In this document: positions 1 to 64,000 of the stretch, piece after piece
Position numbering within the stretch: position 1 is the first letter of the stretch
Layout of the letters: every line of letters begins with the position of its first letter
Source: Bacteroidia bacterium
GTDB lineage: Bacteria > Bacteroidota > Bacteroidia > Flavobacteriales_D > Sanyastnellaceae
NCBI GenBank assembly: GCA_030427925.1
Contig: JAUICJ010000008.1
Location: 1-64,000, forward strand
DNA: 64,000 nt
Reading direction: 5' to 3'
Program-made: the position numbers and the translations under genes
Notes under the pieces: model-generated
Database searches by the model: none
Told to the model about the DNA's origin: nothing
What the model saw: the letters and a program-made list of their open reading frames with translations, nothing else

Positions 1-720
1 ATGATGATCGCCTACACCATGGACCAAGACGCCAGCGGTGCGTTGGAGTTGGACGATGACATTGCGGCCTACTACGTGAACCTCGCAGGCATGCCCTCGA
101 TGTCGCTCGATGCGGACGGCAACCTGTACGTGACCTATTCAGCCGTCATGGAGACCTACAGCACCGGTGTGCAGAACTACCGCCACTTGCACCTCGTTCA
201 TTCGACGGATGGAGGGGTAACCTGGAACACGGAAACGCCTTGCAATCTGACGCCGGACCTGGACTTTGACGGCTTCGAGTCGGTATTTGGCTCGTTGGCG
301 CCGCGTGCGGTGAATGGGCACTTGGATTTGGTTTACCAGCGCGATTATGAACCCGGACTGCACGTTCGTGGTGACGAAGACCCCATTGACATCAACGACA
401 TCGTGCATATGCGGGTGCCGATTGCGGACCTCGGCGATTGCGTGGACATCACCTATGAAGGTGTGAACGTGGACGAACTCATTGCCGAAGAGGACGTTTG
501 GATGTACCCGAACCCGGCTTCGGATGTGGTGGAGTTGATCGTGCATCGTAGTGGAGCCCACACCGTGCAACTGATGAACGCGACGGGCCAGGTCATCCGC
601 TCGTTCCAAACCGCCGACATGGTGGTGCGGTTCGACGTGTCGGATTTGGCGTCGGGCCTGTACTTCGTGGAGGTTTCGCAAGGAAATGCGAGCCGCACGG
701 TGCGCTTGGCGATTCGCTGA
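1..720 (+). CDS. Secreted protein, C-terminal part, with T9SS type A sorting domain
   Basis: The reading frame is open from the first base of the window, so the true N-terminus lies outside it and the ATG at position 1 need not be the start. The middle holds an Asp-box-like motif (STDGGVTW, around residue 68) of the kind found on sialidase/BNR beta-propeller blades. The last ~75 residues begin with YPNPASD and end in VRLAIR, with the segment LASGLYFVEV between them, which is the layout of the type IX secretion C-terminal sorting domain of Bacteroidota. I infer export across the outer membrane by T9SS and release or anchoring at the cell surface. The substrate or enzymatic activity, if any, cannot be told from this fragment. 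Confidence 0.8.
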   Translation: MMIAYTMDQDASGALELDDDIAAYYVNLAGMPSMSLDADGNLYVTYSAVMETYSTGVQNYRHLHLVHSTDGGVTWNTETPCNLTPDLDFDGFESVFGSLAPRAVNGHLDLVYQRDYEPGLHVRGDEDPIDINDIVHMRVPIADLGDCVDITYEGVNVDELIAEEDVWMYPNPASDVVELIVHRSGAHTVQLMNATGQVIRSFQTADMVVRFDVSDLASGLYFVEVSQGNASRTVRLAIR

Positions 721-787
721 GGAAACTGATTTGGAATCAAACGGCCTGTCGTGCGAGCGGCGGGCCGTTTGTGTTTCATTGGAGGCG

Positions 788-799
788 TAAATTTGCAGC
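788..799 (+). promoter_or_regulatory. cinA promoter, -7 element next to the start
   Basis: TAAATTTGC at 788-796 matches the Bacteroidota -7 consensus TAnnTTTG exactly and ends four bases before the GTG at 800. Transcription should begin at or within a base or two of the start codon. A GGAGG at 781-785 lies upstream of the predicted transcript and would not serve as a ribosome binding site. Confidence 0.7.
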
Positions 800-2071
800 G
801 TGAACGTGGAAATCATTACCGTCGGGGACGAGCTGCTTTTGGGCCAAACCACCGACACCAACTCCGCTTGGATGGGGCTGGAGCTGGCTCGAAGCGGCTT
901 TTCCGTCAGCCACAAGGCGGTCATTTCGGATGAGCCGATGCACTTGTGCGATGCGCTGGACGCAGCCTTGGGTCGCTGCCGAGTCGTGCTGGTGACGGGG
1001 GGCTTGGGGCCGACGTTGGACGACCGAACGAAACCGACGCTTGCGGATTACTTCGGCGTTCCGCTGAAATTGCACGAGCCGACCTTAAAGGCTGTGCGCG
1101 CTTACTTCGATCGGCGCGGGCTGCCGTTCCTCGAGACGAACCGACTGCAGGCCGAACTTCCGGATGGGCCGGGCACGGCGATTTTGCCGAATCCCTTGGG
1201 AACCGCACAAGGCATGTGGTTTGAGCGGGATGATTCGGTGGTGGTGAGCATGCCGGGTGTGCCCCATGAAATGAAGGGGTTGATGACCAACGAGGTGATT
1301 CCGCGTTTGATGGAGCGATTTGAGCGGCCGTTTCGGTATCACCGAACCGTGCTGTGCTTCGGTCGCGGGGAGTCGTATTTGAGCCAGCAATTGGGCGATT
1401 GGGAGGCGGGGCTTCAAGAACGCGGGGTGGGCTTGGCGTACTTGCCTTCGTTCGGGCAAGTGCGGGTTCGGTTGAGCGCCGTGGGGTCGGATGAGGCGGC
1501 GGTGCGCGCTTTGGTGGACGGTTGCGTGGAGGAGGCGGCCGTGCTGCTTGCCCCGTATGTGGCGTCTACGCGGTGGGAACAGGCTTCCGAGGGGCTGGGT
1601 GCGGCACTGAGCGAGTCCGGACTTCAGCTGGCCGTGGCCGAGTCGTTCACGGGGGGCGCCATCGCAGCGGCCCTGACGAGCGTCCCCGGGGCGTCGACTT
1701 GGTTCCGGGGCGGGGTCGTGGCGTATTCAGAAGCCGTCAAAGAATCGCAGTTGGGGGTTCCTGCCGCCGTGTTGAAGGAACACACGGCAGTCAGTGCACC
1801 GGTCGCCGAGGCCATGGCGCTTGGCGTCCGGGAGCGCCTCGGGGCGGACTGGTCCGTGGCCACCACCGGTTACGCCGGCCCGGGAACCACCCCCGAAATC
1901 GGAACCGCCTTCATCTCCGTCGCGGGCCCGTCGGGCTCCACCACCACCAAGGAATTCCACTGGGGCCGTTCCCGTGATGTCAACATCCAGCGCGGCGTCA
2001 CGGAGGCGCTGCACTTGATTTGGTCCCAATTGCGGGAAGCAAACGAGGATTGTCAAAAAAAGGTTGTTTGA
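800..2071 (+). CDS. cinA: CinA family nicotinamide-nucleotide amidohydrolase / competence-damage protein
   Basis: A 423-residue protein with the two CinA domains. The N-terminal MoaB/Mog-like domain (about residues 1-170) starts IITVGDELLLGQTTDTNS and contains VTGGLGPTLDD. The C-terminal PncC-like domain (about 265-415) contains AVAESFTGG and TGYAGPGTTPEIGTA. PncC domains deamidate nicotinamide mononucleotide for NAD recycling; in the family motif ESCTGG the Cys is Phe here, while the Ser and TGG remain. The GTG start at 800 is chosen because the family motif begins at residue 3 and a -7 promoter element abuts it. It is probably monocistronic, because rpmB downstream has its own promoter inside the last codons of cinA. 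Confidence 0.93.
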   Translation: MNVEIITVGDELLLGQTTDTNSAWMGLELARSGFSVSHKAVISDEPMHLCDALDAALGRCRVVLVTGGLGPTLDDRTKPTLADYFGVPLKLHEPTLKAVRAYFDRRGLPFLETNRLQAELPDGPGTAILPNPLGTAQGMWFERDDSVVVSMPGVPHEMKGLMTNEVIPRLMERFERPFRYHRTVLCFGRGESYLSQQLGDWEAGLQERGVGLAYLPSFGQVRVRLSAVGSDEAAVRALVDGCVEEAAVLLAPYVASTRWEQASEGLGAALSESGLQLAVAESFTGGAIAAALTSVPGASTWFRGGVVAYSEAVKESQLGVPAAVLKEHTAVSAPVAEAMALGVRERLGADWSVATTGYAGPGTTPEIGTAFISVAGPSGSTTTKEFHWGRSRDVNIQRGVTEALHLIWSQLREANEDCQKKVV

Positions 2072-2104
2072 AACCGAATTCTGTCGTTTCTTTGCGCTCC
2101 CTAA
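2067..2104 (+). promoter_or_regulatory. rpmB promoter region sharing a 16-mer with the tRNA-His promoter
   Basis: TTTG at 2067-2070 is a possible -33 element, and TTTCTTTGC at 2087-2095 is a one-mismatch -7 element. The stretch TCTTTGCGCTCCCTAA (2089-2104) is identical to bases 30462-30477 upstream of the tRNA-His gene. This suggests a common initiation region for translation-machinery genes. Confidence 0.5.
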
Positions 2105-2115
2105 AAAGAGAAGCT

Positions 2116-2358
2116 ATGAGCCGCGTTTGTCAACTCACCGGGAAGAAAGTGATGGTCGGAAACAACGTTTCCCACTCGAATCGCAAGACCAAGCGTCGTT
2201 TCTACCCGAACCTGCAAAAGAAGCGCTTCTTCGTGGAAGAAGATGGATCGTGGGTGACCCTGCGGGTCTCTGCCTCTGCCATCCGCACGATCAACCGACT
2301 CGGCGTGAAGGCCGCCATGGCTCAAGCCAAGGATAAAGGCATCTTCATCGAGAAGTGA
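2116..2358 (+). CDS. rpmB: 50S ribosomal protein bL28
   Basis: An 80-residue basic protein starting MSRVCQLTGKK and containing GNNVSHSNRKTKRRFYPN, the typical N-terminal half of bacterial L28, at the usual family length. It is a structural component of the large ribosomal subunit. The ATG at 2116 is the only start that gives the conserved N-terminus. A strong terminator follows directly. In many Bacteroidota rpmB is followed by rpmG and a DUF4295 gene; here neither follows. Confidence 0.97.
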   Translation: MSRVCQLTGKKVMVGNNVSHSNRKTKRRFYPNLQKKRFFVEEDGSWVTLRVSASAIRTINRLGVKAAMAQAKDKGIFIEK

Positions 2359-2383
2359 TTTCCCTGCGCGTTTTTCGCGCTAT

Positions 2384-2421
2384 AAAAAAGGCCACCCGAC
2401 GAAACCGGGTGGCCTTTTTTT
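2384..2421. terminator. Bidirectional rho-independent terminator between rpmB and the SPFH gene
   Basis: An A-run, then GGCCACCCG, a short loop, CGGGTGGCC and a T-run form a long GC-rich hairpin flanked by A and T tracts. It can terminate both the rightward rpmB transcript and the leftward SPFH operon. Confidence 0.9.
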
Positions 2422-2436
2422 GTCTCCTCAAGTCCC

Positions 2437-3270
2437 TCAGTTACCCCCGAGGATCAAGGGCAATCCATCGTCGCCCGATCCGATGACGATGACCTTCGCG
2501 TTGGTGCTGCTAGCCAGTTCGGCCGTGGCTTCGATGCCCTTCCACTTCAGCAACTCCTCGCTGATTCCGGAAGACACGATTTCTTGAAAGTCCCGGATGC
2601 CTTCCGCCTCGATGCGTTTCCGCGCCGCTTCCTTGGATGCTTTCTCGATGCGGAATTCGTATTCCAGCGATTCCTGCTCCTGTTGGAGTTTGCGCTCGAT
2701 GGCTTCCTCGAGGGTTCGCGGCAAGCGGATGTTGCGGATGAGGACGTCATTGAGCTGGATGTAGTTGTTCCCCAATTTGTCGCTCAGTTCCCGCTCGATT
2801 TCCAATTGAATTTCTTCGCGCTTCGTCGTGTTGAATTCCTCGGGCAGGTACTTGGCGATGACTTCGCGCGCCACGGAACGAATCGCTGGCGTGATGACCT
2901 TTTCCTCGTAATTGCGGCCGCGTTCGATTTCAAGTTTCGCAAGTGAGGCCAAATTCGGCTGGTAGAAAATCGTCATGTCCATCTCGATCTTCAGCAAGTT
3001 CGAGCTCAGTACGCTGAGGTTTTCCATCCGCTCCTTTTGGCGAATTTCATATTCATAGACCTTGTTCCAAGGCGCTTTGAAGTGAAAACCGGACATCATC
3101 GGGGCTTCGGTGGTATCGACGCCGCCACCGAAGGTGTGGAACACGAGCCCCGCGTATCCACTCGGAATGGTGACGGTCAAGGTGTTCCAAAAAATCAAGA
3201 CGGGCAGCAGTACGACGAGGGCGACCAACAGGCCACGGAACCGTCCGTTCAGTTGAGGTTGTACATTCAT
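2437..3270 (-). CDS. Prohibitin-family (SPFH domain) membrane protein
   Basis: A 277-residue protein with one N-terminal transmembrane segment (about residues 13-35), then an SPFH/band-7 domain (about 30-200, with VTIPSGYAGLVFHTFGGGV near its start). A charged alpha-helical region follows (about 195-240, with KASKEAARKRIEAEG), which in this family mediates oligomerisation. The family forms membrane rings or microdomains and often affects membrane protease access; a specific partner is not visible here. The start at 3270 is supported by a -7 element (CGAAGCTA on the plus strand, 3275-3282) four bases upstream. It is the last gene of the minus-strand run and can be transcribed on its own. Confidence 0.85.
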   Translation of the reverse strand: MNVQPQLNGRFRGLLVALVVLLPVLIFWNTLTVTIPSGYAGLVFHTFGGGVDTTEAPMMSGFHFKAPWNKVYEYEIRQKERMENLSVLSSNLLKIEMDMTIFYQPNLASLAKLEIERGRNYEEKVITPAIRSVAREVIAKYLPEEFNTTKREEIQLEIERELSDKLGNNYIQLNDVLIRNIRLPRTLEEAIERKLQQEQESLEYEFRIEKASKEAARKRIEAEGIRDFQEIVSSGISEELLKWKGIEATAELASSTNAKVIVIGSGDDGLPLILGGN

Positions 3271-3320
3271 GACTCGAAGCTACGGCGGTTTGGCCCAACC
3301 CCCGTTGCGGCGAATCGCCT

Positions 3321-5435
3321 TCAGTAACCGACGGTGCGCCGGCGGAACACCCACTCCACGGCCAGGAGCCCAACGAGCAGCCACAGCAGCCAAGGGAGTT
3401 CCACCGCATCGCGCAGCTGCACCTCCTCGTAGCGGAGCGGTTGTGCGCCGCGCTGCTCAATGAGCGCATCCACAAGGGCCTCGGGCGCAACGTCTTCAAC
3501 GGATCCGAGGAACGACCCGCCCGTGCGCTCAGCCAACCGCAGGAGCAAGCCGTGATTTGCCCGATCGGCGGTGTATTCCAAGGCCGACGCTTCCACCGCG
3601 ACCTCTCCCTGTGTGGTCAGCAATTCGCCTTCCAACGAGGTTGTGGCTTCCCAGGTGTACAAGCCCGCGGGCAGCCGCCCCCAATCCAACCGGTAACGTC
3701 CGCCATCCTCGATGAAGGTGCCCGTCAGCTCATTGCCTTCGGGCGTGGTCAAGGTCATTTCCACGCGCGCTCCATCCAAGGGATTCAACGCGGCATCGTA
3801 CACTTCTGCCGAAGCGATGAAGGGCGCATCGGATGCGAGTCGCATGGGCGCGTTGAGCCGGAATCGGCGCACGTCAGAACGGGAAGTCAACAATTGGATC
3901 GTCGAAGTCACCCAAGCGGTCAGGGCAGGGGCATGTTCATCCAGAAGTCCTTCGCTCATGCGCCAGCGCCAGTAGCCCGAACCGACGGAAAACGCCCAGC
4001 GGCGTTCACCCGCCACGTTGCGGAAGGCCATCAACGGCGTGTCCGAGACCAAATCGCCAAGCCGAACTTGCAGTGCAGGACTCCAGGCCTGGGACAGCTC
4101 CCACTCGCCAAGCGGCGCGACGAGGGGCGGATCCAAGCGGAAGGCCCATTGAGCGGCTTCGGGCCATTGGAACAGGGTGAACCCTTCCGTGGGCGCACCG
4201 AAGGGGCGGTGGGTCATCCCCCGCGAGGTGAAGGACGCGCCGAGGCTCAAGTTGGAGAATGCCTGAAGCGAGGCCGCGTCCGTGCCCAGCCACCAAACCG
4301 GTGCCGAAGCGCCAACGAGGTCCTCGACCCATGCCGATTCGGTGTTCAAGTCGTGGGCGATGATGAGGTCGGCTTCGTCGAGGTGCGCTTTCCAGTCGGG
4401 GTGAGGGAGGCGTTCGTAGTGCACGTGGACGTCGTAGGCCTCCTGGGCCGCAAGGGCGGAGATGAGCCAGCCGAGGTCGGGATGTGGCGCTCGGGCTGCG
4501 ATGGCGACGGATTTTTGGCGCTCCAAAACGTCTACGTAAATCACGGCGCGGTTGTTGGCGATGACGCGTTCGTCCGAGCCGATGGCGCACGCGATTTCGT
4601 AGCGTTGCGTGCCCACGCGGGAGGCGTCGAGGAGCCAAGAGAGGCGCGTCACGGATTCAGAGGCGCTGGGAGTCCAGGTTTCCCGTGCGATGATTTGGCC
4701 TGCATGCTCGACCGTGATTTCCACGGGAACCGGCGACTCCCCGCGGAATCCCACCACGGCTTCAAGCGGAAACCGGTTGCCCAAATACGCCACGCGGTTG
4801 CACGCCACTTCGCCCACCCAGCGGTCCGCGCGATTCGTCGTGTCGCCCACGCCCACCGTCCACATCGGCACTCCAGCCAGTCCTTCGGCCCCGTATTCCG
4901 GATCAACGCCGCGATTCACCCGCCCATCCGAGAGTAGCACCATCCCCTTCACGTTGCGGTGCGCAAACCGGTCCTTTACCGCCTCCAAGGCCGCGCCGAG
5001 GTCGGTCTCTTCTCCCGACCAATTCAAGTCACCCGCCACGGGCACGGCCTCGCCGGAGAAGCGCAGTACCGCGGCCTCTACGTCGCGTGCTTCGAACGCG
5101 GCTTGCATGCCATCCGTCCACGACTGAAGCGCAGCAGCAACCTGTGCCGAATCCCCGTCCAACGTCATGGACCGGCTGTCGTCCACGAGCACGACCGCAA
5201 CGGGCCGCTCAATTTCTTCGGTGATTTGTCGAAGCAAAGGAGCTAAAAGCAGCACGCCGATGACCGTAAGCGTCGCAAAGCGCACCGCTCCCAAGGCCCA
5301 CCGACCGCTCCGCCGCAAGCCGCCTTCGCTGTGGTACACCCGGTACAAGGCCCACGCCGCCAACGCCGCACCCGCAGCCACTCCGGCCACTGCCCAGCCT
5401 CCGGCCTCCAAGACCCAGTCCGCGTTCAACATCAC
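3321..5435 (-). CDS. Von Willebrand factor A domain membrane protein
   Basis: A 704-residue protein. Two N-terminal hydrophobic segments (about residues 10-32 and 50-68) are followed by a VWA domain with the metal-ion motif DDSRSM (85-90) and LLSDG near residue 170. A long periplasmic-type region of beta-sandwich character comes next, and a C-terminal hydrophobic segment (LPWLLWLLVGLLAVEWVF) is followed by RRR. The layout resembles BatA-like or glutamine-amidotransferase-like Bacteroidota membrane proteins that may present the VWA domain outside the cytoplasm. The stop of fabG is 7 bases upstream, so it is probably co-transcribed. An ATG one codon later is an equal start candidate. The function is unknown beyond a metal-dependent binding domain. 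Confidence 0.75.
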   Translation of the reverse strand: MMLNADWVLEAGGWAVAGVAAGAALAAWALYRVYHSEGGLRRSGRWALGAVRFATLTVIGVLLLAPLLRQITEEIERPVAVVLVDDSRSMTLDGDSAQVAAALQSWTDGMQAAFEARDVEAAVLRFSGEAVPVAGDLNWSGEETDLGAALEAVKDRFAHRNVKGMVLLSDGRVNRGVDPEYGAEGLAGVPMWTVGVGDTTNRADRWVGEVACNRVAYLGNRFPLEAVVGFRGESPVPVEITVEHAGQIIARETWTPSASESVTRLSWLLDASRVGTQRYEIACAIGSDERVIANNRAVIYVDVLERQKSVAIAARAPHPDLGWLISALAAQEAYDVHVHYERLPHPDWKAHLDEADLIIAHDLNTESAWVEDLVGASAPVWWLGTDAASLQAFSNLSLGASFTSRGMTHRPFGAPTEGFTLFQWPEAAQWAFRLDPPLVAPLGEWELSQAWSPALQVRLGDLVSDTPLMAFRNVAGERRWAFSVGSGYWRWRMSEGLLDEHAPALTAWVTSTIQLLTSRSDVRRFRLNAPMRLASDAPFIASAEVYDAALNPLDGARVEMTLTTPEGNELTGTFIEDGGRYRLDWGRLPAGLYTWEATTSLEGELLTTQGEVAVEASALEYTADRANHGLLLRLAERTGGSFLGSVEDVAPEALVDALIEQRGAQPLRYEEVQLRDAVELPWLLWLLVGLLAVEWVFRRRTVGY

Positions 5436-5442
5436 CTGCCGC

Positions 5443-6189
5443 TTACGCCGTGATCATTCCGCCGTCCACGTTCAGGGTTTGGCCGGTGATGTACGCGCTC
5501 ATGTCGCTGCCGAGGAAGACGCACAGGTTCGCCACGTCGTCGGGCGTGCCGCCGCGCTTCAACGGAATGGCGTCCCGCCAACCCTGAACCGTCGCTTCGT
5601 CGAGCTGAGCGGTCATTTCGGTTTCGATGAATCCGGGAGCGATGGCGTTGCAGCGGATGTTGCGCGAGCCGAGTTCGAGCGCCACGGATTTCGTGAATCC
5701 GAGGATGCCCGCCTTCGAAGCGGCGTAATTCGCTTGGCCCGCGTTGCCCTGGACGCCAACGACGGAGCTGACGTTGATGATGCTCCCGCTGCGCGCTTTC
5801 AAGAACGTCCGCAACACCGCCTTCGTCAACGCGAAGCAGGACTTTAAGTTCACGTCGATGACGCGGTCCCATTGCTCTTCGGTCATGCGCATCAGCAGGG
5901 TGTCGTCCGTGATGCCCGCGTTGTTCACCACGATGTCAATGGTGCCGAATTCCTTCACCACTTCCGCCACGAGTTGTTCGGCCTCAGCGACCTTCGAGGC
6001 ATCGGATTTGAAGCCCTTCGCAACGCCGCCACCCGCAGTCAATTCCTGTTCCAAGGCTGCGGCCTTCTCCGCCGAGCTGTGGTAGGTGAAGGCGACTTTC
6101 GCGCCGTGTTGGACGAAGTGGGTGGCGATCGCTTTGCCGATGCCGCGTGACGCGCCGGTAATGATGGCGACTTTTCCTTCTAAAAGCAT
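5443..6189 (-). CDS. fabG: 3-oxoacyl-[acyl-carrier-protein] reductase
   Basis: A 248-residue short-chain dehydrogenase that reduces beta-ketoacyl-ACP with NADPH in fatty acid elongation. Visible motifs are TGASRGIGKAIA (cofactor loop, about residues 11-22), NNAGI (about 87-91), the catalytic Ser in INVSSVVG, YAASK (Tyr and Lys, about 155-159), and IAPGFIETEM. The start MLLEGKVAIITG at 6189 fits the family; an in-frame upstream extension is rich in Arg and unlikely. It lies 25 bp after the CCG-domain gene in the same direction, so it is probably co-transcribed with the Fe-S module. Confidence 0.93.
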   Translation of the reverse strand: MLLEGKVAIITGASRGIGKAIATHFVQHGAKVAFTYHSSAEKAAALEQELTAGGGVAKGFKSDASKVAEAEQLVAEVVKEFGTIDIVVNNAGITDDTLLMRMTEEQWDRVIDVNLKSCFALTKAVLRTFLKARSGSIINVSSVVGVQGNAGQANYAASKAGILGFTKSVALELGSRNIRCNAIAPGFIETEMTAQLDEATVQGWRDAIPLKRGGTPDDVANLCVFLGSDMSAYITGQTLNVDGGMITA

Positions 6190-6214
6190 GAATGCGAGTT
6201 GTTTACTTGTTGAT

Positions 6215-7009
6215 TTAGACCAAATCCGCCGCCTCCGCAATGAGCTCCGCAATGTCCTTCACGACGATGTCCTCCCGCTCCGCGAGCTTCACGCCGTCGG
6301 TCATCATGGTGTTGCAGAATGGGCAGCCGGTGGCGACGACGTTGGCTCCGGTTTCGAGCACGTCGTCGGTGCGGGCGACGTTCACTTCGCGGTTGCCTTT
6401 TTCGGCGTCCTTGAACATCTGCGCTCCGCCCGCCCCGCAGCACATGGCGTTCTGCTTGCAGCGGCGCATTTCGATGAGTTCGGCATCGAGCTTCGCGATG
6501 ACTTCCCGAGGGGCGAGGTACTCGCCGTTTGCCCGACCGAGGTAGCACGGGTCGTGGAAGGTGATGCGCTTGCCTTTGAACGGCTGGCCGTCCGCCATGC
6601 GCAGTTTGCCTTGTTCAATCAGTTCGCGGATGAACTGCGTGTGGTGCATGACTTCATATTGACCGCCCAGTTCCGGGTATTCGTTCCGCAACGTGTTGAA
6701 GCAGTGGGGACAGCCGGTGATGATGCGCTGGATGCCGTATCCGTTGAGGACTTGGATGTTCATCGCGGCTTGCATTTGGAACAAAAACTCGTTCCCCGCA
6801 CGCCGCGCCGGATCCCCCGTGCACGACTCTTCCTGCCCGAGCACGGCGAACGACGTTCCGGACGCGTGCAAGATCTTCGCAATCGCTTTCGTGATGCGCT
6901 TCGCCCGGTCATCGAAACTGCCGGCGCAACCGACCCAAAACAGCACTTCGGGTGCCTTGCCTTCGGCCGTCATTTCGGCCATCGTTGGTACGTGGAATTC
7001 CGACATCAT
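6215..7009 (-). CDS. CCG-domain (cysteine-rich) Fe-S oxidoreductase subunit
   Basis: A 264-residue protein with two CCG (DUF224) domains, as found in heterodisulfide reductase subunit B, GlcF and LutA. The conserved cysteine patterns are VGCAGS, ESCTGDPARR and CPHCFNT in the first half, then DPCYLGR, MCCGAGG and TGCPFCNTMM in the second. In relatives these residues bind a special [4Fe-4S] centre that takes electrons from the partner ferredoxin-like subunit. The start codon overlaps the stop of the upstream membrane Fe-S gene (ATGA), which indicates tight coupling and a two-subunit complex. The physiological substrate is not known. Confidence 0.88.
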   Translation of the reverse strand: MMSEFHVPTMAEMTAEGKAPEVLFWVGCAGSFDDRAKRITKAIAKILHASGTSFAVLGQEESCTGDPARRAGNEFLFQMQAAMNIQVLNGYGIQRIITGCPHCFNTLRNEYPELGGQYEVMHHTQFIRELIEQGKLRMADGQPFKGKRITFHDPCYLGRANGEYLAPREVIAKLDAELIEMRRCKQNAMCCGAGGAQMFKDAEKGNREVNVARTDDVLETGANVVATGCPFCNTMMTDGVKLAEREDIVVKDIAELIAEAADLV

Positions 7010-8313
7010 TCAGTGATCCAATTGGCGCGGTTCGCGGCCGGGAAGGCCCACGGCGCACCGTTGTTTTCGACGTTGTTGAACATGGCCGTGAGCGATTCCG
7101 GCGACTTGCTTTCCTCCATGATGAGGTTGCGGCGCATGTCGAGCAGGATGCCCATCGGGCTGATGAGGATGGGACAGGCTTGGATGCAGGCCTGGCAGCT
7201 GGTGCAAGCCCAAATCTCTTCCTCGGTAATCCGCGCAGTCAGCGGCGTGCCCCCTTCGGCTTCTGCCCCCTCTTTCTGCTTGATGCCCGCGAGTTCTTCG
7301 GCCCGGTCGCGCACGTCCATCATCACCTTCCGTGGGGAGAGCAACTTGCCGGTTTGGTTCGCGGGGCATGCACTGGTGCAGCGGCCGCACTCCGTGCAGG
7401 AATAAGCTTCGAGGATTTGCTTCCAGCTCAAATCCGTCACGTCCTTCACTCCAAATGTCTCGGGCGGTGCCGCGTCCGCCGGCGGTGCGGCATACGGGTC
7501 GGCCGTCGGGTCCATCATCAACTGCACCTCCTTGGTCACCGCGTCCATGTTGGGCATCGTGCCCGGTCCAGCGAGGTTGGCAAAGTACGTGTTGGGAAAG
7601 GCGAGCAGGATGTGGAAGTGCTTCGAATACGTAACGTAGACCAAGAACGCGAGCACCCCGGTGATGTGGAACCACCACATGCCGCGCTCCACCGCGACCA
7701 AGCCGCCATCCGACAGCCCGGCGTACAAGGGCTGCAGCCACTGGCTGATCGGAAAGGCACCCGCCTGTGGGTAGTGGGCATCCCCGCGCACTTGCAGCAG
7801 AGCATCGGCCGCGTTCATGCTCAAGAAGGCGAACATCAAGGCGATTTCTGCAACGAGGATGAGGTTGGCGTCCAAGGAGGGCCATCCTTTGAGTTCGCTG
7901 GATCGAAACCGCGCGATGGCGAGGACGTTGCGTCGGATGAGGAACACCACGCAAGCGAACAGGACCAAGAAGGCCAGGATCTCAAACGCCGCAATGAGTC
8001 CGTCGTACCCGGGAATGCCGCGGAACACGCGGTGGCTTCCGGTCAGTCCGTCCACAACGATTTCCAGCATTTCAAGGTTGATGACCACGAATCCGATGTA
8101 AATCAGGATGTGGAGGATGCCCGCGACGGGTCGGGCCGTCATTTTGCCTTGGCCCAGGGCGACGCGGGCCATGGTTTTCCAGCGAAGCGGGGTTTGGTCC
8201 GAAAAATCAGCATCCCGTCCGAGGCCAATGGCCTTTCGAACGAAACGAATCCGCTTTGCGAACAACGTGATCGCAACAACGAGCAACAGGGCGAACAACA
8301 CGATACTCAACAT
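7006..8313 (-). CDS. Membrane-anchored 4Fe-4S dicluster electron-transfer protein
   Basis: A 435-residue protein that joins an integral membrane part to a ferredoxin part. It has about five hydrophobic segments between residues 1 and 240, with histidines that could hold haem as in NarI-like subunits. The soluble domain (about 290-400) carries two clusters: CTECGRCTSACPANQTGK and CTSCQACIQACPI. With the downstream CCG protein it resembles HdrE/HdrD-like or GlcF-like respiratory modules that pass electrons between a thiol or carbon substrate and the quinone pool. It starts 40 bp after the MCE gene, within the same minus-strand run. Confidence 0.85.
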   Translation of the reverse strand: MLSIVLFALLLVVAITLFAKRIRFVRKAIGLGRDADFSDQTPLRWKTMARVALGQGKMTARPVAGILHILIYIGFVVINLEMLEIVVDGLTGSHRVFRGIPGYDGLIAAFEILAFLVLFACVVFLIRRNVLAIARFRSSELKGWPSLDANLILVAEIALMFAFLSMNAADALLQVRGDAHYPQAGAFPISQWLQPLYAGLSDGGLVAVERGMWWFHITGVLAFLVYVTYSKHFHILLAFPNTYFANLAGPGTMPNMDAVTKEVQLMMDPTADPYAAPPADAAPPETFGVKDVTDLSWKQILEAYSCTECGRCTSACPANQTGKLLSPRKVMMDVRDRAEELAGIKQKEGAEAEGGTPLTARITEEEIWACTSCQACIQACPILISPMGILLDMRRNLIMEESKSPESLTAMFNNVENNGAPWAFPAANRANWITE

Positions 8314-8353
8314 CGGTGGAGCGTTTCAGGGTTCTACATGGAGCGGCAACCGC

Positions 8354-9400
8354 TCATTCGTCGGCGTCGCGCGCCTCGATTTGCTCATCGATCAGGTCGC
8401 GCAACCGCTTGATTTCCTTTTCCGACAGCTTTTTTTCGTTCTTCTTAGAGAAAACAGAAACCTTCACGTAGCGCCAGGGGTTCAAATACAAATCGTTGAG
8501 CAGGTACTGCAATTCCTGATTCGTTTGCATCAGCCCGTTGTGCAACGAGTCGGATTGAATGAGCATGCCCAAGGAGCCTTCGCCCCGTTCAATCTTGCCC
8601 GAGATGGAAGCGAAGTCCGCGAGCACTTTGTCAACGTTGGCAAGGGTTTGGGCGAAATTCACGGCGGCGAGGGAATCGCTGATTTCCGAGAAGTTTTCCA
8701 TCACGTTGGCCAAATCGTCGTTGTGGTTGCGCAAGGTGGTGGTCACCGATTCAACGTTGTTGAAGATGCTGTTCAGGACGGCGCGGTTTTCGGCGACCAT
8801 CCCGTCGAGCTTGAGCGAAGTTTGTTCCAAACTTTCCACCGTCCGCTGGATGCTTTCAAAGGCGGTCGGCAGGCCCAATGTGGCGTCCGCTTCGAACACG
8901 GCTTTGAGGTTTTCCAAGATGTCGTCCACCCCATCAATGAGCTGGTCGGTCTTGTTTTTCAGCGGCATGAGTTCCACGCGAACGGCGTCCGCGATGCCCA
9001 TTTCGATGTCGGATACCAGCGTATCGCCGGGAGCTGCGAGTTCTTCGCTCTCTCCAGCAACAAGCTCGATGGCTTTCGTTCCGAACAAATCGCTGGAGAA
9101 AATCCGAGCCTTGGTATCCTTCGGGACGCGCAAATTTTCTTGTTCGACCTCAAAGGCCACGATGAGCTCCCCGCTGCCGTTGGCGGCGAATTGCACCTGC
9201 GTCACTTGCCCCACCTTGAAGCCATTGACCAAAACCGGGTTCGAAACCGCCAAGCCGTCAATCTTCGCGTACTCCGCATAATAGAGTTGCGAAGTTCGGA
9301 ACGGGTTGAATCCCTTGAGGAAATTGACCCCCAAGACCAGCAACGCGATGCCGACGACAACGAGTGTTCCAACCTTGAATTCCTGCGAGAGTTTCGCCAC
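8354..9400 (-). CDS. MlaD/MCE family lipid-transport protein
   Basis: A 348-residue protein from the GTG at 9400. It begins with a short cytoplasmic tail (AKLSQEFKVG) and one transmembrane segment (TLVVVGIALLVLGVNFL), followed by an MCE domain (about residues 35-115, with VNGFKVGQV). A long helical C-terminal region follows, typical of Bacteroidota MCE proteins. MCE proteins bind phospholipids at the inner membrane and pass them across the periplasm; the ATPase and permease partners are not adjacent. Two other starts are possible: GTG 9430, which overlaps the amidase stop as GTGA, and GTG 9439. I prefer 9400 because homologues begin at this point. Confidence 0.85.
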   Translation of the reverse strand: MAKLSQEFKVGTLVVVGIALLVLGVNFLKGFNPFRTSQLYYAEYAKIDGLAVSNPVLVNGFKVGQVTQVQFAANGSGELIVAFEVEQENLRVPKDTKARIFSSDLFGTKAIELVAGESEELAAPGDTLVSDIEMGIADAVRVELMPLKNKTDQLIDGVDDILENLKAVFEADATLGLPTAFESIQRTVESLEQTSLKLDGMVAENRAVLNSIFNNVESVTTTLRNHNDDLANVMENFSEISDSLAAVNFAQTLANVDKVLADFASISGKIERGEGSLGMLIQSDSLHNGLMQTNQELQYLLNDLYLNPWRYVKVSVFSKKNEKKLSEKEIKRLRDLIDEQIEARDADE

Positions 9401-9426
9401 GTGTGATGTTTTCCGCAAATCGGCGC

Positions 9427-10551
9427 TCACTCTTCCCACGGCTCGCTGCCCTTGAACGGGACAACGAACGCATCGGGAAATTCACCGGACCGGAGGGTGC
9501 GCATGAGCGCCTCCGCATCGGCTCGGGTCTGCGCGGCGCCAACCGCGTATTTGTAGAGTCCGTTGCGAATATACTCAACGACCACCGGCTGACCGCCGAA
9601 GCGGGGGTCATCTTGTGGAATCGGGGAAGAAGATGCGCAAACTTGCACCCGGTAGACCATGGCGTCGGGCACCTCAAGGGGTTCGGTTGCCGCAACGGCC
9701 TCGGGAACTGCAATGTCATCGGGCACGCCACCCGTTTCGATTTCCGGCACGCTTTCGACCGGGTGGTGCGTGTTCGCATAGTCCCGAACCGCTCGAAAAA
9801 TGGCCGAAGCCATGTAGTCCTTGCCTTGTTCGGAGCGCAGGAAATCCTCCTCGGCAGGATTCGTCAAGAACCCGAGTTCCACCAGAACGCTCGGCATGTT
9901 CGTGAAGGAGATGACGTAATACCCCGCCTGCTTGACGCCGCGATCTTTGCGGCCGACCCGATCGCGGAACTGGTCTTGGATGGATTTGCCCAGTTCGAGG
10001 CTTTTGCCGAGGAACACGTTTTGGCGCAAGGCGAGCGCGATGTAGGTGTCCGGATCCCGCGGGTCGAAGCCTTCGTAGCGTTTTTCGTAATCCTCCTCTT
10101 GGAAGATGGCGGCGTTTTCCTGCATGGCCACGCGGAGGCTTTCCTCGCTCTTGTGCATGCCCATCACGAAGGTGGACGAGCCGCTTGCGGAGGGCTTGTC
10201 AAAGGCGTCGCAGTGGATGCTGATGAAGAGGTCGGCCTGGGCGTCGTTGGAGATGCGGACCCGGTCTTGAAGGGTGGGGTAGGAGTCGCCGGTGCGGGTC
10301 ATGATGACTTGGACGCCGGGCAGTTTTTCCTCGACGTAGCGATGCAGCTTGGTGGCCACATCGAGGGTGATGTCCTTTTCCGTTTGGCTGAATCTTCCGG
10401 TGCCCAAATTCCCCGGGTCCTTCCCCCCGTGCCCCGCATCGATGACCAGCACCATCCGAGGAGCAGCGGGCGTGAACGCTGCCACAATGACAACAGATGC
10501 CAACAGCGCGCTCAGCACCGCGCGTTTCGTTAGTTTTGGGAGCTTGTTCAT
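9427..10551 (-). CDS. N-acetylmuramoyl-L-alanine amidase with C-terminal SPOR-like region
   Basis: A 374-residue exported amidase_3 enzyme that cleaves the bond between peptide stems and MurNAc, typically at cell separation. The signal or anchor segment is at about residues 8-30. The catalytic domain (about 33-255) shows VIDAGHGGKDPGN (first zinc ligand His), SIHCDAF, and VLVELGFLTNPAEE (catalytic Glu). The last ~75 residues (YRVQVCASSSPIP onward) look like a SPOR-type peptidoglycan-binding repeat. The ATG at 10551 is preceded by a -7 element (CAAATCTA on the plus strand, 10561-10568) and shares CATG with the divergent lptD start. Confidence 0.9.
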   Translation of the reverse strand: MNKLPKLTKRAVLSALLASVVIVAAFTPAAPRMVLVIDAGHGGKDPGNLGTGRFSQTEKDITLDVATKLHRYVEEKLPGVQVIMTRTGDSYPTLQDRVRISNDAQADLFISIHCDAFDKPSASGSSTFVMGMHKSEESLRVAMQENAAIFQEEDYEKRYEGFDPRDPDTYIALALRQNVFLGKSLELGKSIQDQFRDRVGRKDRGVKQAGYYVISFTNMPSVLVELGFLTNPAEEDFLRSEQGKDYMASAIFRAVRDYANTHHPVESVPEIETGGVPDDIAVPEAVAATEPLEVPDAMVYRVQVCASSSPIPQDDPRFGGQPVVVEYIRNGLYKYAVGAAQTRADAEALMRTLRSGEFPDAFVVPFKGSEPWEE

Positions 10552-10568
10552 GGCCTTGTCCAAATCTA
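10531..10568. promoter_or_regulatory. Interlocked divergent promoters of the amidase gene and lptD
   Basis: TAGTTTTG (10531-10538) reads rightward to lptD and lies inside the first codons of the amidase gene. Its counterpart TAGATTTG, read leftward (10561-10568 on the plus strand), drives the amidase gene and lies inside the first codons of lptD. The two start codons overlap in CATG at 10549-10552. Confidence 0.6.
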
Positions 10569-12991
10569 ATACGACGTTGCACCCCCAATTCGTCTCCACC
10601 CTCCGGATTATCCCGTTCGCGCTGTGGATAATGGCGTCTTGCTTGGAGGAAGCGCGGGCTGCAGTTGCGGACAGTTCTGCGACTTCGGAAGTGCGGTGGC
10701 ATGCGGCGGATTCGACGTTGGTGGATGCCGAATCGGGGGAGGTTCGGTTGTTCGGTCAGGCATGGGTGGAAATGGATGACTTGCGCTTGGAGGCCGAGCG
10801 CATCGTGTACACGGCGGAGGATGATCGGGCGTGCGCATTTGGGGTGCGGGATTCGTCGGGCGCTTGGCTGGGCCGGCCCGTCTTGGTCCAAGGGGACCAA
10901 CGGTTCGAACAGGATTCGCTGTGTTTTGACCTGGAAACGCGCCGGGGTTATAGCGTGCATGCGGTCACCCAACAAGGCGAGGCCTACTTCCATGCGGGGG
11001 TGTCGAAACGCCAAGCCGATGAGCGCATTCACGTCGCGGATGCCATGTTCACCACCTGCGATGCGCCCAATCCCCACTACCACTTTCAGCTGAACAAGGC
11101 GATCATGATCCCGGGGGAAAAGGTCGTGAGTGGGCCGTTTTTCCTCAAGGTGCGGAAGGTCCCGATGCCGCTCGGGTTGCCGTTCGGCTGGTTTCCGACC
11201 GCGCCCGAGAAGCGGAGCCACGGCCTGCTGATGCCGGGGTATGGGGACGGCGGTGATTTGGGATTCTTTTTGAAGGACTTGGGGTATTACTTGCCCATCG
11301 GGGATGTCGCGGGGCTTCGGCTTGTGGGCGACTTCTACACCGGGGGGACGTGGGCGGTCCGATCGACGGCGAATTACGCGGTGCGCTATCGGGGGAGTGG
11401 CTCATTGAACCTGAGTTTTCAGCGGCGGCGCGTGGGCTTCACGGGGTCGAGCGGATTGAGCATTGACAACACCTTTTTCGTCCGGTGGAACCACACCCGC
11501 GACCCGCGTTCACGCCCCAACAGCCGCTTCAGCGCGAACGTCAATTTCGGTTCGAGCAACAACTTCCAAACGAACTTGAGCAGTTCGCAAACGGAGTTTC
11601 TTTCAAATACCTTCCAGTCGAGCGTTCAGTGGTCCCACAGCCTGCCGCGCACCCCGTTCTCCTTAGCGGCGAGCGCCCGGCACACGCAAAACTCGACCAC
11701 GGGAAACGTGGACGTGACGGTGCCGTCGTTGACGCTGAACATGAACCGTTCCTCCCTTGCGAAATTGGTGGGGCTGCCCGCCGGCCGCTCCCGCTTGATG
11801 GACGACGTTCAGCTCACGGCTTCGAGCCGATTTGAGCAAACGTTTTCCGCACCGGACACCGTGATCGCTGCAGGGGCGTGGAGCGAGGTGCAGTCGCGCA
11901 ATGGGATGAAGCATTCGGTGACGGCCACCAGTTCGATGCGGCTGGGTTTTGTGAGCATCACGCCGAGTGCTTCGTATAACGAGTTTTGGGCGTTCCAGCG
12001 AGTGGACCAGCGGTTGGTGGAGCAGGAGCCGGGAGTGTTCGGGGTGGTGGCCGATACGTTGGGTGGGTTTGCGTCGACGCGGGATTGGCGGGTGAGTGCC
12101 AATGCGAGCACCCGGTTTTACGGGATGTTTCGGTTGGGGGCGAACAGCAAGGTGCCGGCCATTCGGCACGTGCTGAGTCCGAGCCTGGGATTGAGCTACA
12201 CTCCAGAGAACACGCGGACGCGGGAATTGACGCTCGGGGACGATGTGGTGGAGTGGAATCCGTTTGGCCTCAGCCGATTCCTGCCCGGGGACATCCGCTC
12301 CTCCGGTGCCGCCAATTTCTCACTTTCCCAAAACCTCGAAGCGAAGGTCCGCACCGCGGAAGGCGACCTGAAGAAGGTGAAGCTCATCGACAACATCGTG
12401 ACCAGCGCGAACTACAATTTCATGGCGGACAGCATCCGGCTGAGCGAAGTGACGACGCGGGCGTTCACGAACCTGTTCAACCGCGTCACGGTGAACCTGT
12501 CGGCGACCCACAATGCGTACGCCCGTGATTCAACGGGCGCTGTGGTGAATGCGTTCCTTGCGCAGCGAGGAGAGGGGCTCGCTCGGTTGACGCGGGCGAC
12601 GGCCGCACTCGGTTCATCGTTCCAAGGGGGCAACGAGTCGGGTTGGCCGTGGAACGCGCGGCTCGATTACACGGTCAATGCGAACCGTGTGTTCAACCCG
12701 GCCGCGCAACGCGATTCCACGATCCTGCGCCAAAGCGTGAACGTGCGGGGCGGCGCCACGTTGTTCGATAAATGGCGGGTCGATGTGCAATCGGGGTACG
12801 ATTTGGTCCAGCGCGAATTCACGCCCACCACCCTCAACATCACGTGGGACCTCCACTGCTGGGAACTCGCCGCGAATTGGGTGCCGTTCGGCGTCCGCCA
12901 AAGTTTCTACATTCGGCTGAACATCAAGGCGTCCATGCTGCGCGACCTCAAGCTCGAGGCCCGCGGCGCGAACGGCCAGCTCATCTTCTGA
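10550..12991 (+). CDS. lptD: LptD-like LPS assembly outer-membrane protein
   Basis: An 813-residue protein of the Bacteroidota LptD family, which inserts lipopolysaccharide into the outer leaflet of the outer membrane. After an N-terminal export signal (hydrophobic core about residues 17-31, IIPFALWIMASC) comes an OstA/LptA-like beta-jellyroll with the pattern LVDAESGEVRLFGQAWV. The rest is a large C-terminal barrel of alternating strands ending in an aromatic terminus (GQLIF). The segment KVVSGPFFLKVRKVPMPLG and the following Pro-rich stretch are typical of the jellyroll-barrel junction. The ATG at 10550 is chosen because a shorter start at 10630 would remove the signal core and because a -7 element stands 11 bases upstream. 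Confidence 0.85.
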   Translation: MALSKSNTTLHPQFVSTLRIIPFALWIMASCLEEARAAVADSSATSEVRWHAADSTLVDAESGEVRLFGQAWVEMDDLRLEAERIVYTAEDDRACAFGVRDSSGAWLGRPVLVQGDQRFEQDSLCFDLETRRGYSVHAVTQQGEAYFHAGVSKRQADERIHVADAMFTTCDAPNPHYHFQLNKAIMIPGEKVVSGPFFLKVRKVPMPLGLPFGWFPTAPEKRSHGLLMPGYGDGGDLGFFLKDLGYYLPIGDVAGLRLVGDFYTGGTWAVRSTANYAVRYRGSGSLNLSFQRRRVGFTGSSGLSIDNTFFVRWNHTRDPRSRPNSRFSANVNFGSSNNFQTNLSSSQTEFLSNTFQSSVQWSHSLPRTPFSLAASARHTQNSTTGNVDVTVPSLTLNMNRSSLAKLVGLPAGRSRLMDDVQLTASSRFEQTFSAPDTVIAAGAWSEVQSRNGMKHSVTATSSMRLGFVSITPSASYNEFWAFQRVDQRLVEQEPGVFGVVADTLGGFASTRDWRVSANASTRFYGMFRLGANSKVPAIRHVLSPSLGLSYTPENTRTRELTLGDDVVEWNPFGLSRFLPGDIRSSGAANFSLSQNLEAKVRTAEGDLKKVKLIDNIVTSANYNFMADSIRLSEVTTRAFTNLFNRVTVNLSATHNAYARDSTGAVVNAFLAQRGEGLARLTRATAALGSSFQGGNESGWPWNARLDYTVNANRVFNPAAQRDSTILRQSVNVRGGATLFDKWRVDVQSGYDLVQREFTPTTLNITWDLHCWELAANWVPFGVRQSFYIRLNIKASMLRDLKLEARGANGQLIF

Positions 12992-12994
12992 TCT

Positions 12995-13162
12995 TCAGCT
13001 CCGCCCGAGCCAGCGAACCGCGAGCACCACCAGGCAGAACAGGAACATCCAAATGCTGATCTTATTGACCCCGTGCATCATGCGCAGGTTCACGTCGTCG
13101 TCGGGATTCCGCCGGAACAAGTTGCGCGGATTGAGGTAGTGGGCGATGCGTTGGAAGAACAT
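12995..13162 (-). CDS. Small single-span membrane protein (55 residues, DUF6728-like)
   Basis: A 55-residue reading frame starting MFFQRIAHYLNPRNLF, with a polar middle (RRNPDDDVNLRMMHG) and one hydrophobic helix (ISIWMFLFCLVVLAVRWL). The ATG follows the ridA stop by three bases, so it should be translated from the same message. The pattern of a short polar head with MMHG-(I/V)NKIS before one membrane helix resembles small conserved Bacteroidota proteins I know as DUF6728; that assignment is from memory. It ends only three bases before the convergent lptD stop. The function is unknown. Confidence 0.75.
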   Translation of the reverse strand: MFFQRIAHYLNPRNLFRRNPDDDVNLRMMHGVNKISIWMFLFCLVVLAVRWLGRS

Positions 13163-13165
13163 GGT

Positions 13166-13555
13166 TCAGTCGGTTGGGGACAAATGAGCGATGACGGAAA
13201 TCTCCACCCGGGCGCCCTTCGGCAATCCCGCCACGAACACCGCTTCCCGAGCGGGAAAGGGTTGGGGCATTGCCTCGCGGTAAGCAGCGTCCATTTCGGC
13301 GTAGTCGTCCGAGTCGATTAGGAAAACCGTTGCCTTGACCACTTGGTTCAACGACGCGCCTGCCGATTCGAGGATCCGGGCCACGTTCGCCAAACTTTGG
13401 TTCGTAGCGGCATGGATGGATTCGCTCAGGAGGTGGCCGGTCGCGGGGTCGATCGGGATTTGGCCACTGACGAAGAGGAAATCGCCTGCCCGAACGGCTT
13501 GGCTGTACGCGGCAACGGGCGCCGCGGCATCGGAGGAGGAAACGGTTTGTGCCAT
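13166..13555 (-). CDS. ridA: RidA family reactive enamine/imine deaminase
   Basis: A 129-residue protein of the RidA/YjgF family, which hydrolyses 2-aminoacrylate and related enamines released by PLP enzymes. Visible motifs are PVAAYSQAVRAGDFLFVSGQ, NVARILESAGASLNQVVK, the FPAREAVFV segment with the Arg that binds the substrate carboxylate, and the terminal VEISVIAHL. The length is normal. The start at 13555 has a -7 element (CGAAGCTA, 13560-13567 on the plus strand) four bases upstream. It is the first gene of a two-gene unit with the small membrane protein and is divergent from the amidotransferase gene. Confidence 0.93.
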   Translation of the reverse strand: MAQTVSSSDAAAPVAAYSQAVRAGDFLFVSGQIPIDPATGHLLSESIHAATNQSLANVARILESAGASLNQVVKATVFLIDSDDYAEMDAAYREAMPQPFPAREAVFVAGLPKGARVEISVIAHLSPTD

Positions 13556-13615
13556 GTGCCGAAGCTACGAAAGTTCATGCGGGAGTTGCGCCCGGTTTTG
13601 CGACCTTAGCGGGAC

Positions 13616-13626
13616 AAAATTTGGCC
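13616..13626 (+). promoter_or_regulatory. Promoter -7 element of the amidotransferase gene
   Basis: AAAATTTG (13616-13623) differs from TAnnTTTG in one base and ends three bases before the GTG at 13627. A possible TTTTG -33 element lies near 13596-13600. The predicted transcript is leaderless. Confidence 0.5.
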
Positions 13627-14256
13627 GTGCGCATCCTGCTCATCGACAACTACGACTCGTTCACTTGGAACCTGCACCACGCGCTCGAACGCGAAGGAGC
13701 CCAAGTCGACGTCCACCGCAACGATCGGGTCGTGCCCGCTGGCATCACCGGTTACCACGGCGTCGTCCTGTCACCTGGCCCCGGTTTGCCATCCGAAGCG
13801 GGCCAAACCCTCAACGTCCTCGCCATCGCGGCCGCCCAACGCATGCCCGTTCTCGGTGTCTGCCTCGGCATGCAAGCCATGGCCATCGCGTACGGCGGCG
13901 AACTCGCGCCCCTGGACGCCGTCCTGCACGGCGTGGCCACCGAACTTCGCGCCGCCAGCGATCCCCTCTTCGCTGGCATCGCCCTGCCCACGCCCATCGG
14001 CCACTACCACAGTTGGATGGTGGACGAACGCGATCTCCCCGCTGCGCTGTCCATCACGGCCCGCAACGTCAACGGCCTGCCCATGGCCATGCGGCACGCC
14101 ACCCTTCCCCACGTGGGCGTTCAGTTCCATCCCGAATCCGTCCTCACGCCCGAAGGCCCCACCATGCTGGCGAATTGGCTCGGCGAAGTTGAAGCCCACC
14201 GCGCCCTCCATCCCGTGCGCCCCGCCACCGTTCCCGTCTGGACCCCCGAGTCCTGA
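13627..14256 (+). CDS. Class I glutamine amidotransferase, anthranilate/aminodeoxychorismate synthase component II
   Basis: A 209-residue TrpG/PabA-type glutaminase, which releases ammonia from glutamine for a chorismate-using partner. It has LIDNYDSFTWNL at residues 5-16, SPGPGLPSEAG, the nucleophile Cys in GVCLGMQA (about residue 79), HYHSWMVD, and the catalytic His-Glu in VQFHPESVLTPEG (about 169-171). No trpE or pabB is adjacent, so anthranilate and p-aminobenzoate synthesis cannot be told apart; one shared subunit for both is also possible. The start is the GTG at 13627 because the family N-terminus begins here. Confidence 0.88.
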   Translation: MRILLIDNYDSFTWNLHHALEREGAQVDVHRNDRVVPAGITGYHGVVLSPGPGLPSEAGQTLNVLAIAAAQRMPVLGVCLGMQAMAIAYGGELAPLDAVLHGVATELRAASDPLFAGIALPTPIGHYHSWMVDERDLPAALSITARNVNGLPMAMRHATLPHVGVQFHPESVLTPEGPTMLANWLGEVEAHRALHPVRPATVPVWTPES

Positions 14257-14259
14257 ACG

Positions 14260-14295
14260 AAAAAACCGGGAACCCCTTTCGGAATCCCCGGTTTC
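14260..14295. terminator. Hairpin terminator between converging genes
   Basis: AAAAAACCGGG followed by a loop and CCCCGGTTT forms a GC-rich stem with A and T flanks between the stop at 14256 (plus) and the stop at 14313 (minus). It can serve both directions. Confidence 0.75.
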
Positions 14296-14312
14296 TCTGG
14301 CCTCTCAAGCCC

Positions 14313-14885
14313 TCAGTCGCGGTAGTTCTGCATCACCTCCTCGAAGGTGTTCTTGAACTGATCGTAGTTGTATTCCGCCCGGATGCGCTCTTCCTGTTGC
14401 AGGCTTTCCACGTAAGCGTCGGCGATGTCCGCGCCGCTCAATTCGATGGCGAGGTAGGCGATGTACTTCTTGTCCGTGGTCATGGTCAATTCTTGACAAA
14501 TCGTAATGGCGCCATTCAACCGCTGGTTCACAATCGTGCGCGACAACTCGTTGAATTTGCTCGTTGCTTCTTCGGTCGTGTTGAAGCCCAATTGCGTGGC
14601 TTGGTTTTCAGCGACCAATTCGACCGTGGCCTCGATGGCCCGCGCCAGGGTGGCTTCTGCGTTTTGGCGGGCAATCTTCTTCGCGATTTCACGCTGGGGG
14701 CTGCTGCCGGTGGCCGAGGCCCGGAAGTAGTCCTTGTTGGTCAAGAATTCCGGTCCAGAGCAGTATTCAACAATGCGAACCTCTCCGCGGGTGTCCGGCG
14801 TCGAGGTGGTGGCGGCTTCTTTTTTGCAGCCCACAAAGGCGAGGGGCAAGGTGAGGGCCAAAGCGGCGAAGGTGCGTACGTTCAT
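14313..14885 (-). CDS. Lipoprotein with LPP20-like helix, last gene of envelope operon
   Basis: A 190-residue predicted lipoprotein with signal peptide and lipobox LAFVGC, so it is anchored by the Cys at about residue 20. Its centre, IAKKIARQNAEATLARAIEATV, has the spacing of the helix found in LPP20 domains, where residues of the form A.N..A...LA recur. A C-terminal charged helix (QQEERIRAEYNYDQF) follows. It lies 68 bp after the larger LPP20-type gene and probably belongs to the same transcript. I choose ATG 14885 because it places a normal signal peptide. The function is inferred only as an envelope structural or assembly factor. Confidence 0.7.
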   Translation of the reverse strand: MNVRTFAALALTLPLAFVGCKKEAATTSTPDTRGEVRIVEYCSGPEFLTNKDYFRASATGSSPQREIAKKIARQNAEATLARAIEATVELVAENQATQLGFNTTEEATSKFNELSRTIVNQRLNGAITICQELTMTTDKKYIAYLAIELSGADIADAYVESLQQEERIRAEYNYDQFKNTFEEVMQNYRD

Positions 14886-14953
14886 GGTCGTAGAATTGGG
14901 TTTCTTTTGTTGTTGTGTGAGCGAAATTCGTGCCAAAACAGGTTTCAACCGAA

Positions 14954-16333
14954 TCACTGGTACAGCGATTCCAACATTTCTTGCAGGAAACTGCCCCGGA
15001 TTTCCATGCTGGCTTTCGTGTAGGCGGCCTGCGATGCGGCATCCCAGCTGAGTTGAACGCCTTTTACTCGGTCCATGGTTTTGTGAAGGACCAGGTCTCC
15101 GTTGCGGTCCATCAGCTGGATGGATGCGTTGAGCAGAGCGGTGTGGAATCCTTGTCCTTGACCTCCTTGTTGGGTGTCTGAAGTCAATTCGATGATGAGG
15201 TCCGCTTGGGCTTCGGAATCGGTGATGCGCACGCCGCGCTCGGAGAGGGCGCTGCTGAGGGCTTGCTGCAAGGCGCGGTCGCGCGTGGGTCCGCCAAATG
15301 CCGATTCCCGACCGCTGATGAAGACCGTGGGCTCAACGAGTCGGATGGGCACCAGGAGTTCCGGTGCTTCGAGCCCGTCAATCAAGGCCTGGACCGCAAG
15401 TCCGGGCAGTTCGGGCATCAGGGCGTCCACGTCGATGTTCACGCGCAATTCCGCCCGCCGCACGCCCGGATCGAATCCATCGATGACCACGGCTGCCATG
15501 CCGTCGCCGTTCGTCCGAACGACCTTGCGGTGGGGCAAGGTGCCACGGCTGTACCGCGCGATGAGGGGAAGGTTCGGTACGGCTCCTCCTTCGAGCAAGG
15601 TTTGGACCACCACTTCCCCACGATAATGCGTGCCAAATCCCAATTCCACTTCCGAAACCGACGCCTCCAATCGCAGCCCGTTCAAGACGCGGTTGATGCC
15701 GATCAAGCAGGCCTGGTCCACGGCCACCCGCTCGCCCGCGGCATTCTGCCACCAGTTCACCTCGCCCCAATACCGCTCCAAGGCCGAAAGCCCGCGCACG
15801 AATCGGTCCAATGCGCTCCCGACATCCCGGCTTTGCTCCGCGGCCAATCCCGCTTCGTAGAAACCGGCGGCCACCGCGACGGCCGCGGATTTCCGCTCGG
15901 CTTTGATGCGATCGTACGTGGCCTTGTTCAGCCGGTAATAGGCCCAAACTTCCGTGTCCGTTTCATGCACCCCGACGAGTTCGTACCCTTCGAGGTCTTC
16001 TTGGCTCGAACTGCGGATGTCCTCTTCGAAGCGCTGCGAAACCCGCGCATCCCGTTGCAGGGTATTCAGCACGGATGTGGCTTCCACTTTGACGGAAATT
16101 TCGCCCGCGAGGGCGCTCAGCGCGCGGCTTTTTGCCACTTCTGCCGCGTTGAACGGGTGCTGCGCTTTGGAGGTCGAGGCAATGCCCAGGTAATAGCCGG
16201 GCATTGCAGGACGCTCCGTGACCCAAGCCGGCGTTGAGTCAGCAAGCTGCCGCTGGCTGCCGCACGAAGCGAACAACAAGGCCGCAAACAAAGCGCCCAG
16301 CACACCGTTTCTCCAACGCAGCAAATGCATCAT
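14954..16333 (-). CDS. LPP20 family lipoprotein
   Basis: A 459-residue lipoprotein (lipobox LLFASC, Cys about residue 24). The N-terminal third is a clear LPP20-type domain (about 35-160): PAWVTERPAMPGYYLGIAST, then AAEVAKSRALSALAGEISVKV and a YYRLNKATYDRI strand. The central part is helical, and the C-terminal third (about 335-450) includes RDRALQQALSSALSERGVRI and ADLIIELTS, like a second TolB-N/CsgG-type fold. LPP20 relatives include FlgP, which builds ring or disk structures under the outer membrane of flagellar motors. The start overlaps the stop of the CsgG-like gene by four bases. Confidence 0.78.
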   Translation of the reverse strand: MMHLLRWRNGVLGALFAALLFASCGSQRQLADSTPAWVTERPAMPGYYLGIASTSKAQHPFNAAEVAKSRALSALAGEISVKVEATSVLNTLQRDARVSQRFEEDIRSSSQEDLEGYELVGVHETDTEVWAYYRLNKATYDRIKAERKSAAVAVAAGFYEAGLAAEQSRDVGSALDRFVRGLSALERYWGEVNWWQNAAGERVAVDQACLIGINRVLNGLRLEASVSEVELGFGTHYRGEVVVQTLLEGGAVPNLPLIARYSRGTLPHRKVVRTNGDGMAAVVIDGFDPGVRRAELRVNIDVDALMPELPGLAVQALIDGLEAPELLVPIRLVEPTVFISGRESAFGGPTRDRALQQALSSALSERGVRITDSEAQADLIIELTSDTQQGGQGQGFHTALLNASIQLMDRNGDLVLHKTMDRVKGVQLSWDAASQAAYTKASMEIRGSFLQEMLESLYQ

Positions 16334-17694
16334 GGGACGATTTCAAGCAAATTCCGTTCCAAGGCTTCGCGAATGCCCTTTGCCGATTCCTGGACCGCAT
16401 CATTCAGCAAGGTCGATTCAGCGATCAATTCTTGACGCGAAGCAAGCAGCCCTTGCAATTCCCGCTGGCCGCTGCGGTTCACCGTTCCGCTCATGTTCGC
16501 AGGAAACAGGTTGTTGCGGTTGCCCGTGTACTTGGCGAAGCGGATGGCGTCGCTCTTCGAGCGCGTGATCATTTCTGACGCTAGCGTTTCCCCGGTGGCG
16601 AGCGAAATCAAAGCCAAATTGAACGTCACCGAAACCTCTCGACTCTGCTCAAATTCCATGTACGTAACGGCCCGGTACTGCGTGTCGTAATACTTCTTCC
16701 CCTCCGCATTCACCTTCTCGACGCGGTACGATTCGAAGCCCTGACGGGTGTAGCGCCGCAGTTCGGTTTGGCTGGCTTCGTAGGACACGACGGTGCCTTT
16801 CATCAACGCTTTCGCGCCCAAGAGTCCCCCGACTTCGATCGCGGTATTCTCGTCGAGCATGCCGCTCAACGCGAGCTGCTGCTCTTGCAAAATCATTTGC
16901 TGGTTCTCGCGATCCACCACTTTAAGGAAGGGGTCCGCCGAGTTCGCCACTTCCTGCATCACATAGGTGCGGAACTTGTTTTCGAGGTTCGGCCGGTCAG
17001 AACCGTTTTGGAAGCCGATGACAGCGATGGTGTAAAGGCCCTGAGCGAGCGCCTCGTCTTTCAAGGCAGCGGCGTCTTTGAAGTCCAGCTTTCGGCCGAT
17101 GACCTCGTCAAACGCGCGGTATGCTGACCGGTATTCCCCCACACTCAAGGCCGTTTTGCCGCTGCGGTAGCGCGGCTCGCAGTAGGCGATGTCCGCTTGC
17201 AAATCGGCGTCGCGAAAGCTCGGGTCGAGCCGAACGATTTCCTCGAACTTCGAGAGCGCGTCGTTGAAGCGTTCTGTTGCGAGGTCTTCCATGCCTTCTT
17301 CGTACAGATCGTCCATGTGAGCTGACTTCACTTGGTTGAACGCCATCTTGTGACGTTCTGGGAAGTCGAGCCGAACGTTAACGCCACCGATTTTATCGAA
17401 GTAAGCCATAGCGGCTTCGTACGTCCGCACCGCTTCAGCGCGGTCGTTGAGGGCAACGGCGCTTTGGAAGTCGTCCAACCGCATGTTCAGCACGCCTTGG
17501 CCCGCGCGTTGCAGGGAAGCAAGGGCGTCGACGTGCGACCGATCTTTCATCACGGCGGCGTAATAGAGGTTTGCGGCTTGTTCGATTTGGCCTGCATTCT
17601 CCAATTCTGAACCCTTCTTAACGAGGGCCTTCGGTCCATTGCAGCCGACGAACAACAAGGCCGCGAAGGCCACCACCCAAGCTGCAAACTTCAT
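16330..17694 (-). CDS. TPR and CsgG-like domain lipoprotein
   Basis: A 454-residue lipoprotein (lipobox LLFVGC, Cys about residue 18). Residues 25-215 form repeated helical hairpins of TPR type (AGQIEQAANLYYAAV, and FNDALSKFEEIVRLDP). Residues about 220-330 look like CsgG/LpoB/TolB-N: YTIAVIGFQN, a segment on dependence of the protein's factor (VVDRENQQMILQEQQLALSG), and GGLLGAKALMKGTVVSYE. CsgG-type domains form outer-membrane secretion pores or periplasmic rings. It sits between the DUF4476 gene (4 bp overlap upstream) and the LPP20 gene (4 bp overlap downstream), which argues for one complex. Confidence 0.75.
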   Translation of the reverse strand: MKFAAWVVAFAALLFVGCNGPKALVKKGSELENAGQIEQAANLYYAAVMKDRSHVDALASLQRAGQGVLNMRLDDFQSAVALNDRAEAVRTYEAAMAYFDKIGGVNVRLDFPERHKMAFNQVKSAHMDDLYEEGMEDLATERFNDALSKFEEIVRLDPSFRDADLQADIAYCEPRYRSGKTALSVGEYRSAYRAFDEVIGRKLDFKDAAALKDEALAQGLYTIAVIGFQNGSDRPNLENKFRTYVMQEVANSADPFLKVVDRENQQMILQEQQLALSGMLDENTAIEVGGLLGAKALMKGTVVSYEASQTELRRYTRQGFESYRVEKVNAEGKKYYDTQYRAVTYMEFEQSREVSVTFNLALISLATGETLASEMITRSKSDAIRFAKYTGNRNNLFPANMSGTVNRSGQRELQGLLASRQELIAESTLLNDAVQESAKGIREALERNLLEIVP

Positions 17695-18626
17695 TCTCCA
17701 ATGGCTTCTTGCAAGTCGTCGATGGAGAGTTCAAATTCGAACGCGTCGTAGACTTGGTAGTAGTTGCTGGGATCCACGCAACGGCTGTGAGCGAAGATGG
17801 CGAATTCGAGCCGGCTGTCTTCGAACGTAAACACTTGCATGACTTGCTTGATTTGCTTGGCCGTGAGGTAGTTGCCGGAGAGGGGGGCCTTCGCAGTGGA
17901 GAGTTTGCTGTCTTCAAAGGTCTTGCTGCGGATGGCGTTCAAATAGTCGTTGAAATCCATGGAAGACATCGCCACGGGGCCGGCCGGCGCAGCGGGTTCG
18001 GCAACGGGCTCGTCCTCCCATCCGCCGCCCCAGTTGCCGGTGCTCGTGCTGGTGGTGGTGGTCGTAACGTTCACGTTCACGCTGCCGAGGGCACCTGCTG
18101 CGGCTTGCATCATGTTGCCGAGGTTGACGTTCATGGAAACCGACTCCGTGGACGTGCCGCCGTTGGCCTGGACACTCATCGTGGCTTGGCCGTTGCTGGG
18201 AGCGATGACGGTGCCAACATCTGCAGCACCGGCGTCATATCCGGCAGGAGGAGGCATCGATGAAGGTGCGTCGGCCATCGGAGCGTATCCGTTCATGCGC
18301 AACACGTAATCGCCCTTGCGGTTGAGTTTGACGAGGAAGGTGGAGTGCACGCCGTTTTCGATGCCGACGTTGTTTTGGGCAAAGTCCGCGAGCGTGGGGT
18401 CTTCAAAATCGATGCGCACTTGGTAGAAACCTGCTTGCATGTCCTTCACCTCTACCCGTGGTGAAGGGGCGGCGTTTTGTTTCATTTGGTTCACGTACAG
18501 GGTGAAGGTTTCACCGAGCTCCGAGAACACTTCAAGTTCGCCTTGAGCACTGAGCTGTTGAGGTGCCAAAATGCCCGCCACTGCGAGCATTCCAATGATT
18601 CCAATTCGTTGCATGGTTCGGTTCAT
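17691..18626 (-). CDS. DUF4476 domain secreted protein
   Basis: A 311-residue exported protein. The signal peptide ends near QQLSAQ (about residue 28), and a beta-rich domain (about 30-110) follows. A long low-complexity Ala/Gly/Thr/Ser linker (about 115-210, including a run of Thr residues) leads to a DUF4476 domain (about 215-305) with the repeated F.DSRL pattern (KTFEDSKL, FTFEDSRLEFA). The domain is widespread in animals and Bacteroidota without a known activity. It is the first gene of the lipoprotein operon. ATG 18626 is preceded by TAAATTGC (GCAATTTA on the plus strand, 18635-18642), a near-consensus -7 element eight bases upstream. Confidence 0.8.
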   Translation of the reverse strand: MNRTMQRIGIIGMLAVAGILAPQQLSAQGELEVFSELGETFTLYVNQMKQNAAPSPRVEVKDMQAGFYQVRIDFEDPTLADFAQNNVGIENGVHSTFLVKLNRKGDYVLRMNGYAPMADAPSSMPPPAGYDAGAADVGTVIAPSNGQATMSVQANGGTSTESVSMNVNLGNMMQAAAGALGSVNVNVTTTTTSTSTGNWGGGWEDEPVAEPAAPAGPVAMSSMDFNDYLNAIRSKTFEDSKLSTAKAPLSGNYLTAKQIKQVMQVFTFEDSRLEFAIFAHSRCVDPSNYYQVYDAFEFELSIDDLQEAIGE

Positions 18627-18748
18627 TTGATGGTGCAATTTAGACAAGTCACCGCACCTGTGTTCAAATCCTGTGCCAAATCCGCGCCGACAATCCGTAG
18701 TTCGCGGCTTACCTTGGCGTTCGAAACCAACTGTTGATCCTGCACGCC

Positions 18749-20086
18749 GTGAAGAATTTGTTGATTTTGGGAGCCGGTCGCTCGAGTTCTACGCTGATCA
18801 AAGAAGCGCTCGTTCGCGCAGAAGCGATGGGATGGAACGTGCTCGTGGGGGATGTGAACGGGGATTTGGCTCAAGCCAAAATCGAGGGCCATCCCCGAGG
18901 GACGGCCTTCGCGTTGGACCCGCACGACACGGAGGAGCGCGATCGGCGCATTCGGGAGTCGGATTTGGTCATTTCCATGGTTCCCGCTTTTTTGCACGCC
19001 CCCATTGCCGAGGTGGCCATTCGCGCGGGCAAACCCTGCATCACCCCGAGTTACATTGCTCCGGACATGGCCGCACTGGACGGTTTGGCCCGCGAGCACG
19101 GCGTCCTCGTCCTGAACGAAGTCGGCCTCGACCCGGGCATCGATCACCTCAGCGCCATGAAGGTCCTCGACGAAATTCGCGAGCAGGGAGGCGAAATCAC
19201 GTCCTTTGAATCCTTCTGTGGCGGACTCATTGCTCCCGAGTCCGACACGAATCCTTGGCACTACAAGTTCAGTTGGAACCCCCGCAACGTGGTCATTGCG
19301 GGCCAAGCCGGCGCAGCCACCTTCCTCGATGGTGGCCGCGTGCGCATGGTCCCGCCGCATCGGCTGTTCCAGCAGGCCCGTTCAGTGGAAGTCGGCGGCA
19401 TGGCGTTCGAAGGCTATCCGAACCGCGATTCGTTGGCCTACCGGGAGCGCTACGGGTTGACGAATGCCCAAACCCTCGTGCGCGGCACCCTTCGCGGCGC
19501 TGGGTTTTGCGAGGCGTGGCAAGCGTTCGTCACCCTCGGGTGCGTCCGCGATGATGCCCGGCTCACGTGGCAGCAGGGGGTGAGCTGGCCGGTTTGGCTC
19601 AGGACGTTTCTTCCCGCCGAATACGCGGGACTCGGCATTCGCGATGCGGTGGCGGCGTGCACGGGCGCCTCGGAATCCGCACTGGACAAATGGGCTTGGC
19701 TCGGTTTGTTCGACGATTCCCAGGGCCCGAAGACGACGGAAGGCACCCCGGCCGATGTGTTGCAGGAGTTGCTGGAGTCCGCTTGGGTCCTCGAACCGGA
19801 AGACCGGGACATGATCGTCATGTGGCACCGGTTCGGCTACACGTTGCGTGGCGAAAACCGGGAGCGCATCAGTGCCCTGCGCTTGGATGGGCGGGACAGC
19901 ACCTTCACGGCAATGTCCGACACGGTGGGCATGCCGATGCTCCTCGCCGCGGAGGTCCTGCTCGAAGAGGGCGGCTTCGGACGAACGGGGGTGGAGGCGC
20001 CGATGGACCGGGCTTATTACGACGTGCTGCTGCCGCGATTGGAAGCCTGGGGCGTGCGATTTGAGGAAACCGATCGCGCGGTGTGA
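18749..20086 (+). CDS. Saccharopine dehydrogenase (L-glutamate forming)
   Basis: A 445-residue protein with an N-terminal Rossmann fold (LLILGAGRSSSTLIK), VISMVPAFLHAPIAEVAIRAGK, and the segment LVLNEVGLDPGIDHLSAM, which carries the substrate-binding Asp-Pro-Gly-Ile-Asp-His motif of this family. It oxidises or reduces the saccharopine intermediate in lysine metabolism. Whether lysine is degraded or made here cannot be decided, but lysine breakdown is usual in Bacteroidota carrying this gene. The GTG at 18749 is preferred; a TTG at 18734 is the alternative. The following lipoprotein gene starts within the stop codon (TGATG), so the two are coupled. Confidence 0.88.
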   Translation: MKNLLILGAGRSSSTLIKEALVRAEAMGWNVLVGDVNGDLAQAKIEGHPRGTAFALDPHDTEERDRRIRESDLVISMVPAFLHAPIAEVAIRAGKPCITPSYIAPDMAALDGLAREHGVLVLNEVGLDPGIDHLSAMKVLDEIREQGGEITSFESFCGGLIAPESDTNPWHYKFSWNPRNVVIAGQAGAATFLDGGRVRMVPPHRLFQQARSVEVGGMAFEGYPNRDSLAYRERYGLTNAQTLVRGTLRGAGFCEAWQAFVTLGCVRDDARLTWQQGVSWPVWLRTFLPAEYAGLGIRDAVAACTGASESALDKWAWLGLFDDSQGPKTTEGTPADVLQELLESAWVLEPEDRDMIVMWHRFGYTLRGENRERISALRLDGRDSTFTAMSDTVGMPMLLAAEVLLEEGGFGRTGVEAPMDRAYYDVLLPRLEAWGVRFEETDRAV

Positions 20087-20535
20087 TGGGGGCGTGGTGG
20101 CTGCTCGCGGGCTTGGTGTGCGGTTGCGGAGGGCATCCCGATTGGCCGGCTGAAGGCCAAGTCGACGCTGCCTGGGTGGAAGAGGCGCTTGCTTGGCGGG
20201 TGCGGGCGAACGTCCGCAATTGCCCGGACGTTGCGGAGGCGGTGGATGCGCTGACCCTCGCGTGGATTGCCCAATCGGCCGACGTCGTTGTGCGGGTCGA
20301 CCAAGCGGATTGGCCCGTGTTGACGGGGCGCACCGAATGGGTGAAACCGTTGGTCCAAATCCTGGCCCTCGATGCCCTCGAGTCCCATCCCGAACGCCCA
20401 TTGCGCGCTACCCAACGCCTCCGGCGCCAAGTTCGTTTGACGCACCCGCTCTACCCCGAAGACCGCCGCGATTTCCGCGAAGCCCTCCGCGCCACGCGCC
20501 GAGCACAAAAAAAGGCGACCGAAGCCGCCTCGTAG
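20086..20535 (+). CDS. Small lipoprotein of unknown function
   Basis: A 149-residue predicted lipoprotein: a short hydrophobic start followed by LLAGLVCGCGG puts a modifiable Cys at about residue 12-14. The rest is hydrophilic and helix-rich, with many Arg residues at the end. I recognise no domain. The ATG overlaps the stop of the dehydrogenase gene (TGATG), so it is translated from the same message. Its last codons contain the hairpin that terminates the oppositely oriented neighbour. Confidence 0.65.
   Translation: MGAWWLLAGLVCGCGGHPDWPAEGQVDAAWVEEALAWRVRANVRNCPDVAEAVDALTLAWIAQSADVVVRVDQADWPVLTGRTEWVKPLVQILALDALESHPERPLRATQRLRRQVRLTHPLYPEDRRDFREALRATRRAQKKATEAAS
20507..20534 (-). terminator. 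Terminator for the 20553-21083 gene, inside the facing CDS end
   Basis: Read leftward, GAGGCGGC, a TTCGG loop and TCGCC are followed by seven T residues. It overlaps the last nine codons of the plus-strand lipoprotein gene. Confidence 0.65.
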
Positions 20536-20552
20536 GAGAAATCCGATGGCGT

Positions 20553-21083
20553 TTACCGCACGACGCCCACCAACTGGGCCTTTTCGTACGTCATGCCCGC
20601 CACCCGAACGTAGTTGCGCTCCGGTCCAAATTGCCCGTCCTCGTGCCACTTCAACACCGCAACGGGGAATTCGAAGTCGTCACTTGCCGCAAGTTCCGGA
20701 GTGAGCCCGTGCATCGTCATGTTCAACACGTAGTGCAGTTCGCCCTCTGCGGATTTGGCCGCGAGCGCCGAAGCCCACTCCGTCGCAACTTCTTCTGTAC
20801 GGGTATCGAATGTGACGCGCTTCGTGACCGCGCCGGCTTCCCGAAACTCCAGGGTGTAGACGTGGCCGAGCTCCAGCGAGGTGCTGTATTTGCCCCGGCG
20901 ATTGGGGGTCACGGTTTCCATTTCCGTGTTGCCTTGGTACACCACCACATCCACGTTGCGCGGGGCATCGGTGTGGCTAGCGACCGCTCCAGACACGCTG
21001 AGCTGCGCCTGGATCAGGTTCGTCAGGGCGCTGGTCAGGACCAAGGCCATGAGCGAAGCGATGCGTAGGGTTTGCTGAATCAT
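20553..21083 (-). CDS. Exported protein with carboxypeptidase-regulatory-like fold
   Basis: A 176-residue protein with a signal peptide (MIQQTLRIASLMALVLTSAL, cleavage near IQAQ). The mature part begins LSVSGAVASHTDAPRNVDVVVYQGN and continues with KGKYSTSLELGHVYTLEF-type strands (here RRGKYSTSLELG). The V.V.V...G..... order of small strands resembles the carboxypeptidase-regulatory/transthyretin-like fold seen in many surface proteins of this phylum. No catalytic site is visible. It is divergent from ispH. Confidence 0.7.
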   Translation of the reverse strand: MIQQTLRIASLMALVLTSALTNLIQAQLSVSGAVASHTDAPRNVDVVVYQGNTEMETVTPNRRGKYSTSLELGHVYTLEFREAGAVTKRVTFDTRTEEVATEWASALAAKSAEGELHYVLNMTMHGLTPELAASDDFEFPVAVLKWHEDGQFGPERNYVRVAGMTYEKAQLVGVVR

Positions 21084-21170
21084 GCGCTCGTTTACGGGAG
21101 GGCAGAACAAAAGGTTGCGCGGTGGGGTTTGGTCTGAAAACGCCTTAGTTTCGAAGGCCAAACCGCCAGC

Positions 21171-22391
21171 ATGCGCACGTTCGACATCCCCCCTTTCTAC
21201 CGCAGTCCCATCATCAGCCGCGTCAAGGCCGCCCGCAAAGCCGCCGATCCGCGCAAACGCGACTTCACGCCGACGCTGCTCGACTTCGGCACGGTGCGCA
21301 TCCTCCTCGCCCGCCACTTCGGCTTTTGCTTCGGCGTGGAACATGCCATCGAGCAAGCGTATCGCGCCCTCGATGAAAACCCCGGCAAGCGGATTTTCCT
21401 GCTCAGCCAAATGATCCACAATCCCGAAGTCAACGCCGACCTCGAAGAGCAAGGCATCCGCTTCCTGATGGACACGAGTGGCAACGTCCTGCTCCCGTTC
21501 GAGGGCCTGACTCCCGACGATGTGGTCATCGTGCCCGCATTCGGGACGACGGTGGAAATCGAGGAACGCCTCACGGCGGCGGGCGTGGACATCGCGACGT
21601 ACAACACGACGTGCCCCTTCGTCGAGAAGGTCTGGAACCGCGCGGCGAAGCTCGGCGACCAGCAGTACACCGTGGTCGTCCACGGCAAACCGGCGCACGA
21701 AGAAACCCGGGCCACCGTCAGCCACGCGGCCCGCACGGCACCGGTGCTCGTCGTTCAGGACCACGACGAGGCCGAGGTGCTGGCTTCCATGATGCGGGGC
21801 GAACGCCCGTGGTCGGAATTCGAGGCGCATTTCAGCGGGCGAACCACCCCGGGATTTGATCCGGAACGCGACCTCCAACGCATCGGCGTGGTGAACCAAA
21901 CCACCATGCTCGCCTCCGAAACCCAAGGCATCAGCGCGCTCCTCGAGGCCGCTCTCACCACCCAACGGCCCGCGGAGGATTTCGCGAACACCCGCGACAC
22001 GCTCTGCTATGCCACGAACGACAACCAGCAAGCGACCACGGGTGCCCTCGACTCCGGGCTGGCGCAGGTGGCCCTCGTGGTCGGCGGCTACAACAGTTCG
22101 AACACGTCGCACCTCGTGGAGCTGTGCGAGCAGGTCGTGCCCACGTACTTCATTCGCAACGAGCGCGAGTTGCTCGAGGACGGGAGCATTCGGCACTTCG
22201 ATTTGCACGCGAAAGCGGAGCGGGTGTCTACGGCTCCTTGGCCAGCGGGGGTGCCCACGGTGTTGGTGACGAGTGGTGCTTCGTGTCCGGATGCTACGGT
22301 GGACCGGGTCATTCAGCGGGTGCTGGGCGATTTTCCGGGAGCGCGGCCGGTCGATGAGGTGTTGACGGAATTTGGCCAAACCCCAGCCTGA
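21171..22391 (+). CDS. ispH: 4-hydroxy-3-methylbut-2-enyl diphosphate reductase
   Basis: A 406-residue IspH of the longer type, with an N-terminal extension of ~45 residues. It performs the last step of the MEP isoprenoid pathway, forming IPP and DMAPP from HMBPP with a [4Fe-4S] cluster. The three cluster cysteines appear in HFGFCFGVEHA, YNTTCPFVEKVW and VTSGASCPD, with the substrate motifs VVHGKPAHEET and GGYNSSNTSHL. ATG 21171 is used; TAGTTTCG at 21146-21153 is a possible -7 element. It is followed 42 bp later by a small membrane protein gene with its own promoter-like element. Confidence 0.96.
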   Translation: MRTFDIPPFYRSPIISRVKAARKAADPRKRDFTPTLLDFGTVRILLARHFGFCFGVEHAIEQAYRALDENPGKRIFLLSQMIHNPEVNADLEEQGIRFLMDTSGNVLLPFEGLTPDDVVIVPAFGTTVEIEERLTAAGVDIATYNTTCPFVEKVWNRAAKLGDQQYTVVVHGKPAHEETRATVSHAARTAPVLVVQDHDEAEVLASMMRGERPWSEFEAHFSGRTTPGFDPERDLQRIGVVNQTTMLASETQGISALLEAALTTQRPAEDFANTRDTLCYATNDNQQATTGALDSGLAQVALVVGGYNSSNTSHLVELCEQVVPTYFIRNERELLEDGSIRHFDLHAKAERVSTAPWPAGVPTVLVTSGASCPDATVDRVIQRVLGDFPGARPVDEVLTEFGQTPA

Positions 22392-22433
22392 CTTCCAAGG
22401 TCAGCCGGAGCGCCTTCCTTACCTTCGCAGGCG

Positions 22434-22802
22434 ATGGAAGCCCCCAAATTGCGCAGCATGTTTCGGAACGTGCGGACGGAGCCTCGGCGGTTTGCGTTCC
22501 GTTCGCGCCACCTGCCCGATGTTCGGGAAGAGTGGACGGAACGGAAGCGGCGCGTGGAAGCAGAGGTCCTCGGGAAGCCGCTTGATGGCGGTGCGCGCGG
22601 CATTTCCTTCCGGAAAGGCAAGGGCGACGAAGTGCTGTCTGACCGCGCGGAGCGTCGGCGTGCAGCGATTCGTGGAGCGCGTCGTGCGGCCTTGCGGGCA
22701 GCCCTCATCGGGGCCTTCCTGTGTTGGTTGGCCTATCAGGGCATTCTTTGGCTTGAAGGCTCGGAGTTCGCGAACCTCATGAATTCCCTGCAGAATGGCT
22801 GA
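22434..22802 (+). CDS. Small basic membrane protein upstream of mutL
   Basis: A 122-residue Arg-rich protein with a hydrophilic N-terminal part and one hydrophobic helix (AALIGAFLCWLAYQGILWL, about residues 88-106). The mutL start lies inside its last codons (8 bp overlap), so translation is coupled. TACCTTCG at 22420-22427 is a near-consensus -7 element ending six bases before the ATG. I do not recognise the family. Confidence 0.7.
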   Translation: MEAPKLRSMFRNVRTEPRRFAFRSRHLPDVREEWTERKRRVEAEVLGKPLDGGARGISFRKGKGDEVLSDRAERRRAAIRGARRAALRAALIGAFLCWLAYQGILWLEGSEFANLMNSLQNG

Positions 22803-24615
22803 TTGCATTGCGCGCTTGCCCGAACACGTGGCGAACCAAATCGCAGCGGGTGAAGTCATCCAGCGGCCGGCAGCGGCGGTTAAGGAACTCGTGGAAAACG
22901 CGGTGGATGCGGGGGCGACGCGCATTGAGGTGCGCATCAAGGACGCCGGGCGCACCCTCATCCAGGTCATCGACAACGGGGTGGGCATGACCGAAGGCGA
23001 TGCGCAGCGGTGCTTCGAGCGGCATGCGACTTCCAAAGTCCGTTCGGCTGACGACCTCTTCGAAATCGCGACGAAGGGATTTCGGGGCGAGGCGTTGGCA
23101 TCCATTGCGGCAATTGCGCACGTGGAGTTGAAAACCCGGCGTGAGGAGTCGGAAGTGGGCACGCGGGTGCTCGTCGAAGGCAGCGCGCAGCAACCGGTGG
23201 AACCGTGTACCATGCCCGTGGGGACGCAGTTCGCAGTGCGGAACTTGTTTTACAACGTGCCCGCCCGCAGGAACTTCCTGAAGTCCGATGCCGTGGAGAT
23301 GCGGCACATCATCGACGAGTTTCAGCGCGTTGCGTTGGCCCACGAGGCGATTCATTTCGTCCTGTTTCACAACGACACGGAGGTGTTCAACTTGAAGCCG
23401 GGCTCCCGCCGGCAACGCGTGGTGGGGGTGTTCGGGGCGAAGTACGATGAACGTTTGGTGCCCATCGAAGAGTCGACGGATGTGGTGGCGGTGGAGGGAT
23501 TTGTGGGGAAACCGGAGTTTGCTCGACGGACTCGGGGGGAGCAGTTCCTGTTCGTGAACCGTCGGTTCATCAAGCACTCAGCGCTGCATCGCGCCATCGT
23601 GGAGGCGTTTGAAGGGCTGTTGTCCCCCAGCGCGCATCCGCTTTACGTGCTGTTTTTGACCATTGATCCGCATCGCGTGGACGTGAACATTCACCCGACG
23701 AAGGTGGAGGTGAAGTTTGAGGAAGACCGTTCGATTCAGGCCCTGTTGCGGCCTGCGGTGCGTCGGGGATTGGGGCGGTTTCAAGTGGCACCGACGCTGG
23801 ATTTTGATCAAGAGTCGTCCTTGAACATCCGGGAGTTGGAGCCGGGGGCAACCGTGGTGCCGCCGCAGGTGACCATCAATCCGAATTACAATCCGTTCGA
23901 GTCCGAGCGGCCTTCGGCGCCGCGTTCTCCGGCGCAGTGGCTCGAGAAGCGGCCATCGTCGGCGGCCATCGGGGCGTGGCAAGCGCACTACGCGGCGGTG
24001 GAGGTTCCGGCGCTGCCGAAGACCGAGCCTTCCGGGCGCCAGGAGGAGCCGGAGGTGGCGCGGACCTTGTTCTTCTTCCGAAACCGCTTCATCGTGACGG
24101 CCATCCGATCGGCGCTGTTGCTCATCGACGCGCGGCGGGCCCACCAACGGGTGCTGTACGAATCGCTCGTGGAACAACTGGAGTCCGTTGCAGCGCCGTC
24201 AGCCCCGACCCAAACCCTTTTGTTTCCCGAAGCGGTGCACTTGCCCCCCGCAGACACCTTGCAGCTCATGGAGGCAGCACCGTGGTTGCGCAAGCTCGGG
24301 TTGCATTTCGAAGCGGGATCCGATGGGGTTCAAGTGACGGGGATGCCGGTGGAAGGGGAGTCGACACCCAAGGATTTGATCGACGCGGTGCTTGCCGAAG
24401 CGGAGGAGGAGGTCGAGGGCATTTCGCGGGAGGAGCGGGTGGCAGCAGGGTGGGCGCGGCGTTTGGCCCACCGGCCGGGCAAGGTGCTGGGCAAGGAAGA
24501 AATGGAAGATTTGGTAGACCGTTTGTTCGCGTGCTCGACGCCTGCGCGCGACCCCTTCGGTCGGCCGGTCATCGTTACCTTTGAGGACGCCGAAATTTTA
24601 GAACGATTCCGCTGA
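22795..24615 (+). CDS. mutL: DNA mismatch repair protein MutL
   Basis: A 606-residue MutL, which links mismatch recognition by MutS to strand removal. The GHKL ATPase motifs are intact: ELVENAVDAGAT (catalytic Glu and Asn), DNGVGM, and TSKVRSADDLF...TKGFRGEAL. The transducer domain follows with VNRRFIKHS and VDVNIHPTKVEVKF. In the C-terminal domain (about 415-606) the endonuclease metal motif DQHAxxExxxxE reads DARRAHQRVLYE (from residue 445), and the CPHGRP-type motif reads DPFGRP (about 586), so the metal site looks lost. The start overlaps the upstream gene; the stop overlaps the rhomboid start (TGATG). Confidence 0.96.
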   Translation: MADCIARLPEHVANQIAAGEVIQRPAAAVKELVENAVDAGATRIEVRIKDAGRTLIQVIDNGVGMTEGDAQRCFERHATSKVRSADDLFEIATKGFRGEALASIAAIAHVELKTRREESEVGTRVLVEGSAQQPVEPCTMPVGTQFAVRNLFYNVPARRNFLKSDAVEMRHIIDEFQRVALAHEAIHFVLFHNDTEVFNLKPGSRRQRVVGVFGAKYDERLVPIEESTDVVAVEGFVGKPEFARRTRGEQFLFVNRRFIKHSALHRAIVEAFEGLLSPSAHPLYVLFLTIDPHRVDVNIHPTKVEVKFEEDRSIQALLRPAVRRGLGRFQVAPTLDFDQESSLNIRELEPGATVVPPQVTINPNYNPFESERPSAPRSPAQWLEKRPSSAAIGAWQAHYAAVEVPALPKTEPSGRQEEPEVARTLFFFRNRFIVTAIRSALLLIDARRAHQRVLYESLVEQLESVAAPSAPTQTLLFPEAVHLPPADTLQLMEAAPWLRKLGLHFEAGSDGVQVTGMPVEGESTPKDLIDAVLAEAEEEVEGISREERVAAGWARRLAHRPGKVLGKEEMEDLVDRLFACSTPARDPFGRPVIVTFEDAEILERFR

Positions 24616-25304
24616 TGCTTCAGAACACGCCATTGGTCGTCCGCAACCTCATCATCATCAACGTGCTGTTTTTCCTGGCCAGCATGGTCATGCCGGCGGG
24701 ACTCTCGACCGAATTGTTTGCGGGGACGTATCCGGGATCGCCGTTTTTCAAGCCCTGGCAGTTGGTGACGCACATGTTCATGCACGGCGGGTTGGCGCAC
24801 ATCGCGTTCAACATGTTTGCGCTGTTCATGTTTGGGAGCCAACTCGAGCGGCTGTGGGGCGCGAAGCGGTTCTTGAACTTTTACCTCGTGAGCGGGTTGG
24901 GTGGGTTTTTCCTGCATGAGTTTGTGTTGGGATTGCAACTGCACGATCAGTTTGGGACCTTCTTTCCGCCGCTCGAGGCCATCGTGCCTGCGGGCGCGAC
25001 GCCGTCCCAAGCCGCTCGGTTTGTGGAGTACACCTATGGTCGGGTGGTGGGGGCCAGTGGGGCGATTTTCGGGTTGTTGTTGGCCTTCGGGATGCTGTTC
25101 CCCAATACGCGGCTGATGCTGTTGTTTCCGCCCATTCCCATCAAGGCGAAGTACTTTGTGATTGGGTATGGCGTCATCGAATTGCTGATGGGCATGCAGA
25201 ACAATGTGGGGGACAACACGGCGCACTTTGCACACCTCGGGGGAATGCTGTTCGGTTATTTGTTGTTGAAGTATTGGCAAAAAGATCGCGGAACGTTTTA
25301 TTGA
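24615..25304 (+). CDS. Rhomboid family intramembrane serine protease
   Basis: A 229-residue six-helix membrane protein. The catalytic dyad is visible as Ser in GASGAIFG (about residue 147) and His in FAHLGGMLFG (about 206). The HMFMHGGLAHIAFNMFALF segment provides the conserved His/Asn oxyanion region. Rhomboids cut transmembrane helices of other proteins; targets are unknown. The start overlaps the mutL stop. A second, more divergent rhomboid follows after 3 bp, suggesting an old tandem duplication. Confidence 0.9.
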   Translation: MLQNTPLVVRNLIIINVLFFLASMVMPAGLSTELFAGTYPGSPFFKPWQLVTHMFMHGGLAHIAFNMFALFMFGSQLERLWGAKRFLNFYLVSGLGGFFLHEFVLGLQLHDQFGTFFPPLEAIVPAGATPSQAARFVEYTYGRVVGASGAIFGLLLAFGMLFPNTRLMLLFPPIPIKAKYFVIGYGVIELLMGMQNNVGDNTAHFAHLGGMLFGYLLLKYWQKDRGTFY

Positions 25305-25307
25305 ACC

Positions 25308-26213
25308 ATGTGGAAGCAGTGGATTGAACGATGGAAGAGCGGGAATGCGCTGTTCCGGCTTGTGGTGGTGAACGTTGCGGTGTTCTTGATCGTGGCCACG
25401 TTGCGGCTTGCCGTGCGCATGGGGTGGGAAGCTGGAGCGGAATGGGAGGCCTCGGCGTTTGGGTTGGCCACGACCTGGCAGTTGGAGGGGCTGGCGGCTA
25501 GGCCGTGGAGCGCGTTGACCCATGCGTTTGTGCATTTGGACGTGTGGCACATTGCGATGAACCTGCTCGTGCTGTGGTGGATGGGCCGGGTGTTCATGGC
25601 CCAACACGGCAACCGGCGCCTGCTCAGCGTTTACTTCGTGGGGGCGTTGGCGGGTTGGTTCGCGTATGTGGCGGTGCTGAACGGCTTTCCCGGGTTGCGG
25701 AGCGGGCGTTGGGCGTTGGGGGCGAGTTCGGCGGTGATGGCCATCTTAGCGGCGGCCGCTGCGACGGAACCGGATCGGCGGGTGAACTTGATGTTTTTCG
25801 GACCAACGGCGTTGAAGTACTTGGCCATCGGATACGTGGTTTTGGATTACATCATGTTGAGCTCGGGTGAGAATTCTGGGGGGCACATTGCGCATTTGGG
25901 CGGGGCGTTGTTTGGGTTTGTGTGGGCTCGGCGTTTGGCCCAAGGCACGAACCTGACCCGGTGGATGGAGCGCTTGCTCGATTTCCTCGCCACCGGTCAC
26001 CGGCCGATGCGCGTGGTGAAGCCGAAGCGTCGTGGAACGCGCAAACAACCGGACACCCGCAGTGCACGCATCAAAACGGATGAGCAATTCAATGCCGAGC
26101 GCAAAGCAAATGCCGAGCGCCTCGATCGCATCCTCGATAAGATCTCGCGGCACGGGTACGATCGGCTGACGAAGGAGGAGAAGGATTTCCTGTTCCGTCA
26201 ATCGAACCAATGA
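25308..26213 (+). CDS. Rhomboid family protease with C-terminal DUF6576-like domain
   Basis: A 301-residue protein. The rhomboid core (about residues 15-215) has catalytic Ser in GASSAVMA and His in HIAHLGGALFG. A linker rich in Lys/Arg (VVKPKRRGTRKQ) leads to a C-terminal ~40-residue domain with LDRILDKISRHGYDRLTKEE, which I recognise as the short helical domain (DUF6576) often attached to Bacteroidota rhomboids. The stop overlaps the EEP gene start by four bases. Confidence 0.88.
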   Translation: MWKQWIERWKSGNALFRLVVVNVAVFLIVATLRLAVRMGWEAGAEWEASAFGLATTWQLEGLAARPWSALTHAFVHLDVWHIAMNLLVLWWMGRVFMAQHGNRRLLSVYFVGALAGWFAYVAVLNGFPGLRSGRWALGASSAVMAILAAAAATEPDRRVNLMFFGPTALKYLAIGYVVLDYIMLSSGENSGGHIAHLGGALFGFVWARRLAQGTNLTRWMERLLDFLATGHRPMRVVKPKRRGTRKQPDTRSARIKTDEQFNAERKANAERLDRILDKISRHGYDRLTKEEKDFLFRQSNQ

Positions 26214-27301
26214 AGAAGCAGGAGAAGCCGCGGCGTGGGGCGTGGGGCAGTGGCCTGTTCGTGACATTGGGCTTGGTCGGTGTGGCCGCAGCGGAGGTGG
26301 CGGTGCACGTTTCGCCGGAGGAGTTTCCTTGGTTGGCGCCGGCGGGCTTGGTGTACCCGATTTCGTTGGCGGGGTTGCTGTTGGGGGTCGCGTGGCGCTT
26401 GTTTGCGGGGCGGTGGTTGGATTGCATCGTGCCGCTGATTGCGCTGGGCTATACGTACCCGCATGCCCGGTTGTTGTTGGGGGGCGGGGCGCAGGCGGAT
26501 GGCGTGGAAGGCCTGCGCGTCATGACGTGGAACGTGCGGCAGTTCGATCGGTTCGAGTGGTTGGAGGGAGCGGCGACGCGGGATGCGTTGTTGCAGGAGT
26601 TGGCGCAGGCGAATGCGGACGTGATTTGCCTCCAAGAGGTGTATGAGGATCGCCGTTCGAATCCGTATGTGACGGCGAAATCGGTGCAGCGAGCGGTGGA
26701 TTTGGGCCAAATCCATTCCGATTTTGAAAGCGAGCGCAACCGGGATGGGGTGTTCGGCGTGATGACGCTCACGCGGTATCCGATCGTGCGCAAGGAACGC
26801 ATGGTGTTTCCCGGCGATCCGGGCAACGGAGCCATCCTCACGGACGTTCGAATCGGCGACGACACCGTCCGCATCATCAACGCCCACTTGAGCTCGCTCC
26901 GCCTCGATCGGGAGGATTACGATGCCGTTCGCGAGGGCCCCGATGCCGAATCGGGTCGCCGACTCCTCGGTCGCTTGAACACGGCGTGGGCCAAACGCGC
27001 CACCCAAGCCGAGCAGTTGCAGGCGGCCATTGAGTCCGCTCCGCACCCCGTCATCGTGTGCGGGGATTTCAATGACACGCCCGTATCCTATGCGCTGAAC
27101 GCACTGCGGTCGGCGGGATTGGAGGATGCGTTTGCGAAGGCGGGAACGGGGTTTGGGGGCACCTACATCGGCGATTTGCCGCCCATGCGGATCGATTACA
27201 TCCTGCATTCGGACGCGTTCGAGGCGTTGCGTGTGGAAGAGGGGGCGGTCGTTCTGAGCGACCACCGGTGGGTTCAAGCCGTCGTTCAGCTCGTGGATTG
27301 A
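26210..27301 (+). CDS. Membrane-anchored endonuclease/exonuclease/phosphatase family protein
   Basis: A 363-residue protein with three hydrophobic N-terminal segments (about residues 14-90) and an EEP domain (about 100-360). Motifs are MTWNVRQFDR, CLQEVYED (metal-binding Glu), LTRYPIV, INAHLSSL, CGDFNDTPVSYAL (Asp/Asn pair), and LSDHRWV (catalytic Asp-His). Members hydrolyse phosphodiester or phosphoester bonds in nucleic acids or lipids; which of these is not shown. It is coupled to the rhomboid genes by a 4 bp overlap, an arrangement I associate with Bacteroidota. Confidence 0.88.
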   Translation: MKKQEKPRRGAWGSGLFVTLGLVGVAAAEVAVHVSPEEFPWLAPAGLVYPISLAGLLLGVAWRLFAGRWLDCIVPLIALGYTYPHARLLLGGGAQADGVEGLRVMTWNVRQFDRFEWLEGAATRDALLQELAQANADVICLQEVYEDRRSNPYVTAKSVQRAVDLGQIHSDFESERNRDGVFGVMTLTRYPIVRKERMVFPGDPGNGAILTDVRIGDDTVRIINAHLSSLRLDREDYDAVREGPDAESGRRLLGRLNTAWAKRATQAEQLQAAIESAPHPVIVCGDFNDTPVSYALNALRSAGLEDAFAKAGTGFGGTYIGDLPPMRIDYILHSDAFEALRVEEGAVVLSDHRWVQAVVQLVD

Positions 27302-27302
27302 G

Positions 27303-27314
27303 TATTTTTGCGCC
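27303..27314 (+). promoter_or_regulatory. bshB1 promoter -7 element
   Basis: TATTTTTGC at 27303-27311 matches TAnnTTTG and ends four bases (counted from the G) before the ATG at 27315. It overlaps the last codons of the EEP gene (stop at 27301) by sitting directly behind them. The predicted mRNA is leaderless. Confidence 0.65.
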
Positions 27315-28052
27315 ATGAACGGAGCGCATGATTTTGACCTGGTGGCGTTTGGTGCCCACCCCGATGACGTGGAGCTGTCCGCGGGAGGGACGGTGGCTTT
27401 GGAGGTGAGCCGCGGAAGGAAGGTGGCGTTGGTGGATTTGACGCGGGGTCAATTGGGAACCCGCGGCACCGTCGCCACCCGTGAGGCGGAGGCCGCTGCA
27501 GCCGCAGCCATCCTCGGCATTGCGCACCGGGAGAACCTGGGCATGGAGGACGGGTGGTTCGAGGTCGATCGAGCGCACCTGCTGGAGGTGGTGGAGTCCG
27601 TGCGCCGGTTGCGTCCCCGCGTGGTGTTGGCGAATGCCCTTGACGACCGCCACCCGGATCACGGTCGGGGTGCGGAACTCGTCGCCCGAGCTTGCTTCCT
27701 CGCTGGCCTCTTGCGCATCGAAACCACGGACCGTGAATCCGGTGAAGCCCAGCCACCGTGGCGCCCATCCGCGGTCTACCATTACATCCAAGACCGCAAC
27801 CGCACCCCGGATTTCGTGGTCGACATTACCGGACACGAGGAAGTGAAGATGCGCGCCGTCATGGCCTACACTACGCAATTTCACCGGCCGGAGGAATCAG
27901 GCGCCCCCGCGACCCCCATTTCGTCGCCCGAGTTCCTGGAGCACCTGCGCGGCCGCATGCGCACCATCGGGCGTCCCGCGGGATTCGCTTACGCCGAAGG
28001 GTTTGAGTCGTCGCGTTTGATCGGCGTGACGGATTTGTTCGCCCTCAGCTGA
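27315..28052 (+). CDS. bshB1: Bacillithiol biosynthesis deacetylase BshB1
   Basis: A 245-residue LmbE/PIG-L type metal deacetylase, which removes acetate from N-acetylglucosaminyl-malate in bacillithiol synthesis. The zinc motif AHPDDVELSAGGT is at 14-26, the family signature LTRGQLGTRGT follows, and DDRHPDHGRG (about 112-121) supplies the second histidine. YTTQF and the GFAYAEGFE C-terminus are typical of BshB1. It indicates a cytoplasmic low-molecular-weight thiol other than glutathione. The final 64 bp overlap the end of the convergent flippase gene. Confidence 0.92.
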   Translation: MNGAHDFDLVAFGAHPDDVELSAGGTVALEVSRGRKVALVDLTRGQLGTRGTVATREAEAAAAAAILGIAHRENLGMEDGWFEVDRAHLLEVVESVRRLRPRVVLANALDDRHPDHGRGAELVARACFLAGLLRIETTDRESGEAQPPWRPSAVYHYIQDRNRTPDFVVDITGHEEVKMRAVMAYTTQFHRPEESGAPATPISSPEFLEHLRGRMRTIGRPAGFAYAEGFESSRLIGVTDLFALS

Positions 28053-29272
28053 TGCCAGTCGCTTCGCCGCGGCATCCATTCCGCTAGCCGCATGCGTTCT
28101 TCGCGGTGAAGGCCCCAGGCCAAACCCACCACCTGAACGCCCCCCGCGACCGACGCCGCTGCAGCGGCCCCAACCGCCCCATACGGAGCGTACCAAAGGG
28201 CTCCGCACACCACCACGGCCACCAACCCAGCCCCCGACGTCCACGCATTCCAACGGTGCTGCCCGATGCCGCTCAGGTGGTGGGAAAGCAAGCCCGCCAC
28301 CGACCCCGCCAGGACCGCGGGGCCCAAAGCCGCCAGCACTTCCCGAATCCCCGCCACCCCAAACGCCCGCGCATAGCCCGCCTCCGGAAGTGCCATCGCC
28401 ACCGACCACAGCCCAGCAGCGAGCCCTGCCGTCAGGAGGGCGAATGCGCGGGTGCTCGCCAGCCGCTTCCCGCGGTCGGAGGTCCCCGCCGTACGCGCAT
28501 GCAATACCGGCGCCAGGGCACGCGCCGCCGTCCACATCGCCTCCATGCCATAAAAGGCAATCGAAAACAACCCCGCGACCGCAGCGCCCGATGCCCCCAA
28601 GCGCGCCAGCCAAGTGAACGGCAAGCGGTTCGTCAACAACTGGAGGAGGGCTCCCGTTTGGGCCGAACGGCCCAAGCGCCAGAGCTCCGACCAAACCCGC
28701 CCATCGAAAGGAACCTTCGGCCCCAGCGATTTGCGCACGCGCCAAGCGGCATCGCCCGCCGTCCACGCCAGCGCCAGCATCAGTGCAGCCACGAATCCTT
28801 CGAGCGAGCGCCACCCGAGCGTGAAGGCGGAAACGAGGAAGGTGGCGAGCAGGGCGGTTTGGGTGAAGGCCAATCGGTTGTGGGCACGGACGGCGCCTGT
28901 GGCGAGCAGGATTTGGCCATGGAACACGATGCCCGCCTGCAGCCAACCCGCCAAACCAATCGCGCCCCAGAGCGGAAAACCACCCACCGCCGCCAACCCC
29001 GCCGTGACCGCAAGCGCGCTCACGGCCATCCACAGATGGCCCGCCTGCCACAGCGAACGCAGCGGCCAATGCTGGTTCAGGTACACCACCGTTCCCCCCG
29101 CGATGAATCCGCTGACGGCCGAAATCAGCAGCAGCCCCAATTGAAAAACAGCGACCTGCCCTTGGCCTTCAGCGCCCAACACGCGCGAATTCAGCAGGAC
29201 CACGGCAGCCGTGCCGACGAGGACGCCGCCGCGAAGGAGCAAGCTGTGGCCGATGACGCGCCCTTCAGCCAC
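27989..29272 (-). CDS. Polysaccharide flippase-like membrane protein (MOP superfamily)
   Basis: A 427-residue protein with about twelve hydrophobic helices and few charged loops. It begins at GTG 29272 with EGRVIGHSLLLRGGVLVGTA; the motif NSRVLGAEGQGQVAVFQ after the first helix is typical of Wzx-type lipid-linked oligosaccharide flippases. GTG overlaps the stop of the glycosyltransferase gene, so the two are coupled. The C-terminal ~20 residues overlap bshB1 in antisense (64 bp). This may be real, because no earlier stop is present, but the tail LRANKSVTPIKRDDSNPSA is not conserved-looking. The substrate is unknown. Confidence 0.78.
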   Translation of the reverse strand: MAEGRVIGHSLLLRGGVLVGTAAVVLLNSRVLGAEGQGQVAVFQLGLLLISAVSGFIAGGTVVYLNQHWPLRSLWQAGHLWMAVSALAVTAGLAAVGGFPLWGAIGLAGWLQAGIVFHGQILLATGAVRAHNRLAFTQTALLATFLVSAFTLGWRSLEGFVAALMLALAWTAGDAAWRVRKSLGPKVPFDGRVWSELWRLGRSAQTGALLQLLTNRLPFTWLARLGASGAAVAGLFSIAFYGMEAMWTAARALAPVLHARTAGTSDRGKRLASTRAFALLTAGLAAGLWSVAMALPEAGYARAFGVAGIREVLAALGPAVLAGSVAGLLSHHLSGIGQHRWNAWTSGAGLVAVVVCGALWYAPYGAVGAAAAASVAGGVQVVGLAWGLHREERMRLAEWMPRRSDWHQLRANKSVTPIKRDDSNPSA

Positions 29273-30392
29273 GGTCGATGATTTCTGTGTAAACGGCTTC
29301 GAAGGCGGCGCCGATGGCTGCCACACTGAATCGCGCTTCGGCATATCGGCGCATGGCGCTTCGGTCCGTGGCCGCTTCAAGCGTGTCCAGGAGGGCCTGC
29401 ACAAAGGCGGCCGCATCTTCCGAAGCCACGCACGCCCCGCGCTCGGGCGCGGCGTCGGTGGTTCCCCAAACCGGCACATGCTCCCGGATGCCGCCCACGT
29501 CCGTGACGACGACCGGCGTTCCCGCCGCCCACGCTTCCGGGATGACGCACGGGAAGTTTTCGAATCGGCTGAACAACAGCACCGCGGAGGCGGCCGCCAT
29601 GCGCTCAGCGACTTCCGCAAGGGGAATTTCGCCGCCGGTGAGGATGCGGTCCGAAAGTCCGAGGCGTTCGGCCGTTGCCGCATGAGGAGCGGGGTCGCCG
29701 TCTCCGATGATGTGCAAAGTCGTTCCAGCGGGCAACTGGTCGATGGCCAAACCGAAGCACTCGATGAGGCCCGTCACGTTCTTTTGTTCGTCCACCAAGG
29801 AACTGATGTGCAAGAGCACGGGCGGTGCGGTGCGAGGAGCAATCTTGAACAGCGTGGTGTCCACGACGTTGGGTACCACGTGCACGGGGGCGTGGATGCC
29901 AAAATCGCGCAGGCTTTCCCCCAATTGGGAAGTCACGGGGCAAAGCCGGTCGAGTCCTCGCCCCGCCCACCGGATCGCAAGCCGCCGCCAAGCAGGCAGC
30001 TTCGCCCGTTGGTCGCGGTGGTACACGGTCCAGTGCTCGGTTGCGATGAGCGGCACACCCCACCGCCGGGCGAGCAGGCGGGCAGCGATTCCAGCAGGGT
30101 AGAGGACATGCAAGTGGATGGCATCCGGGCGCGCCTGATGCTTTGCCATCCGAAGCAAGGTGCGGGTAACTTGAACGAACCATGGCAACCGGCCGCTTGC
30201 GTACGCAATGCGCTCCTTCACTCCCCGGTGGGTGCGCTCCGCAATGCGGGATTTCCCACGCGCCACATACCAAACCTCCGCATCCACCCGCTCGGCCGAA
30301 GCTTCAACGTGGCGCTGGACGAAATTGCCCAAGGTGCCGTGGGCCTCGCTGGGATACCAGCTGGCAATGTGCAATACGCGGAGACGAGCCAT
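29265..30392 (-). CDS. GT4-family glycosyltransferase
   Basis: A 375-residue GT-B enzyme that probably moves a sugar from a nucleotide donor to a membrane-linked acceptor. The N-terminal domain begins MARLRVLHIASWYPSEAHGTLGNF, and HLHVLYPAGIAARLL follows. The C-terminal domain has VVPNVVD, SSLVDEQKNVTGLIE, IIGDGDP and the donor motif FSRFENFPCVIPEAWAAGTP with the E-x7-E pattern. The start is ATG 30392 because it lies at the family N-terminus and has a -7-like CATCTTTG (CAAAGATG on the plus strand, 30399-30406) six bases upstream. Confidence 0.88.
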   Translation of the reverse strand: MARLRVLHIASWYPSEAHGTLGNFVQRHVEASAERVDAEVWYVARGKSRIAERTHRGVKERIAYASGRLPWFVQVTRTLLRMAKHQARPDAIHLHVLYPAGIAARLLARRWGVPLIATEHWTVYHRDQRAKLPAWRRLAIRWAGRGLDRLCPVTSQLGESLRDFGIHAPVHVVPNVVDTTLFKIAPRTAPPVLLHISSLVDEQKNVTGLIECFGLAIDQLPAGTTLHIIGDGDPAPHAATAERLGLSDRILTGGEIPLAEVAERMAAASAVLLFSRFENFPCVIPEAWAAGTPVVVTDVGGIREHVPVWGTTDAAPERGACVASEDAAAFVQALLDTLEAATDRSAMRRYAEARFSVAAIGAAFEAVYTEIIDRG

Positions 30393-30439
30393 GGGGTGCA
30401 AAGATGCGGTACGGGTGCGAAAAAAAAGGAGGGGCGGCA

Positions 30440-30468
30440 TTGAGTTGCAAGATTCCGATTATCTTTGC
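30440..30468 (+). promoter_or_regulatory. tRNA-His promoter
   Basis: TATCTTTGC at 30460-30468 is an exact -7 element, with a TTG-containing stretch near 30440-30446 as a weak -33 element. The following bases GCTCCCTAA are identical to those in front of rpmB. Confidence 0.65.
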
Positions 30469-30486
30469 GCTCCCTAACGGGAAAAT

Positions 30487-30561
30487 GGTGACTATAGCTC
30501 AGTTGGTTAGAGCACTGGATTGTGGTTCCAGGGGTCGTGGGTTCAAATCCCATTAGTCACC
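30487..30561 (+). tRNA. tRNA-His (anticodon GTG)
   Basis: A cloverleaf with acceptor GTGACTA/TAGTCAC (30488-30494 and 30554-30560). The extra G at position -1 (30487) faces discriminator C (30561), the hallmark of tRNA-His. The D arm is AGCTCAGTTGGTTAGAGC, the anticodon arm CTGGA-TTGTGGT-TCCAG, and the T loop TTCAAAT. CCA is not encoded. A hairpin terminator follows within 10 bases. Confidence 0.97.
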
Positions 30562-30566
30562 CAAAG

Positions 30567-30602
30567 AAAGCCCCGCCTTCACACCGAAGCGCGGGGCTTT
30601 TT
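30567..30602 (+). terminator. Terminator after tRNA-His
   Basis: AAAGCCCCGC and GCGGGGCTTTTT form a strong stem enclosing a CTTC/GAAG inner pair, ending in five T residues. Confidence 0.9.
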
Positions 30603-30626
30603 GCATCCATCCCTTACCTTCCCTCC

Positions 30627-31526
30627 ATGAAAATCCACCACCACGCAGTGCACGCCGAAGATCACCTGAGGCCCGATGCAGGGGCTTCCACGCGGAATTT
30701 GCAGCTGGTGTTTTGGCTCAATTTCTCGTTCACCGTGGCGGAATTCATCGGAGGAGCCTTGACCAACAGCGTGGCCATTCAGTCCGATGCCCTGCACGAT
30801 TTGGGGGATACCTTGGCCATCGGGCTGGCGTGGTGGTTGCAGCGCAAATCGAACGAACTTCCCACGGCGGCCTTTACGTTTGGCTTTCAACGGTTTTCGC
30901 TTTTGGGGGCGCTGATGAATGGCCTGATTTTGCTCGTGGGAGGGGCGTTGGTTTTGTGGAACGCCATCGACCGCTTTGTGCATCCTGCGGCCGTGCACAC
31001 GGAGGGAATGTTGTGGTTTGCGGTCGTGGGCATTGTACTCAACGGGGTGGCGGCATGGCGGGCAGGTCGGGGGAGTTCGATGAACGAGCAAGTCTTGTCG
31101 TGGCACTTGATTGAAGACGTTCTCGGGTGGGTGGCGGTCGGGGTGGTTTCTTTGGTGCTGATGGCTCGCCCGGAGTGGACGTGGTTGGATCCTGCACTGT
31201 CGGTGGCGATCACGAGCTGGGTGGTGTACAACGTTGTTCGCAGGTTGGCGAAAACCTTGCGCGTCTTCCTTCAAGGACTTCCGGAGGGCATGAACATGGA
31301 GGACATCCAGCAGGCCATCTTACACGTGCCGCGGGTGGTTTCGCTTCATGCGTGCCGCGTGTGGTCGTTGGACGGGGAGCGGCATGTGATTTCCGCACAT
31401 GTGACGCTGGATGAGGTGAAGGAGGTCGGGGAAATCGTCGAGGCCAAATCCAACATCTACACCGCACTTGAGCCCTGGGGGTTTTACGACATCACCTTGG
31501 AAACGGAATTTGGCTCCAAGGAATAA
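30627..31526 (+). CDS. Cation diffusion facilitator (CDF) metal efflux transporter
   Basis: A 299-residue protein with a His-rich start (MKIHHHAVHAEDHL) and six hydrophobic helices. Both CDF zinc-site motifs are present: SDALHDLGDTLAIG in helix II and HLIEDVLGWVAVG in helix V, each HxxxD. The cytoplasmic C-terminal domain ends VSAHVTL-like (VISAHVTLDE). It should export Zn2+ or a similar divalent ion in exchange for protons. ATG 30627 follows TACCTTCC, a weaker -7 element, by four bases. Confidence 0.92.
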   Translation: MKIHHHAVHAEDHLRPDAGASTRNLQLVFWLNFSFTVAEFIGGALTNSVAIQSDALHDLGDTLAIGLAWWLQRKSNELPTAAFTFGFQRFSLLGALMNGLILLVGGALVLWNAIDRFVHPAAVHTEGMLWFAVVGIVLNGVAAWRAGRGSSMNEQVLSWHLIEDVLGWVAVGVVSLVLMARPEWTWLDPALSVAITSWVVYNVVRRLAKTLRVFLQGLPEGMNMEDIQQAILHVPRVVSLHACRVWSLDGERHVISAHVTLDEVKEVGEIVEAKSNIYTALEPWGFYDITLETEFGSKE

Positions 31527-31593
31527 GTGTCGACCGGGTGGGATTATCGGTATTTCTTTTTGTATATTGTCGGGACCAATTTAGCCTGACACC

Positions 31594-32958
31594 ATGTCTA
31601 CACGCCCCTCCTTAAAATGGAGCTGGATGGTGGGATTGTGTGCCCTCGTGGGTGCTCCTGCCGCTACCGCTCAAGTTACCGAATTGATTGCAGAACCCGT
31701 GGCCATCCACGAGGGAATGGTGGGATCCGCCAACCTCGCAGGCAAGACCACTTACCGCATTTATGCTCAGCTGACTTCGGCTGAGGACTACGTCACGGCC
31801 GTTTTCGGGTCGGATGAATTTCCGCTGAACATTTCGACGACGACCACGTTTTGGCAGCATGGGGCGGGGGCGAATTTTGCCACGAGCATCAACGGATTCA
31901 TCTACGACATCATTCCTGAATCGGCTTACGATTCGTGGTTGACCATTGGTTTGGATCGGTCGCCTTCGAGCTTGGGCGAAGAGGAGGTTGCGGGCATCGG
32001 TTTGACCCCGTTGTTGACACAATTCAGCGCGGGATTGAGTGCGGAGTTGAGCACGTCGACGGGGGGCAGTTGGTACGTACTGCCGGGTTCGGCCAACGGG
32101 GTTCCCGATGAGAACCTGCGGGTGTTGCTCGCCCAGGTCACCACTTCGGGCCTCGTTTCAGGTACCTTCAATTTGCAGGTGTTCATTGGCGGCGATCCGT
32201 TCAATGAACAACTGGCGTCGTTGACTTTTGGTGCGGGAATACCGGGTTGCACCCATTCCAATGCCTGCAACTACGATCCCGAGGCGACCGCCTTTGATGG
32301 AAGTTGCGAGTTCCCCGAGGAGGGATACGATTGCAACGGGGACTGCTTGGAGGATGCGGACGGGGATGGAATTTGCGATGCGTTGGAGGTGTTGGGGTGC
32401 ACCGATGAATTGGCCTGCGACTACGACGCAACCGCCACGGATTCCGGTGCATGCGAGTATGCCGAGGAGGGCCGGGATTGCGCAGGAAATTGCCTGGCTG
32501 ATGCGGACGGGGATGGGGTGTGCGACGGGGATGAAGTCCTGGGCTGCACCGATAGCGAGGCGTGCAATTTCGACGCGCTTGCAACTGAAGCGGACGACTC
32601 GTGCACGTATCCAGAACCGGAGTTGGATTGTGCCGGCAACTGCCTGGTGGATGCTGATTTGGATGGCGTATGCGATGCGTTTGAGGTGGAGGGGTGCACC
32701 AATGAACTCGCCAACAACTATGATGCAACCGCTACGGACGATGACGGCTCATGCAGCTTCGACCCTTCGTATTACTGCGGGGAGGGCACGGTTTGGGATG
32801 AGGCACTTCAGAAGTGCGTCGGCACCGGATCGGGCGATGGGGGCGTGGGTGGCCTTGGATCGCCTTGCTTCGGCGATTTCTTCGGAGATGGGGCCATTGG
32901 AACGAATGAACTGATTTTGTTTTTGTCCGTTTACGATACGAATTGTTCTGCGGAATGA
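31594..32958 (+). CDS. Secreted protein with cysteine-rich calcium-type repeats
   Basis: A 454-residue exported protein (signal peptide ending near ATAQ, residue ~27). A beta-rich N-terminal half (about 28-205) has no domain I recognise. From ~213 to ~390 there are three full and one partial copies of a 49-50-residue unit of the form GCTxxxACNYDxxAT...C.....DCxGxCLxDADGDGxCDxxEV. Each carries a DADGDG calcium-binding-like loop and paired cysteines. The last ~30 residues (CFGDFFGDGAIGTNELILFL) resemble a dockerin-like loop. No T9SS sorting domain is evident at the end. Such repeats are common in surface proteins of aquatic Bacteroidota; their role is unknown. Confidence 0.8.
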   Translation: MSTRPSLKWSWMVGLCALVGAPAATAQVTELIAEPVAIHEGMVGSANLAGKTTYRIYAQLTSAEDYVTAVFGSDEFPLNISTTTTFWQHGAGANFATSINGFIYDIIPESAYDSWLTIGLDRSPSSLGEEEVAGIGLTPLLTQFSAGLSAELSTSTGGSWYVLPGSANGVPDENLRVLLAQVTTSGLVSGTFNLQVFIGGDPFNEQLASLTFGAGIPGCTHSNACNYDPEATAFDGSCEFPEEGYDCNGDCLEDADGDGICDALEVLGCTDELACDYDATATDSGACEYAEEGRDCAGNCLADADGDGVCDGDEVLGCTDSEACNFDALATEADDSCTYPEPELDCAGNCLVDADLDGVCDAFEVEGCTNELANNYDATATDDDGSCSFDPSYYCGEGTVWDEALQKCVGTGSGDGGVGGLGSPCFGDFFGDGAIGTNELILFLSVYDTNCSAE

Positions 32959-32993
32959 GCCCCGGGGGCACATCCCTACACGAACGTCCACGA

Positions 32994-33022
32994 AAAAGGC
33001 GGCCCGCAAAGGCCGCCTTTTC
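32994..33022. terminator. Bidirectional terminator between the calcium-repeat gene and trxB
   Basis: AAAAAGGCGGCC, loop CGCAAA, GGCCGCCTTTTC: a symmetric GC-rich hairpin with A and T flanks between converging genes. Confidence 0.88.
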
Positions 33023-33040
33023 TCTTGTGCGTCGGTGGAG

Positions 33041-34003
33041 TCAGTGGATGCCGCGATCGGCCAAATACCGTTCCGCATCTAAGGCCGCGATGCAGCCCGT
33101 TCCTGCGGCGGTGATGGCCTGGCGGTAGGTCTTATCGGCCGCATCGCCGGCCACGAAGACGCCGGGGACGTTCGTCAGCGAGGTGCCCGGCTTTTCATAG
33201 ACGATGTAGCCCTGCGCATCGAGTTGGATCCACGGCTTGAAGACGTCGGTGTTGGGCTTGTGCCCGATGGCCACGAAGAAGCCCGTGGCGGGAATCGTTT
33301 CCTCTTCGCCCGTCGCGTTGTTCTTCACCCGCACGCCTTCCACGCCTTGATCGCCCAGGACTTCAAGGGTTTCCGTGTTGTACTTGATCTCGATGTTTGG
33401 GAGGTTGTTGACCCGGTGCTGCATCGCTTTGGAGGCGCGCATTTCGTCGCGGCGGACGAGCATTGTCACCTTCGTGCAGAGTTTGGCCAAATAGCTCGCT
33501 TCCTCGCAAGCGCTGTCGCCGGCCCCCACGATGACGACTTCCTGGCCGCGGTAGAAGAAGCCGTCGCACACGGCGCAGGCGCTCACGCCCCCACCGATGT
33601 CGCGCAAGCGCAACTCGCTTTCGAGGCCAAGCCATTTCGCCGACGCGCCCGTCGAGATGATGACGCTGTCCGCGTGGATTTCAACGCGGTCGTCGCCTTC
33701 GCCGATCCACGCTTTGTGAACGGGGCCGGTGAAATCGACTTCGGAGACCCATCCGGTGCGGACGTCGGTGTCGAATCGCTTCGCCTGGGCTTCCAGGTCG
33801 GCCATCATGCCCGGGCCGTTGATGCCTTCGGGGTACCCTGGGAAGTTGTCCACTTCCGTCGTCTCCGTGAGCTGTCCCCCCGGCTGCATGCCTTGGTACA
33901 TCACAGGTTTCATGTCCGCCCGCGCCGCGTAGATGGCAGCGGTATATCCGGCGGGGCCCGATCCGATGATCAGGCACTTGACGTGTTCAGGAGTTGCATT
34001 CAT
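33041..34003 (-). CDS. trxB: Thioredoxin-disulfide reductase
   Basis: A 320-residue flavoprotein that reduces thioredoxin with NADPH. FAD binding is shown by IIGSGPAGYTAAIYAAR (12-28), the redox pair is CAVC (143-146), the NADPH fold is VVIVGAGDSACEEA, and VFVAGDAAD lies near the end. The length is normal for the low-molecular-weight type. ATG 34003 is four bases downstream of an exact -7 element (CAAAGATA on the plus strand, 34008-34015), so a leaderless message is expected. Confidence 0.97.
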   Translation of the reverse strand: MNATPEHVKCLIIGSGPAGYTAAIYAARADMKPVMYQGMQPGGQLTETTEVDNFPGYPEGINGPGMMADLEAQAKRFDTDVRTGWVSEVDFTGPVHKAWIGEGDDRVEIHADSVIISTGASAKWLGLESELRLRDIGGGVSACAVCDGFFYRGQEVVIVGAGDSACEEASYLAKLCTKVTMLVRRDEMRASKAMQHRVNNLPNIEIKYNTETLEVLGDQGVEGVRVKNNATGEEETIPATGFFVAIGHKPNTDVFKPWIQLDAQGYIVYEKPGTSLTNVPGVFVAGDAADKTYRQAITAAGTGCIAALDAERYLADRGIH

Positions 34004-34076
34004 GCCGCAAAGATACGGCGCGCCATTCCGCCGCTGCGTGACCGAAGGAACCGAAACGGACGTTAAGAAATGCGAT

Positions 34077-34838
34077 TCAAACGCGTTGGTCCAGCCGCAC
34101 CCATTCGTCCCACAGCACGTCGTTCGGCGGCGGCGCCACGATGGACATGTGCTCGCGTTTCACCGGGTGAATGAAGTCGATTTGGCGGGCGTGCAGGTGG
34201 ATGGAGGCGTTGTCGTTCGTGCGGCGCGAACCGTATTTGATGTCGCCTTTGATGGGGCTGCCGAGGCTGGCCAGCGTCACCCGGATTTGGTGGTGGCGAC
34301 CGGATTTCGGCTGCACTTCGACGAAGGTGTATTGGTCGGTGGCGCCCATGACGCGGTATTTCAACTCCGCTTCTTTGCGCTTGGGGCCGGGTTGGTCAAA
34401 GGCGAAGCTTTTATTGAGTTGCTGGTTTTTGGCCAAATAATTCACGATGTGGCCCTCCGACGGCGTAGGCGCAGGCTTCACCACCGCCCAGTACGTCTTT
34501 TGCACCTCGCGCACCCGGAACATGTTCGTCAACCGCGAGAGCGCCTTCGACGTTTTTGCGAAGAGGATGACCCCCGAAACCGGACGGTCGAGCCGGTGCA
34601 CGATGCCCACAAAGGCGTCGCCCGGCTTCTCGTACTTGATGCGCAGGTACTCCGCGACCACCACGCCGAGGGACGTGTCTTCTGTCGCGTCGTTTTGGAC
34701 GATGTCAGAAGGGCGCTTGTTGATGGCGATGAGGTGGTTGTCCTCGTACAGCACCTGCAGGTTTTCCGGCGTGCTCATGACCACCGGGACCTTCGGTTTC
34801 CGGACCCACTGGTGGTTCGACTGCTCCTGATGCTCCAT
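34077..34838 (-). CDS. RluA-family RNA pseudouridine synthase
   Basis: A 253-residue pseudouridine synthase with the catalytic motif HRLDRPVSG (Asp in the middle), LYEDNHLIAINKRPSD near the N-terminus and the later SGRHHQIRVTLA motif. It lacks an S4 domain, like the short RluA/RluC-related proteins; the target uridine in rRNA or tRNA is not predictable. The ATG at 34838 lies eight bases after the panB stop. A second ATG at 34778 would give a 20-residue shorter protein closer to the typical start. It is probably co-transcribed with panB. Confidence 0.88.
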   Translation of the reverse strand: MEHQEQSNHQWVRKPKVPVVMSTPENLQVLYEDNHLIAINKRPSDIVQNDATEDTSLGVVVAEYLRIKYEKPGDAFVGIVHRLDRPVSGVILFAKTSKALSRLTNMFRVREVQKTYWAVVKPAPTPSEGHIVNYLAKNQQLNKSFAFDQPGPKRKEAELKYRVMGATDQYTFVEVQPKSGRHHQIRVTLASLGSPIKGDIKYGSRRTNDNASIHLHARQIDFIHPVKREHMSIVAPPPNDVLWDEWVRLDQRV

Positions 34839-34846
34839 CGGGAGGG

Positions 34847-35662
34847 TCAGTATTGCTCGTCGGCGTTGGGGAAATCGCGGCCGCGCACGTCGCTGACGTA
34901 TTGCTGCACGGCGTTGTACATCTGATCGCCGAGGTCCAAATACCGGCGCAAGAACCGCGGCGAAAACGATTGCGTGATGCCGAGCATGTCGTGCACCACC
35001 AGGACTTGCCCGTCGCAATCTCCGCCCGCACCGATGCCGATGGTCGGGCAATGGATGGCGCGGCTCACCTCACCGGCCAACCCCGCCGGGATCTTCTCGA
35101 ACACCACGGCGAAGCAACCGATTTCATCGAGCAACGCAGCGTCTTCCCGCAAGCGAATGGCCTCTTCCTCCTCCTTCGCCCGGACGGTGTACGTACCGAA
35201 CTTATAAATCGATTGCGGCGTCAGGCCGAGGTGGCCCATGACCGGAATGCCTGCGCTGAGGATGCGCTCAATGCTTTCCCGCACCTCGCGGCCGCCTTCG
35301 AGCTTGACCGCGTGCGCGCCGCTTTCTTTCATGATGCGGATGGCCGAATTCAACGCCTCCTTCGAATTCCCTTGGTAGGTGCCGAAGGGGAGGTCCACCA
35401 CGACGAGCGCGCGTTTTGCAGCCCGCACCACGCTCGCGGCGTGGTAAATCATTTGGTCCAGGGTGATGGGGAGCGTGGTTTCGTGGCCGGCCATCACATT
35501 GGAGGCGCTGTCACCGACGAGGATGACGTCGACTCCGGCTTGGTCCACCAGCGTGGCCATGGAGTAATCGTAGGCGGTGAGCATCGCGATTTTCTCCCCG
35601 TTGTGCTTCATTTCTTGGAGCACTTGGGTCGTGATGCGCTTGGCGTCTTTGTGCACTGACAT
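34847..35662 (-). CDS. panB: 3-methyl-2-oxobutanoate hydroxymethyltransferase
   Basis: A 271-residue enzyme that makes ketopantoate from 2-oxoisovalerate and methylene-THF, the first committed step of pantothenate and CoA synthesis. Motifs are [36 protein letters not shown], the metal-binding [15 protein letters not shown] and [17 protein letters not shown] 35662 follows TATTTTTG (CAAAAATA on the plus strand, 35667-35674) by four bases. The gene for pantoate-beta-alanine ligase is not nearby. Confidence 0.96.
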
Positions 35663-35695
35663 GGGCCAAAAATAGCCCACAATCCAACGCGCGCC

Positions 35696-36646
35696 TCAGA
35701 GCATCAGCCCGATGTACGCGATGTACAGCGCGAGCAAGACGGCGCCCTTCCAGCGATGGAACACCTTCTTGTGGAGCATCATCGGGAGGAGCAAAAGGGC
35801 GATGCCGCCCATCCACCAGAAGTCCGTTTGGATGACGGCGGGATCGACCGGCATTTCGGCGACGAGGGACGTGGAGCCCAAGGCGAGGAAGATGTTGAAG
35901 ATGTTCGAGCCGACGAGGTTGCCAAGGGCGAGGTCGCTCTGTTCCTTGATGGCCGCTGCGGCCGAGGCCACGAGCTCGGGCACGCTCGTGCCAAAGGCGA
36001 CGACGGTGACGCCGATGATGTGGTCGCTCACGCCGGCGGCCTGTGCGATGCCGCGGGCACCGGAAATGAACCACTCGGAGCCGAAGTACAGGCCGACGCA
36101 AGCGACCGCCGCACCGAGGACGAGCAGGGCGTACGGGCGACCCGCGAACCGGTCGAACTCGCCTTCGTAGTCGGGATCCGGTTCGGAGGACTTGCGCGCT
36201 TTTTGGCTTCGGTAAATGAGGAAACTCATCAGGAGCAGGGTGCCCAGCAGCAGCAAGGTGCCCTCGAAGTGGGTGAAGACCAAATCCCAAGCGAACACAC
36301 CGAACGCGAGGGTCCCGAACATCATCACGGGCCAATCCGTGCGCAACAGCGAGCGGTCCACTTTTACGGGGTGGATGAGCGCGGTCACGCCGAGGATGAG
36401 GGCGAGGTTCGCGATGTTCGAGCCGACGACGTTGCCGATGGCGAGGCCCGGGTTGCCGGCGAGTGCGGCCTGGATGCTCGCGAAGATTTCCGGCGCGGAG
36501 GTACCGATGGACACCACGGTCAGTCCGACGATGAGGGGGGGGATGGAGGCCTTGATGGCCATGCCCGCCGCATTGCGCACCAGGACCTCGCCGCTGAGTA
36601 CGAGCAGCGCGAGGCCGCCGATCAGCAAGGGGATGTCGTAGGTCAT
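35696..36646 (-). CDS. Calcium/sodium antiporter (CaCA family)
   Basis: A 316-residue membrane protein with about ten helices arranged as two inverted halves. Each half has an alpha-repeat: VVSIGTSAPEIFASIQAAL...GNVVGSNIAN in the first and VVAFGTSVPELVASAAAAI...GNLVGSNIFN in the second, the YrbG-like Na+/Ca2+ exchanger signature. A hydrophilic loop (about residues 145-170) divides them. The ATG overlaps the tatA stop (ATGA), so translation is coupled to it. Confidence 0.94.
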   Translation of the reverse strand: MTYDIPLLIGGLALLVLSGEVLVRNAAGMAIKASIPPLIVGLTVVSIGTSAPEIFASIQAALAGNPGLAIGNVVGSNIANLALILGVTALIHPVKVDRSLLRTDWPVMMFGTLAFGVFAWDLVFTHFEGTLLLLGTLLLMSFLIYRSQKARKSSEPDPDYEGEFDRFAGRPYALLVLGAAVACVGLYFGSEWFISGARGIAQAAGVSDHIIGVTVVAFGTSVPELVASAAAAIKEQSDLALGNLVGSNIFNIFLALGSTSLVAEMPVDPAVIQTDFWWMGGIALLLLPMMLHKKVFHRWKGAVLLALYIAYIGLML

Positions 36647-36882
36647 TCGGCGGATGGGGTGTCGGGACTTTCCGGCGTTTCCGGCGCCTTCGGTGGGCGC
36701 GGTTGAGGTGGGCGCGGCTTGAGCGGATCGGCAGAACTCAGGATTTCCCGTTGAATTTCGTCCGACGCGGCGCGGAATTGGCGCACGGCCGACCCCATGG
36801 TCCGCGCGAGCGACGGCATGCCTTTCGCCCCGAAGAGCAGCAGGTAAATGACGAGGATGAAGACGATTTCTGTAGCGCCCAT
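36643..36882 (-). CDS. Twin-arginine translocase TatA/TatE-type subunit
   Basis: A 79-residue protein with one N-terminal helix (IVFILVIYLLLFGAKGMP), an amphipathic helix (LARTMGSAVRQFRAASDEIQ) and a Pro/Lys-rich tail. The FGAKGMPSLARTMG segment corresponds to the FG-x-KxxPxxxxxxG hinge of TatA. It forms the pore-like component of the folded-protein exporter. No tatC is adjacent. ATG 36882 is seven bases downstream of an exact -7 element, TACCTTTG (CAAAGGTA on the plus strand, 36890-36897). A TatB-like role is possible. Confidence 0.88.
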   Translation of the reverse strand: MGATEIVFILVIYLLLFGAKGMPSLARTMGSAVRQFRAASDEIQREILSSADPLKPRPPQPRPPKAPETPESPDTPSAE

Positions 36883-36963
36883 GCGAAGGCAAAGGTACAA
36901 CCCAGCGGGGCTCGGTGTAACTTCGCTCCGTCTTCTGCGTCCACAATTGAAATCCCATTCGCC

Positions 36964-39942
36964 ATGCGCGTTTTCGTTGCCTTGATTGCGGTTTGGTCCG
37001 CTGCCCAAGCCCTTGCCCAAACCCCGTACTTCCAACAAGAGGTCAACCACCGCATCGAGGTGCGGCTGGACGACGAGGCGCACACGCTGCACGGCTTCAT
37101 CGAGACCGAGTACGTCAACAACAGCCCGGAGGCGCTGGATTTTTTGTGGCTGCACGTTTGGCCGAATGCGTACGAGGGGCCGACGAGCGCGCTGGCGAAG
37201 CAGCAGTTCCGCAGCGGCAACTTGTTCATGTACTGGGCGATGGCGCGGGACCTCGGCGGCATCGACTCGCTGGATTTCGCGGTGAACGGCCAGCGGGCGA
37301 CGTGGTCGTTCCATCCGGAGCACCGGGACATCGTGCGGTTGGAGTTGCCGCAGGCCTTGGCGCCGGGTGCGCGTTTGGCCTACTCGACGCCGTTCCGGGT
37401 GCAGCTCCCATCGGGCCAAATCTCGCGCCTCGGCCACATCGGTCAATCCTACCAAATCACGCAATGGTACCCGAAACCGGCCGTCTACGACCGCGACGGC
37501 TGGCACGAAATGCCCTACCTCAATCAGGGCGAATTCTACAGCGAATACGGCGCCTTCGACGTGCGCATCACGCTGCCGGAAAACTACACGGTGGGGGCGA
37601 CGGGCGATTTCGTGGAGGGCTCAGCGGACAACGACGCCGAGCGGGCGCGCCTTGATTCGCTCGTGGCGGATACGGAAGCGGCCTTTGCTACCGGCGTTGC
37701 AGGTGCGCGTTCCATGGAGTTTCCGCCCTCTGTTCTGGTCATGAAGACCCTGCATTACCGCCAGTCCAACGTGCACGATTTCGCGTGGTTCGCGGACAAG
37801 CGGTGGATGGTGCTGCGGGGGGAGGTGGAGTCTCCTGACGTGACGACGTGGGCGATGTTCACGCCGGGCGAGGCGGATCGGTGGCGGCGCGCGCCCGAGT
37901 ACCTGCACGACGCCATCGTGGCGTATTCGAAATGGAACGGCGACTACCCGTACCGACAGGTCACGGCGGTGGACGGCACCATCAGCGCAGGCGGTGGCAT
38001 GGAGTACCCGAACGTAACCGTCATCGGCAACGCGGGCAGCGACCTCGGCCTCGAGACGGTCATCGTCCACGAAGTCGGCCACAACTGGTTTTACGGCATC
38101 CTCGGCACGAACGAGCGCACCCACGCGTGGATGGACGAGGGCATCAATTCGTTCAACGAGACCCGCTACTTCGTTGAGAAATACGGCGACACGCTTTCGC
38201 TTGCGGGGCGGGGAACCGGGCCGCTCGGCTTGTTCGAGGCGGTGGAGGCCACCGAGTTCTCCTACGCCATGCGCGACCAGTTCGCGTACCTCATTTCCGC
38301 GCGGGTGGGGGCCGACCAGCCGATGGCCTGCCACAGCGACGAATTCAGCGATTTGAACTACGGCACCATCGTGTACAAGAAGTCGGCGGCGGCGATGGAG
38401 CACCTGCGCGGGGCGCTCGGCACCGAAGCGTTCGACGCGGGGATGCAGCTGTACTTCGATCGGTGGAAGTTCAGGCATCCGGGGCCGGATGATCTGCGGG
38501 TTGCGCTGGAGGAGGCGTCGGGTGCGGATTTGGCGTGGTTCTTCGAGGAGCTCGTGCCGACGACGGGCGTGGTGGACTACCGGTTGGCGCGCGCGACGAA
38601 GCAGGGGCTGGTGGTCGCGAACGCAGGCCAAATCAACGCCCCCTTCCGCATCGACGCCCTCAACTCCGCCGGCGAAATCCTCGAAACCCGCTGGTTCTCC
38701 GGCGCCCCCACCCGGCAGCGCATCGCCTTCGATCGCCCCGAAGCCCTCGACCGCTGGGTCCTCGACGCCGCGGGCCAAATGCTCGAATACAACCGCCGCA
38801 ACAACACGCTCCGGGCACGCGGGCCGCTCAAGTCGGTGGAGCCCCTGGCCCTGCGGTTCCTCACCCGGCTCGACCGCGAGGACCGCACGCAGGTGTTTTG
38901 GTCGCCCGTCGGCGGGTGGAACAGGAACGACGGCTTCATGGCGGGCCTGCTGCTGCACAACGTGACGCTGCCGGTTCGGAATTTCCACTGGTACGCCGCA
39001 CCGATGCGTTCTTTCGGCACGAACCAATTCGTCGGAACCGCAGCCCTGGGCCTTCGCACGGGCGAGTGGACCTGGGAGGCGGGCGTTCGCCGCTTCGGCG
39101 ATGCCCTGACGGCTGAGTACAGCCAGTCCACTTACACCCGCAACCACATGGCCGTGACCGGCCGATTCAACCGAAATCCCACTTCCCCGATCAAGTCCTC
39201 CTTGCGCATCGAGGCGGTGGACGTGCTGTCGGACCGAAGCCACAGCGAGCTGTTCATCGACATCCTGCCCGAGAAGAATTGGGCGCAGTCGCTCGGCGCG
39301 GAGTTCGAGGTGCGGTCCTCGGGGTTGCGCACCGAATCCGCTTGGTCGATGGAAGTGCGTTCGATGCGCATCCGACCGAACTGGGGCGTGCCCGGGCCGG
39401 TTTGGGAGGGCGCTCGAACGGCGACGGTGGCGTTGTTGCACGGAAGAACGGCGTACGCGTACAACCGAGACGGAAAGGAAGTGCGGTTGGCGGGATTTGC
39501 GGGCTGGTTGCAGGGAGATGCGTCGGTGTATCCGTTGCAAGTTTCGGGCATCAACCCGCACGCCGATCCGCTGTATGACGGTCTGTTTTCTGGTCGCGGA
39601 GCGGAAACGGGCTGGTCTTCGCGCAACAACTTGCTCAATCACGGCGGCTTGCCCCTGCCGTACGATGCGCCGTCAGCGCAAGAGGTGTTGCTCTCGGCGG
39701 TGGTGGATTGGCAATTGCCGATGGGCCTCCCGTTGAACGCCTATGCAGGGGGCGCGTTGGTGGATGGCGAGGGCGTGGCGACGGCTGGGGTTTCCCTGGA
39801 CTTGGGGGCCTTCCGCATGTACCTGCCGCTGGCCGCTCCGGGCTTGACAACAAGCGATTACCGGCCGTGGGAAGGGTTCATTTGGAGCCTGAACTTGCTC
39901 AACTTGAATCCGATGGAGCTCGTTCGGTCGGCGTTGAAGTGA
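36964..39942 (+). CDS. M1 family metallopeptidase
   Basis: A 992-residue exported zinc peptidase. The signal peptide is MRVFVALIAVWSAAQALAQ. An N-terminal aminopeptidase-like beta domain carries the substrate motif GGGMEYPN (about residue 342). The catalytic site HEVGHNW (about 369-375), followed 18 residues later by Glu in AWMDEG, gives the zinc HExxHx18E motif. The C-terminal ~350 residues are unlike aminopeptidase N and look like an added beta-rich domain. Extracytoplasmic peptide digestion is the likely role. TAACTTCG at 36918-36925 is a -7 element with a ~35-base leader. Confidence 0.92.
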   Translation: MRVFVALIAVWSAAQALAQTPYFQQEVNHRIEVRLDDEAHTLHGFIETEYVNNSPEALDFLWLHVWPNAYEGPTSALAKQQFRSGNLFMYWAMARDLGGIDSLDFAVNGQRATWSFHPEHRDIVRLELPQALAPGARLAYSTPFRVQLPSGQISRLGHIGQSYQITQWYPKPAVYDRDGWHEMPYLNQGEFYSEYGAFDVRITLPENYTVGATGDFVEGSADNDAERARLDSLVADTEAAFATGVAGARSMEFPPSVLVMKTLHYRQSNVHDFAWFADKRWMVLRGEVESPDVTTWAMFTPGEADRWRRAPEYLHDAIVAYSKWNGDYPYRQVTAVDGTISAGGGMEYPNVTVIGNAGSDLGLETVIVHEVGHNWFYGILGTNERTHAWMDEGINSFNETRYFVEKYGDTLSLAGRGTGPLGLFEAVEATEFSYAMRDQFAYLISARVGADQPMACHSDEFSDLNYGTIVYKKSAAAMEHLRGALGTEAFDAGMQLYFDRWKFRHPGPDDLRVALEEASGADLAWFFEELVPTTGVVDYRLARATKQGLVVANAGQINAPFRIDALNSAGEILETRWFSGAPTRQRIAFDRPEALDRWVLDAAGQMLEYNRRNNTLRARGPLKSVEPLALRFLTRLDREDRTQVFWSPVGGWNRNDGFMAGLLLHNVTLPVRNFHWYAAPMRSFGTNQFVGTAALGLRTGEWTWEAGVRRFGDALTAEYSQSTYTRNHMAVTGRFNRNPTSPIKSSLRIEAVDVLSDRSHSELFIDILPEKNWAQSLGAEFEVRSSGLRTESAWSMEVRSMRIRPNWGVPGPVWEGARTATVALLHGRTAYAYNRDGKEVRLAGFAGWLQGDASVYPLQVSGINPHADPLYDGLFSGRGAETGWSSRNNLLNHGGLPLPYDAPSAQEVLLSAVVDWQLPMGLPLNAYAGGALVDGEGVATAGVSLDLGAFRMYLPLAAPGLTTSDYRPWEGFIWSLNLLNLNPMELVRSALK

Positions 39943-39943
39943 G

Positions 39944-41746
39944 TCAGGGCATGTGGTCCTCGAGGCGTGCCCCGTCGTCCAATCCCATGCGCTTGCGCAG
40001 CCGGTATTTCCGGGTCATGACGCTGCTCGATGAAATGTTGAGGAGTTCTGAAATCTCGCGGTGGGAGAGCCCAAGCTTCAGGAGCTGACAAAATTCAAGG
40101 TCGTTGGGCGTCAAATCCGGGTGGCGCGCGAGCAGCGTGCGGTCGAAGTCGGGGTGGATGCCCTGAAACCGCAGTTTGAAGTGTTCAAATGGTTTCGCTT
40201 CCTCTTGAGCGCGGATCAAGGGGTCCAAATCCGTTTCGGACATCCCCCGCCGCCTCATCGATTCCATCGCTCCTTCGATGCGTTTCTGAAACGCCGCTTG
40301 TTCCATGGTCGTGGTGACCAGCTCGCTCTGCTTGATGCGCATTTCTTCGGCCAGTTGCTCGGCTTGCAATCGAGCCAAATCCGCGGCACTTCGTTCCGCT
40401 TCTGCCGATTTCAGTTGCAACCGCCTCCTCAAGCGAGAAGCGACTCCAAGCAGAACGAGTGCGGCTGCCAGGACGGCCAATCCCAAACCGAGCAGCGAAT
40501 TCACCCGTTGAGCCGCGTCGCGTTCCCCCTCGAGTCGCTTGTTTTTTTCCTCCAAAGCCGCGCGTTCAAGCCGAACGAACTCCAACTCGAATTGGCCTTG
40601 CAGAATGCCCGCCCGATCGTCCAAGCGTTGAAACGTCAGGTTGACGAGCGTGTCGAGGATGTGGGCGGTTTCCCGGCTTTCCGGTGAGGCGTTGGGAAGC
40701 GCCGCGGTGGCTTGGATGGCCCACGTCCCGACGGATTGCAAATCGTTTCCATAGTCGTGGTACAACTCGGGGTGGAGCAGGCGAATGCGTTCAGCGATGC
40801 GCAAGGCCTCTTCGGGTTGGCCATTCGCAATGAGCGCACGGAGCAGGTTGCACAGGTAGTACCCGCCGTTGTGAAAACCGTCAAACGAGGTGGGGTAGAG
40901 GTCCCACAGGATGTCCAGCGCCTCGCTCACCCGACTTTCATCGAGCCGAAGGCGCGCTTCGTGAACGCGCACCGTCGTTGAAGGTGAGTTCTCAAGCCGA
41001 TTGATTTCCTCCAGGACCTCTTGGGCGTTCTGCCTTTCGTCTTGGAAGAGCAGCGCATTGACCAAATTCGTCAACGCCAACACCCCTTGCGCAACCCTCC
41101 CGGATTCGATCAGGCCCTCAGCGCTCGAGCGGAACAGCTGCTCCGCGAACGCATACTGGCCCGCATCCACGTAAATGAACCCCAAATTGCACTGCTCAAT
41201 CCGATACGAAATGCGTTCCCGCGGATCGTCGAGGTTGAACAGTTCCAACCCCCGATTGAAGGCCGTCACCGATTCTTTGATTTGGTGCTGTGCGGCATGG
41301 AGGTTGCCCATCGCGCAATGGTCCATGGCAAGTTGCCGCCGGTCGCCGAGTGAATCGTGAATGGCGCGGGCTCGCTCGAATTCCGCTTGAGCCGCCTCGA
41401 ATTCGCCCAAGTCCTTCAAGATCAAGCCGAGGTTGCGGGCAATGACGGATTGCCGACGGGGCGCGCCCGCCATCAGTTCCACCGCGCGCTCAAAGTTCAC
41501 GCGCGCAGAATCGTTGCGGAAGTTGAGCCCGTGGTGAATGGCCAAATGGTTGTACGAATTGGCCAACAACGTATCCGGCAACTCCTCCATGGCCAGGACC
41601 CGTTCAATGAACCCCAAAGCACGGCTTCCATCCGTGAACAGGTTGGCCCAAGTCGAATCTTGCCAAGCGTTCGCCTGCGCGATGTCCGGGTTTTGGCCCC
41701 AAGAGAGGCTCGGGAGAAGCACCAGCAACCAGCCACATTTCATCAT
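39944..41746 (-). CDS. TPR sensor with transmembrane helix and C-terminal LuxR-type HTH
   Basis: A 600-residue protein. The signal segment (WLLVLLPSLSWGQ) is followed by about seven TPR-like helical repeats (residues 25-360), for example FEAAQAEFERARAIHDSLGD. A coiled coil and a transmembrane helix (VNSLLGLGLAVLAAALVLLG, about 415-435) come next, then a second coiled coil. The C-terminal HTH (about 540-590) reads LTPNDLEFCQLLKLGLSHREISELLN. This is a membrane-bound one-component regulator design common in Bacteroidota: periplasmic TPRs outside and DNA binding inside. Target genes are unknown. Its stop is one base from the stop of the M1 peptidase gene. Confidence 0.82.
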   Translation of the reverse strand: MMKCGWLLVLLPSLSWGQNPDIAQANAWQDSTWANLFTDGSRALGFIERVLAMEELPDTLLANSYNHLAIHHGLNFRNDSARVNFERAVELMAGAPRRQSVIARNLGLILKDLGEFEAAQAEFERARAIHDSLGDRRQLAMDHCAMGNLHAAQHQIKESVTAFNRGLELFNLDDPRERISYRIEQCNLGFIYVDAGQYAFAEQLFRSSAEGLIESGRVAQGVLALTNLVNALLFQDERQNAQEVLEEINRLENSPSTTVRVHEARLRLDESRVSEALDILWDLYPTSFDGFHNGGYYLCNLLRALIANGQPEEALRIAERIRLLHPELYHDYGNDLQSVGTWAIQATAALPNASPESRETAHILDTLVNLTFQRLDDRAGILQGQFELEFVRLERAALEEKNKRLEGERDAAQRVNSLLGLGLAVLAAALVLLGVASRLRRRLQLKSAEAERSAADLARLQAEQLAEEMRIKQSELVTTTMEQAAFQKRIEGAMESMRRRGMSETDLDPLIRAQEEAKPFEHFKLRFQGIHPDFDRTLLARHPDLTPNDLEFCQLLKLGLSHREISELLNISSSSVMTRKYRLRKRMGLDDGARLEDHMP

Positions 41747-41788
41747 GCCGTCAAATTGCAACAGCCTGCGGGGAATCGGCAAGAAGTC

Positions 41789-41823
41789 AAAAAAAAAAGC
41801 CCCACAAAATGCGGGGCTTTTTT
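41789..41823 (-). terminator. secDF terminator
   Basis: Read leftward, AAAAAAGCCCCGC, a short loop and GTGGGGC are followed by a run of ten T residues. It lies between secDF and the TPR/HTH gene, so those two are separate transcription units. Confidence 0.9.
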
Positions 41824-41839
41824 CACAAGGAAGGAAGAA

Positions 41840-44758
41840 TCAATCCTTCAATTTCTTCGTCATGTCCAACACGCTCGGCGTGGCGATGAAGATCGACGAG
41901 TACGTACCGACGATGACACCGACCATCAAGGCGAAGATGAAGCCTTTGATGTTGTCGCCGCCCATCAAGAAGATGGTGAGCAACACAACGAACGTAGAGA
42001 GCGACGTGTTGATGGTCCGGCTCAAGGTGCTGTTCAACGCCATGTTCATCGTGTCCTCGTCGCGGTGCTTGTTTCCGTAGATGCCCACGTATTCCCGGAT
42101 CCGGTCGAACACCACCACGGTATCGTTGATCGAATAACCGATGACCGTCAAGATGGCTGCAATGAAGGCTTGGTCAATCTCCATGGTGAACGGCAGAACG
42201 CCAGCAAAGATGCTGAAGAAGCCGAGTACAATGAGTACGTCGTGCACCATCGCCACCAAGGCTCCCAACCCATACTGCCATTTGCGGAAGCGGATGAAGA
42301 TGTACAAGAAGATGATGAGCAAGGAGAAGATGGTCGCGTTGCGCGCTCCGCTCCGGAAGTCGTCCGAAATCGTGGAGTCCACCTTGTTGTATTCGTCCAC
42401 AGTGAACGCCGTTCCGAGGGGAGCCAAACCATTGGCCAAAGCCGCCTCGATCATTTCGTCTTGGTTTTCGTCCAAGGAATTGATGAGGTAGTTCGTCATG
42501 ACCCGGATTTTCGCATCCGAATCCTTCGTTTGAACGATCGGGTTGCCCGGCTTTCCATCTTCGGTGAAGGCTTGAGCCAGTGCTTCGCGGACCTCTTGAA
42601 TGTCCACCGGCGCCTCGAACGTCAGGTCGAAGGTGGTTCCCCCTTCAAATTCGACACCCTGTTGCAACCCTTTCGTGGCCATGGAGGCGATGCCCGCGAG
42701 CACCACGACCGCGCTGATGATGTAGTACTTTTTGCGGTTGCCCACAAAGTCAATGTTCGTGTTCGTGAACCAGTTCTCCGTCATCGGAGAAGAGAAGGTC
42801 ATTGAACGCTTGTTCTCCATGCGCGTGAAGAAGATCAAACGAGTCAAGGCAATGGCACTGAACAACGAAGTGAAAATGCCGATGATCAAGGTCGTCGCAA
42901 AGCCACGGATGGCGCCACTGCCGAAGCTGTAGAGCACGAAGGCCGTGAGCAAGGTCGTGATGTTCGCGTCGATGATGGCGCTGTACGCCTTCGAGTAGCC
43001 TTCGCGAACGGCAACCGCCAAGCTCTTTCCTCCCCGCATCTCTTCCCGAATCCGCTCGTAGATGAGGACGTTCGCGTCCACCGCCATGCCGATGGTCAAG
43101 ACGATGCCCGCGATGCCCGGGAGCGTCAACGCCGCGCCCAACGAAGCCAACGCTCCGATGAGGAAGAACAGGTTCGCCAACAGCGCCACATTCGAAACCA
43201 AGCCAGCTCCACGGTAGTAGAAAATCATGTACGCCAGGATGACGAACAACGCCACCACGAACGAAAGCAAGCCCGAATTGATGTTGTCTTCGCCCAGCTG
43301 CGGTCCCACGCTGACTTCGTCAACGATGCGCGCTGGAGCGGGCAACGACCCGGCTTTCAACAAGCCAGACAAGTCCTCTGCTTCGGCGAGTTTCGCTTCG
43401 GCGGTCATTTGGCTTCCAAAGCTGATTTGCGAACGGCCGTTCATGATGGCCGACTGAACGCTGGGGGCGGAGAACACCAAGCCATCGAGGACCACTGCCA
43501 CGGCTCGCTGGTTGTCGGCTGCGCATTGCTGCGTCATCATGCCCCACTGTTGAGCACCTTCCGAGTCCATGGTCATGCTGACCACAACGTCACCAATTTC
43601 GTCGTACGAAACGCGAGCGTCCACGATGCTCTTGCCCGTCAATTTCGCCTTTCCTTTTCCGCTCTCGTCTTTGATGGCGTAGAGGATGGCGGTGCCGTTC
43701 GTGGGTTTCGCGTCCCAGAGCAATTGGAGGTCGGATTGCAAGGCCCGACGCGCGGCCGGCATGTTCAACATGTCGTTGATGCGGGCGGTGTCGTTTGCGT
43801 TGGCGTATCCCACCACCGCTGAACGGCGGCTCGTTTCGGGGGCAAAGTAGCTGAACAACGGATTCTTTGCCGCACGCTGGGCGTCCGTCAGCACGGAATC
43901 CGCAGGAGCGCCTTCGCCGAACAACTCAGGACTTTTCGCCCGGGCGACCGCGTTGTTCGCTGCGGCGATCCGGCTGAACACTTCGTCGTTGAAGTACGTT
44001 TCCCAAAACTCGAGATTCGCCGTTGCTTTCAACTGCTTCCGTGCCCGCTCCCGGTCTTCAATGCCTGGCAACTCCACCAAAATCCGACCGCCGCTCACGC
44101 GCTGAACGTTCGGTTGCGCAACACCGAGTTGGTCGATCCGCTTGCGGATGATGTTCTCCGTGTTCTCGATGGCTGTCGCTGCTTCTCGGCGCAGGATGTC
44201 AATGACTTCGTCGTCCGTGCTTTCTGCCGGGAAGAGGTCCTTGCTCTCCATGTTGTGGAAGATGCGCCAAAGCTCAGCACCGTTGGCATTCCGGGTCCAA
44301 GCGGCTGCGAAGAGGTCCACGAATCCGACGCCGGAGGTGGTGGCCAACCCTTCGCGGGCTTCCCGGATGGAGGCTTGGAAAGCTTCGTTGTTTGAGTAGT
44401 CGCTGAGCGCAACGAACAAGTCCGGAATGCTGACCTCCAAGGTCACACTCATTCCGCCTTGCAAGTCCAAGCCGAGATTCAATTCCCGCTCGATGACTTC
44501 CCGGTAGGTGTGGCCAAGAATGGGGTAAATTTCAGCATCCGCGCTGTCGCGGAGGAATTCTCGGGCCGCTTGTTTGGCCGCGCTAGCGCGCTCTTCTTCC
44601 GTAATGAGCTCCGCTTGAAGCATCGTGTCCGCAACGTATTCGCCGTGCTCAGCCGCCTTCTTTTCGAAGGAGGAAGCCACCTGATTGAAACTCAGGGTGT
44701 ACAGGGTGGCAAAAGCCAGCAACAACGTAAATACCAGGACAGCGTTCTTATTCTGCAT
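41840..44758 (-). CDS. secDF: Protein translocase subunits SecD-SecF fused
   Basis: A 972-residue single chain containing SecD and SecF, which use the proton gradient to help pull exported proteins across the inner membrane. The SecD half has LGLDLQGGMSVTLEV, GRILVELPGIEDRERARKQL and the helix motif GMAVDANVLIYERIREEMRGG. The SecF half starts near WFTNTNIDFVGNRKKYY, with GVEFEGGTTFDLTF, and ends with GYSINDTVVVFDRIREY. Fusion is usual in Bacteroidota. The -7 element TATATTTG (CAAATATA on the plus strand, 44783-44790) lies 24 bases before the ATG, so this gene has a real leader, unlike its divergent neighbour. Confidence 0.97.
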   Translation of the reverse strand: MQNKNAVLVFTLLLAFATLYTLSFNQVASSFEKKAAEHGEYVADTMLQAELITEEERASAAKQAAREFLRDSADAEIYPILGHTYREVIERELNLGLDLQGGMSVTLEVSIPDLFVALSDYSNNEAFQASIREAREGLATTSGVGFVDLFAAAWTRNANGAELWRIFHNMESKDLFPAESTDDEVIDILRREAATAIENTENIIRKRIDQLGVAQPNVQRVSGGRILVELPGIEDRERARKQLKATANLEFWETYFNDEVFSRIAAANNAVARAKSPELFGEGAPADSVLTDAQRAAKNPLFSYFAPETSRRSAVVGYANANDTARINDMLNMPAARRALQSDLQLLWDAKPTNGTAILYAIKDESGKGKAKLTGKSIVDARVSYDEIGDVVVSMTMDSEGAQQWGMMTQQCAADNQRAVAVVLDGLVFSAPSVQSAIMNGRSQISFGSQMTAEAKLAEAEDLSGLLKAGSLPAPARIVDEVSVGPQLGEDNINSGLLSFVVALFVILAYMIFYYRGAGLVSNVALLANLFFLIGALASLGAALTLPGIAGIVLTIGMAVDANVLIYERIREEMRGGKSLAVAVREGYSKAYSAIIDANITTLLTAFVLYSFGSGAIRGFATTLIIGIFTSLFSAIALTRLIFFTRMENKRSMTFSSPMTENWFTNTNIDFVGNRKKYYIISAVVVLAGIASMATKGLQQGVEFEGGTTFDLTFEAPVDIQEVREALAQAFTEDGKPGNPIVQTKDSDAKIRVMTNYLINSLDENQDEMIEAALANGLAPLGTAFTVDEYNKVDSTISDDFRSGARNATIFSLLIIFLYIFIRFRKWQYGLGALVAMVHDVLIVLGFFSIFAGVLPFTMEIDQAFIAAILTVIGYSINDTVVVFDRIREYVGIYGNKHRDEDTMNMALNSTLSRTINTSLSTFVVLLTIFLMGGDNIKGFIFALMVGVIVGTYSSIFIATPSVLDMTKKLKD

Positions 44759-44834
44759 GACGCATGTGGTTTTTCAGGGGCGCAAATATAACTTAAATGA
44801 CCACACCTTTGAAGTGGGCACGTTGCGTACGCGT

Positions 44835-44846
44835 TACTTTTGCTTC
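44835..44846 (+). promoter_or_regulatory. Promoter of the DUF4159 gene
   Basis: TACTTTTG at 44835-44842 matches TAnnTTTG and is followed by CTTC and the ATG at 44847. The divergent secDF element is 45 bp away on the other strand. Confidence 0.65.
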
Positions 44847-45524
44847 ATGTTGCACTTTGTACGGACTATTTTTTTGTCGCTAAGCGTGGGGATGAGCGGT
44901 GCGTGGGCTCAGGCGGATGGCCAAATCGCCGTGCTGCAATACCGCGGGGGCGGGGATTGGTATGCGAACCCGACCGCCCTTCCGAACCTGGTGGAGTTTT
45001 GCAACGAGGCGCTCGGGACGCGGTTGGATTTGGAGACGCCTTACGTCGAAGTCGGCGCACCGGAATTGTTCGATTACCCGTTCGTGCACATGACGGGCCA
45101 TGGGAACGTGGTGTTCTCCGCTTCGGAGGCCCGAAATTTGGGGGATTACCTTCGGAATGGCGGCTTCTTGCACATCTCCGACAATTACGGGATGGACCCG
45201 TATGTTCGGCGCGAAATGGGCAAGGTGCTTCCCGGCGCGGAATGGTTGGAATTGCCGTTCGATCATCCCGTGTACCACTGTGCGTTCGATTTCCCACAGG
45301 GGCTCCCGAAGGTCCATGAACACGACGATTTACCGCCCCGGGGATTCGGACTCTTCCACGCGGGAAGGCTCGTTTGTTTTTACGATTACGAATGCGATCT
45401 CGGAGACGGTTGGGAAGATTACCGGGTTCACCGAGATCCCGAAGCCTTGCGGACGCGGGCCTTGCAAATGGGGGCCAACTTGGTGACCTACGCCTTCTCT
45501 GGAGCCGCGCTCACGGAACGCTGA
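44847..45524 (+). CDS. DUF4159 domain exported protein
   Basis: A 225-residue protein with a signal peptide (MLHFVRTIFLSLSVGMSGAWAQ) and a single DUF4159 domain. Visible features are YRGGGDWYANPTALPNL, YPFVHMTGHGNVVFS, LRNGGFLHISDNYGMDPYVRREM and a late CFYDYECDLGDGWED. The domain resembles GATase1-like flavodoxin folds in larger membrane proteins, but no catalytic Cys is evident. An in-frame start upstream at 44685 would run through the promoter and is rejected. The role is unknown. Confidence 0.82.
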   Translation: MLHFVRTIFLSLSVGMSGAWAQADGQIAVLQYRGGGDWYANPTALPNLVEFCNEALGTRLDLETPYVEVGAPELFDYPFVHMTGHGNVVFSASEARNLGDYLRNGGFLHISDNYGMDPYVRREMGKVLPGAEWLELPFDHPVYHCAFDFPQGLPKVHEHDDLPPRGFGLFHAGRLVCFYDYECDLGDGWEDYRVHRDPEALRTRALQMGANLVTYAFSGAALTER

Positions 45525-45525
45525 A

Positions 45526-46959
45526 TCAAGCCTCCACCGGAATGCGCTCCAAGCGCGATTTCCAACGGCCCTGATCGCCTTGTTCTCGGGAGAGCTCCAG
45601 GCCTTGGGAGCGCATGGCCGCGCGCAACACGAGCCACGTATCGCCCGTGCCGTTGCAGAACGCTCTCCGCACACTCGCCAACGCGCCCACTTCGCCGATG
45701 CATTGTTCCAAAGCGGCCCAGTAGATGTTCTCAGAAAGCCCGATTTGGCGCTGGCCGATGCGTTCCCATAGGTTCGTCATGGCCGTTTGAAGCGACGCTT
45801 TCTCTTCGGTTTTGTCCATGATGACCACGTCGCAGATGAAGGCCAAAATCGCCCCCTCCACATAAATGTTCGACGTGCGCTCCGGGATGCCCGGCTTGTA
45901 CCCGTCCAACCACGTATCGAAGCTCGATTCGGCCACGCTCAGGTTGAACCGCCCGGGGTTGTTCAAATGGCGGTCAATGAGCCGCTCCATGATCCGGCAC
46001 CATCCCTCCACATCCACGATGCCCGATTCGAGCAGGAAGAGGTCGCCCATGTAGGTGGTCACGCCCTCCGCCACGTAACCCAACCGGCTGGGGCAGGCCT
46101 TCGTGAAGTCGTAGGGCAGCCACTCGCTGGGACGGATTTTCTTCACGTTCCAGGTGTGATAGAGCTCGTGCGACGCGATGCTGATGAGTTCCATGTAGCC
46201 CTCTTCGGTGAGGACTTTTTCACTGGGCCCCAGCGCGATGACCGTGCTGGCTTCGTGTTCGACCCCGTGACGGACTTCCCGCTCCGGGAACAAGTAAAGG
46301 AAGTGGTACTCTTGGACGGGGAACGTACCGAAGGCGTCCACTTGTGCGGTGGTGAATCGCACGTGGTCGTTGATGAACCGCTCGGAATCGGGCATTTGGT
46401 CCCCATAAACCCACACGTGGAAATCGTAGCTCTTCACGCTGTACTGCTGGTGCCAAAGGGATTTCGCGGCCAAAATGGGCGAATCCATCAACTCCTGCAC
46501 ATGGGCTGCGTGGAACACCGGACCTTCGTGCTTCAGCGCTGTTCCCACGCTCCAATCCGCCTTCAAATCGCCCAAAACGAGCTTGAACGGCAAGTGCGGT
46601 CGCGCGGGGTCGTACAGCACGCAATTCACCGGATTGATGTAGACCAAATCCGCATCCACAAACGTCGAGCCCGCATTGAGTTCATTCGCGTAAATCGACC
46701 ACCGAACCCGGGTGATGCCGGCAGGGACCGTCCACCGATGAAGGTCGGATTTCAAAAGCCGAACCCAATCGCCGTTGGGCGTAAACCCTTCGACGCTGTA
46801 GACGTTTTGGGCGAAGTTGCCCAACTCGTAACGTCCTGGCCGCCACACGGGCAACTGGAGTTCAAATCCTTCAGTTGGAACGTCTGGGAAATCGGCCAGA
46901 AACAACAACAGGGGGCGCTCATCGGAAGCGCGTTGGATGGCAATGCGAATGGGATTCAT
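45526..46959 (-). CDS. M61 family peptidase (glycyl aminopeptidase-like)
   Basis: A 477-residue metallopeptidase. An N-terminal beta domain (about residues 1-150) has the family motif LPVWRPGRYEL. The zinc site is HELYH (264-268), followed by TWNVKKIRP and the Glu in VAEGVTTYMGDL (third ligand). Most family members continue into a PDZ domain; this one stops at ~477 and seems to lack it. No signal peptide is evident, suggesting the cytoplasm. The ATG overlaps the PafA stop (TGATG), so the two are translated together. Confidence 0.87.
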   Translation of the reverse strand: MNPIRIAIQRASDERPLLLFLADFPDVPTEGFELQLPVWRPGRYELGNFAQNVYSVEGFTPNGDWVRLLKSDLHRWTVPAGITRVRWSIYANELNAGSTFVDADLVYINPVNCVLYDPARPHLPFKLVLGDLKADWSVGTALKHEGPVFHAAHVQELMDSPILAAKSLWHQQYSVKSYDFHVWVYGDQMPDSERFINDHVRFTTAQVDAFGTFPVQEYHFLYLFPEREVRHGVEHEASTVIALGPSEKVLTEEGYMELISIASHELYHTWNVKKIRPSEWLPYDFTKACPSRLGYVAEGVTTYMGDLFLLESGIVDVEGWCRIMERLIDRHLNNPGRFNLSVAESSFDTWLDGYKPGIPERTSNIYVEGAILAFICDVVIMDKTEEKASLQTAMTNLWERIGQRQIGLSENIYWAALEQCIGEVGALASVRRAFCNGTGDTWLVLRAAMRSQGLELSREQGDQGRWKSRLERIPVEA

Positions 46960-48614
46960 CAGTCGAAGAGATCGTCGATTACGCGCCCGGCCGCCGCGTT
47001 GGGCAGGGGGCTGTGAATGAGTGCTGAAACGGTGGGAGCAATGTCCCGAATGTGGGTACGCTCATACGTCGCTCCAGGTTTCACTCCCCATCCATAAAAA
47101 ATGCACGGCACGTGGGTATCGTACGCATACGGGGAACCGTGGGTCGTGCCGGTCCGTCCGTAATTGATCCAGCCCGGTTTGGGCACGACGACAACTTCGC
47201 CGCTCGCGGTGGGGTGGAGGCCCCATTGCAAGTGGGAAAGAACGGGGTCCTCGGTGAATGCGATTTGGGCCAAATCCCACCGCGTCACCGCCCGGTACAC
47301 ATCCGGGTCCTCCATGGCCACCCGCCGCACGCGGGCCGCCACCTCCTCCACGTCCAACCCCGCCGCCGCAATCCGCTCCCGATCGAGGAAAAACTGGTCG
47401 TTCGAGTACTGCAAAATCCACGGCCCCTCGCCGTAAGCGGCCACGCACGCCGCTTCCGCTGCATCGGTCATGTTGCCCGGCTTCCAATAATCCACGGGCA
47501 TCCCGACGGACTGCCCCAGCGATGGCACAGTCGCCCCCGCATGGTCCGCGGAAAGCCAACACATCCAATTGCCCGCGCCGATTTGTTCGTCCAAGGCCTT
47601 GAACAGCCGCGCCAATTCCCGGTCGAGCCGCAAGTACACGTCCTGCGTTTCCTGCGCGTGCACGCCAAATTGGTGCCCCACGTAATCCGTCGAAGAGAAG
47701 CTGATGGCCAGCAAATCGGTGATGGCATCGCCGCCCAGGTCTTCTCCCGCGATGGCGGCAAGCGCAAAGTCGACGAGGAGGGCGTTGCCCGCGGGGCTGC
47801 CCTTCAGCAGGTCGTATCCGCGGTTCGCCTCGGCCAAATCCCGGAAGTCATAAGGAAACGTGGCGCGCGTCGTTCCTCGGAAGGGCGATTCGTAGGGGTT
47901 GTTGTCCGGCTGCGATTCGTCGTACGCGTCTTCGTTCAGGAGGCGCTTCCAACCGGCTTTCATGTAGTCGTCGACCGGGCTTTTGCGGTTGAAACGCTCG
48001 GCCCACTCGGGCAGTTCTTCGTAGTAGTAGGTGCTGCTGATGAAGGCGCCTTCGTCCTTGCCGTGGAACCAAAACGCACCGTCGGCGCTGTGGCCCGCAG
48101 GCAGGATGGCCCCGCGGTCTTTCATGCTCATGCCGATCACCTTCGCTTGGCCCCCCGTGGCGAGCTTGAGTTCGTCGCCGAGCGTGGTCACTTGGAGCCG
48201 GTGGGGCGACATGAAGCCGGCGGGTTCGTCGGGGGTGGCGGCGCCCACCGCGCGGACGGAGGTGTCACTCGCGCAGTAGACGCTTCCGCCCGAAGCGCGG
48301 TCGTACCAGTCGTTCGCGATGATGCCATGGTAGGCCGGGGTGGTGCCGGTGAAGATGGAGGCGTGCCCGGGGCCCGTGTAGGTGGGGGCGTAGCCGAAGT
48401 GGTGATCGGCGCAAACGAATCCCCCTTCGACGATCCGCTTGAAGCCGCCCTCGCCGAAGTCGTTCCAAAATCGGTAGAGGTAGTCGGCGCGCATTTGGTC
48501 CACGGTGATGCCCACCACCAACGGCGGACGAGCGCCCAAATTCAACGGTTCCTCTTGGGCCTGCGTCGAGCCCATCGCGCCGAGAAGCGCGGCAATGAAA
48601 AGCGTGCGTTGCAT
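46959..48614 (-). CDS. pafA: PafA-type alkaline phosphatase
   Basis: A 551-residue secreted phosphatase of the alkaline phosphatase superfamily. The signal peptide MQRTLFIAALLGAMGSTQAQ is followed by VVGITVDQMRADYL (zinc-binding Asp) and the nucleophile Thr in PTYTGPGHASIFTG (about residue 80). Later metal ligands are in SSTDYVGHQFG and SADHAGA. PafA enzymes release phosphate from phosphomonoesters without phosphate repression in many Bacteroidota. ATG 48614 is four bases downstream of TATCTTCG (CGAAGATA on the plus strand, 48619-48626). Confidence 0.9.
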   Translation of the reverse strand: MQRTLFIAALLGAMGSTQAQEEPLNLGARPPLVVGITVDQMRADYLYRFWNDFGEGGFKRIVEGGFVCADHHFGYAPTYTGPGHASIFTGTTPAYHGIIANDWYDRASGGSVYCASDTSVRAVGAATPDEPAGFMSPHRLQVTTLGDELKLATGGQAKVIGMSMKDRGAILPAGHSADGAFWFHGKDEGAFISSTYYYEELPEWAERFNRKSPVDDYMKAGWKRLLNEDAYDESQPDNNPYESPFRGTTRATFPYDFRDLAEANRGYDLLKGSPAGNALLVDFALAAIAGEDLGGDAITDLLAISFSSTDYVGHQFGVHAQETQDVYLRLDRELARLFKALDEQIGAGNWMCWLSADHAGATVPSLGQSVGMPVDYWKPGNMTDAAEAACVAAYGEGPWILQYSNDQFFLDRERIAAAGLDVEEVAARVRRVAMEDPDVYRAVTRWDLAQIAFTEDPVLSHLQWGLHPTASGEVVVVPKPGWINYGRTGTTHGSPYAYDTHVPCIFYGWGVKPGATYERTHIRDIAPTVSALIHSPLPNAAAGRVIDDLFD

Positions 48615-48645
48615 GGCCCGAAGATAGGGCGCGAACCCGACCGAC

Positions 48646-49026
48646 TCAGTGACCTGCGGCCCGCCACATGACCCAGCCGATGACGAGGCATCCGGCCACG
48701 CTGAGCCCGATGTTCAAGGCGGCCGCGAGGGCGTGGCCGGTTTCGAACAAGCGCAAGGTTTCGAGGGAAAACGTGGAGAAGGTGGAGAAGCCGCCGCAGA
48801 AGCCCGTGGTCGCAAGGAGCAGCAGCGCTTGCTGGGAACGGCTCAACGTGTCGAGGTGCGGGGCCGCCGTCGCCGTGATGGCCACCAGCATTCCGGTGGC
48901 GAGGGCGTTCGCGAGCCAGGTGCCCCATGGGAAGGGGCCGACCGCCCACCGCGCCACGAAGAGTCCCAGTCCGTAACGCGCCAAGCTCCCGAGCCCGCCG
49001 CCGATGAAAACGGCGAGGGCGTTCAT
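48646..49026 (-). CDS. crcB: Fluoride ion channel CrcB/Fluc
   Basis: A 126-residue four-helix membrane protein that exports fluoride as a dual-topology dimer. Signature segments are GGGLGSLARYGLGLFVA, GTWLANALATGML (with the conserved Asn) and TTGFCGGFSTFSTFSLE, whose Phe residues line the pore. The ATG overlaps the PAP2 stop (ATGA). No fluoride riboswitch is visible upstream, and expression seems tied to the acyl-CoA synthetase/PAP2 operon. Confidence 0.95.
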   Translation of the reverse strand: MNALAVFIGGGLGSLARYGLGLFVARWAVGPFPWGTWLANALATGMLVAITATAAPHLDTLSRSQQALLLLATTGFCGGFSTFSTFSLETLRLFETGHALAAALNIGLSVAGCLVIGWVMWRAAGH

Positions 49027-49631
49027 GCGGTCCGTGCGCGTTTGGCCCCCAACATCCGATTCCAAATGGCCAGGCAGGCACTTCCCCAAATCGCTCCCCA
49101 CGAAGCCCCCACGAGCACATCCCCCGGATAATGCACGCCCAAGTAAATCCGGCTGTACCCGATGACCAGCGCCCACCCCACCAAGGCAACCAACGGCCAT
49201 CCGCCGCCCAACAGCCCCCCCACGAGCACCGCGATGCCCATGTGGTTCGCTGCGTGCGACGAGAAAAAGCCGTACGCCCCTCCGCGGTAGGGAACCGTCC
49301 GTCCCGGCGGAGTGACCACATGCAATTCGGCTTGCAGCACCTCCTCGTGCGAAGGCCGCGGCCGTTCCACCAGCGGTTTCGCGAGCCGCGCCGACCCCAG
49401 GTCCGTTCCCGCCAAGCTCAACGCAATGACGGCCATCGCCCAGCCCCACCTCGCCCACGAGCCCAGCCGCCGTTTCAGCGCCCAAAGCAATGCAACGTAC
49501 AGCGGCAACCACGTCCAGGTTTGGGAAATCCACCACATCGCCGAATCCCCTCCCGGCCACGGGCCGTTGAGGGCAAGCAGCGCCGCCACGTCGGCATCGA
49601 CCAGCGGATTGCCCGCTCCCCAGACGCCCAT
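49023..49631 (-). CDS. PAP2-family membrane phosphatase
   Basis: A 202-residue protein with about five helices and all three phosphatidic acid phosphatase-2 motifs: KPLVERPRPSH (KxxxxxxRP), SSHAAN (PSGH-like), and SRIYLGVHYPGDV (SRxxxxxHxxxD). Likely substrates are undecaprenyl pyrophosphate or a phospholipid phosphate. It begins one base after the acyl-CoA synthetase stop (TAA-C-ATG). A lipid-recycling role fits its neighbour. Confidence 0.9.
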   Translation of the reverse strand: MGVWGAGNPLVDADVAALLALNGPWPGGDSAMWWISQTWTWLPLYVALLWALKRRLGSWARWGWAMAVIALSLAGTDLGSARLAKPLVERPRPSHEEVLQAELHVVTPPGRTVPYRGGAYGFFSSHAANHMGIAVLVGGLLGGGWPLVALVGWALVIGYSRIYLGVHYPGDVLVGASWGAIWGSACLAIWNRMLGAKRARTA

Positions 49632-49632
49632 G

Positions 49633-51414
49633 TTACGCGTAGATGCGGTCGATCAACTCCCCGTACTTCGCAAGAATGGGCTTCCGCTTCAACTTCAGCG
49701 TCGGCGTCAATTCCCCACCGTCGATGGTAAAGGGTTCACTCAACACGCGGATGACCTTGACCTGTTCCCACTTTGCAAACGGCTGCATCAGGCGTTCCAC
49801 ATCTTGCTCGATGCGCGCGACGATGCGTTCGTTTTGGGCGATTCCCGCCAAACCCGGGAACGCCACCTCATGCCGCTTGCACCACTCTTCGACCGCAACG
49901 GGGTCGGGCACCACCAAGGCAGACGGGTGTTTCCGGCCATCGCCGATGACCATCACCTGCTCGATGAACAAGGACGCCTTCAGCGCGTTTTCGAGGAGCT
50001 GGGGCGATACGTACTTTCCGCCGGAGGTCTTGAACATCTCCTTCTTTCGGTCGGTGATCTTCAGGAAGCCCTCGTCCGTGAACTCGCCGATGTCACCGGT
50101 GTGGAACCAGCCGCCTTGAATCACTTCGTTTGTTTTCGCCTCGTCCTTGAAGTAGCCCATCATGACGTTGTGTCCGCGCACTTTGATTTCGCCGTCGTCA
50201 CCGAACGCCACCTCGACACCTTCCACCACCTTGCCCACCGTTCCAATGCGCAACATGTTGGGCGCGTTGAGCGTGTTCACCGAAACCACCGGCGAAGTTT
50301 CGGTCAGGCCATAGCCTTCGAAGACGGGAATGCCCGCCGCGTTGAAGAATCGTGCCAGCCGGGGTTGCAAGGCCGCGCTGCCGCACGCCACGGCTTCCAC
50401 GCCCGTCAACCCCAACGCTTCCTTCACCTTGCTGAAGACCAATTTGCGCGCCAGTCCCAGCTGCCACTCATAAAATCCCCCGTTGCGGCGGTCCGGTTCC
50501 CACTTCAAGGCCAGGCCGACCGCCCATGCAAAAATCTTCGCCTTGACCCCGCCTGCTGACAGCCCTTTCGCCACGATGCCGTCGTAGAATTTTTCCAACA
50601 AACGCGGAACCGCCGTGAACATCGAAGGCTGGGTGGCAAACAAGTCCTCCTTGATGGTTTCCATGCTCTCCGCAAAGTGCACCTCCACACCGACGTAGAA
50701 GTAGAGGTAGTGCAGCATGCGCTCGAAGATGTGGCAGACCGGAAGGAAGCTCAGCACCTTGTGCGTTTTCGAGGCGTCGAACAGCGGCAGCCGCGGAATG
50801 CTCACTTCCACGTTTTTCGTGATGTTGTGGTGCGAAATCATCACGCCTTTCGGCAAGCCCGTGGTGCCCGACGTGTAGATGATGGTGGCCAAATCCTCGG
50901 GCCTCACCGCCTCACGCCGCCGCTCGAGTTCCGCTTGGTGTTCGTCCGAAGCACCGGCCTGTTCCACCTCCCGCCAATTCGCGGCCCCCGCCACGTCCTC
51001 GAACGTGTACACGCCTTGCAATCCCGGAACTTCGCCCGCGATGCTCTTGACCTTGTCGTACAGTTCCTTGTTGGAGACGAAGCACCACTTGCTTTCGCTG
51101 TGGTTCAGGATGTAGGTGTAATCCTGCTCCGTCATCGTGGGGTAGATGGGCACGTCGATGCCGCCTGCTTGGAGGATGCCATGATCCATCAAGTTCCACT
51201 CGCAGCGGTTGTTGTGCGCGATGAGGGCCACCTTGTCGCCGGGTTGCATGCCGAGGGCGATGAGGCCGCGCGAAATGCGATCCATCGTGTCGACGAATTC
51301 TCGGGTCGAAAAGGACAAACGTTTGCCGCCATTGGGCATGGTCACCATCACGTCCAACGGCTTGTTTGCCAGTTGATAACGTGGGAAATCAAACAGTCTC
51401 GTAGGTACGCTCAT
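49633..51414 (-). CDS. Long-chain acyl-CoA synthetase (AMP-forming)
   Basis: A 593-residue adenylate-forming enzyme that activates fatty acids with ATP and CoA. It has the P-loop YTSGTTGLPKGVMISHHN (about residue 183), LSFLPVCHIFER, GYGLTETSPVVSVN, and the A8/A10 motifs GWFHTGDIGEF and PTLKLKRKPI (catalytic Lys). This is a FadD15/AMP-binding protein of the eukaryote-like long-chain type. ATG 51414 is preferred over GTG 51429. It leads the acs-PAP2-crcB unit and is preceded by the K+ channel gene in the same direction. Confidence 0.93.
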   Translation of the reverse strand: MSVPTRLFDFPRYQLANKPLDVMVTMPNGGKRLSFSTREFVDTMDRISRGLIALGMQPGDKVALIAHNNRCEWNLMDHGILQAGGIDVPIYPTMTEQDYTYILNHSESKWCFVSNKELYDKVKSIAGEVPGLQGVYTFEDVAGAANWREVEQAGASDEHQAELERRREAVRPEDLATIIYTSGTTGLPKGVMISHHNITKNVEVSIPRLPLFDASKTHKVLSFLPVCHIFERMLHYLYFYVGVEVHFAESMETIKEDLFATQPSMFTAVPRLLEKFYDGIVAKGLSAGGVKAKIFAWAVGLALKWEPDRRNGGFYEWQLGLARKLVFSKVKEALGLTGVEAVACGSAALQPRLARFFNAAGIPVFEGYGLTETSPVVSVNTLNAPNMLRIGTVGKVVEGVEVAFGDDGEIKVRGHNVMMGYFKDEAKTNEVIQGGWFHTGDIGEFTDEGFLKITDRKKEMFKTSGGKYVSPQLLENALKASLFIEQVMVIGDGRKHPSALVVPDPVAVEEWCKRHEVAFPGLAGIAQNERIVARIEQDVERLMQPFAKWEQVKVIRVLSEPFTIDGGELTPTLKLKRKPILAKYGELIDRIYA

Positions 51415-51486
51415 GGGAATCGTTTGCACCGGCAGACGACGCAGTCATCCGGTGGGACGCGTCCAAAATACACAAGATTTGCCACC

Positions 51487-52287
51487 TCATGCAAAGGGGG
51501 CGCCGCATCGGTAGCAGAAGACCGCGTCGTCGCGGTGGCCCTCCGCTCCACAGTCGTCGCAGGCGCGGGTGGAATCGTGGCCTCCGCTCCGGGCGAGTTC
51601 CGCGCCGACGATGCCGGTGGGAACGGCGATGATGGCGTAGCCGGTGATCATCATGGCGGAGGCGATGATTTGGCCTACAACGGTTTCCGGGGCCAAATCC
51701 CCATACCCCACCGTCGTCACCGTCACAATCGCCCAATACACGCTGCGCGGAATGCTCGTAAAGCCCGACTGCGGCCCCTCCACGAGGTACATCACGGTCC
51801 CCACGATGGTCACGAGCGCGAGCACAGCGAAGAGGAAGACCGTGATTTTCGGACGGCTCGCCCGCAACGCCGCTGTGATGGTGCTGGACGCCTTCGTGAA
51901 CCCGGCGAGTTTCAAAACGCGGAAGACGCGCAGCAACCGAACAATGCGGATGATGCGCACGCTGTGCAATCCGGGGAACAAGAATCCCAAAAAGGTGGGC
52001 AGGATGGCGAGCAAGTCCACCAAGCCAAAAAACGACGTGGCGTAAAGCAGCGGCCTTCGAACGGTCCACAACCGCAACAGGTATTCCACCGCGAAGACTC
52101 CGGTGAACCCCCATTCGATGTGCATGAACGCCTCGGCATAACGGCTTTGGAGCGAAGGGACGCTCTCGAGCATGACCACTCCGACGTTGAGCAGGATGAC
52201 CCACAAGAGCACCACATCGAAGGTTCGGCCCGCCGGGGTCTCCGCCTCGAAGATGATTTCGTGCAAACGCAATCGCCAGCCTTTCAT
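51487..52287 (-). CDS. Voltage-gated potassium channel with C-terminal zinc ribbon
   Basis: A 266-residue six-helix ion channel subunit. The S4 helix has Arg every third position (RIIRIVRLLRVFRVLKL, 111-127), and the selectivity filter is TVGYGD (192-197). A C-terminal tail carries four Cys (243, 246, 258, 261) as CDDCG...CYRCG, a typical zinc ribbon, in place of the usual RCK or cyclic-nucleotide domain. The start (MKGWRLRLHEIIFE) is that of KvAP-like prokaryotic channels. It lies 37 bp after the dehydrogenase gene. Confidence 0.92.
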   Translation of the reverse strand: MKGWRLRLHEIIFEAETPAGRTFDVVLLWVILLNVGVVMLESVPSLQSRYAEAFMHIEWGFTGVFAVEYLLRLWTVRRPLLYATSFFGLVDLLAILPTFLGFLFPGLHSVRIIRIVRLLRVFRVLKLAGFTKASSTITAALRASRPKITVFLFAVLALVTIVGTVMYLVEGPQSGFTSIPRSVYWAIVTVTTVGYGDLAPETVVGQIIASAMMITGYAIIAVPTGIVGAELARSGGHDSTRACDDCGAEGHRDDAVFCYRCGAPFA

Positions 52288-52324
52288 GCAGCGATGTTAC
52301 GCAATTTTCTACAGGAGGGAAGGG

Positions 52325-53212
52325 TCAACGGAAGGTCGGAGCGACCTCGACGTCTTTCGAACCCGGCGTGTAGACGTAGAAGCCCTCACCGGACTTGCGG
52401 CCGAGCTTGCCCGCCGTCACCATGTTCACGAGCAAGGGACACGGGGCGTACTTCGGGTTGCCGAGCCCGTCATGCAGCACGCGCAGGATGCTCAAGCACA
52501 CGTCGAGCCCGATGAAATCGGCCAGCAGCAGCGGTCCCATCGGGTGCGCCATGCCGAGCTTCATCACCTCGTCGATCGCGTCCACCGTCGCCACGCCTTC
52601 GTGCAGCGTGATGATGGCCTCGTTGATCATCGGCATCAGGATGCGGTTCGCAACGAATCCCGGGTAGTCGTTCACCTCCACGGGAATCTTGCCCAAATCC
52701 CGGCTCCACGCCATCACCTGTTCCGTCACCTCATCGCTCGTAGCATACCCGCGGATGACTTCCACGAGTTTCATCACCGGAACCGGGTTCATGAAGTGCA
52801 TCCCGATGACGTGCTCTGGACGGTTCGTTACCGCCGCGATGGCTGTGATGGAAATGCTGGACGTGTTGGTGGCGAGGATTGCGCCTGCCGGGGCAGCGGC
52901 GTCCATTTGGCGGAAGATGTCGAGCTTCAAGTCCACGCGCTCGGTGGCCGCTTCCACCACGAGGTCTGCCTGGGCCACGCCCGAGGCCAAATCCGTCGAC
53001 GGCACCAACCGTCCCAACGTCGCCGCTTTTTCGTCCTCAGTGAGGGCGCCTTTATTGATTTGGCGGTCGAGGTTCTTGGCGATGGTGGCCAACGCCCGGT
53101 CGAGCGCTTCGGAACTGACGTCAATCAAGGTGACTTGGGAGCCGGCTTGTGCGAACACATGGGCAATGCCATTGCCCATGGTGCCCGCGCCGATGACGGA
53201 TACGTGCTTCAT
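52325..53212 (-). CDS. 3-hydroxybutyryl-CoA dehydrogenase
   Basis: A 295-residue enzyme that oxidises 3-hydroxyacyl-CoA with NAD in beta-oxidation or butanoate metabolism. The Rossmann motif is VIGAGTMGNGIAHVFAQAG, followed by NTSSISIT, the catalytic His-Glu region HFMNPVPVMKLVEV, and DYPGFVANRILMPMINEA. The length matches the short FadB-like/PaaH/Hbd type. The start overlaps the DUF5606 stop (ATGA). Confidence 0.94.
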   Translation of the reverse strand: MKHVSVIGAGTMGNGIAHVFAQAGSQVTLIDVSSEALDRALATIAKNLDRQINKGALTEDEKAATLGRLVPSTDLASGVAQADLVVEAATERVDLKLDIFRQMDAAAPAGAILATNTSSISITAIAAVTNRPEHVIGMHFMNPVPVMKLVEVIRGYATSDEVTEQVMAWSRDLGKIPVEVNDYPGFVANRILMPMINEAIITLHEGVATVDAIDEVMKLGMAHPMGPLLLADFIGLDVCLSILRVLHDGLGNPKYAPCPLLVNMVTAGKLGRKSGEGFYVYTPGSKDVEVAPTFR

Positions 53213-53841
53213 GTTGCGGAGTCGTCGGATTTCTTCGCCGCGGGCTTCTTGGCCGCAGGTTTCTTAGCAGCGGGCTTTTTGGTGGCCGTTTTTCCTTCGC
53301 CGTCCTCTTTCTTCGAAGCCGCTTTCGTCGCAGCGGGTTTTTTCGCAGCCGGCTTTTTCGCGGGAGCGGCCTTCTCCTCGGCAGCAGCTTTCTGCTCGGC
53401 AGCTTGGGCCTCTTCAGCCGCAGCTTGTTCGTTCGCTTCCTCGATTTCGTGTTGCGATTCGAGCGGGAACGCGTTGTGCTGGGCCAACGTATTGAACCAC
53501 TGAATCAGTTTCTTCAAGTCCGAATTGTAGACCCGATCGTGATCCAATTCAGGAATGATGCCGTCCACGAAATCCCGGATTTCAGCGGGAGCGGCCTTGT
53601 GGGAAATGCCTTCCTTGCCTCCGGTGTGGTCGTGGATGCGGTGCAACACATCCCGCAAGTGGATGTCCTCACCGGTGGTGTACATGGTGATGTCGCCCAA
53701 GCTGCTGACGCGGCTGGTGGCGGCAATGCTCATGCGTTTGCCATCGGTCATGGACTGCACAACGAGGCTGTTGCGGCCGGTGGTCAGGATGCGGTACAAG
53801 CCGGGCTTGCCGGCGATGGCGATGATTTCTTGAATGATCAT
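53209..53841 (-). CDS. DUF5606 protein with Lys/Ala/Pro-rich tail
   Basis: A 210-residue protein. The N-terminal ~140 residues (IIQEIIAIAGKPGLYRILTTGRNSLVVQS) are the Bacteroidota-specific DUF5606 domain, of unknown function. Then comes an acidic Ala/Glu/Gln stretch and a tail of repeated KKPAAKKPAA units like histone H1 or AlgP tails. The tail may bind nucleic acid or be a flexible spacer. TATTTTCG (CGAAAATA, 53857-53864 on the plus strand) is a -7 element with a ~15-base leader. It is the first gene of the minus-strand unit ending at the K+ channel. Confidence 0.82.
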   Translation of the reverse strand: MIIQEIIAIAGKPGLYRILTTGRNSLVVQSMTDGKRMSIAATSRVSSLGDITMYTTGEDIHLRDVLHRIHDHTGGKEGISHKAAPAEIRDFVDGIIPELDHDRVYNSDLKKLIQWFNTLAQHNAFPLESQHEIEEANEQAAAEEAQAAEQKAAAEEKAAPAKKPAAKKPAATKAASKKEDGEGKTATKKPAAKKPAAKKPAAKKSDDSAT

Positions 53842-53882
53842 GGTCGTAATTCGTCGCGAAAATAGCGAATTGTGGCCATCGG

Positions 53883-54410
53883 TCAGTGAGAAGGCCCCGC
53901 CGCGTCGGCTTCGAGGTCTGAAAACGACGGGATGGTCATCAGGAATTGGGGCATGCGATCGGCAAAAAATTGAAGGGCGTGGTGTTGAACGCCGTTGGAG
54001 ATGACGAGCACCGGAACCTGCAACACCATGTTGTAGCGCGCTGCTTGTTGGTAGACCTTTTCATCGAGGGCCACTTCCGGTGCTTTGCACTCCACCATCA
54101 ACAAAGGGCGCCCGGCCCGGTTGTGGCAAACGATGTCAGCCCGGCGCTTCATTCCATTGATTTTCAATGGGCATTCGACGGCAACGAGTCCAGCGGGATA
54201 GCCTAAGAAATCGGTGAGGTAAGCGAGCCAATGCTGGCGGACCCATTCTTCTGGTTCCAGCTTGACGTACTTCCGTCGCGACCGACAAAATACCTCCGCA
54301 AAGGACTCGCCTTGTCGAAGGGTCAGCGCGGTGGGAGGCAGCGTGAGTGGCGGGCCGAAGGGCGCTTCGGACCGTTCGGGATTTGTGGGCAACTCACGCT
54401 CGCCGGACAT
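53883..54410 (-). CDS. Stand-alone HsdR N-terminal (PD-(D/E)xK nuclease-like) protein
   Basis: A 175-residue protein matching the N-terminal nuclease domain of type I restriction R subunits without the helicase. The nuclease core is RADIVCHNRAGRPLLMVECKAP, which contains Asp, then Glu-x-Lys as in PD-(D/E)xK folds. After a Pro/Leu-rich start comes YVKLEPEEWVRQHWLAYL. No hsdM or hsdS is near, so it is not a restriction system as such. It is divergent from holA; its -7 element TAACTTCG (CGAAGTTA on the plus strand, 54416-54423) sits five bases before the ATG. Confidence 0.82.
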   Translation of the reverse strand: MSGERELPTNPERSEAPFGPPLTLPPTALTLRQGESFAEVFCRSRRKYVKLEPEEWVRQHWLAYLTDFLGYPAGLVAVECPLKINGMKRRADIVCHNRAGRPLLMVECKAPEVALDEKVYQQAARYNMVLQVPVLVISNGVQHHALQFFADRMPQFLMTIPSFSDLEADAAGPSH

Positions 54411-54415
54411 GGTGT

Positions 54416-54439
54416 CGAAGTTACGGCGACTTACCTTTG
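54416..54439. promoter_or_regulatory. Back-to-back promoters of the HsdR_N gene and holA
   Basis: The two genes are separated by 34 bp. The leftward element is at 54416-54423 and the rightward TACCTTTG at 54432-54439. Each ends five bases before its own start codon. The -33 element of each promoter must lie beyond the other start codon. Confidence 0.65.
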
Positions 54440-54444
54440 TGTTC

Positions 54445-55461
54445 ATGCCGCATCGCCAAATCCTCCGCGACATCGAGGCCGGGAGCTTCAAGCCGTTGTA
54501 CCTGTTGCACGGGGAGGAGCCGTACTTCATCGACGTCTTGACCAAGGCGCTGGAGGCGACGGTGGTGGAGGAGTCGATGAAGGATTTCAACCAAACCATT
54601 TTTTACGGGAAAGACACGGAAATCGATGCCATCCTCGATGCGGCGCGCCGCTTTCCGATGATGGCGGATCGGCAGCTGGTGTTGGTGCGGGAGGCCCAGG
54701 ATTTGGCGGCGTGGCGGCGGTCGGCGGAAATGGAACGGCTCGAGGCGTATGCGAAGCAGCCGCACGACTCCACGGTGCTCGTGTTCGCGTTCAAGGGCAA
54801 AAAGGCGGATGGGCGGCTCAAGGCCGTGAAAGCCATCCAGCAGCGGGGGGTGGTGTTCCTGAGCGAGCGGGTGCGGGACTACAAATTGCCGGCGTGGATC
54901 GGGGAGGCGGTGAAGGAATCGGGTTTGGCCATCAGCACGCCCACGGCCACCTTGCTCGCGGAACACCTCGGTACGAACCTCAGCAAGGTGATGAACGAGC
55001 TGACGAAACTCGCCATCGTCTTACCCAAGGGCGCGACCATCACGCCGGAAATCATCGAGGAGCACATCGGCATCAGCAAGGACTACAACGTGTTCGAGCT
55101 GCAGAATGCGCTCGCGGCGAAGGACATCATGAAGGCAAACCGCATCGTGAATTACTTCGAAGCAAATCCGAAGGATCATCCGGTGGCGATGCTCATGCCG
55201 GTATTGGGGAGCTTTTTCAGCAAGTTGTTTGCGTACCAGTCCCTGACCGATCAAAGTCCGGCGGGGGCGGCGCGGGCGTTGAAGTGCGCGCCGTTTGCTG
55301 TGAAGCAGTACGCCGAAGCCTCGAAGCGGTATGCGCCTGCGAAGGTGGGGCGCATCTTCGGCTACTTGCGGGAGGCGGATCGGAAATCGAAGGGGCAGGG
55401 CAACGCGACCGTGACGGATGGGATGTTGCTTCGGGAGGCGATTTTCAAGATCCTGCACTGA
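54445..55461 (+). CDS. holA: DNA polymerase III subunit delta
   Basis: A 338-residue clamp-loader subunit that opens the sliding clamp. It begins MPHRQILRDIEAGSFKPLYLLHGEEPYFID, the delta-family N-terminus, with LVLVREAQDL, SKVMNELTKLAIVLP and a helical C-terminal domain. The ORF is open upstream to 54262, but the divergent promoters in that stretch and the conserved start select the ATG at 54445. Confidence 0.93.
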   Translation: MPHRQILRDIEAGSFKPLYLLHGEEPYFIDVLTKALEATVVEESMKDFNQTIFYGKDTEIDAILDAARRFPMMADRQLVLVREAQDLAAWRRSAEMERLEAYAKQPHDSTVLVFAFKGKKADGRLKAVKAIQQRGVVFLSERVRDYKLPAWIGEAVKESGLAISTPTATLLAEHLGTNLSKVMNELTKLAIVLPKGATITPEIIEEHIGISKDYNVFELQNALAAKDIMKANRIVNYFEANPKDHPVAMLMPVLGSFFSKLFAYQSLTDQSPAGAARALKCAPFAVKQYAEASKRYAPAKVGRIFGYLREADRKSKGQGNATVTDGMLLREAIFKILH

Positions 55462-55635
55462 GTGGGGGGAGTTTTTCACCAAACCCCGCAACGGGTTTTG
55501 GGGTGCGGGTCGCTTTCGCTAACTTCGGCCGCTTGTGAAGGTCCGACTTTTTGGCAGCGTGTTTGTTGAAGGGCGGGCGATGAATGTTGAAACCTGGGGT
55601 CAGATTTGGCCCGACAATCGAAAAGCAACGACTGC

Positions 55636-56805
55636 ATGAACGCACGTTTCCTTACCCAAGCGCTCGCAGGTGCGGCCCTCCTTTGCGGCCCCCTCCTGTC
55701 CATCCAAGCCCAAGATAACCTCGTGCCCAACGGCAGTTTCGAGGAAGCCGATGTGCGCCGATTGAAGAACTATGGCCAGCTCGCGGAGTTTTGCGAGCCG
55801 TGGTTTTCTTTGACGGAAGCCCCCCTTGACCTGTACGCTGAGGGCATGAAGGGCGAAAAGGTGAACATTCCATCCAACCTCTACGGCAAGCAAGACGCTT
55901 CCGATGGTTCGAATTACGCGGGGTTGCGGGCGTATTCAAAAAATACGCGGTTGTTCCGGCAGTACTACCAAGTGAAGCTCACCGAATCCCTTGAGGAGAA
56001 TCAGATGTACTGCGTTTCGTTTGACTTGTCGCTGGCGGACATGTCGCGCTATGCGGTGAACGGCATCGGGGCGTACTTGAGCGATCGGAAATTGGCCCAA
56101 GGCAACACGGGGGTGTTCGTGACGGAGCCGTCCGTGCGCCACCACGCCGACAAGGTGATGATGTTCTACGACGGATGGGAAACCGTTTGTGGGACGGTCA
56201 TCGGAACGGGCGAGGAGGAGTACCTGATCATCGGGGCCTTCTCAGGAGACAGCGACATGACCATTGAAAAGGTGAAGCGTCCGGCTGGCTTTGTGGGCGC
56301 TCAGGAATCACACGCGTATTACTATTTGGACAACATCCAAGTGCATGCCGTGGAAGCCAAATCCCAGTGCACCTGCAGCGCTGCGGACGAAGTGAAGGAA
56401 GACCTGGTCTACGGCTCGTCAACGGTGCTCAATGAAAACATGACGGACGCGGAAAAGCTGAGCGTCATGGCGGTGTATTACGCGTTCTTGAAGCGCACCG
56501 CTACCGGTGCGGGCGCCCAAACCATCGCTTCCGTAGCGGAGTTGATGGCAGCGAATCCGGGCTGGAAGTTGCGCGTGGTCGGCCACGCCGATGACGACGA
56601 ATACAACGAAGGGCGGGTGAACGCGCGCTACGCCTCCTTGGGGGAGAAGCGGGCCAACATCGTGGTCGATGCGCTCATCGAGGCGGGCGTCCCTGCTGAC
56701 CGCATCGTGGTGGATGCACGGGAAAACGAGGACCCAGCGTCCACGCGGGACACCGACATCAGCCGCGCTCAAAACCGACGGGTCACCTTCGAGTTGATTC
56801 AATAA
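55636..56805 (+). CDS. OmpA-like protein with N-terminal beta-sandwich domain (first of pair)
   Basis: A 389-residue exported protein (signal peptide ending near SIQAQ). The mature protein starts DNLVPNGSFEE, a start seen in carbohydrate-binding-like beta-sandwich domains, which runs to ~250. A CTC motif follows, then an OmpA-type peptidoglycan-binding domain (about 275-389) with VVGHADDDEYNEGRVNARYA and AQNRRVTFELIQ. The OmpA domain is diverged compared with its neighbour. CAGATTTG near 55602-55609 is a candidate -7 element. It is probably transcribed with the next gene. Confidence 0.82.
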   Translation: MNARFLTQALAGAALLCGPLLSIQAQDNLVPNGSFEEADVRRLKNYGQLAEFCEPWFSLTEAPLDLYAEGMKGEKVNIPSNLYGKQDASDGSNYAGLRAYSKNTRLFRQYYQVKLTESLEENQMYCVSFDLSLADMSRYAVNGIGAYLSDRKLAQGNTGVFVTEPSVRHHADKVMMFYDGWETVCGTVIGTGEEEYLIIGAFSGDSDMTIEKVKRPAGFVGAQESHAYYYLDNIQVHAVEAKSQCTCSAADEVKEDLVYGSSTVLNENMTDAEKLSVMAVYYAFLKRTATGAGAQTIASVAELMAANPGWKLRVVGHADDDEYNEGRVNARYASLGEKRANIVVDALIEAGVPADRIVVDARENEDPASTRDTDISRAQNRRVTFELIQ

Positions 56806-56836
56806 TTTCGTTCTTCGTTCGTTCTTAGTTGCATCG

Positions 56837-57994
56837 ATGATGAACGGACGAACCTGCGCAGTGAAGGAGCTTCTGTGGGCCGCGGGCCTGTGGGGGCTCC
56901 TTTTTTCGTGGCATGATGCTGGGGGGCAGGTGAACCTGGTGCCCAATGGCGGATTCGAGGATGCGGCGTGGTGCCCGGCGAGCTACAACAATTCGACCTT
57001 GCGCACGGCGCGGGGCTGGAGCCAGCCGACGCAGGGGACGCCCGATCACTTCAAGGCGTGCAGTTCGGAGGCGGGGGTGCCCCGCAATGCGTTCGGCGAC
57101 CAGCTGGCCGTGGAGGGGGAGGCGTACGCGGGGGTGGTGACGTACAGTGCGGCGAAGCCGTCGTACCGGGAGTATTTGCAGGCTGAATTGTCGCGCTCCC
57201 TCGTCCGGGGGGAGTGGGTGTGCGTGTCGTGGTGGGTGTGCGCGGCCGATCAGGCGAAGTTGGTGGCAGATGGAATGGGGGTGCATTTGGGGGCCGATGC
57301 CCCGAAGGCGCGTGGGGAGGGGGTGTTGCCTGTTCGGCCTCAGGTGGACAATCCGCGTTTTCACTTGGTGAGCGATCGGCACAGTTGGATTCGGTTGTCG
57401 GACGCGTACCAAGCCGAAGGGGGCGAGCGGTTCATCACGGTCGGTAACTTTCGCCCGCCCCGGGAGAACCGGGTGCTTGAGCGGCGGGATGCGGCGTCGG
57501 ATTCGAGTCCGTGGGCTTATGCGTACGTGGACGATGTGCGGGTGGAACCGGTGGACGGGCCGGATGGGTGTTCGTGCTTGAACCGGACGTACCTTGAGGA
57601 GGCGACGGACCCGCCTTGGGAGGCGTTTTTGGTGGAACGGGTGGCGCTGGAGTCGGTGCTGTTCGCATTCGACGAGTCGGCGCTCGATGGGCTCGCGGAA
57701 GCGCAGTTGGAGCGGGTTGCGGCGGCGATGCGGAAGAACCGGTATTTGGTGATGGAAGTGAATGGGCACACGGATGTGGTGGGGCCGGATGGGTACAATT
57801 TGGCCTTGAGCCAGGCCCGAGCCCAAAGCGTAATCGACTTCCTCATTGAGCGCGGCGTTGACCCCCATCGCTTGGAACTTGCGTACCACGGCAGCCGGCT
57901 GCCTGCTGCCGACAACAGCACGCCCGATGGCCGGCGCCAAAACCGCCGCGTGGAATTCGAGCTCCTTGAGCACGCCTTCCTGCCGATGCAATGA
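56837..57994 (+). CDS. OmpA-like protein with N-terminal beta-sandwich domain (second of pair)
   Basis: A 385-residue paralogue of the preceding protein, with the mature start VNLVPNGGFEDAAWCP and the same order of domains. Its OmpA domain is canonical: EVNGHTDVVGPDGYNLALSQARA, then VIDFLIERGVDPHRL and GRRQNRRVEFEL. It should anchor to peptidoglycan and display the N-terminal domain in the periplasm or at the surface. TAGTTGC lies seven bases before the start ATG; the starts at 56837 and 56840 are equivalent. The stop is adjacent to the convergent MFS stop. Confidence 0.85.
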   Translation: MMNGRTCAVKELLWAAGLWGLLFSWHDAGGQVNLVPNGGFEDAAWCPASYNNSTLRTARGWSQPTQGTPDHFKACSSEAGVPRNAFGDQLAVEGEAYAGVVTYSAAKPSYREYLQAELSRSLVRGEWVCVSWWVCAADQAKLVADGMGVHLGADAPKARGEGVLPVRPQVDNPRFHLVSDRHSWIRLSDAYQAEGGERFITVGNFRPPRENRVLERRDAASDSSPWAYAYVDDVRVEPVDGPDGCSCLNRTYLEEATDPPWEAFLVERVALESVLFAFDESALDGLAEAQLERVAAAMRKNRYLVMEVNGHTDVVGPDGYNLALSQARAQSVIDFLIERGVDPHRLELAYHGSRLPAADNSTPDGRRQNRRVEFELLEHAFLPMQ

Positions 57995-59266
57995 TCAGCC
58001 TTGGCGCACCGCTCCCTTCGGAATGGTCAGCATGACCAACAGCGCAGCACCGAAGTACAAGATGAGGGTAAGGACGCTGGCCCGCATGGACCCCGTGATG
58101 CCCTCGATGTAGCCCCAGCTGAACATGCCGATGATCAGCCCTCCTTTCTCGAGCACCTCGTAAAAACTGAAGTAGCTCGCATGGTCTTCGGTTTCAGGGA
58201 GCATTTTCGAGTAGGTCGAGCGGTTCAGGCTTTGGGTTCCTCCCATCATGAACCCGATGATTCCGGCGGCCAAAAAGAACCCGTTCGTGGAATTCACTCC
58301 TGCATACGCGTAGACGCATACGGCCGCCCAAACCACCGTGCACACCATGAGCGCTTTGATGTTCCCGATTTTCCCGCTCAACCACGCCACGATCATCGCC
58401 CCGGGAATGGCCAACAATTGAACCGCAATGATGGCCACGATCAGCTCCGCATCTTTCAAGCCCACTTCCTTGATTCCGAATGAAGTGGCCATGAGCATGA
58501 TCGTTTGCAACGCCATGGAGATGATGAAAAAACTCAACAGGTAGCGCTTCAACCCTTCGTTGTCAGCCAAATCCCGCGCCACCCCTCGCAATTCCTCAAA
58601 TCCCTTCACCCACAAGTTGCCCTCCCCGCTGTGCCGATACGGGTTCACGGGCAGCCACCTGAACGCCGGCTGGGCCCAAGCAATCCACCACACCCCAACA
58701 AGCACGAACGACCACCGAGCACTCACGTCAAACCCTTTGATCATCACGAGCGAAACCACCAACAAAATCAGGCTTCCGATGTAGCCCATGATGTATCCCC
58801 GCGCGCCCAATCGGTCGTGCTCCTCAGGCGGTGCGATTTCCGGTAAGTAGGCGTTGTAAAACCCAAGAGAACCCCAGAATCCGATGTTCGCAAAGAACAA
58901 ACTCGCCATGCTCCATTCGAGGTGTTCCGGATTGAAAAAGTACATCGTGGTGCAGGCCGCCGCTCCGGTGTAGCAGAAGACCTTCATGAAGAATTTCTTC
59001 TTCCCGGCATAATCCGCCAGCCCGCTGAGCATGGGGTTCAAGGTGATGACGACGAGAAAGGAAGCGGCCAAGACATAAGCGTACAACTGGGTGTTCGAGA
59101 AGTCGGCTCCGAAAAACCGCACCGTATCCCCGGTGATGGCGTTGTAGAAAATGGGAAAGATGGCGGTGGTGATGACCAGCGAATAGACGCTGTTGGCCCA
59201 GTCATAGAGGGTCCACGCTTTGCGCACTTTCAAGACGTCAGCGCGCACAGGTTGCGAATCGTTCAT
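57995..59266 (-). CDS. MFS transporter, UMF1/Atg22-like
   Basis: A 423-residue protein with about twelve membrane helices. The N-terminal signature YDWANSVYSLVITTAIFPIFYN is diagnostic of the UMF1 group of the major facilitator superfamily. The inter-helix motif GGTQSLNRSTYSKMLPE is also typical. Amino acid or small-molecule efflux is suggested for relatives; no substrate is inferred here. The start at 59266 follows TATCTTG (CAAGATA, 59272-59278 on the plus strand) by five bases and is preferred to a longer open frame that begins outside the signature. Confidence 0.9.
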   Translation of the reverse strand: MNDSQPVRADVLKVRKAWTLYDWANSVYSLVITTAIFPIFYNAITGDTVRFFGADFSNTQLYAYVLAASFLVVITLNPMLSGLADYAGKKKFFMKVFCYTGAAACTTMYFFNPEHLEWSMASLFFANIGFWGSLGFYNAYLPEIAPPEEHDRLGARGYIMGYIGSLILLVVSLVMIKGFDVSARWSFVLVGVWWIAWAQPAFRWLPVNPYRHSGEGNLWVKGFEELRGVARDLADNEGLKRYLLSFFIISMALQTIMLMATSFGIKEVGLKDAELIVAIIAVQLLAIPGAMIVAWLSGKIGNIKALMVCTVVWAAVCVYAYAGVNSTNGFFLAAGIIGFMMGGTQSLNRSTYSKMLPETEDHASYFSFYEVLEKGGLIIGMFSWGYIEGITGSMRASVLTLILYFGAALLVMLTIPKGAVRQG

Positions 59267-59303
59267 GGAGGCAAGATAGGCCGTTCGGGCAGTTGAAGTG
59301 TCG

Positions 59304-59316
59304 TAATTTTGCTGCG
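59304..59316 (+). promoter_or_regulatory. lhgO promoter -7 element
   Basis: TAATTTTG at 59304-59311 matches TAnnTTTG; CTGCG separates it from the ATG at 59317. A leaderless transcript is predicted. Confidence 0.65.
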
Positions 59317-60588
59317 ATGGAAGCAAACAGGCACTTCGATTTGGTGGTAGTCGGCGGCGGAATCGTCGGTGCGGCTACGTTTTATCAGCTTCAGCAGCGT
59401 CATCCCAATTTGCGGTTGCTGCTAGTGGAAAAGGAAGCGGCACCTGCGGATCACCAAACCGGGAACAACTCCGGAGTCATCCATTCCGGCCTCTACTACA
59501 AGCCTGGTTCGCTCAAGGCCATCAATTGCGTGAAGGGCCGGCGCGCACTCGTGAAGTTCGCCGAGGAATACAACGTGCCCCACGATGTATGCGGGAAGGT
59601 GGTCGTCGCTGCCGACGAGTCCGAATTGCCGCAGTTGGAGAAAATCCACGGCATCGGGCAGCAGAATGGCATCGAGGGCTTGGAACGCATTTCTGTGGAG
59701 CAATTGAAGGAAATCGAGCCGGAGTGTCGGGGGGTGGGGGCGTTGTTCGTCGGGTGCACCGGCATCATCGATTACCGCGCTGCGACCGAGCGCATGCTCG
59801 AAGTGGCGTTGGCGCTCCAGCCGGCCTCGGAAGTCCACTTGGGCATGGAGGTGCAGGGATTTGAGCGTGAGGGAGGCCAAACCCGCATCAGCGCGCGCCG
59901 CCACACCGCCGCTCGCCATGCCGTCTCCTCCGCGAACGCGCCCGCGGATTCCGCAACATACACCTGCGATCACCTCGTGGTCTGCGGCGGACTCCAGGCA
60001 GATCGGCTGGCGCGAAAGGACGGCGTGAAGCTGAAAGAGCAGGTGGTGGGCTTCCGGGGCGACTACTACGAACTCACGGACCAAGCCAAGCACAAAGTCA
60101 AGCACCTCATCTATCCCGTCCCGAATCCGGACTTCCCGTTCCTGGGCGTTCATTTCACTCGGATGACGAATGGGGAAATCGAGTGCGGCCCCAACGCCGT
60201 GTTCACCTTCAAGCGCGAAGGTTACGGCAAAACCGATTTCGACCTGCGCGACACCTTGGACGCGCTGGGATACGGTGGGACCTGGAAGCTGTTCTTCAAC
60301 AACATGAGTTTTGGCATCAACGAATACCGGCGCGCCTTCTCCAAGCGGTTGTTTTTGAAAACGCTGCAACGGCTGGTCCCCTCCTTGACGATGGATGACC
60401 TCAAGCCCGGCCGCTCAGGTGTGCGCGCGTTGTTGCTTTCAGAGGACGGCGATACCCGCGACGATTTCCGCATCGAATACACGGATCACAGCATCCACGT
60501 GCTCAACGCCCCTTCACCAGCGGCCACTGCCGCGTTGGCGATCGGTGAGCACATCGCGGATTTGGCAGTGGAACGGTTTGCCCTCTGA
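59317..60588 (+). CDS. lhgO: L-2-hydroxyglutarate oxidase
   Basis: A 423-residue FAD-dependent oxidase that converts L-2-hydroxyglutarate to 2-oxoglutarate at the membrane. The FAD fold is VVVGGGIVGAATFYQL; NNSGVIHSGLYYKPGSLKA and VGFRGDYYEL are family landmarks, and KPGRSGVRALLL is near the end. Compared with the usual sequence, residues ~195-218 carry an Ala/Ser/Arg-rich insertion (RRHTAARHAVSSANAPADSA) just before HLVVCGG. ATG 59317 is chosen over TTG 59293 because of the promoter element between them. Confidence 0.9.
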   Translation: MEANRHFDLVVVGGGIVGAATFYQLQQRHPNLRLLLVEKEAAPADHQTGNNSGVIHSGLYYKPGSLKAINCVKGRRALVKFAEEYNVPHDVCGKVVVAADESELPQLEKIHGIGQQNGIEGLERISVEQLKEIEPECRGVGALFVGCTGIIDYRAATERMLEVALALQPASEVHLGMEVQGFEREGGQTRISARRHTAARHAVSSANAPADSATYTCDHLVVCGGLQADRLARKDGVKLKEQVVGFRGDYYELTDQAKHKVKHLIYPVPNPDFPFLGVHFTRMTNGEIECGPNAVFTFKREGYGKTDFDLRDTLDALGYGGTWKLFFNNMSFGINEYRRAFSKRLFLKTLQRLVPSLTMDDLKPGRSGVRALLLSEDGDTRDDFRIEYTDHSIHVLNAPSPAATAALAIGEHIADLAVERFAL

Positions 60589-60598
60589 TCGGAAATAA

Positions 60599-60624
60599 GA
60601 AGGCCTCGGTTTCCCGAGGCCTTC
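60599..60624 (+). terminator. Hairpin after lhgO
   Basis: AAGGCCTCGG, a TTTC loop and CCGAGGCCTT form a perfect stem. The 3' side lacks a T-run, so termination efficiency is uncertain. Confidence 0.6.
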
Positions 60625-60719
60625 CATCAAGTTGGCAAGATTGCGCGCCAAAGCGCGTCTTTTTACTAATGAGGCGAAGCGCACTTCCATGCGCCCGAAC
60701 CGCGGTGTACGGTCCGGTA

Positions 60720-61193
60720 TTATTCTTTGCGATCTCCTTCAGCAGGAGCTTTGCCTGAGCAGCTCGCACCTTCGCTTTTGCCAGCGCAGCACGAACTTAC
60801 CTTGCGGTCGCCTTCTGCAGACGCATGTTCTTTTTCAGAACCTGCGCAGCCGGGCTTTTCTCCGCGCTCTCCTTCAGCAGCTTTCCCTTTGCCAGAGCAG
60901 CATGCTCCACCTTCGGTCTTGCCTTTTTCGGAACAGCAAGCTCCCTTTTCAGATTTGCCTTCGCCTTGGCATGCGGCTTCTTTTTGCTTTCCTTCTTCCG
61001 ACGGTTCAGTCGCGGGGGCCGGTTGCAAGGCGCCCAGTGAGGAGTTTCGGGTGGAAGCAGTCGCCGCTTTTGAGCTCTTGCCGCCGTTGCTTTGCTCCAC
61101 AGTAGCTTGTCCGCCTTTGTCAGCGGTAGTCGATTGCGCGGAAGCAGCAAGGGCGAAGAAGGCGAAAACACTCAGGATCAGAACTTTCTTCAT
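60720..61193 (-). CDS. Small exported protein with Cys-rich repeats
   Basis: A 157-residue protein with a clear signal peptide (MKKVLILSVFAFFALAASAQ). The mature part has no hydrophobic core; it is rich in Lys, Glu, Gly, Ser and Cys. Nine cysteines sit in irregular copies of (G/S)ACCS-EKGK or SCCAGKSEG type, with AEGDRK found twice. The pattern suggests metal binding or disulfide-linked repeats, but no family is recognised. TAAATTTTG near the upstream end (about 61227-61235) resembles a -7 element with one extra T. The lack of low-complexity codon drift suggests a maintained gene. Confidence 0.65.
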   Translation of the reverse strand: MKKVLILSVFAFFALAASAQSTTADKGGQATVEQSNGGKSSKAATASTRNSSLGALQPAPATEPSEEGKQKEAACQGEGKSEKGACCSEKGKTEGGACCSGKGKAAEGERGEKPGCAGSEKEHASAEGDRKVSSCCAGKSEGASCSGKAPAEGDRKE

Positions 61194-61254
61194 GATGGGA
61201 TGGGTTGGTTGATATTCTGAACAAAATTTAGAACCTGTAAGTTACGACTTTTCC

Positions 61255-61286
61255 TTTGTTTAAGCAATGACTTTGCCTAAATTTGC
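61255..61286 (+). promoter_or_regulatory. tRNA-Ser promoter with -33 and -7 elements
   Basis: TTTG at 61255-61258 and TAAATTTGC at 61278-61286 are separated by 19 bases, the textbook Bacteroidota -33/-7 arrangement. Transcription would begin near 61290, leaving a ~24-base leader to the tRNA. Confidence 0.85.
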
Positions 61287-61313
61287 AGCCTCGTCAAACG
61301 CGACGGGCACCTT

Positions 61314-61398
61314 GGAGAGGTGGCAGAGTGGTAATGCAGCAGCCTGCTAAGCTGTGACCGAGTATCTTGGTCCCCGAGTTCGAATCTCGGTCTCTCCG
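61314..61398 (+). tRNA. tRNA-Ser (anticodon GCT)
   Basis: Acceptor GGAGAGG/TCTCTCC, D arm GGCAGAGTGGTAATGC, and anticodon arm GCAGC-CTGCTAA-GCTGT with anticodon GCT. A long class II variable arm (GACCGAGTATCTTGGTC) follows, and the T loop is TTCGAAT. The discriminator is G and CCA is not encoded. A terminator follows at 61443. Confidence 0.96.
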
Positions 61399-61442
61399 CT
61401 TTGGGATGTGCGCTTAAAAACGTACATCGTTGAAAATCATTG

Positions 61443-61470
61443 AACTCGGGAAGCGATTCCCGAGTTTTTT
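61443..61470 (+). terminator. Terminator after tRNA-Ser
   Basis: AACTCGGGAA, tetraloop GCGA, TTCCCGAGTT and further T residues form a perfect ten-base-pair stem with a T-run. Confidence 0.92.
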
Positions 61471-62122
61471 CGTGAAATGGGGTGGGTTTTTGAGGGATAC
61501 AGGGTGTTCCAACGTGTAACCCCTTTGCTGAGGGAGGAGGTGTTCAGGTGAAACCCTGTGCTGGTGGGGTTGATTGAATATGGTGAACCCCCACGGCTCA
61601 TTTGGTTAAAGAGGGGCGTCGTTCCAGAGGTCGTCTCGGTAGTCACGAGGAACCTGTACTTTGTTGTTCGCGGAAGCGCCCTTAAGTCCAGTCGGAATGT
61701 TGGGAGCCCCCTTGGTGCCGCGTGATCAGGGTACACGTCAACGAGGTATTCGCTCGTGCTTTTACAGTGCCCATTGCATCCGTCCATCCCGTGCGGCGGG
61801 GCGGTTTCGATGCACTGAACGCTTGAATCGACCTGAAGGTCAGGGGCAGGGCGATGGGGTGGGGGCTCATGGTAAAATGCTCGTTGCGTTCATGGTGGTT
61901 GATTCGTCGGGCAACTGGTTGCCGATGACCTGTCCAAGAGGTGGGCATTTGGTGAGGAGGCATCATTGCGGACACCGGGGTTGCTCAAGTCCGTTGTTTC
62001 TGCCCTGCTCCCTTCCGATGGCGTTTGGATTCAGTCGATTCAGCCAACGCAAACGCCGAAGGGATTTCTCCGCCCAATTCGCCACCTCTTTAGGACAGCC
62101 AATTGCCCAAAGCAAGGGGGCT
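61471..62122. other. Gene-poor stretch after tRNA-Ser
   Basis: Several open frames of 90-190 codons exist on both strands, but none shows a signal peptide, a domain motif, a normal start context or a -7 element next to its ATG. I see no transposase, integrase or RNA fold I recognise here, and no copy of the tRNA-Ser 3' end. It may be decayed coding sequence. Confidence 0.5.
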
Positions 62123-62665
62123 TCAGTTCCCCACAGCCCGCAGGTCGTCGATGGCGCTGAGGCGGAAAGTCGCCCCGTTCCAAAGGGCTTGGACGTGGAC
62201 GTGGACCCTTTGGCCTTCAGATGAAAATGAAAGCTGTCCATCGAGGCCGAGGACTCCATCCACCTCCTGCAGCTCGAACGTGAAGCGGTCGAACGCCATG
62301 CGCTCCCACCTCACCCCAGCCACCGCCCCCCGTTCAAGGACCGCCGCCCGGTCTTGAATCAGTACGGCCGTCCATTCTTCCACAGTCAGGCGCTTCATCC
62401 GCTCACGGGTCATTCGCTCCTTCACTAGGCTCGTATCGCGCGCGAGCTGATGCACCTCCTCCACCGTGATGAACCTGCTGAAGTAATCGTTCATGGTCCG
62501 CTCGGGTACGGTTTGGAGCAGTTCAAAGGCCAAATCCCCCACCTCCTCTGCCCCCGTTTCCCGCTCCCCCCGACAACCCACCAACACGAAAACGGCCACC
62601 GCGCACCGCACCGCGAAAGCAGAAGCCATCTTATGAAATCTAGAACGATTGGACAAAAACGACAT
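62123..62665 (-). CDS. Predicted lipoprotein of unknown function
   Basis: A 180-residue protein with Arg/Lys at the start, a hydrophobic core (ASAFAVRCAVAVFVLVG) and lipobox VLVGCRG (Cys about residue 31). The mature part is charged; the final region of alternating strands (QGQ/RVHVHVQALWNG) suggests a small beta domain. The ATG at 62665 follows an exact -7 element, TAACTTTG (CAAAGTTA on the plus strand, 62672-62679), by six bases. A shorter start at 62629 is possible. No family is recognised. Confidence 0.68.
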   Translation of the reverse strand: MSFLSNRSRFHKMASAFAVRCAVAVFVLVGCRGERETGAEEVGDLAFELLQTVPERTMNDYFSRFITVEEVHQLARDTSLVKERMTRERMKRLTVEEWTAVLIQDRAAVLERGAVAGVRWERMAFDRFTFELQEVDGVLGLDGQLSFSSEGQRVHVHVQALWNGATFRLSAIDDLRAVGN

Positions 62666-62752
62666 CGCTGGCAAAGTTACGCGGGGAGTTCAACTCCAAT
62701 CTGGCCCAGACCACCCAGCCACCTAGCGCAACAAGAGAGCCGAACAACGTGA

Positions 62753-62989
62753 ATGCATTCCATTCACAATGAAAACAATTACGTGCTCTCATCGCTCGTG
62801 TACTTCCTTTTGATGGCGCTCCATGTTGCCGGATTCTCCAATCCCTTTAAGGATACGGCATGCTTCAATGGCGGGATTTGCGTGGATGGAGTTTGCGTGT
62901 GCCTTCCCGGTTGGATGGGGAAGATTGATCCACGGACTGGGCGCAAGGTGATCCAATTGCGACTCCGCGCTGAGTGCTCAAGCTCTCGT
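62753..62989 (+). pseudogene. Fragment of an exported EGF-module protein
   Basis: The frame from the ATG at 62753 encodes a hydrophobic segment (SSLVYFLLMALHVAGFS) and then CFNGGICVDGVCVCLPGWMG, which has the spacing of an EGF-like module (CxxGGxCxxGxCxCxxGWxG). After ~75 codons the frame runs antisense through the next real gene and loses any protein-like character. I read this as the N-terminal remnant of a lipoprotein or secreted EGF-type protein; a very short functional peptide is the alternative. Confidence 0.5.
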
Positions 62990-63481
62990 TTAAAGCGAGA
63001 GGCCCAGCGACAAGCTCACCGTCTTGGGCCAGCCGATTCCGGCACGAAAGAGGCCTCCTTTGGCAGGCGTTTGGTAGCGATAACCTATGAAGCCTGCTGG
63101 AAACAGTTGCGCATCGTACGTGTAGTACGTGTCCTTCAACAGGGTTGCCCCCACGAACGTTTCGAGGTGGTGGTTTCCGGTGCCTTGAAGGAAGGTGGCT
63201 CCTGCAATGCCGAGAACACCTCCCGCCTCCCAAGCGCCCCAAATTCCACCACCCATCCGGATTGCGCGGTGGGGAAAGAGGGATCTCGGACGAGCGGAGG
63301 GCCACACCGGAATCTCCACGTTCGCTTGGAGCGCAACATACAGCGGGACGTAGTCCGCAGAGACGAACAGGGTTGGCTTTGAAAACCCACGGTGTAGCTC
63401 CGGATTGACTTGAGCTGATGCAGGCAGAGCAATGAGGCAAGTGAACGAGAGGGCGCAGAAAATCGCAAGAAGACGTGGCAT
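62990..63481 (-). CDS. Small exported, outer-membrane-type beta protein
   Basis: A 163-residue protein with signal peptide MPRLLAIFCALSFTCLIALP (cleavage near ASAQ). Its alternating hydrophobic strands and the glycine/aromatic pattern (LFVSADYVPLYVALQANVEIPV, FIGYRYQTPAKGGLFRAGIG) resemble small outer-membrane barrels. The C-terminus (VSLSLGLSL) is strand-like but ends in Leu rather than Phe. ATG 63481 lies five bases downstream of TAACTTCC (GGAAGTTA, 63487-63494 on the plus strand). No specific family is assigned. Confidence 0.65.
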   Translation of the reverse strand: MPRLLAIFCALSFTCLIALPASAQVNPELHRGFSKPTLFVSADYVPLYVALQANVEIPVWPSARPRSLFPHRAIRMGGGIWGAWEAGGVLGIAGATFLQGTGNHHLETFVGATLLKDTYYTYDAQLFPAGFIGYRYQTPAKGGLFRAGIGWPKTVSLSLGLSL

Positions 63482-63494
63482 AGTTAGGAAGTTA

Positions 63495-64000
63495 GGGCCA
63501 ATTCCCCCTCATTCCCAATTCGGGCTCGGCGAAAGGCATGCTCGATGAGCACAGAGAGGGCCAATGAAACGATCGAGCGGTGCGGCAATTTGGACAGATG
63601 GATGCCTTTGCTTGGAATTCGAAACGGCATTCAAAAAGTTGATCATCGAGCGGAATCTTGCTGGGTGAGACACCTTGTAGAGCAAACACCGCAGGTTTCA
63701 GAACAACTTCAGTCCTTGGGCTTAGCGCGCGACCGATGTCGCAATGCTTCATGACGAATTTTCCGCTCCTCGCGGGGGGGGCTTCACCTTGATTCTCGTC
63801 CATGATCGGAATCAACCTGCACGGACGCCAGGCGGCCTTGCGACCTCGGGTAGTCTGGACTAGTCCGCCGGCGACTTCAATCCGATTGCCGGGAAGACGC
63901 CAGCAGCTGCGGCCACGAGCGCACTGCTCGCCGTGAAAGGAGCGGTCGCACGCGGTCTGCGGCTGCGTGGCCTCGCCCGGTGAATGCCCCTCGAACATCG
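63495..64000. other. Right-edge stretch without a recognised gene
   Basis: A minus-strand frame of 168 codons covers most of this stretch but has no domain, signal peptide or start context that I can support. I looked for conserved RNA features and for transposase motifs and found none. The window ends here, so a gene entering from the right cannot be excluded. Confidence 0.4.

Follow-up and report, generated by a model that had tools for sequence, protein, structure and literature searches.

Ring-forming proteins of the LPP20 and CsgG types are known mostly from flagella, curli and polysaccharide exporters, and the present locus raises the question of what such proteins may do when they are encoded together in a member of the Bacteroidota. 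The original prediction, made from the letters of the DNA, was that four exported proteins form a dedicated envelope assembly, perhaps a scaffold or an export pore. Here we followed up this prediction by profile searches, structural modelling and comparison of gene neighbourhoods.

Operon layout and export signals

The window, which is the whole stretch of 64,000 nucleotides that was analysed, holds four same-strand ORFs that are transcribed in the order A, B, C and D (Table 1). The A/B and B/C junctions each overlap by 4 bp (17691-17694 and 16330-16333), and with the likelier start of D the gap between C and D is 68 bp; A-B-C-D is one operon. Both the common direction of the genes and the overlaps among the first three had been predicted, as had the export of all four products, three of them as lipoproteins.

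Table 1. Positions of the operon genes and their divergent neighbour in the window, with predicted products (domain limits in residues)
Gene	Position	Strand	Predicted product
A	ORF 17691-18647, probable start ATG 18626 (17691..18626)	minus	DUF4476, secreted
B	16330..17694	minus	lipoprotein, TPR solenoid (about 20-218) and CsgG/PelC/FlgT-M-type domain (about 219-454)
C	14954..16333	minus	lipoprotein, LPP20/SHS2 with beta-hairpin insert (46-135), helical (136-217), Ig/MG-like (218-333), CsgG/TolB-N/LptE-like (333-458)
D	ORF 14313-14957, ATG 14885 likelier as lipoprotein start (14313..14885)	minus	small lipoprotein, LPP20-like
Upstream neighbour	18734-20086	plus	saccharopine-dehydrogenase-like

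Gene A encodes an ordinary signal peptide (..QLSAQG), while B, C and D carry the lipoboxes LLFVGC (cysteine C18), LFASC (C23 in P0003) and LAFVGC (C20), respectively. As the simple lipobox pattern was too strict, the lipobox cysteines were judged by invariant alignment columns, and they proved invariant in 68 aligned sequences of B, 73 of C and 51 of D. In lipoproteins of the Bacteroidota the signal for surface export is acidic. The residues after the lipobox are basic or neutral in all three proteins (CNGPK in B, CGSQR in C and CKKE in D), hence B, C and D probably face the periplasm. No NCBIfam model scored above its cut-off against any of the four proteins, and the families of A, C and D are unnamed by these models.

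Conservation of the B-C-D block

Two sets of loci were compared. The first consisted of 29 relatives' loci with flanks, the window being one of them, and the second came from a named-genome scan with D, where 73 of the best 80 of 248 relatives hold B, C and D. The labels among these best 80 are nearly all Flavobacteriales, Crocinitomicaceae, Cryomorphaceae or Bacteroidetes MAGs, in addition to some Chryseobacterium gleum MAGs and one Euryarchaeota MAG. Colinearity of the three genes holds in 29/29 relatives' loci and 72/73 named-MAG loci (101/102 in total, with L141 rearranged), frequently with 4-bp overlaps. This order is conserved far beyond chance and bears out the conserved neighbourhood on which the original prediction depended.

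The original prediction also gave the DUF4476 protein a defining place at the head of the cluster, and this part had to be given up. A consists of a conserved N-terminal domain (about 28-115), an Ala/Gly/Thr linker and a C-terminal DUF4476 domain (74.7 bits and 7.5e-21 against Pfam), and it was found in 13/29 relatives' loci and 24/73 named-MAG loci, thus missing from more than half, while DUF4476 was seen also in genomes without the operon. DUF4476 is therefore ruled out as a core member, and A is an optional associate, a facultative head of the operon. The open-access literature on DUF4476 concerned spiralian animals only. As the downstream neighbours vary between genera and A is optional, the conserved unit is B-C-D, and this block is a shared feature of uncultured Flavobacteriales from the sea and from fresh water. 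The usual upstream neighbour, found in most loci, is the divergent saccharopine-dehydrogenase-like gene; this pairing is conserved and probably functionally unrelated.

B-type proteins were found in 46/60 genomes, the window's own included. With paralogue-only matches left out, 44 of the 60 genomes have B together with C and the other 16 have neither, an agreement of 60/60; two of these 16 come from the same family as the window, with a completeness of 78-83%. This joint presence and absence, along with the order kept in 101/102 loci and the existence of a further family (L182) where C is paired with another CsgG-type protein, makes it improbable that the genes are functionally independent lipoprotein genes held together by operon inertia only, an explanation that the stand-alone paralogues of B (L052-L058) and D (L203-L205) would otherwise favour. 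The evolutionary rates of B and C also co-vary beyond the neighbour gene (partial r 0.45-0.72), but as B correlates equally with an unrelated lptD-like gene (0.67), we do not take this as specific evidence.

Many relatives have the stand-alone paralogue of B (22-29% identity) next to dephospho-CoA kinase-like and ribulose-phosphate epimerase-like genes, with neither C nor D beside it. The D-like LPP20 lipoprotein stands alone in the window's own genome on contig C13 (L203:7347-7901) and in the relatives L204 and L205.

Outside these relatives, C-like proteins were found in 26/296 genomes drawn across the phylum. In one family (L178-L180) full-length C adjoins D with no B as neighbour, and no good B orthologue was found in the genomes of this family, where the best profile match (E 7.5e-6) lies elsewhere in the genome. 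In another family (L177) the neighbour of full-length C is an MltC-type transglycosylase, with a D-like protein close by. A third family (L182) has full-length C after a short CsgG-type protein that is not B, which indicates that LPP20 proteins are paired with CsgG-type proteins other than B as well. In L184, L187 and L189, C-like LPP20 proteins that are shorter or more distant adjoin a protein of approximately 430 aa, an uncharacterised pair; the partner was assigned to DUF6175 by Pfam in L184, and by similar size and sequence in L187 and L189. A search of the open-access literature returned nothing on "LPP20 family lipoprotein" or DUF6175, and nothing relevant on LPP20 in Flavobacteri-.

Predicted folds of B and C, and the profile of D

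B scores 47.6 bits against Pfam CsgG (PF03783, cut-off 20.8) with TPR matched as well, and all 29 aligned B sequences match the CsgG family. The AlphaFold2 model of B (mean pLDDT 90.7) has helices at 21-219, which make up the TPR part, followed by the CsgG-type domain with long strands at 294-309, 313-328, 334-364 and 370-388. Structural matching of this domain against the PDB gave the PelC dodecamer (Z 14.2, 125 residues, 2.5 A) and CsgG (VIA Z 13.6 over 175 residues, rmsd 5.6; Foldseek E 7.8e-6), with further matches to FlgT (13.6), the flagellar LPHT ring (13.3) and TolB (11.7). According to the model the C-terminal domain of B thus has the CsgG/PelC/FlgT-M fold. Comparison with single sequences was weak, as hhalign against the E. 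coli CsgG sequence gave 4.6% and a sequence search of the domain against the PDB found no CsgG, hence the relation between B and CsgG rests on the Pfam profile and the fold.

C scores 30.1 bits against Pfam LPP20 (PF02169, cut-off 25.9), which is matched by 29/29 aligned C sequences (best E 9.8e-17), and it matches the LPP20-family protein 4kzs in the PDB (E 2.3e-4). This likeness at the sequence level to 4kzs, a solved lipoprotein of the family to which Helicobacter Lpp20 also belongs, is confined to the LPP20 domain; the part of C that aligns well with 4kzs is limited to profile positions 42-139, and the Ig-like and CsgG-type parts of C are without counterpart there. In the AlphaFold2 model of C (mean pLDDT 89.0) strand beta1 (46-54) and a helix (62-78) are followed by an extra hairpin (83-93/96-106), the strands beta2 (117-123) and beta3 (127-135), and a helix at 136-166. 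The Ig/MG-like domain matches MG4 of complement C5 (Z 12.0), and the C-terminal domain is by structural matching of the CsgG/PelC/LptE/TraT type (CsgG 11.3, PelC 10.8, TraT decamer 10.3). FlgT aligns to residues 45-458 of C with the SHS2-type domain first and the TolB-like domain after, though the spacing of the domains differs and the overall rmsd is 27 A. The LPP20 and CsgG folds of the original prediction were in this way recovered by both profiles and models, and so was the kinship with ring-forming families, with PelC, CsgG, FlgT and the LPHT ring matched by B and FlgT by C.

D (P0004) has no Pfam match on its own, while 18/29 aligned sequences match LPP20 weakly (best E 0.0017). When compared by hhalign with the LPP20 domain of C it gave 86.8%, where 11 other domain pairings gave at most 5.8%, and the alignment runs through the helix and the insert segment of the C domain. 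Judged by sequence, D appears to be LPP20-like. In addition to the lipobox cysteine it has two cysteines, C42 and C130, that are invariant in 51 aligned sequences.

A ring, a channel or a regulator

The original prediction noted that the window shows no flagellar or curli genes, and this holds well beyond the window. CsgF was found in 0/60 genomes and FlgI in 0/60 genomes, the window's own included, with positive results for the E. coli control of CsgF and the controls of FlgI. By these two markers we reject curli or a flagellum in the genome, and with no co-occurring FlgI in the 60 genomes we also reject a role as flagellar accessory of the FlgO/P/T type.

The export pore that had been suggested as one possible function did not stand up to closer analysis. 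Such a channel would have B as an oligomeric outer-membrane barrel through which A or some other substrate is exported, while C and D form a periplasmic collar. It would agree with the CsgG family match in every aligned B sequence, with the extended antiparallel strands that the B model places at the position of the first transmembrane hairpin of CsgG, and with A being secreted and encoded first. In the hairpin at 313-348 of B, however, both faces are hydrophilic (mean hydropathy -1.2 to -1.5, 17-47% charged), whereas in E. coli CsgG the same hydropathy analysis detects one hydrophobic face in two or more of the four transmembrane strands. As CsgF is absent in 60/60 genomes and A is missing from most loci, we regard a CsgG-like export channel as improbable. 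A transmembrane pore in B is unsupported, on the hydropathy argument only, as the hairpin is without a lipid-facing hydrophobic face, and the same hairpin, being non-amphipathic, and the absence of csgF speak against B as the curli channel CsgG proper. B thus shares the family and fold of its C-terminal domain with CsgG and with PelC, the ring of the Pel polysaccharide system, but unlike these it has an N-terminal TPR solenoid.

An accessory role in type IX secretion or gliding seems very improbable. SprA was found in 60/60 genomes, those of the window and of every relative, but since the 16 genomes lacking B and C are among these it gives no signal of co-occurrence, and no type IX secretion gene was recognised beside the operon.

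A study of the Campylobacter motor found that in this protein family ring oligomerisation correlates with an insert placed after the SHS2 helix and before the second strand (PMC12222027). In FlgP this insert builds the continuous beta-sheet of the rings, and it is seen in FlgT too (PMC12222027). The hairpin of C lies between the SHS2 helix (62-78) and the strand 117-123, in a low-confidence part of the model, and by this model C has the hairpin insert of the ring-forming FlgP/FlgT-type SHS2 proteins. As the D segment aligns to this insert and B has the fold of the ring-forming CsgG, PelC and FlgT, formation of a ring is plausible; B-C-D combines known ring modules in a new way. C resembles the FlgT and FlgP of the T-ring and basal disk in its SHS2/LPP20 domain with insert, and FlgT in the TolB-N/CsgG-type domain that follows, but differs in the helical region and the Ig-like domain that separate its two FlgT-like domains, and in being encoded with a TPR-CsgG lipoprotein in genomes without FlgI.

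Ring-forming parts and the lack of flagellar or curli markers taken together suggest that B-C-D is probably an undescribed ring or scaffold. We therefore propose, with about an even chance of being right, that B, C and D are periplasm-facing outer-membrane lipoproteins whose oligomers form a ring or disk-like scaffold tethered beneath the outer membrane, independent of flagella and curli. The CsgG/PelC/FlgT-M-type domains of B, together with the C-terminal domain of C, would assemble side by side into a ring, the LPP20/SHS2 domains of C and D would join in a continuous beta-sheet through their hairpin inserts as in FlgP and FlgT, and the TPR arm of B might recruit a partner. Mutual binding of the three proteins, their oligomerisation, outer-membrane location and periplasmic orientation, and the function are inferred here. 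The low-confidence hairpin of C and the segment at about 270-289 of B, highly conserved and of low confidence within an otherwise confident model, would be consistent with oligomer contacts. Against a ring, the models show the hairpin of C with low confidence, and the match to FlgT has another domain spacing with helical and Ig regions in between. The CsgG-type fold is also that of TolB, LptE, GNA1162 and LpoB, some of which form no rings, hence the fold alone is no proof.

The role of such an assembly would be structural or that of a bushing, not a transmembrane pore, and it could brace the outer membrane or link it to peptidoglycan or another envelope machine. In Helicobacter the lipoprotein FapH, whose gene lies next to flgP, makes a ring at the outer membrane by which the barrier function is protected while the flagellum rotates (PMC11756786). 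By analogy, bracing of the outer membrane as by FapH, in cells without flagella, is our leading proposal. For the crown-like complexes seen by cryo-ET (PMC8455137) no link to the operon was established. More specifically, and more tentatively, we speculate that the Flavobacteriales have an undescribed flagellum-independent ring machine, in which a TPR-CsgG ring of B is stacked with FlgT-like LPP20/Ig/CsgG subunits of C and the small LPP20 disk protein D. If this is true, the modules of the flagellar T-ring and basal disk are part of a wider class of envelope ring scaffolds. The strictly conserved, non-flagellar FlgT-like set of this large, uncultured and ecologically important clade allows a direct test of the idea that flagellar disks derive by recruitment from general outer-membrane scaffolds, and B-C-D points to a function for the unnamed families of A, C and D.

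The main rival to a ring or scaffold is regulation of peptidoglycan enzymes, which we consider unlikely. In this case B, with an LpoA-like TPR arm and an LpoB-like domain, would together with C and D activate or position a PBP or a lytic transglycosylase across the periplasm. B does resemble the PBP activators LpoA and LpoB in combining TPR with a TolB-N-like fold, and it narrowly exceeds the cut-off of Pfam LpoB (22.7 vs 22.3 bits), which 15/29 aligned sequences match, but it falls far under that of the LpoB equivalog NCBIfam TIGR02722 (19.5 bits, cut-off 110.55). No link to a PBP gene was found, no cell-wall gene was seen as conserved operon neighbour, and the window's own genome has no Mltc_N. 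In the phylum, 5/13 Mltc_N genomes have an LPP20-type lipoprotein next to an MltC-type transglycosylase, once with full-length C, but this is not seen in the operon-bearing clade. These five loci (L234, L235, L236, L190 and L177) belong to other families of the phylum, the enzymes combine Mltc_N and SLT domains, and the adjacency points to a possible link between LPP20 and peptidoglycan.
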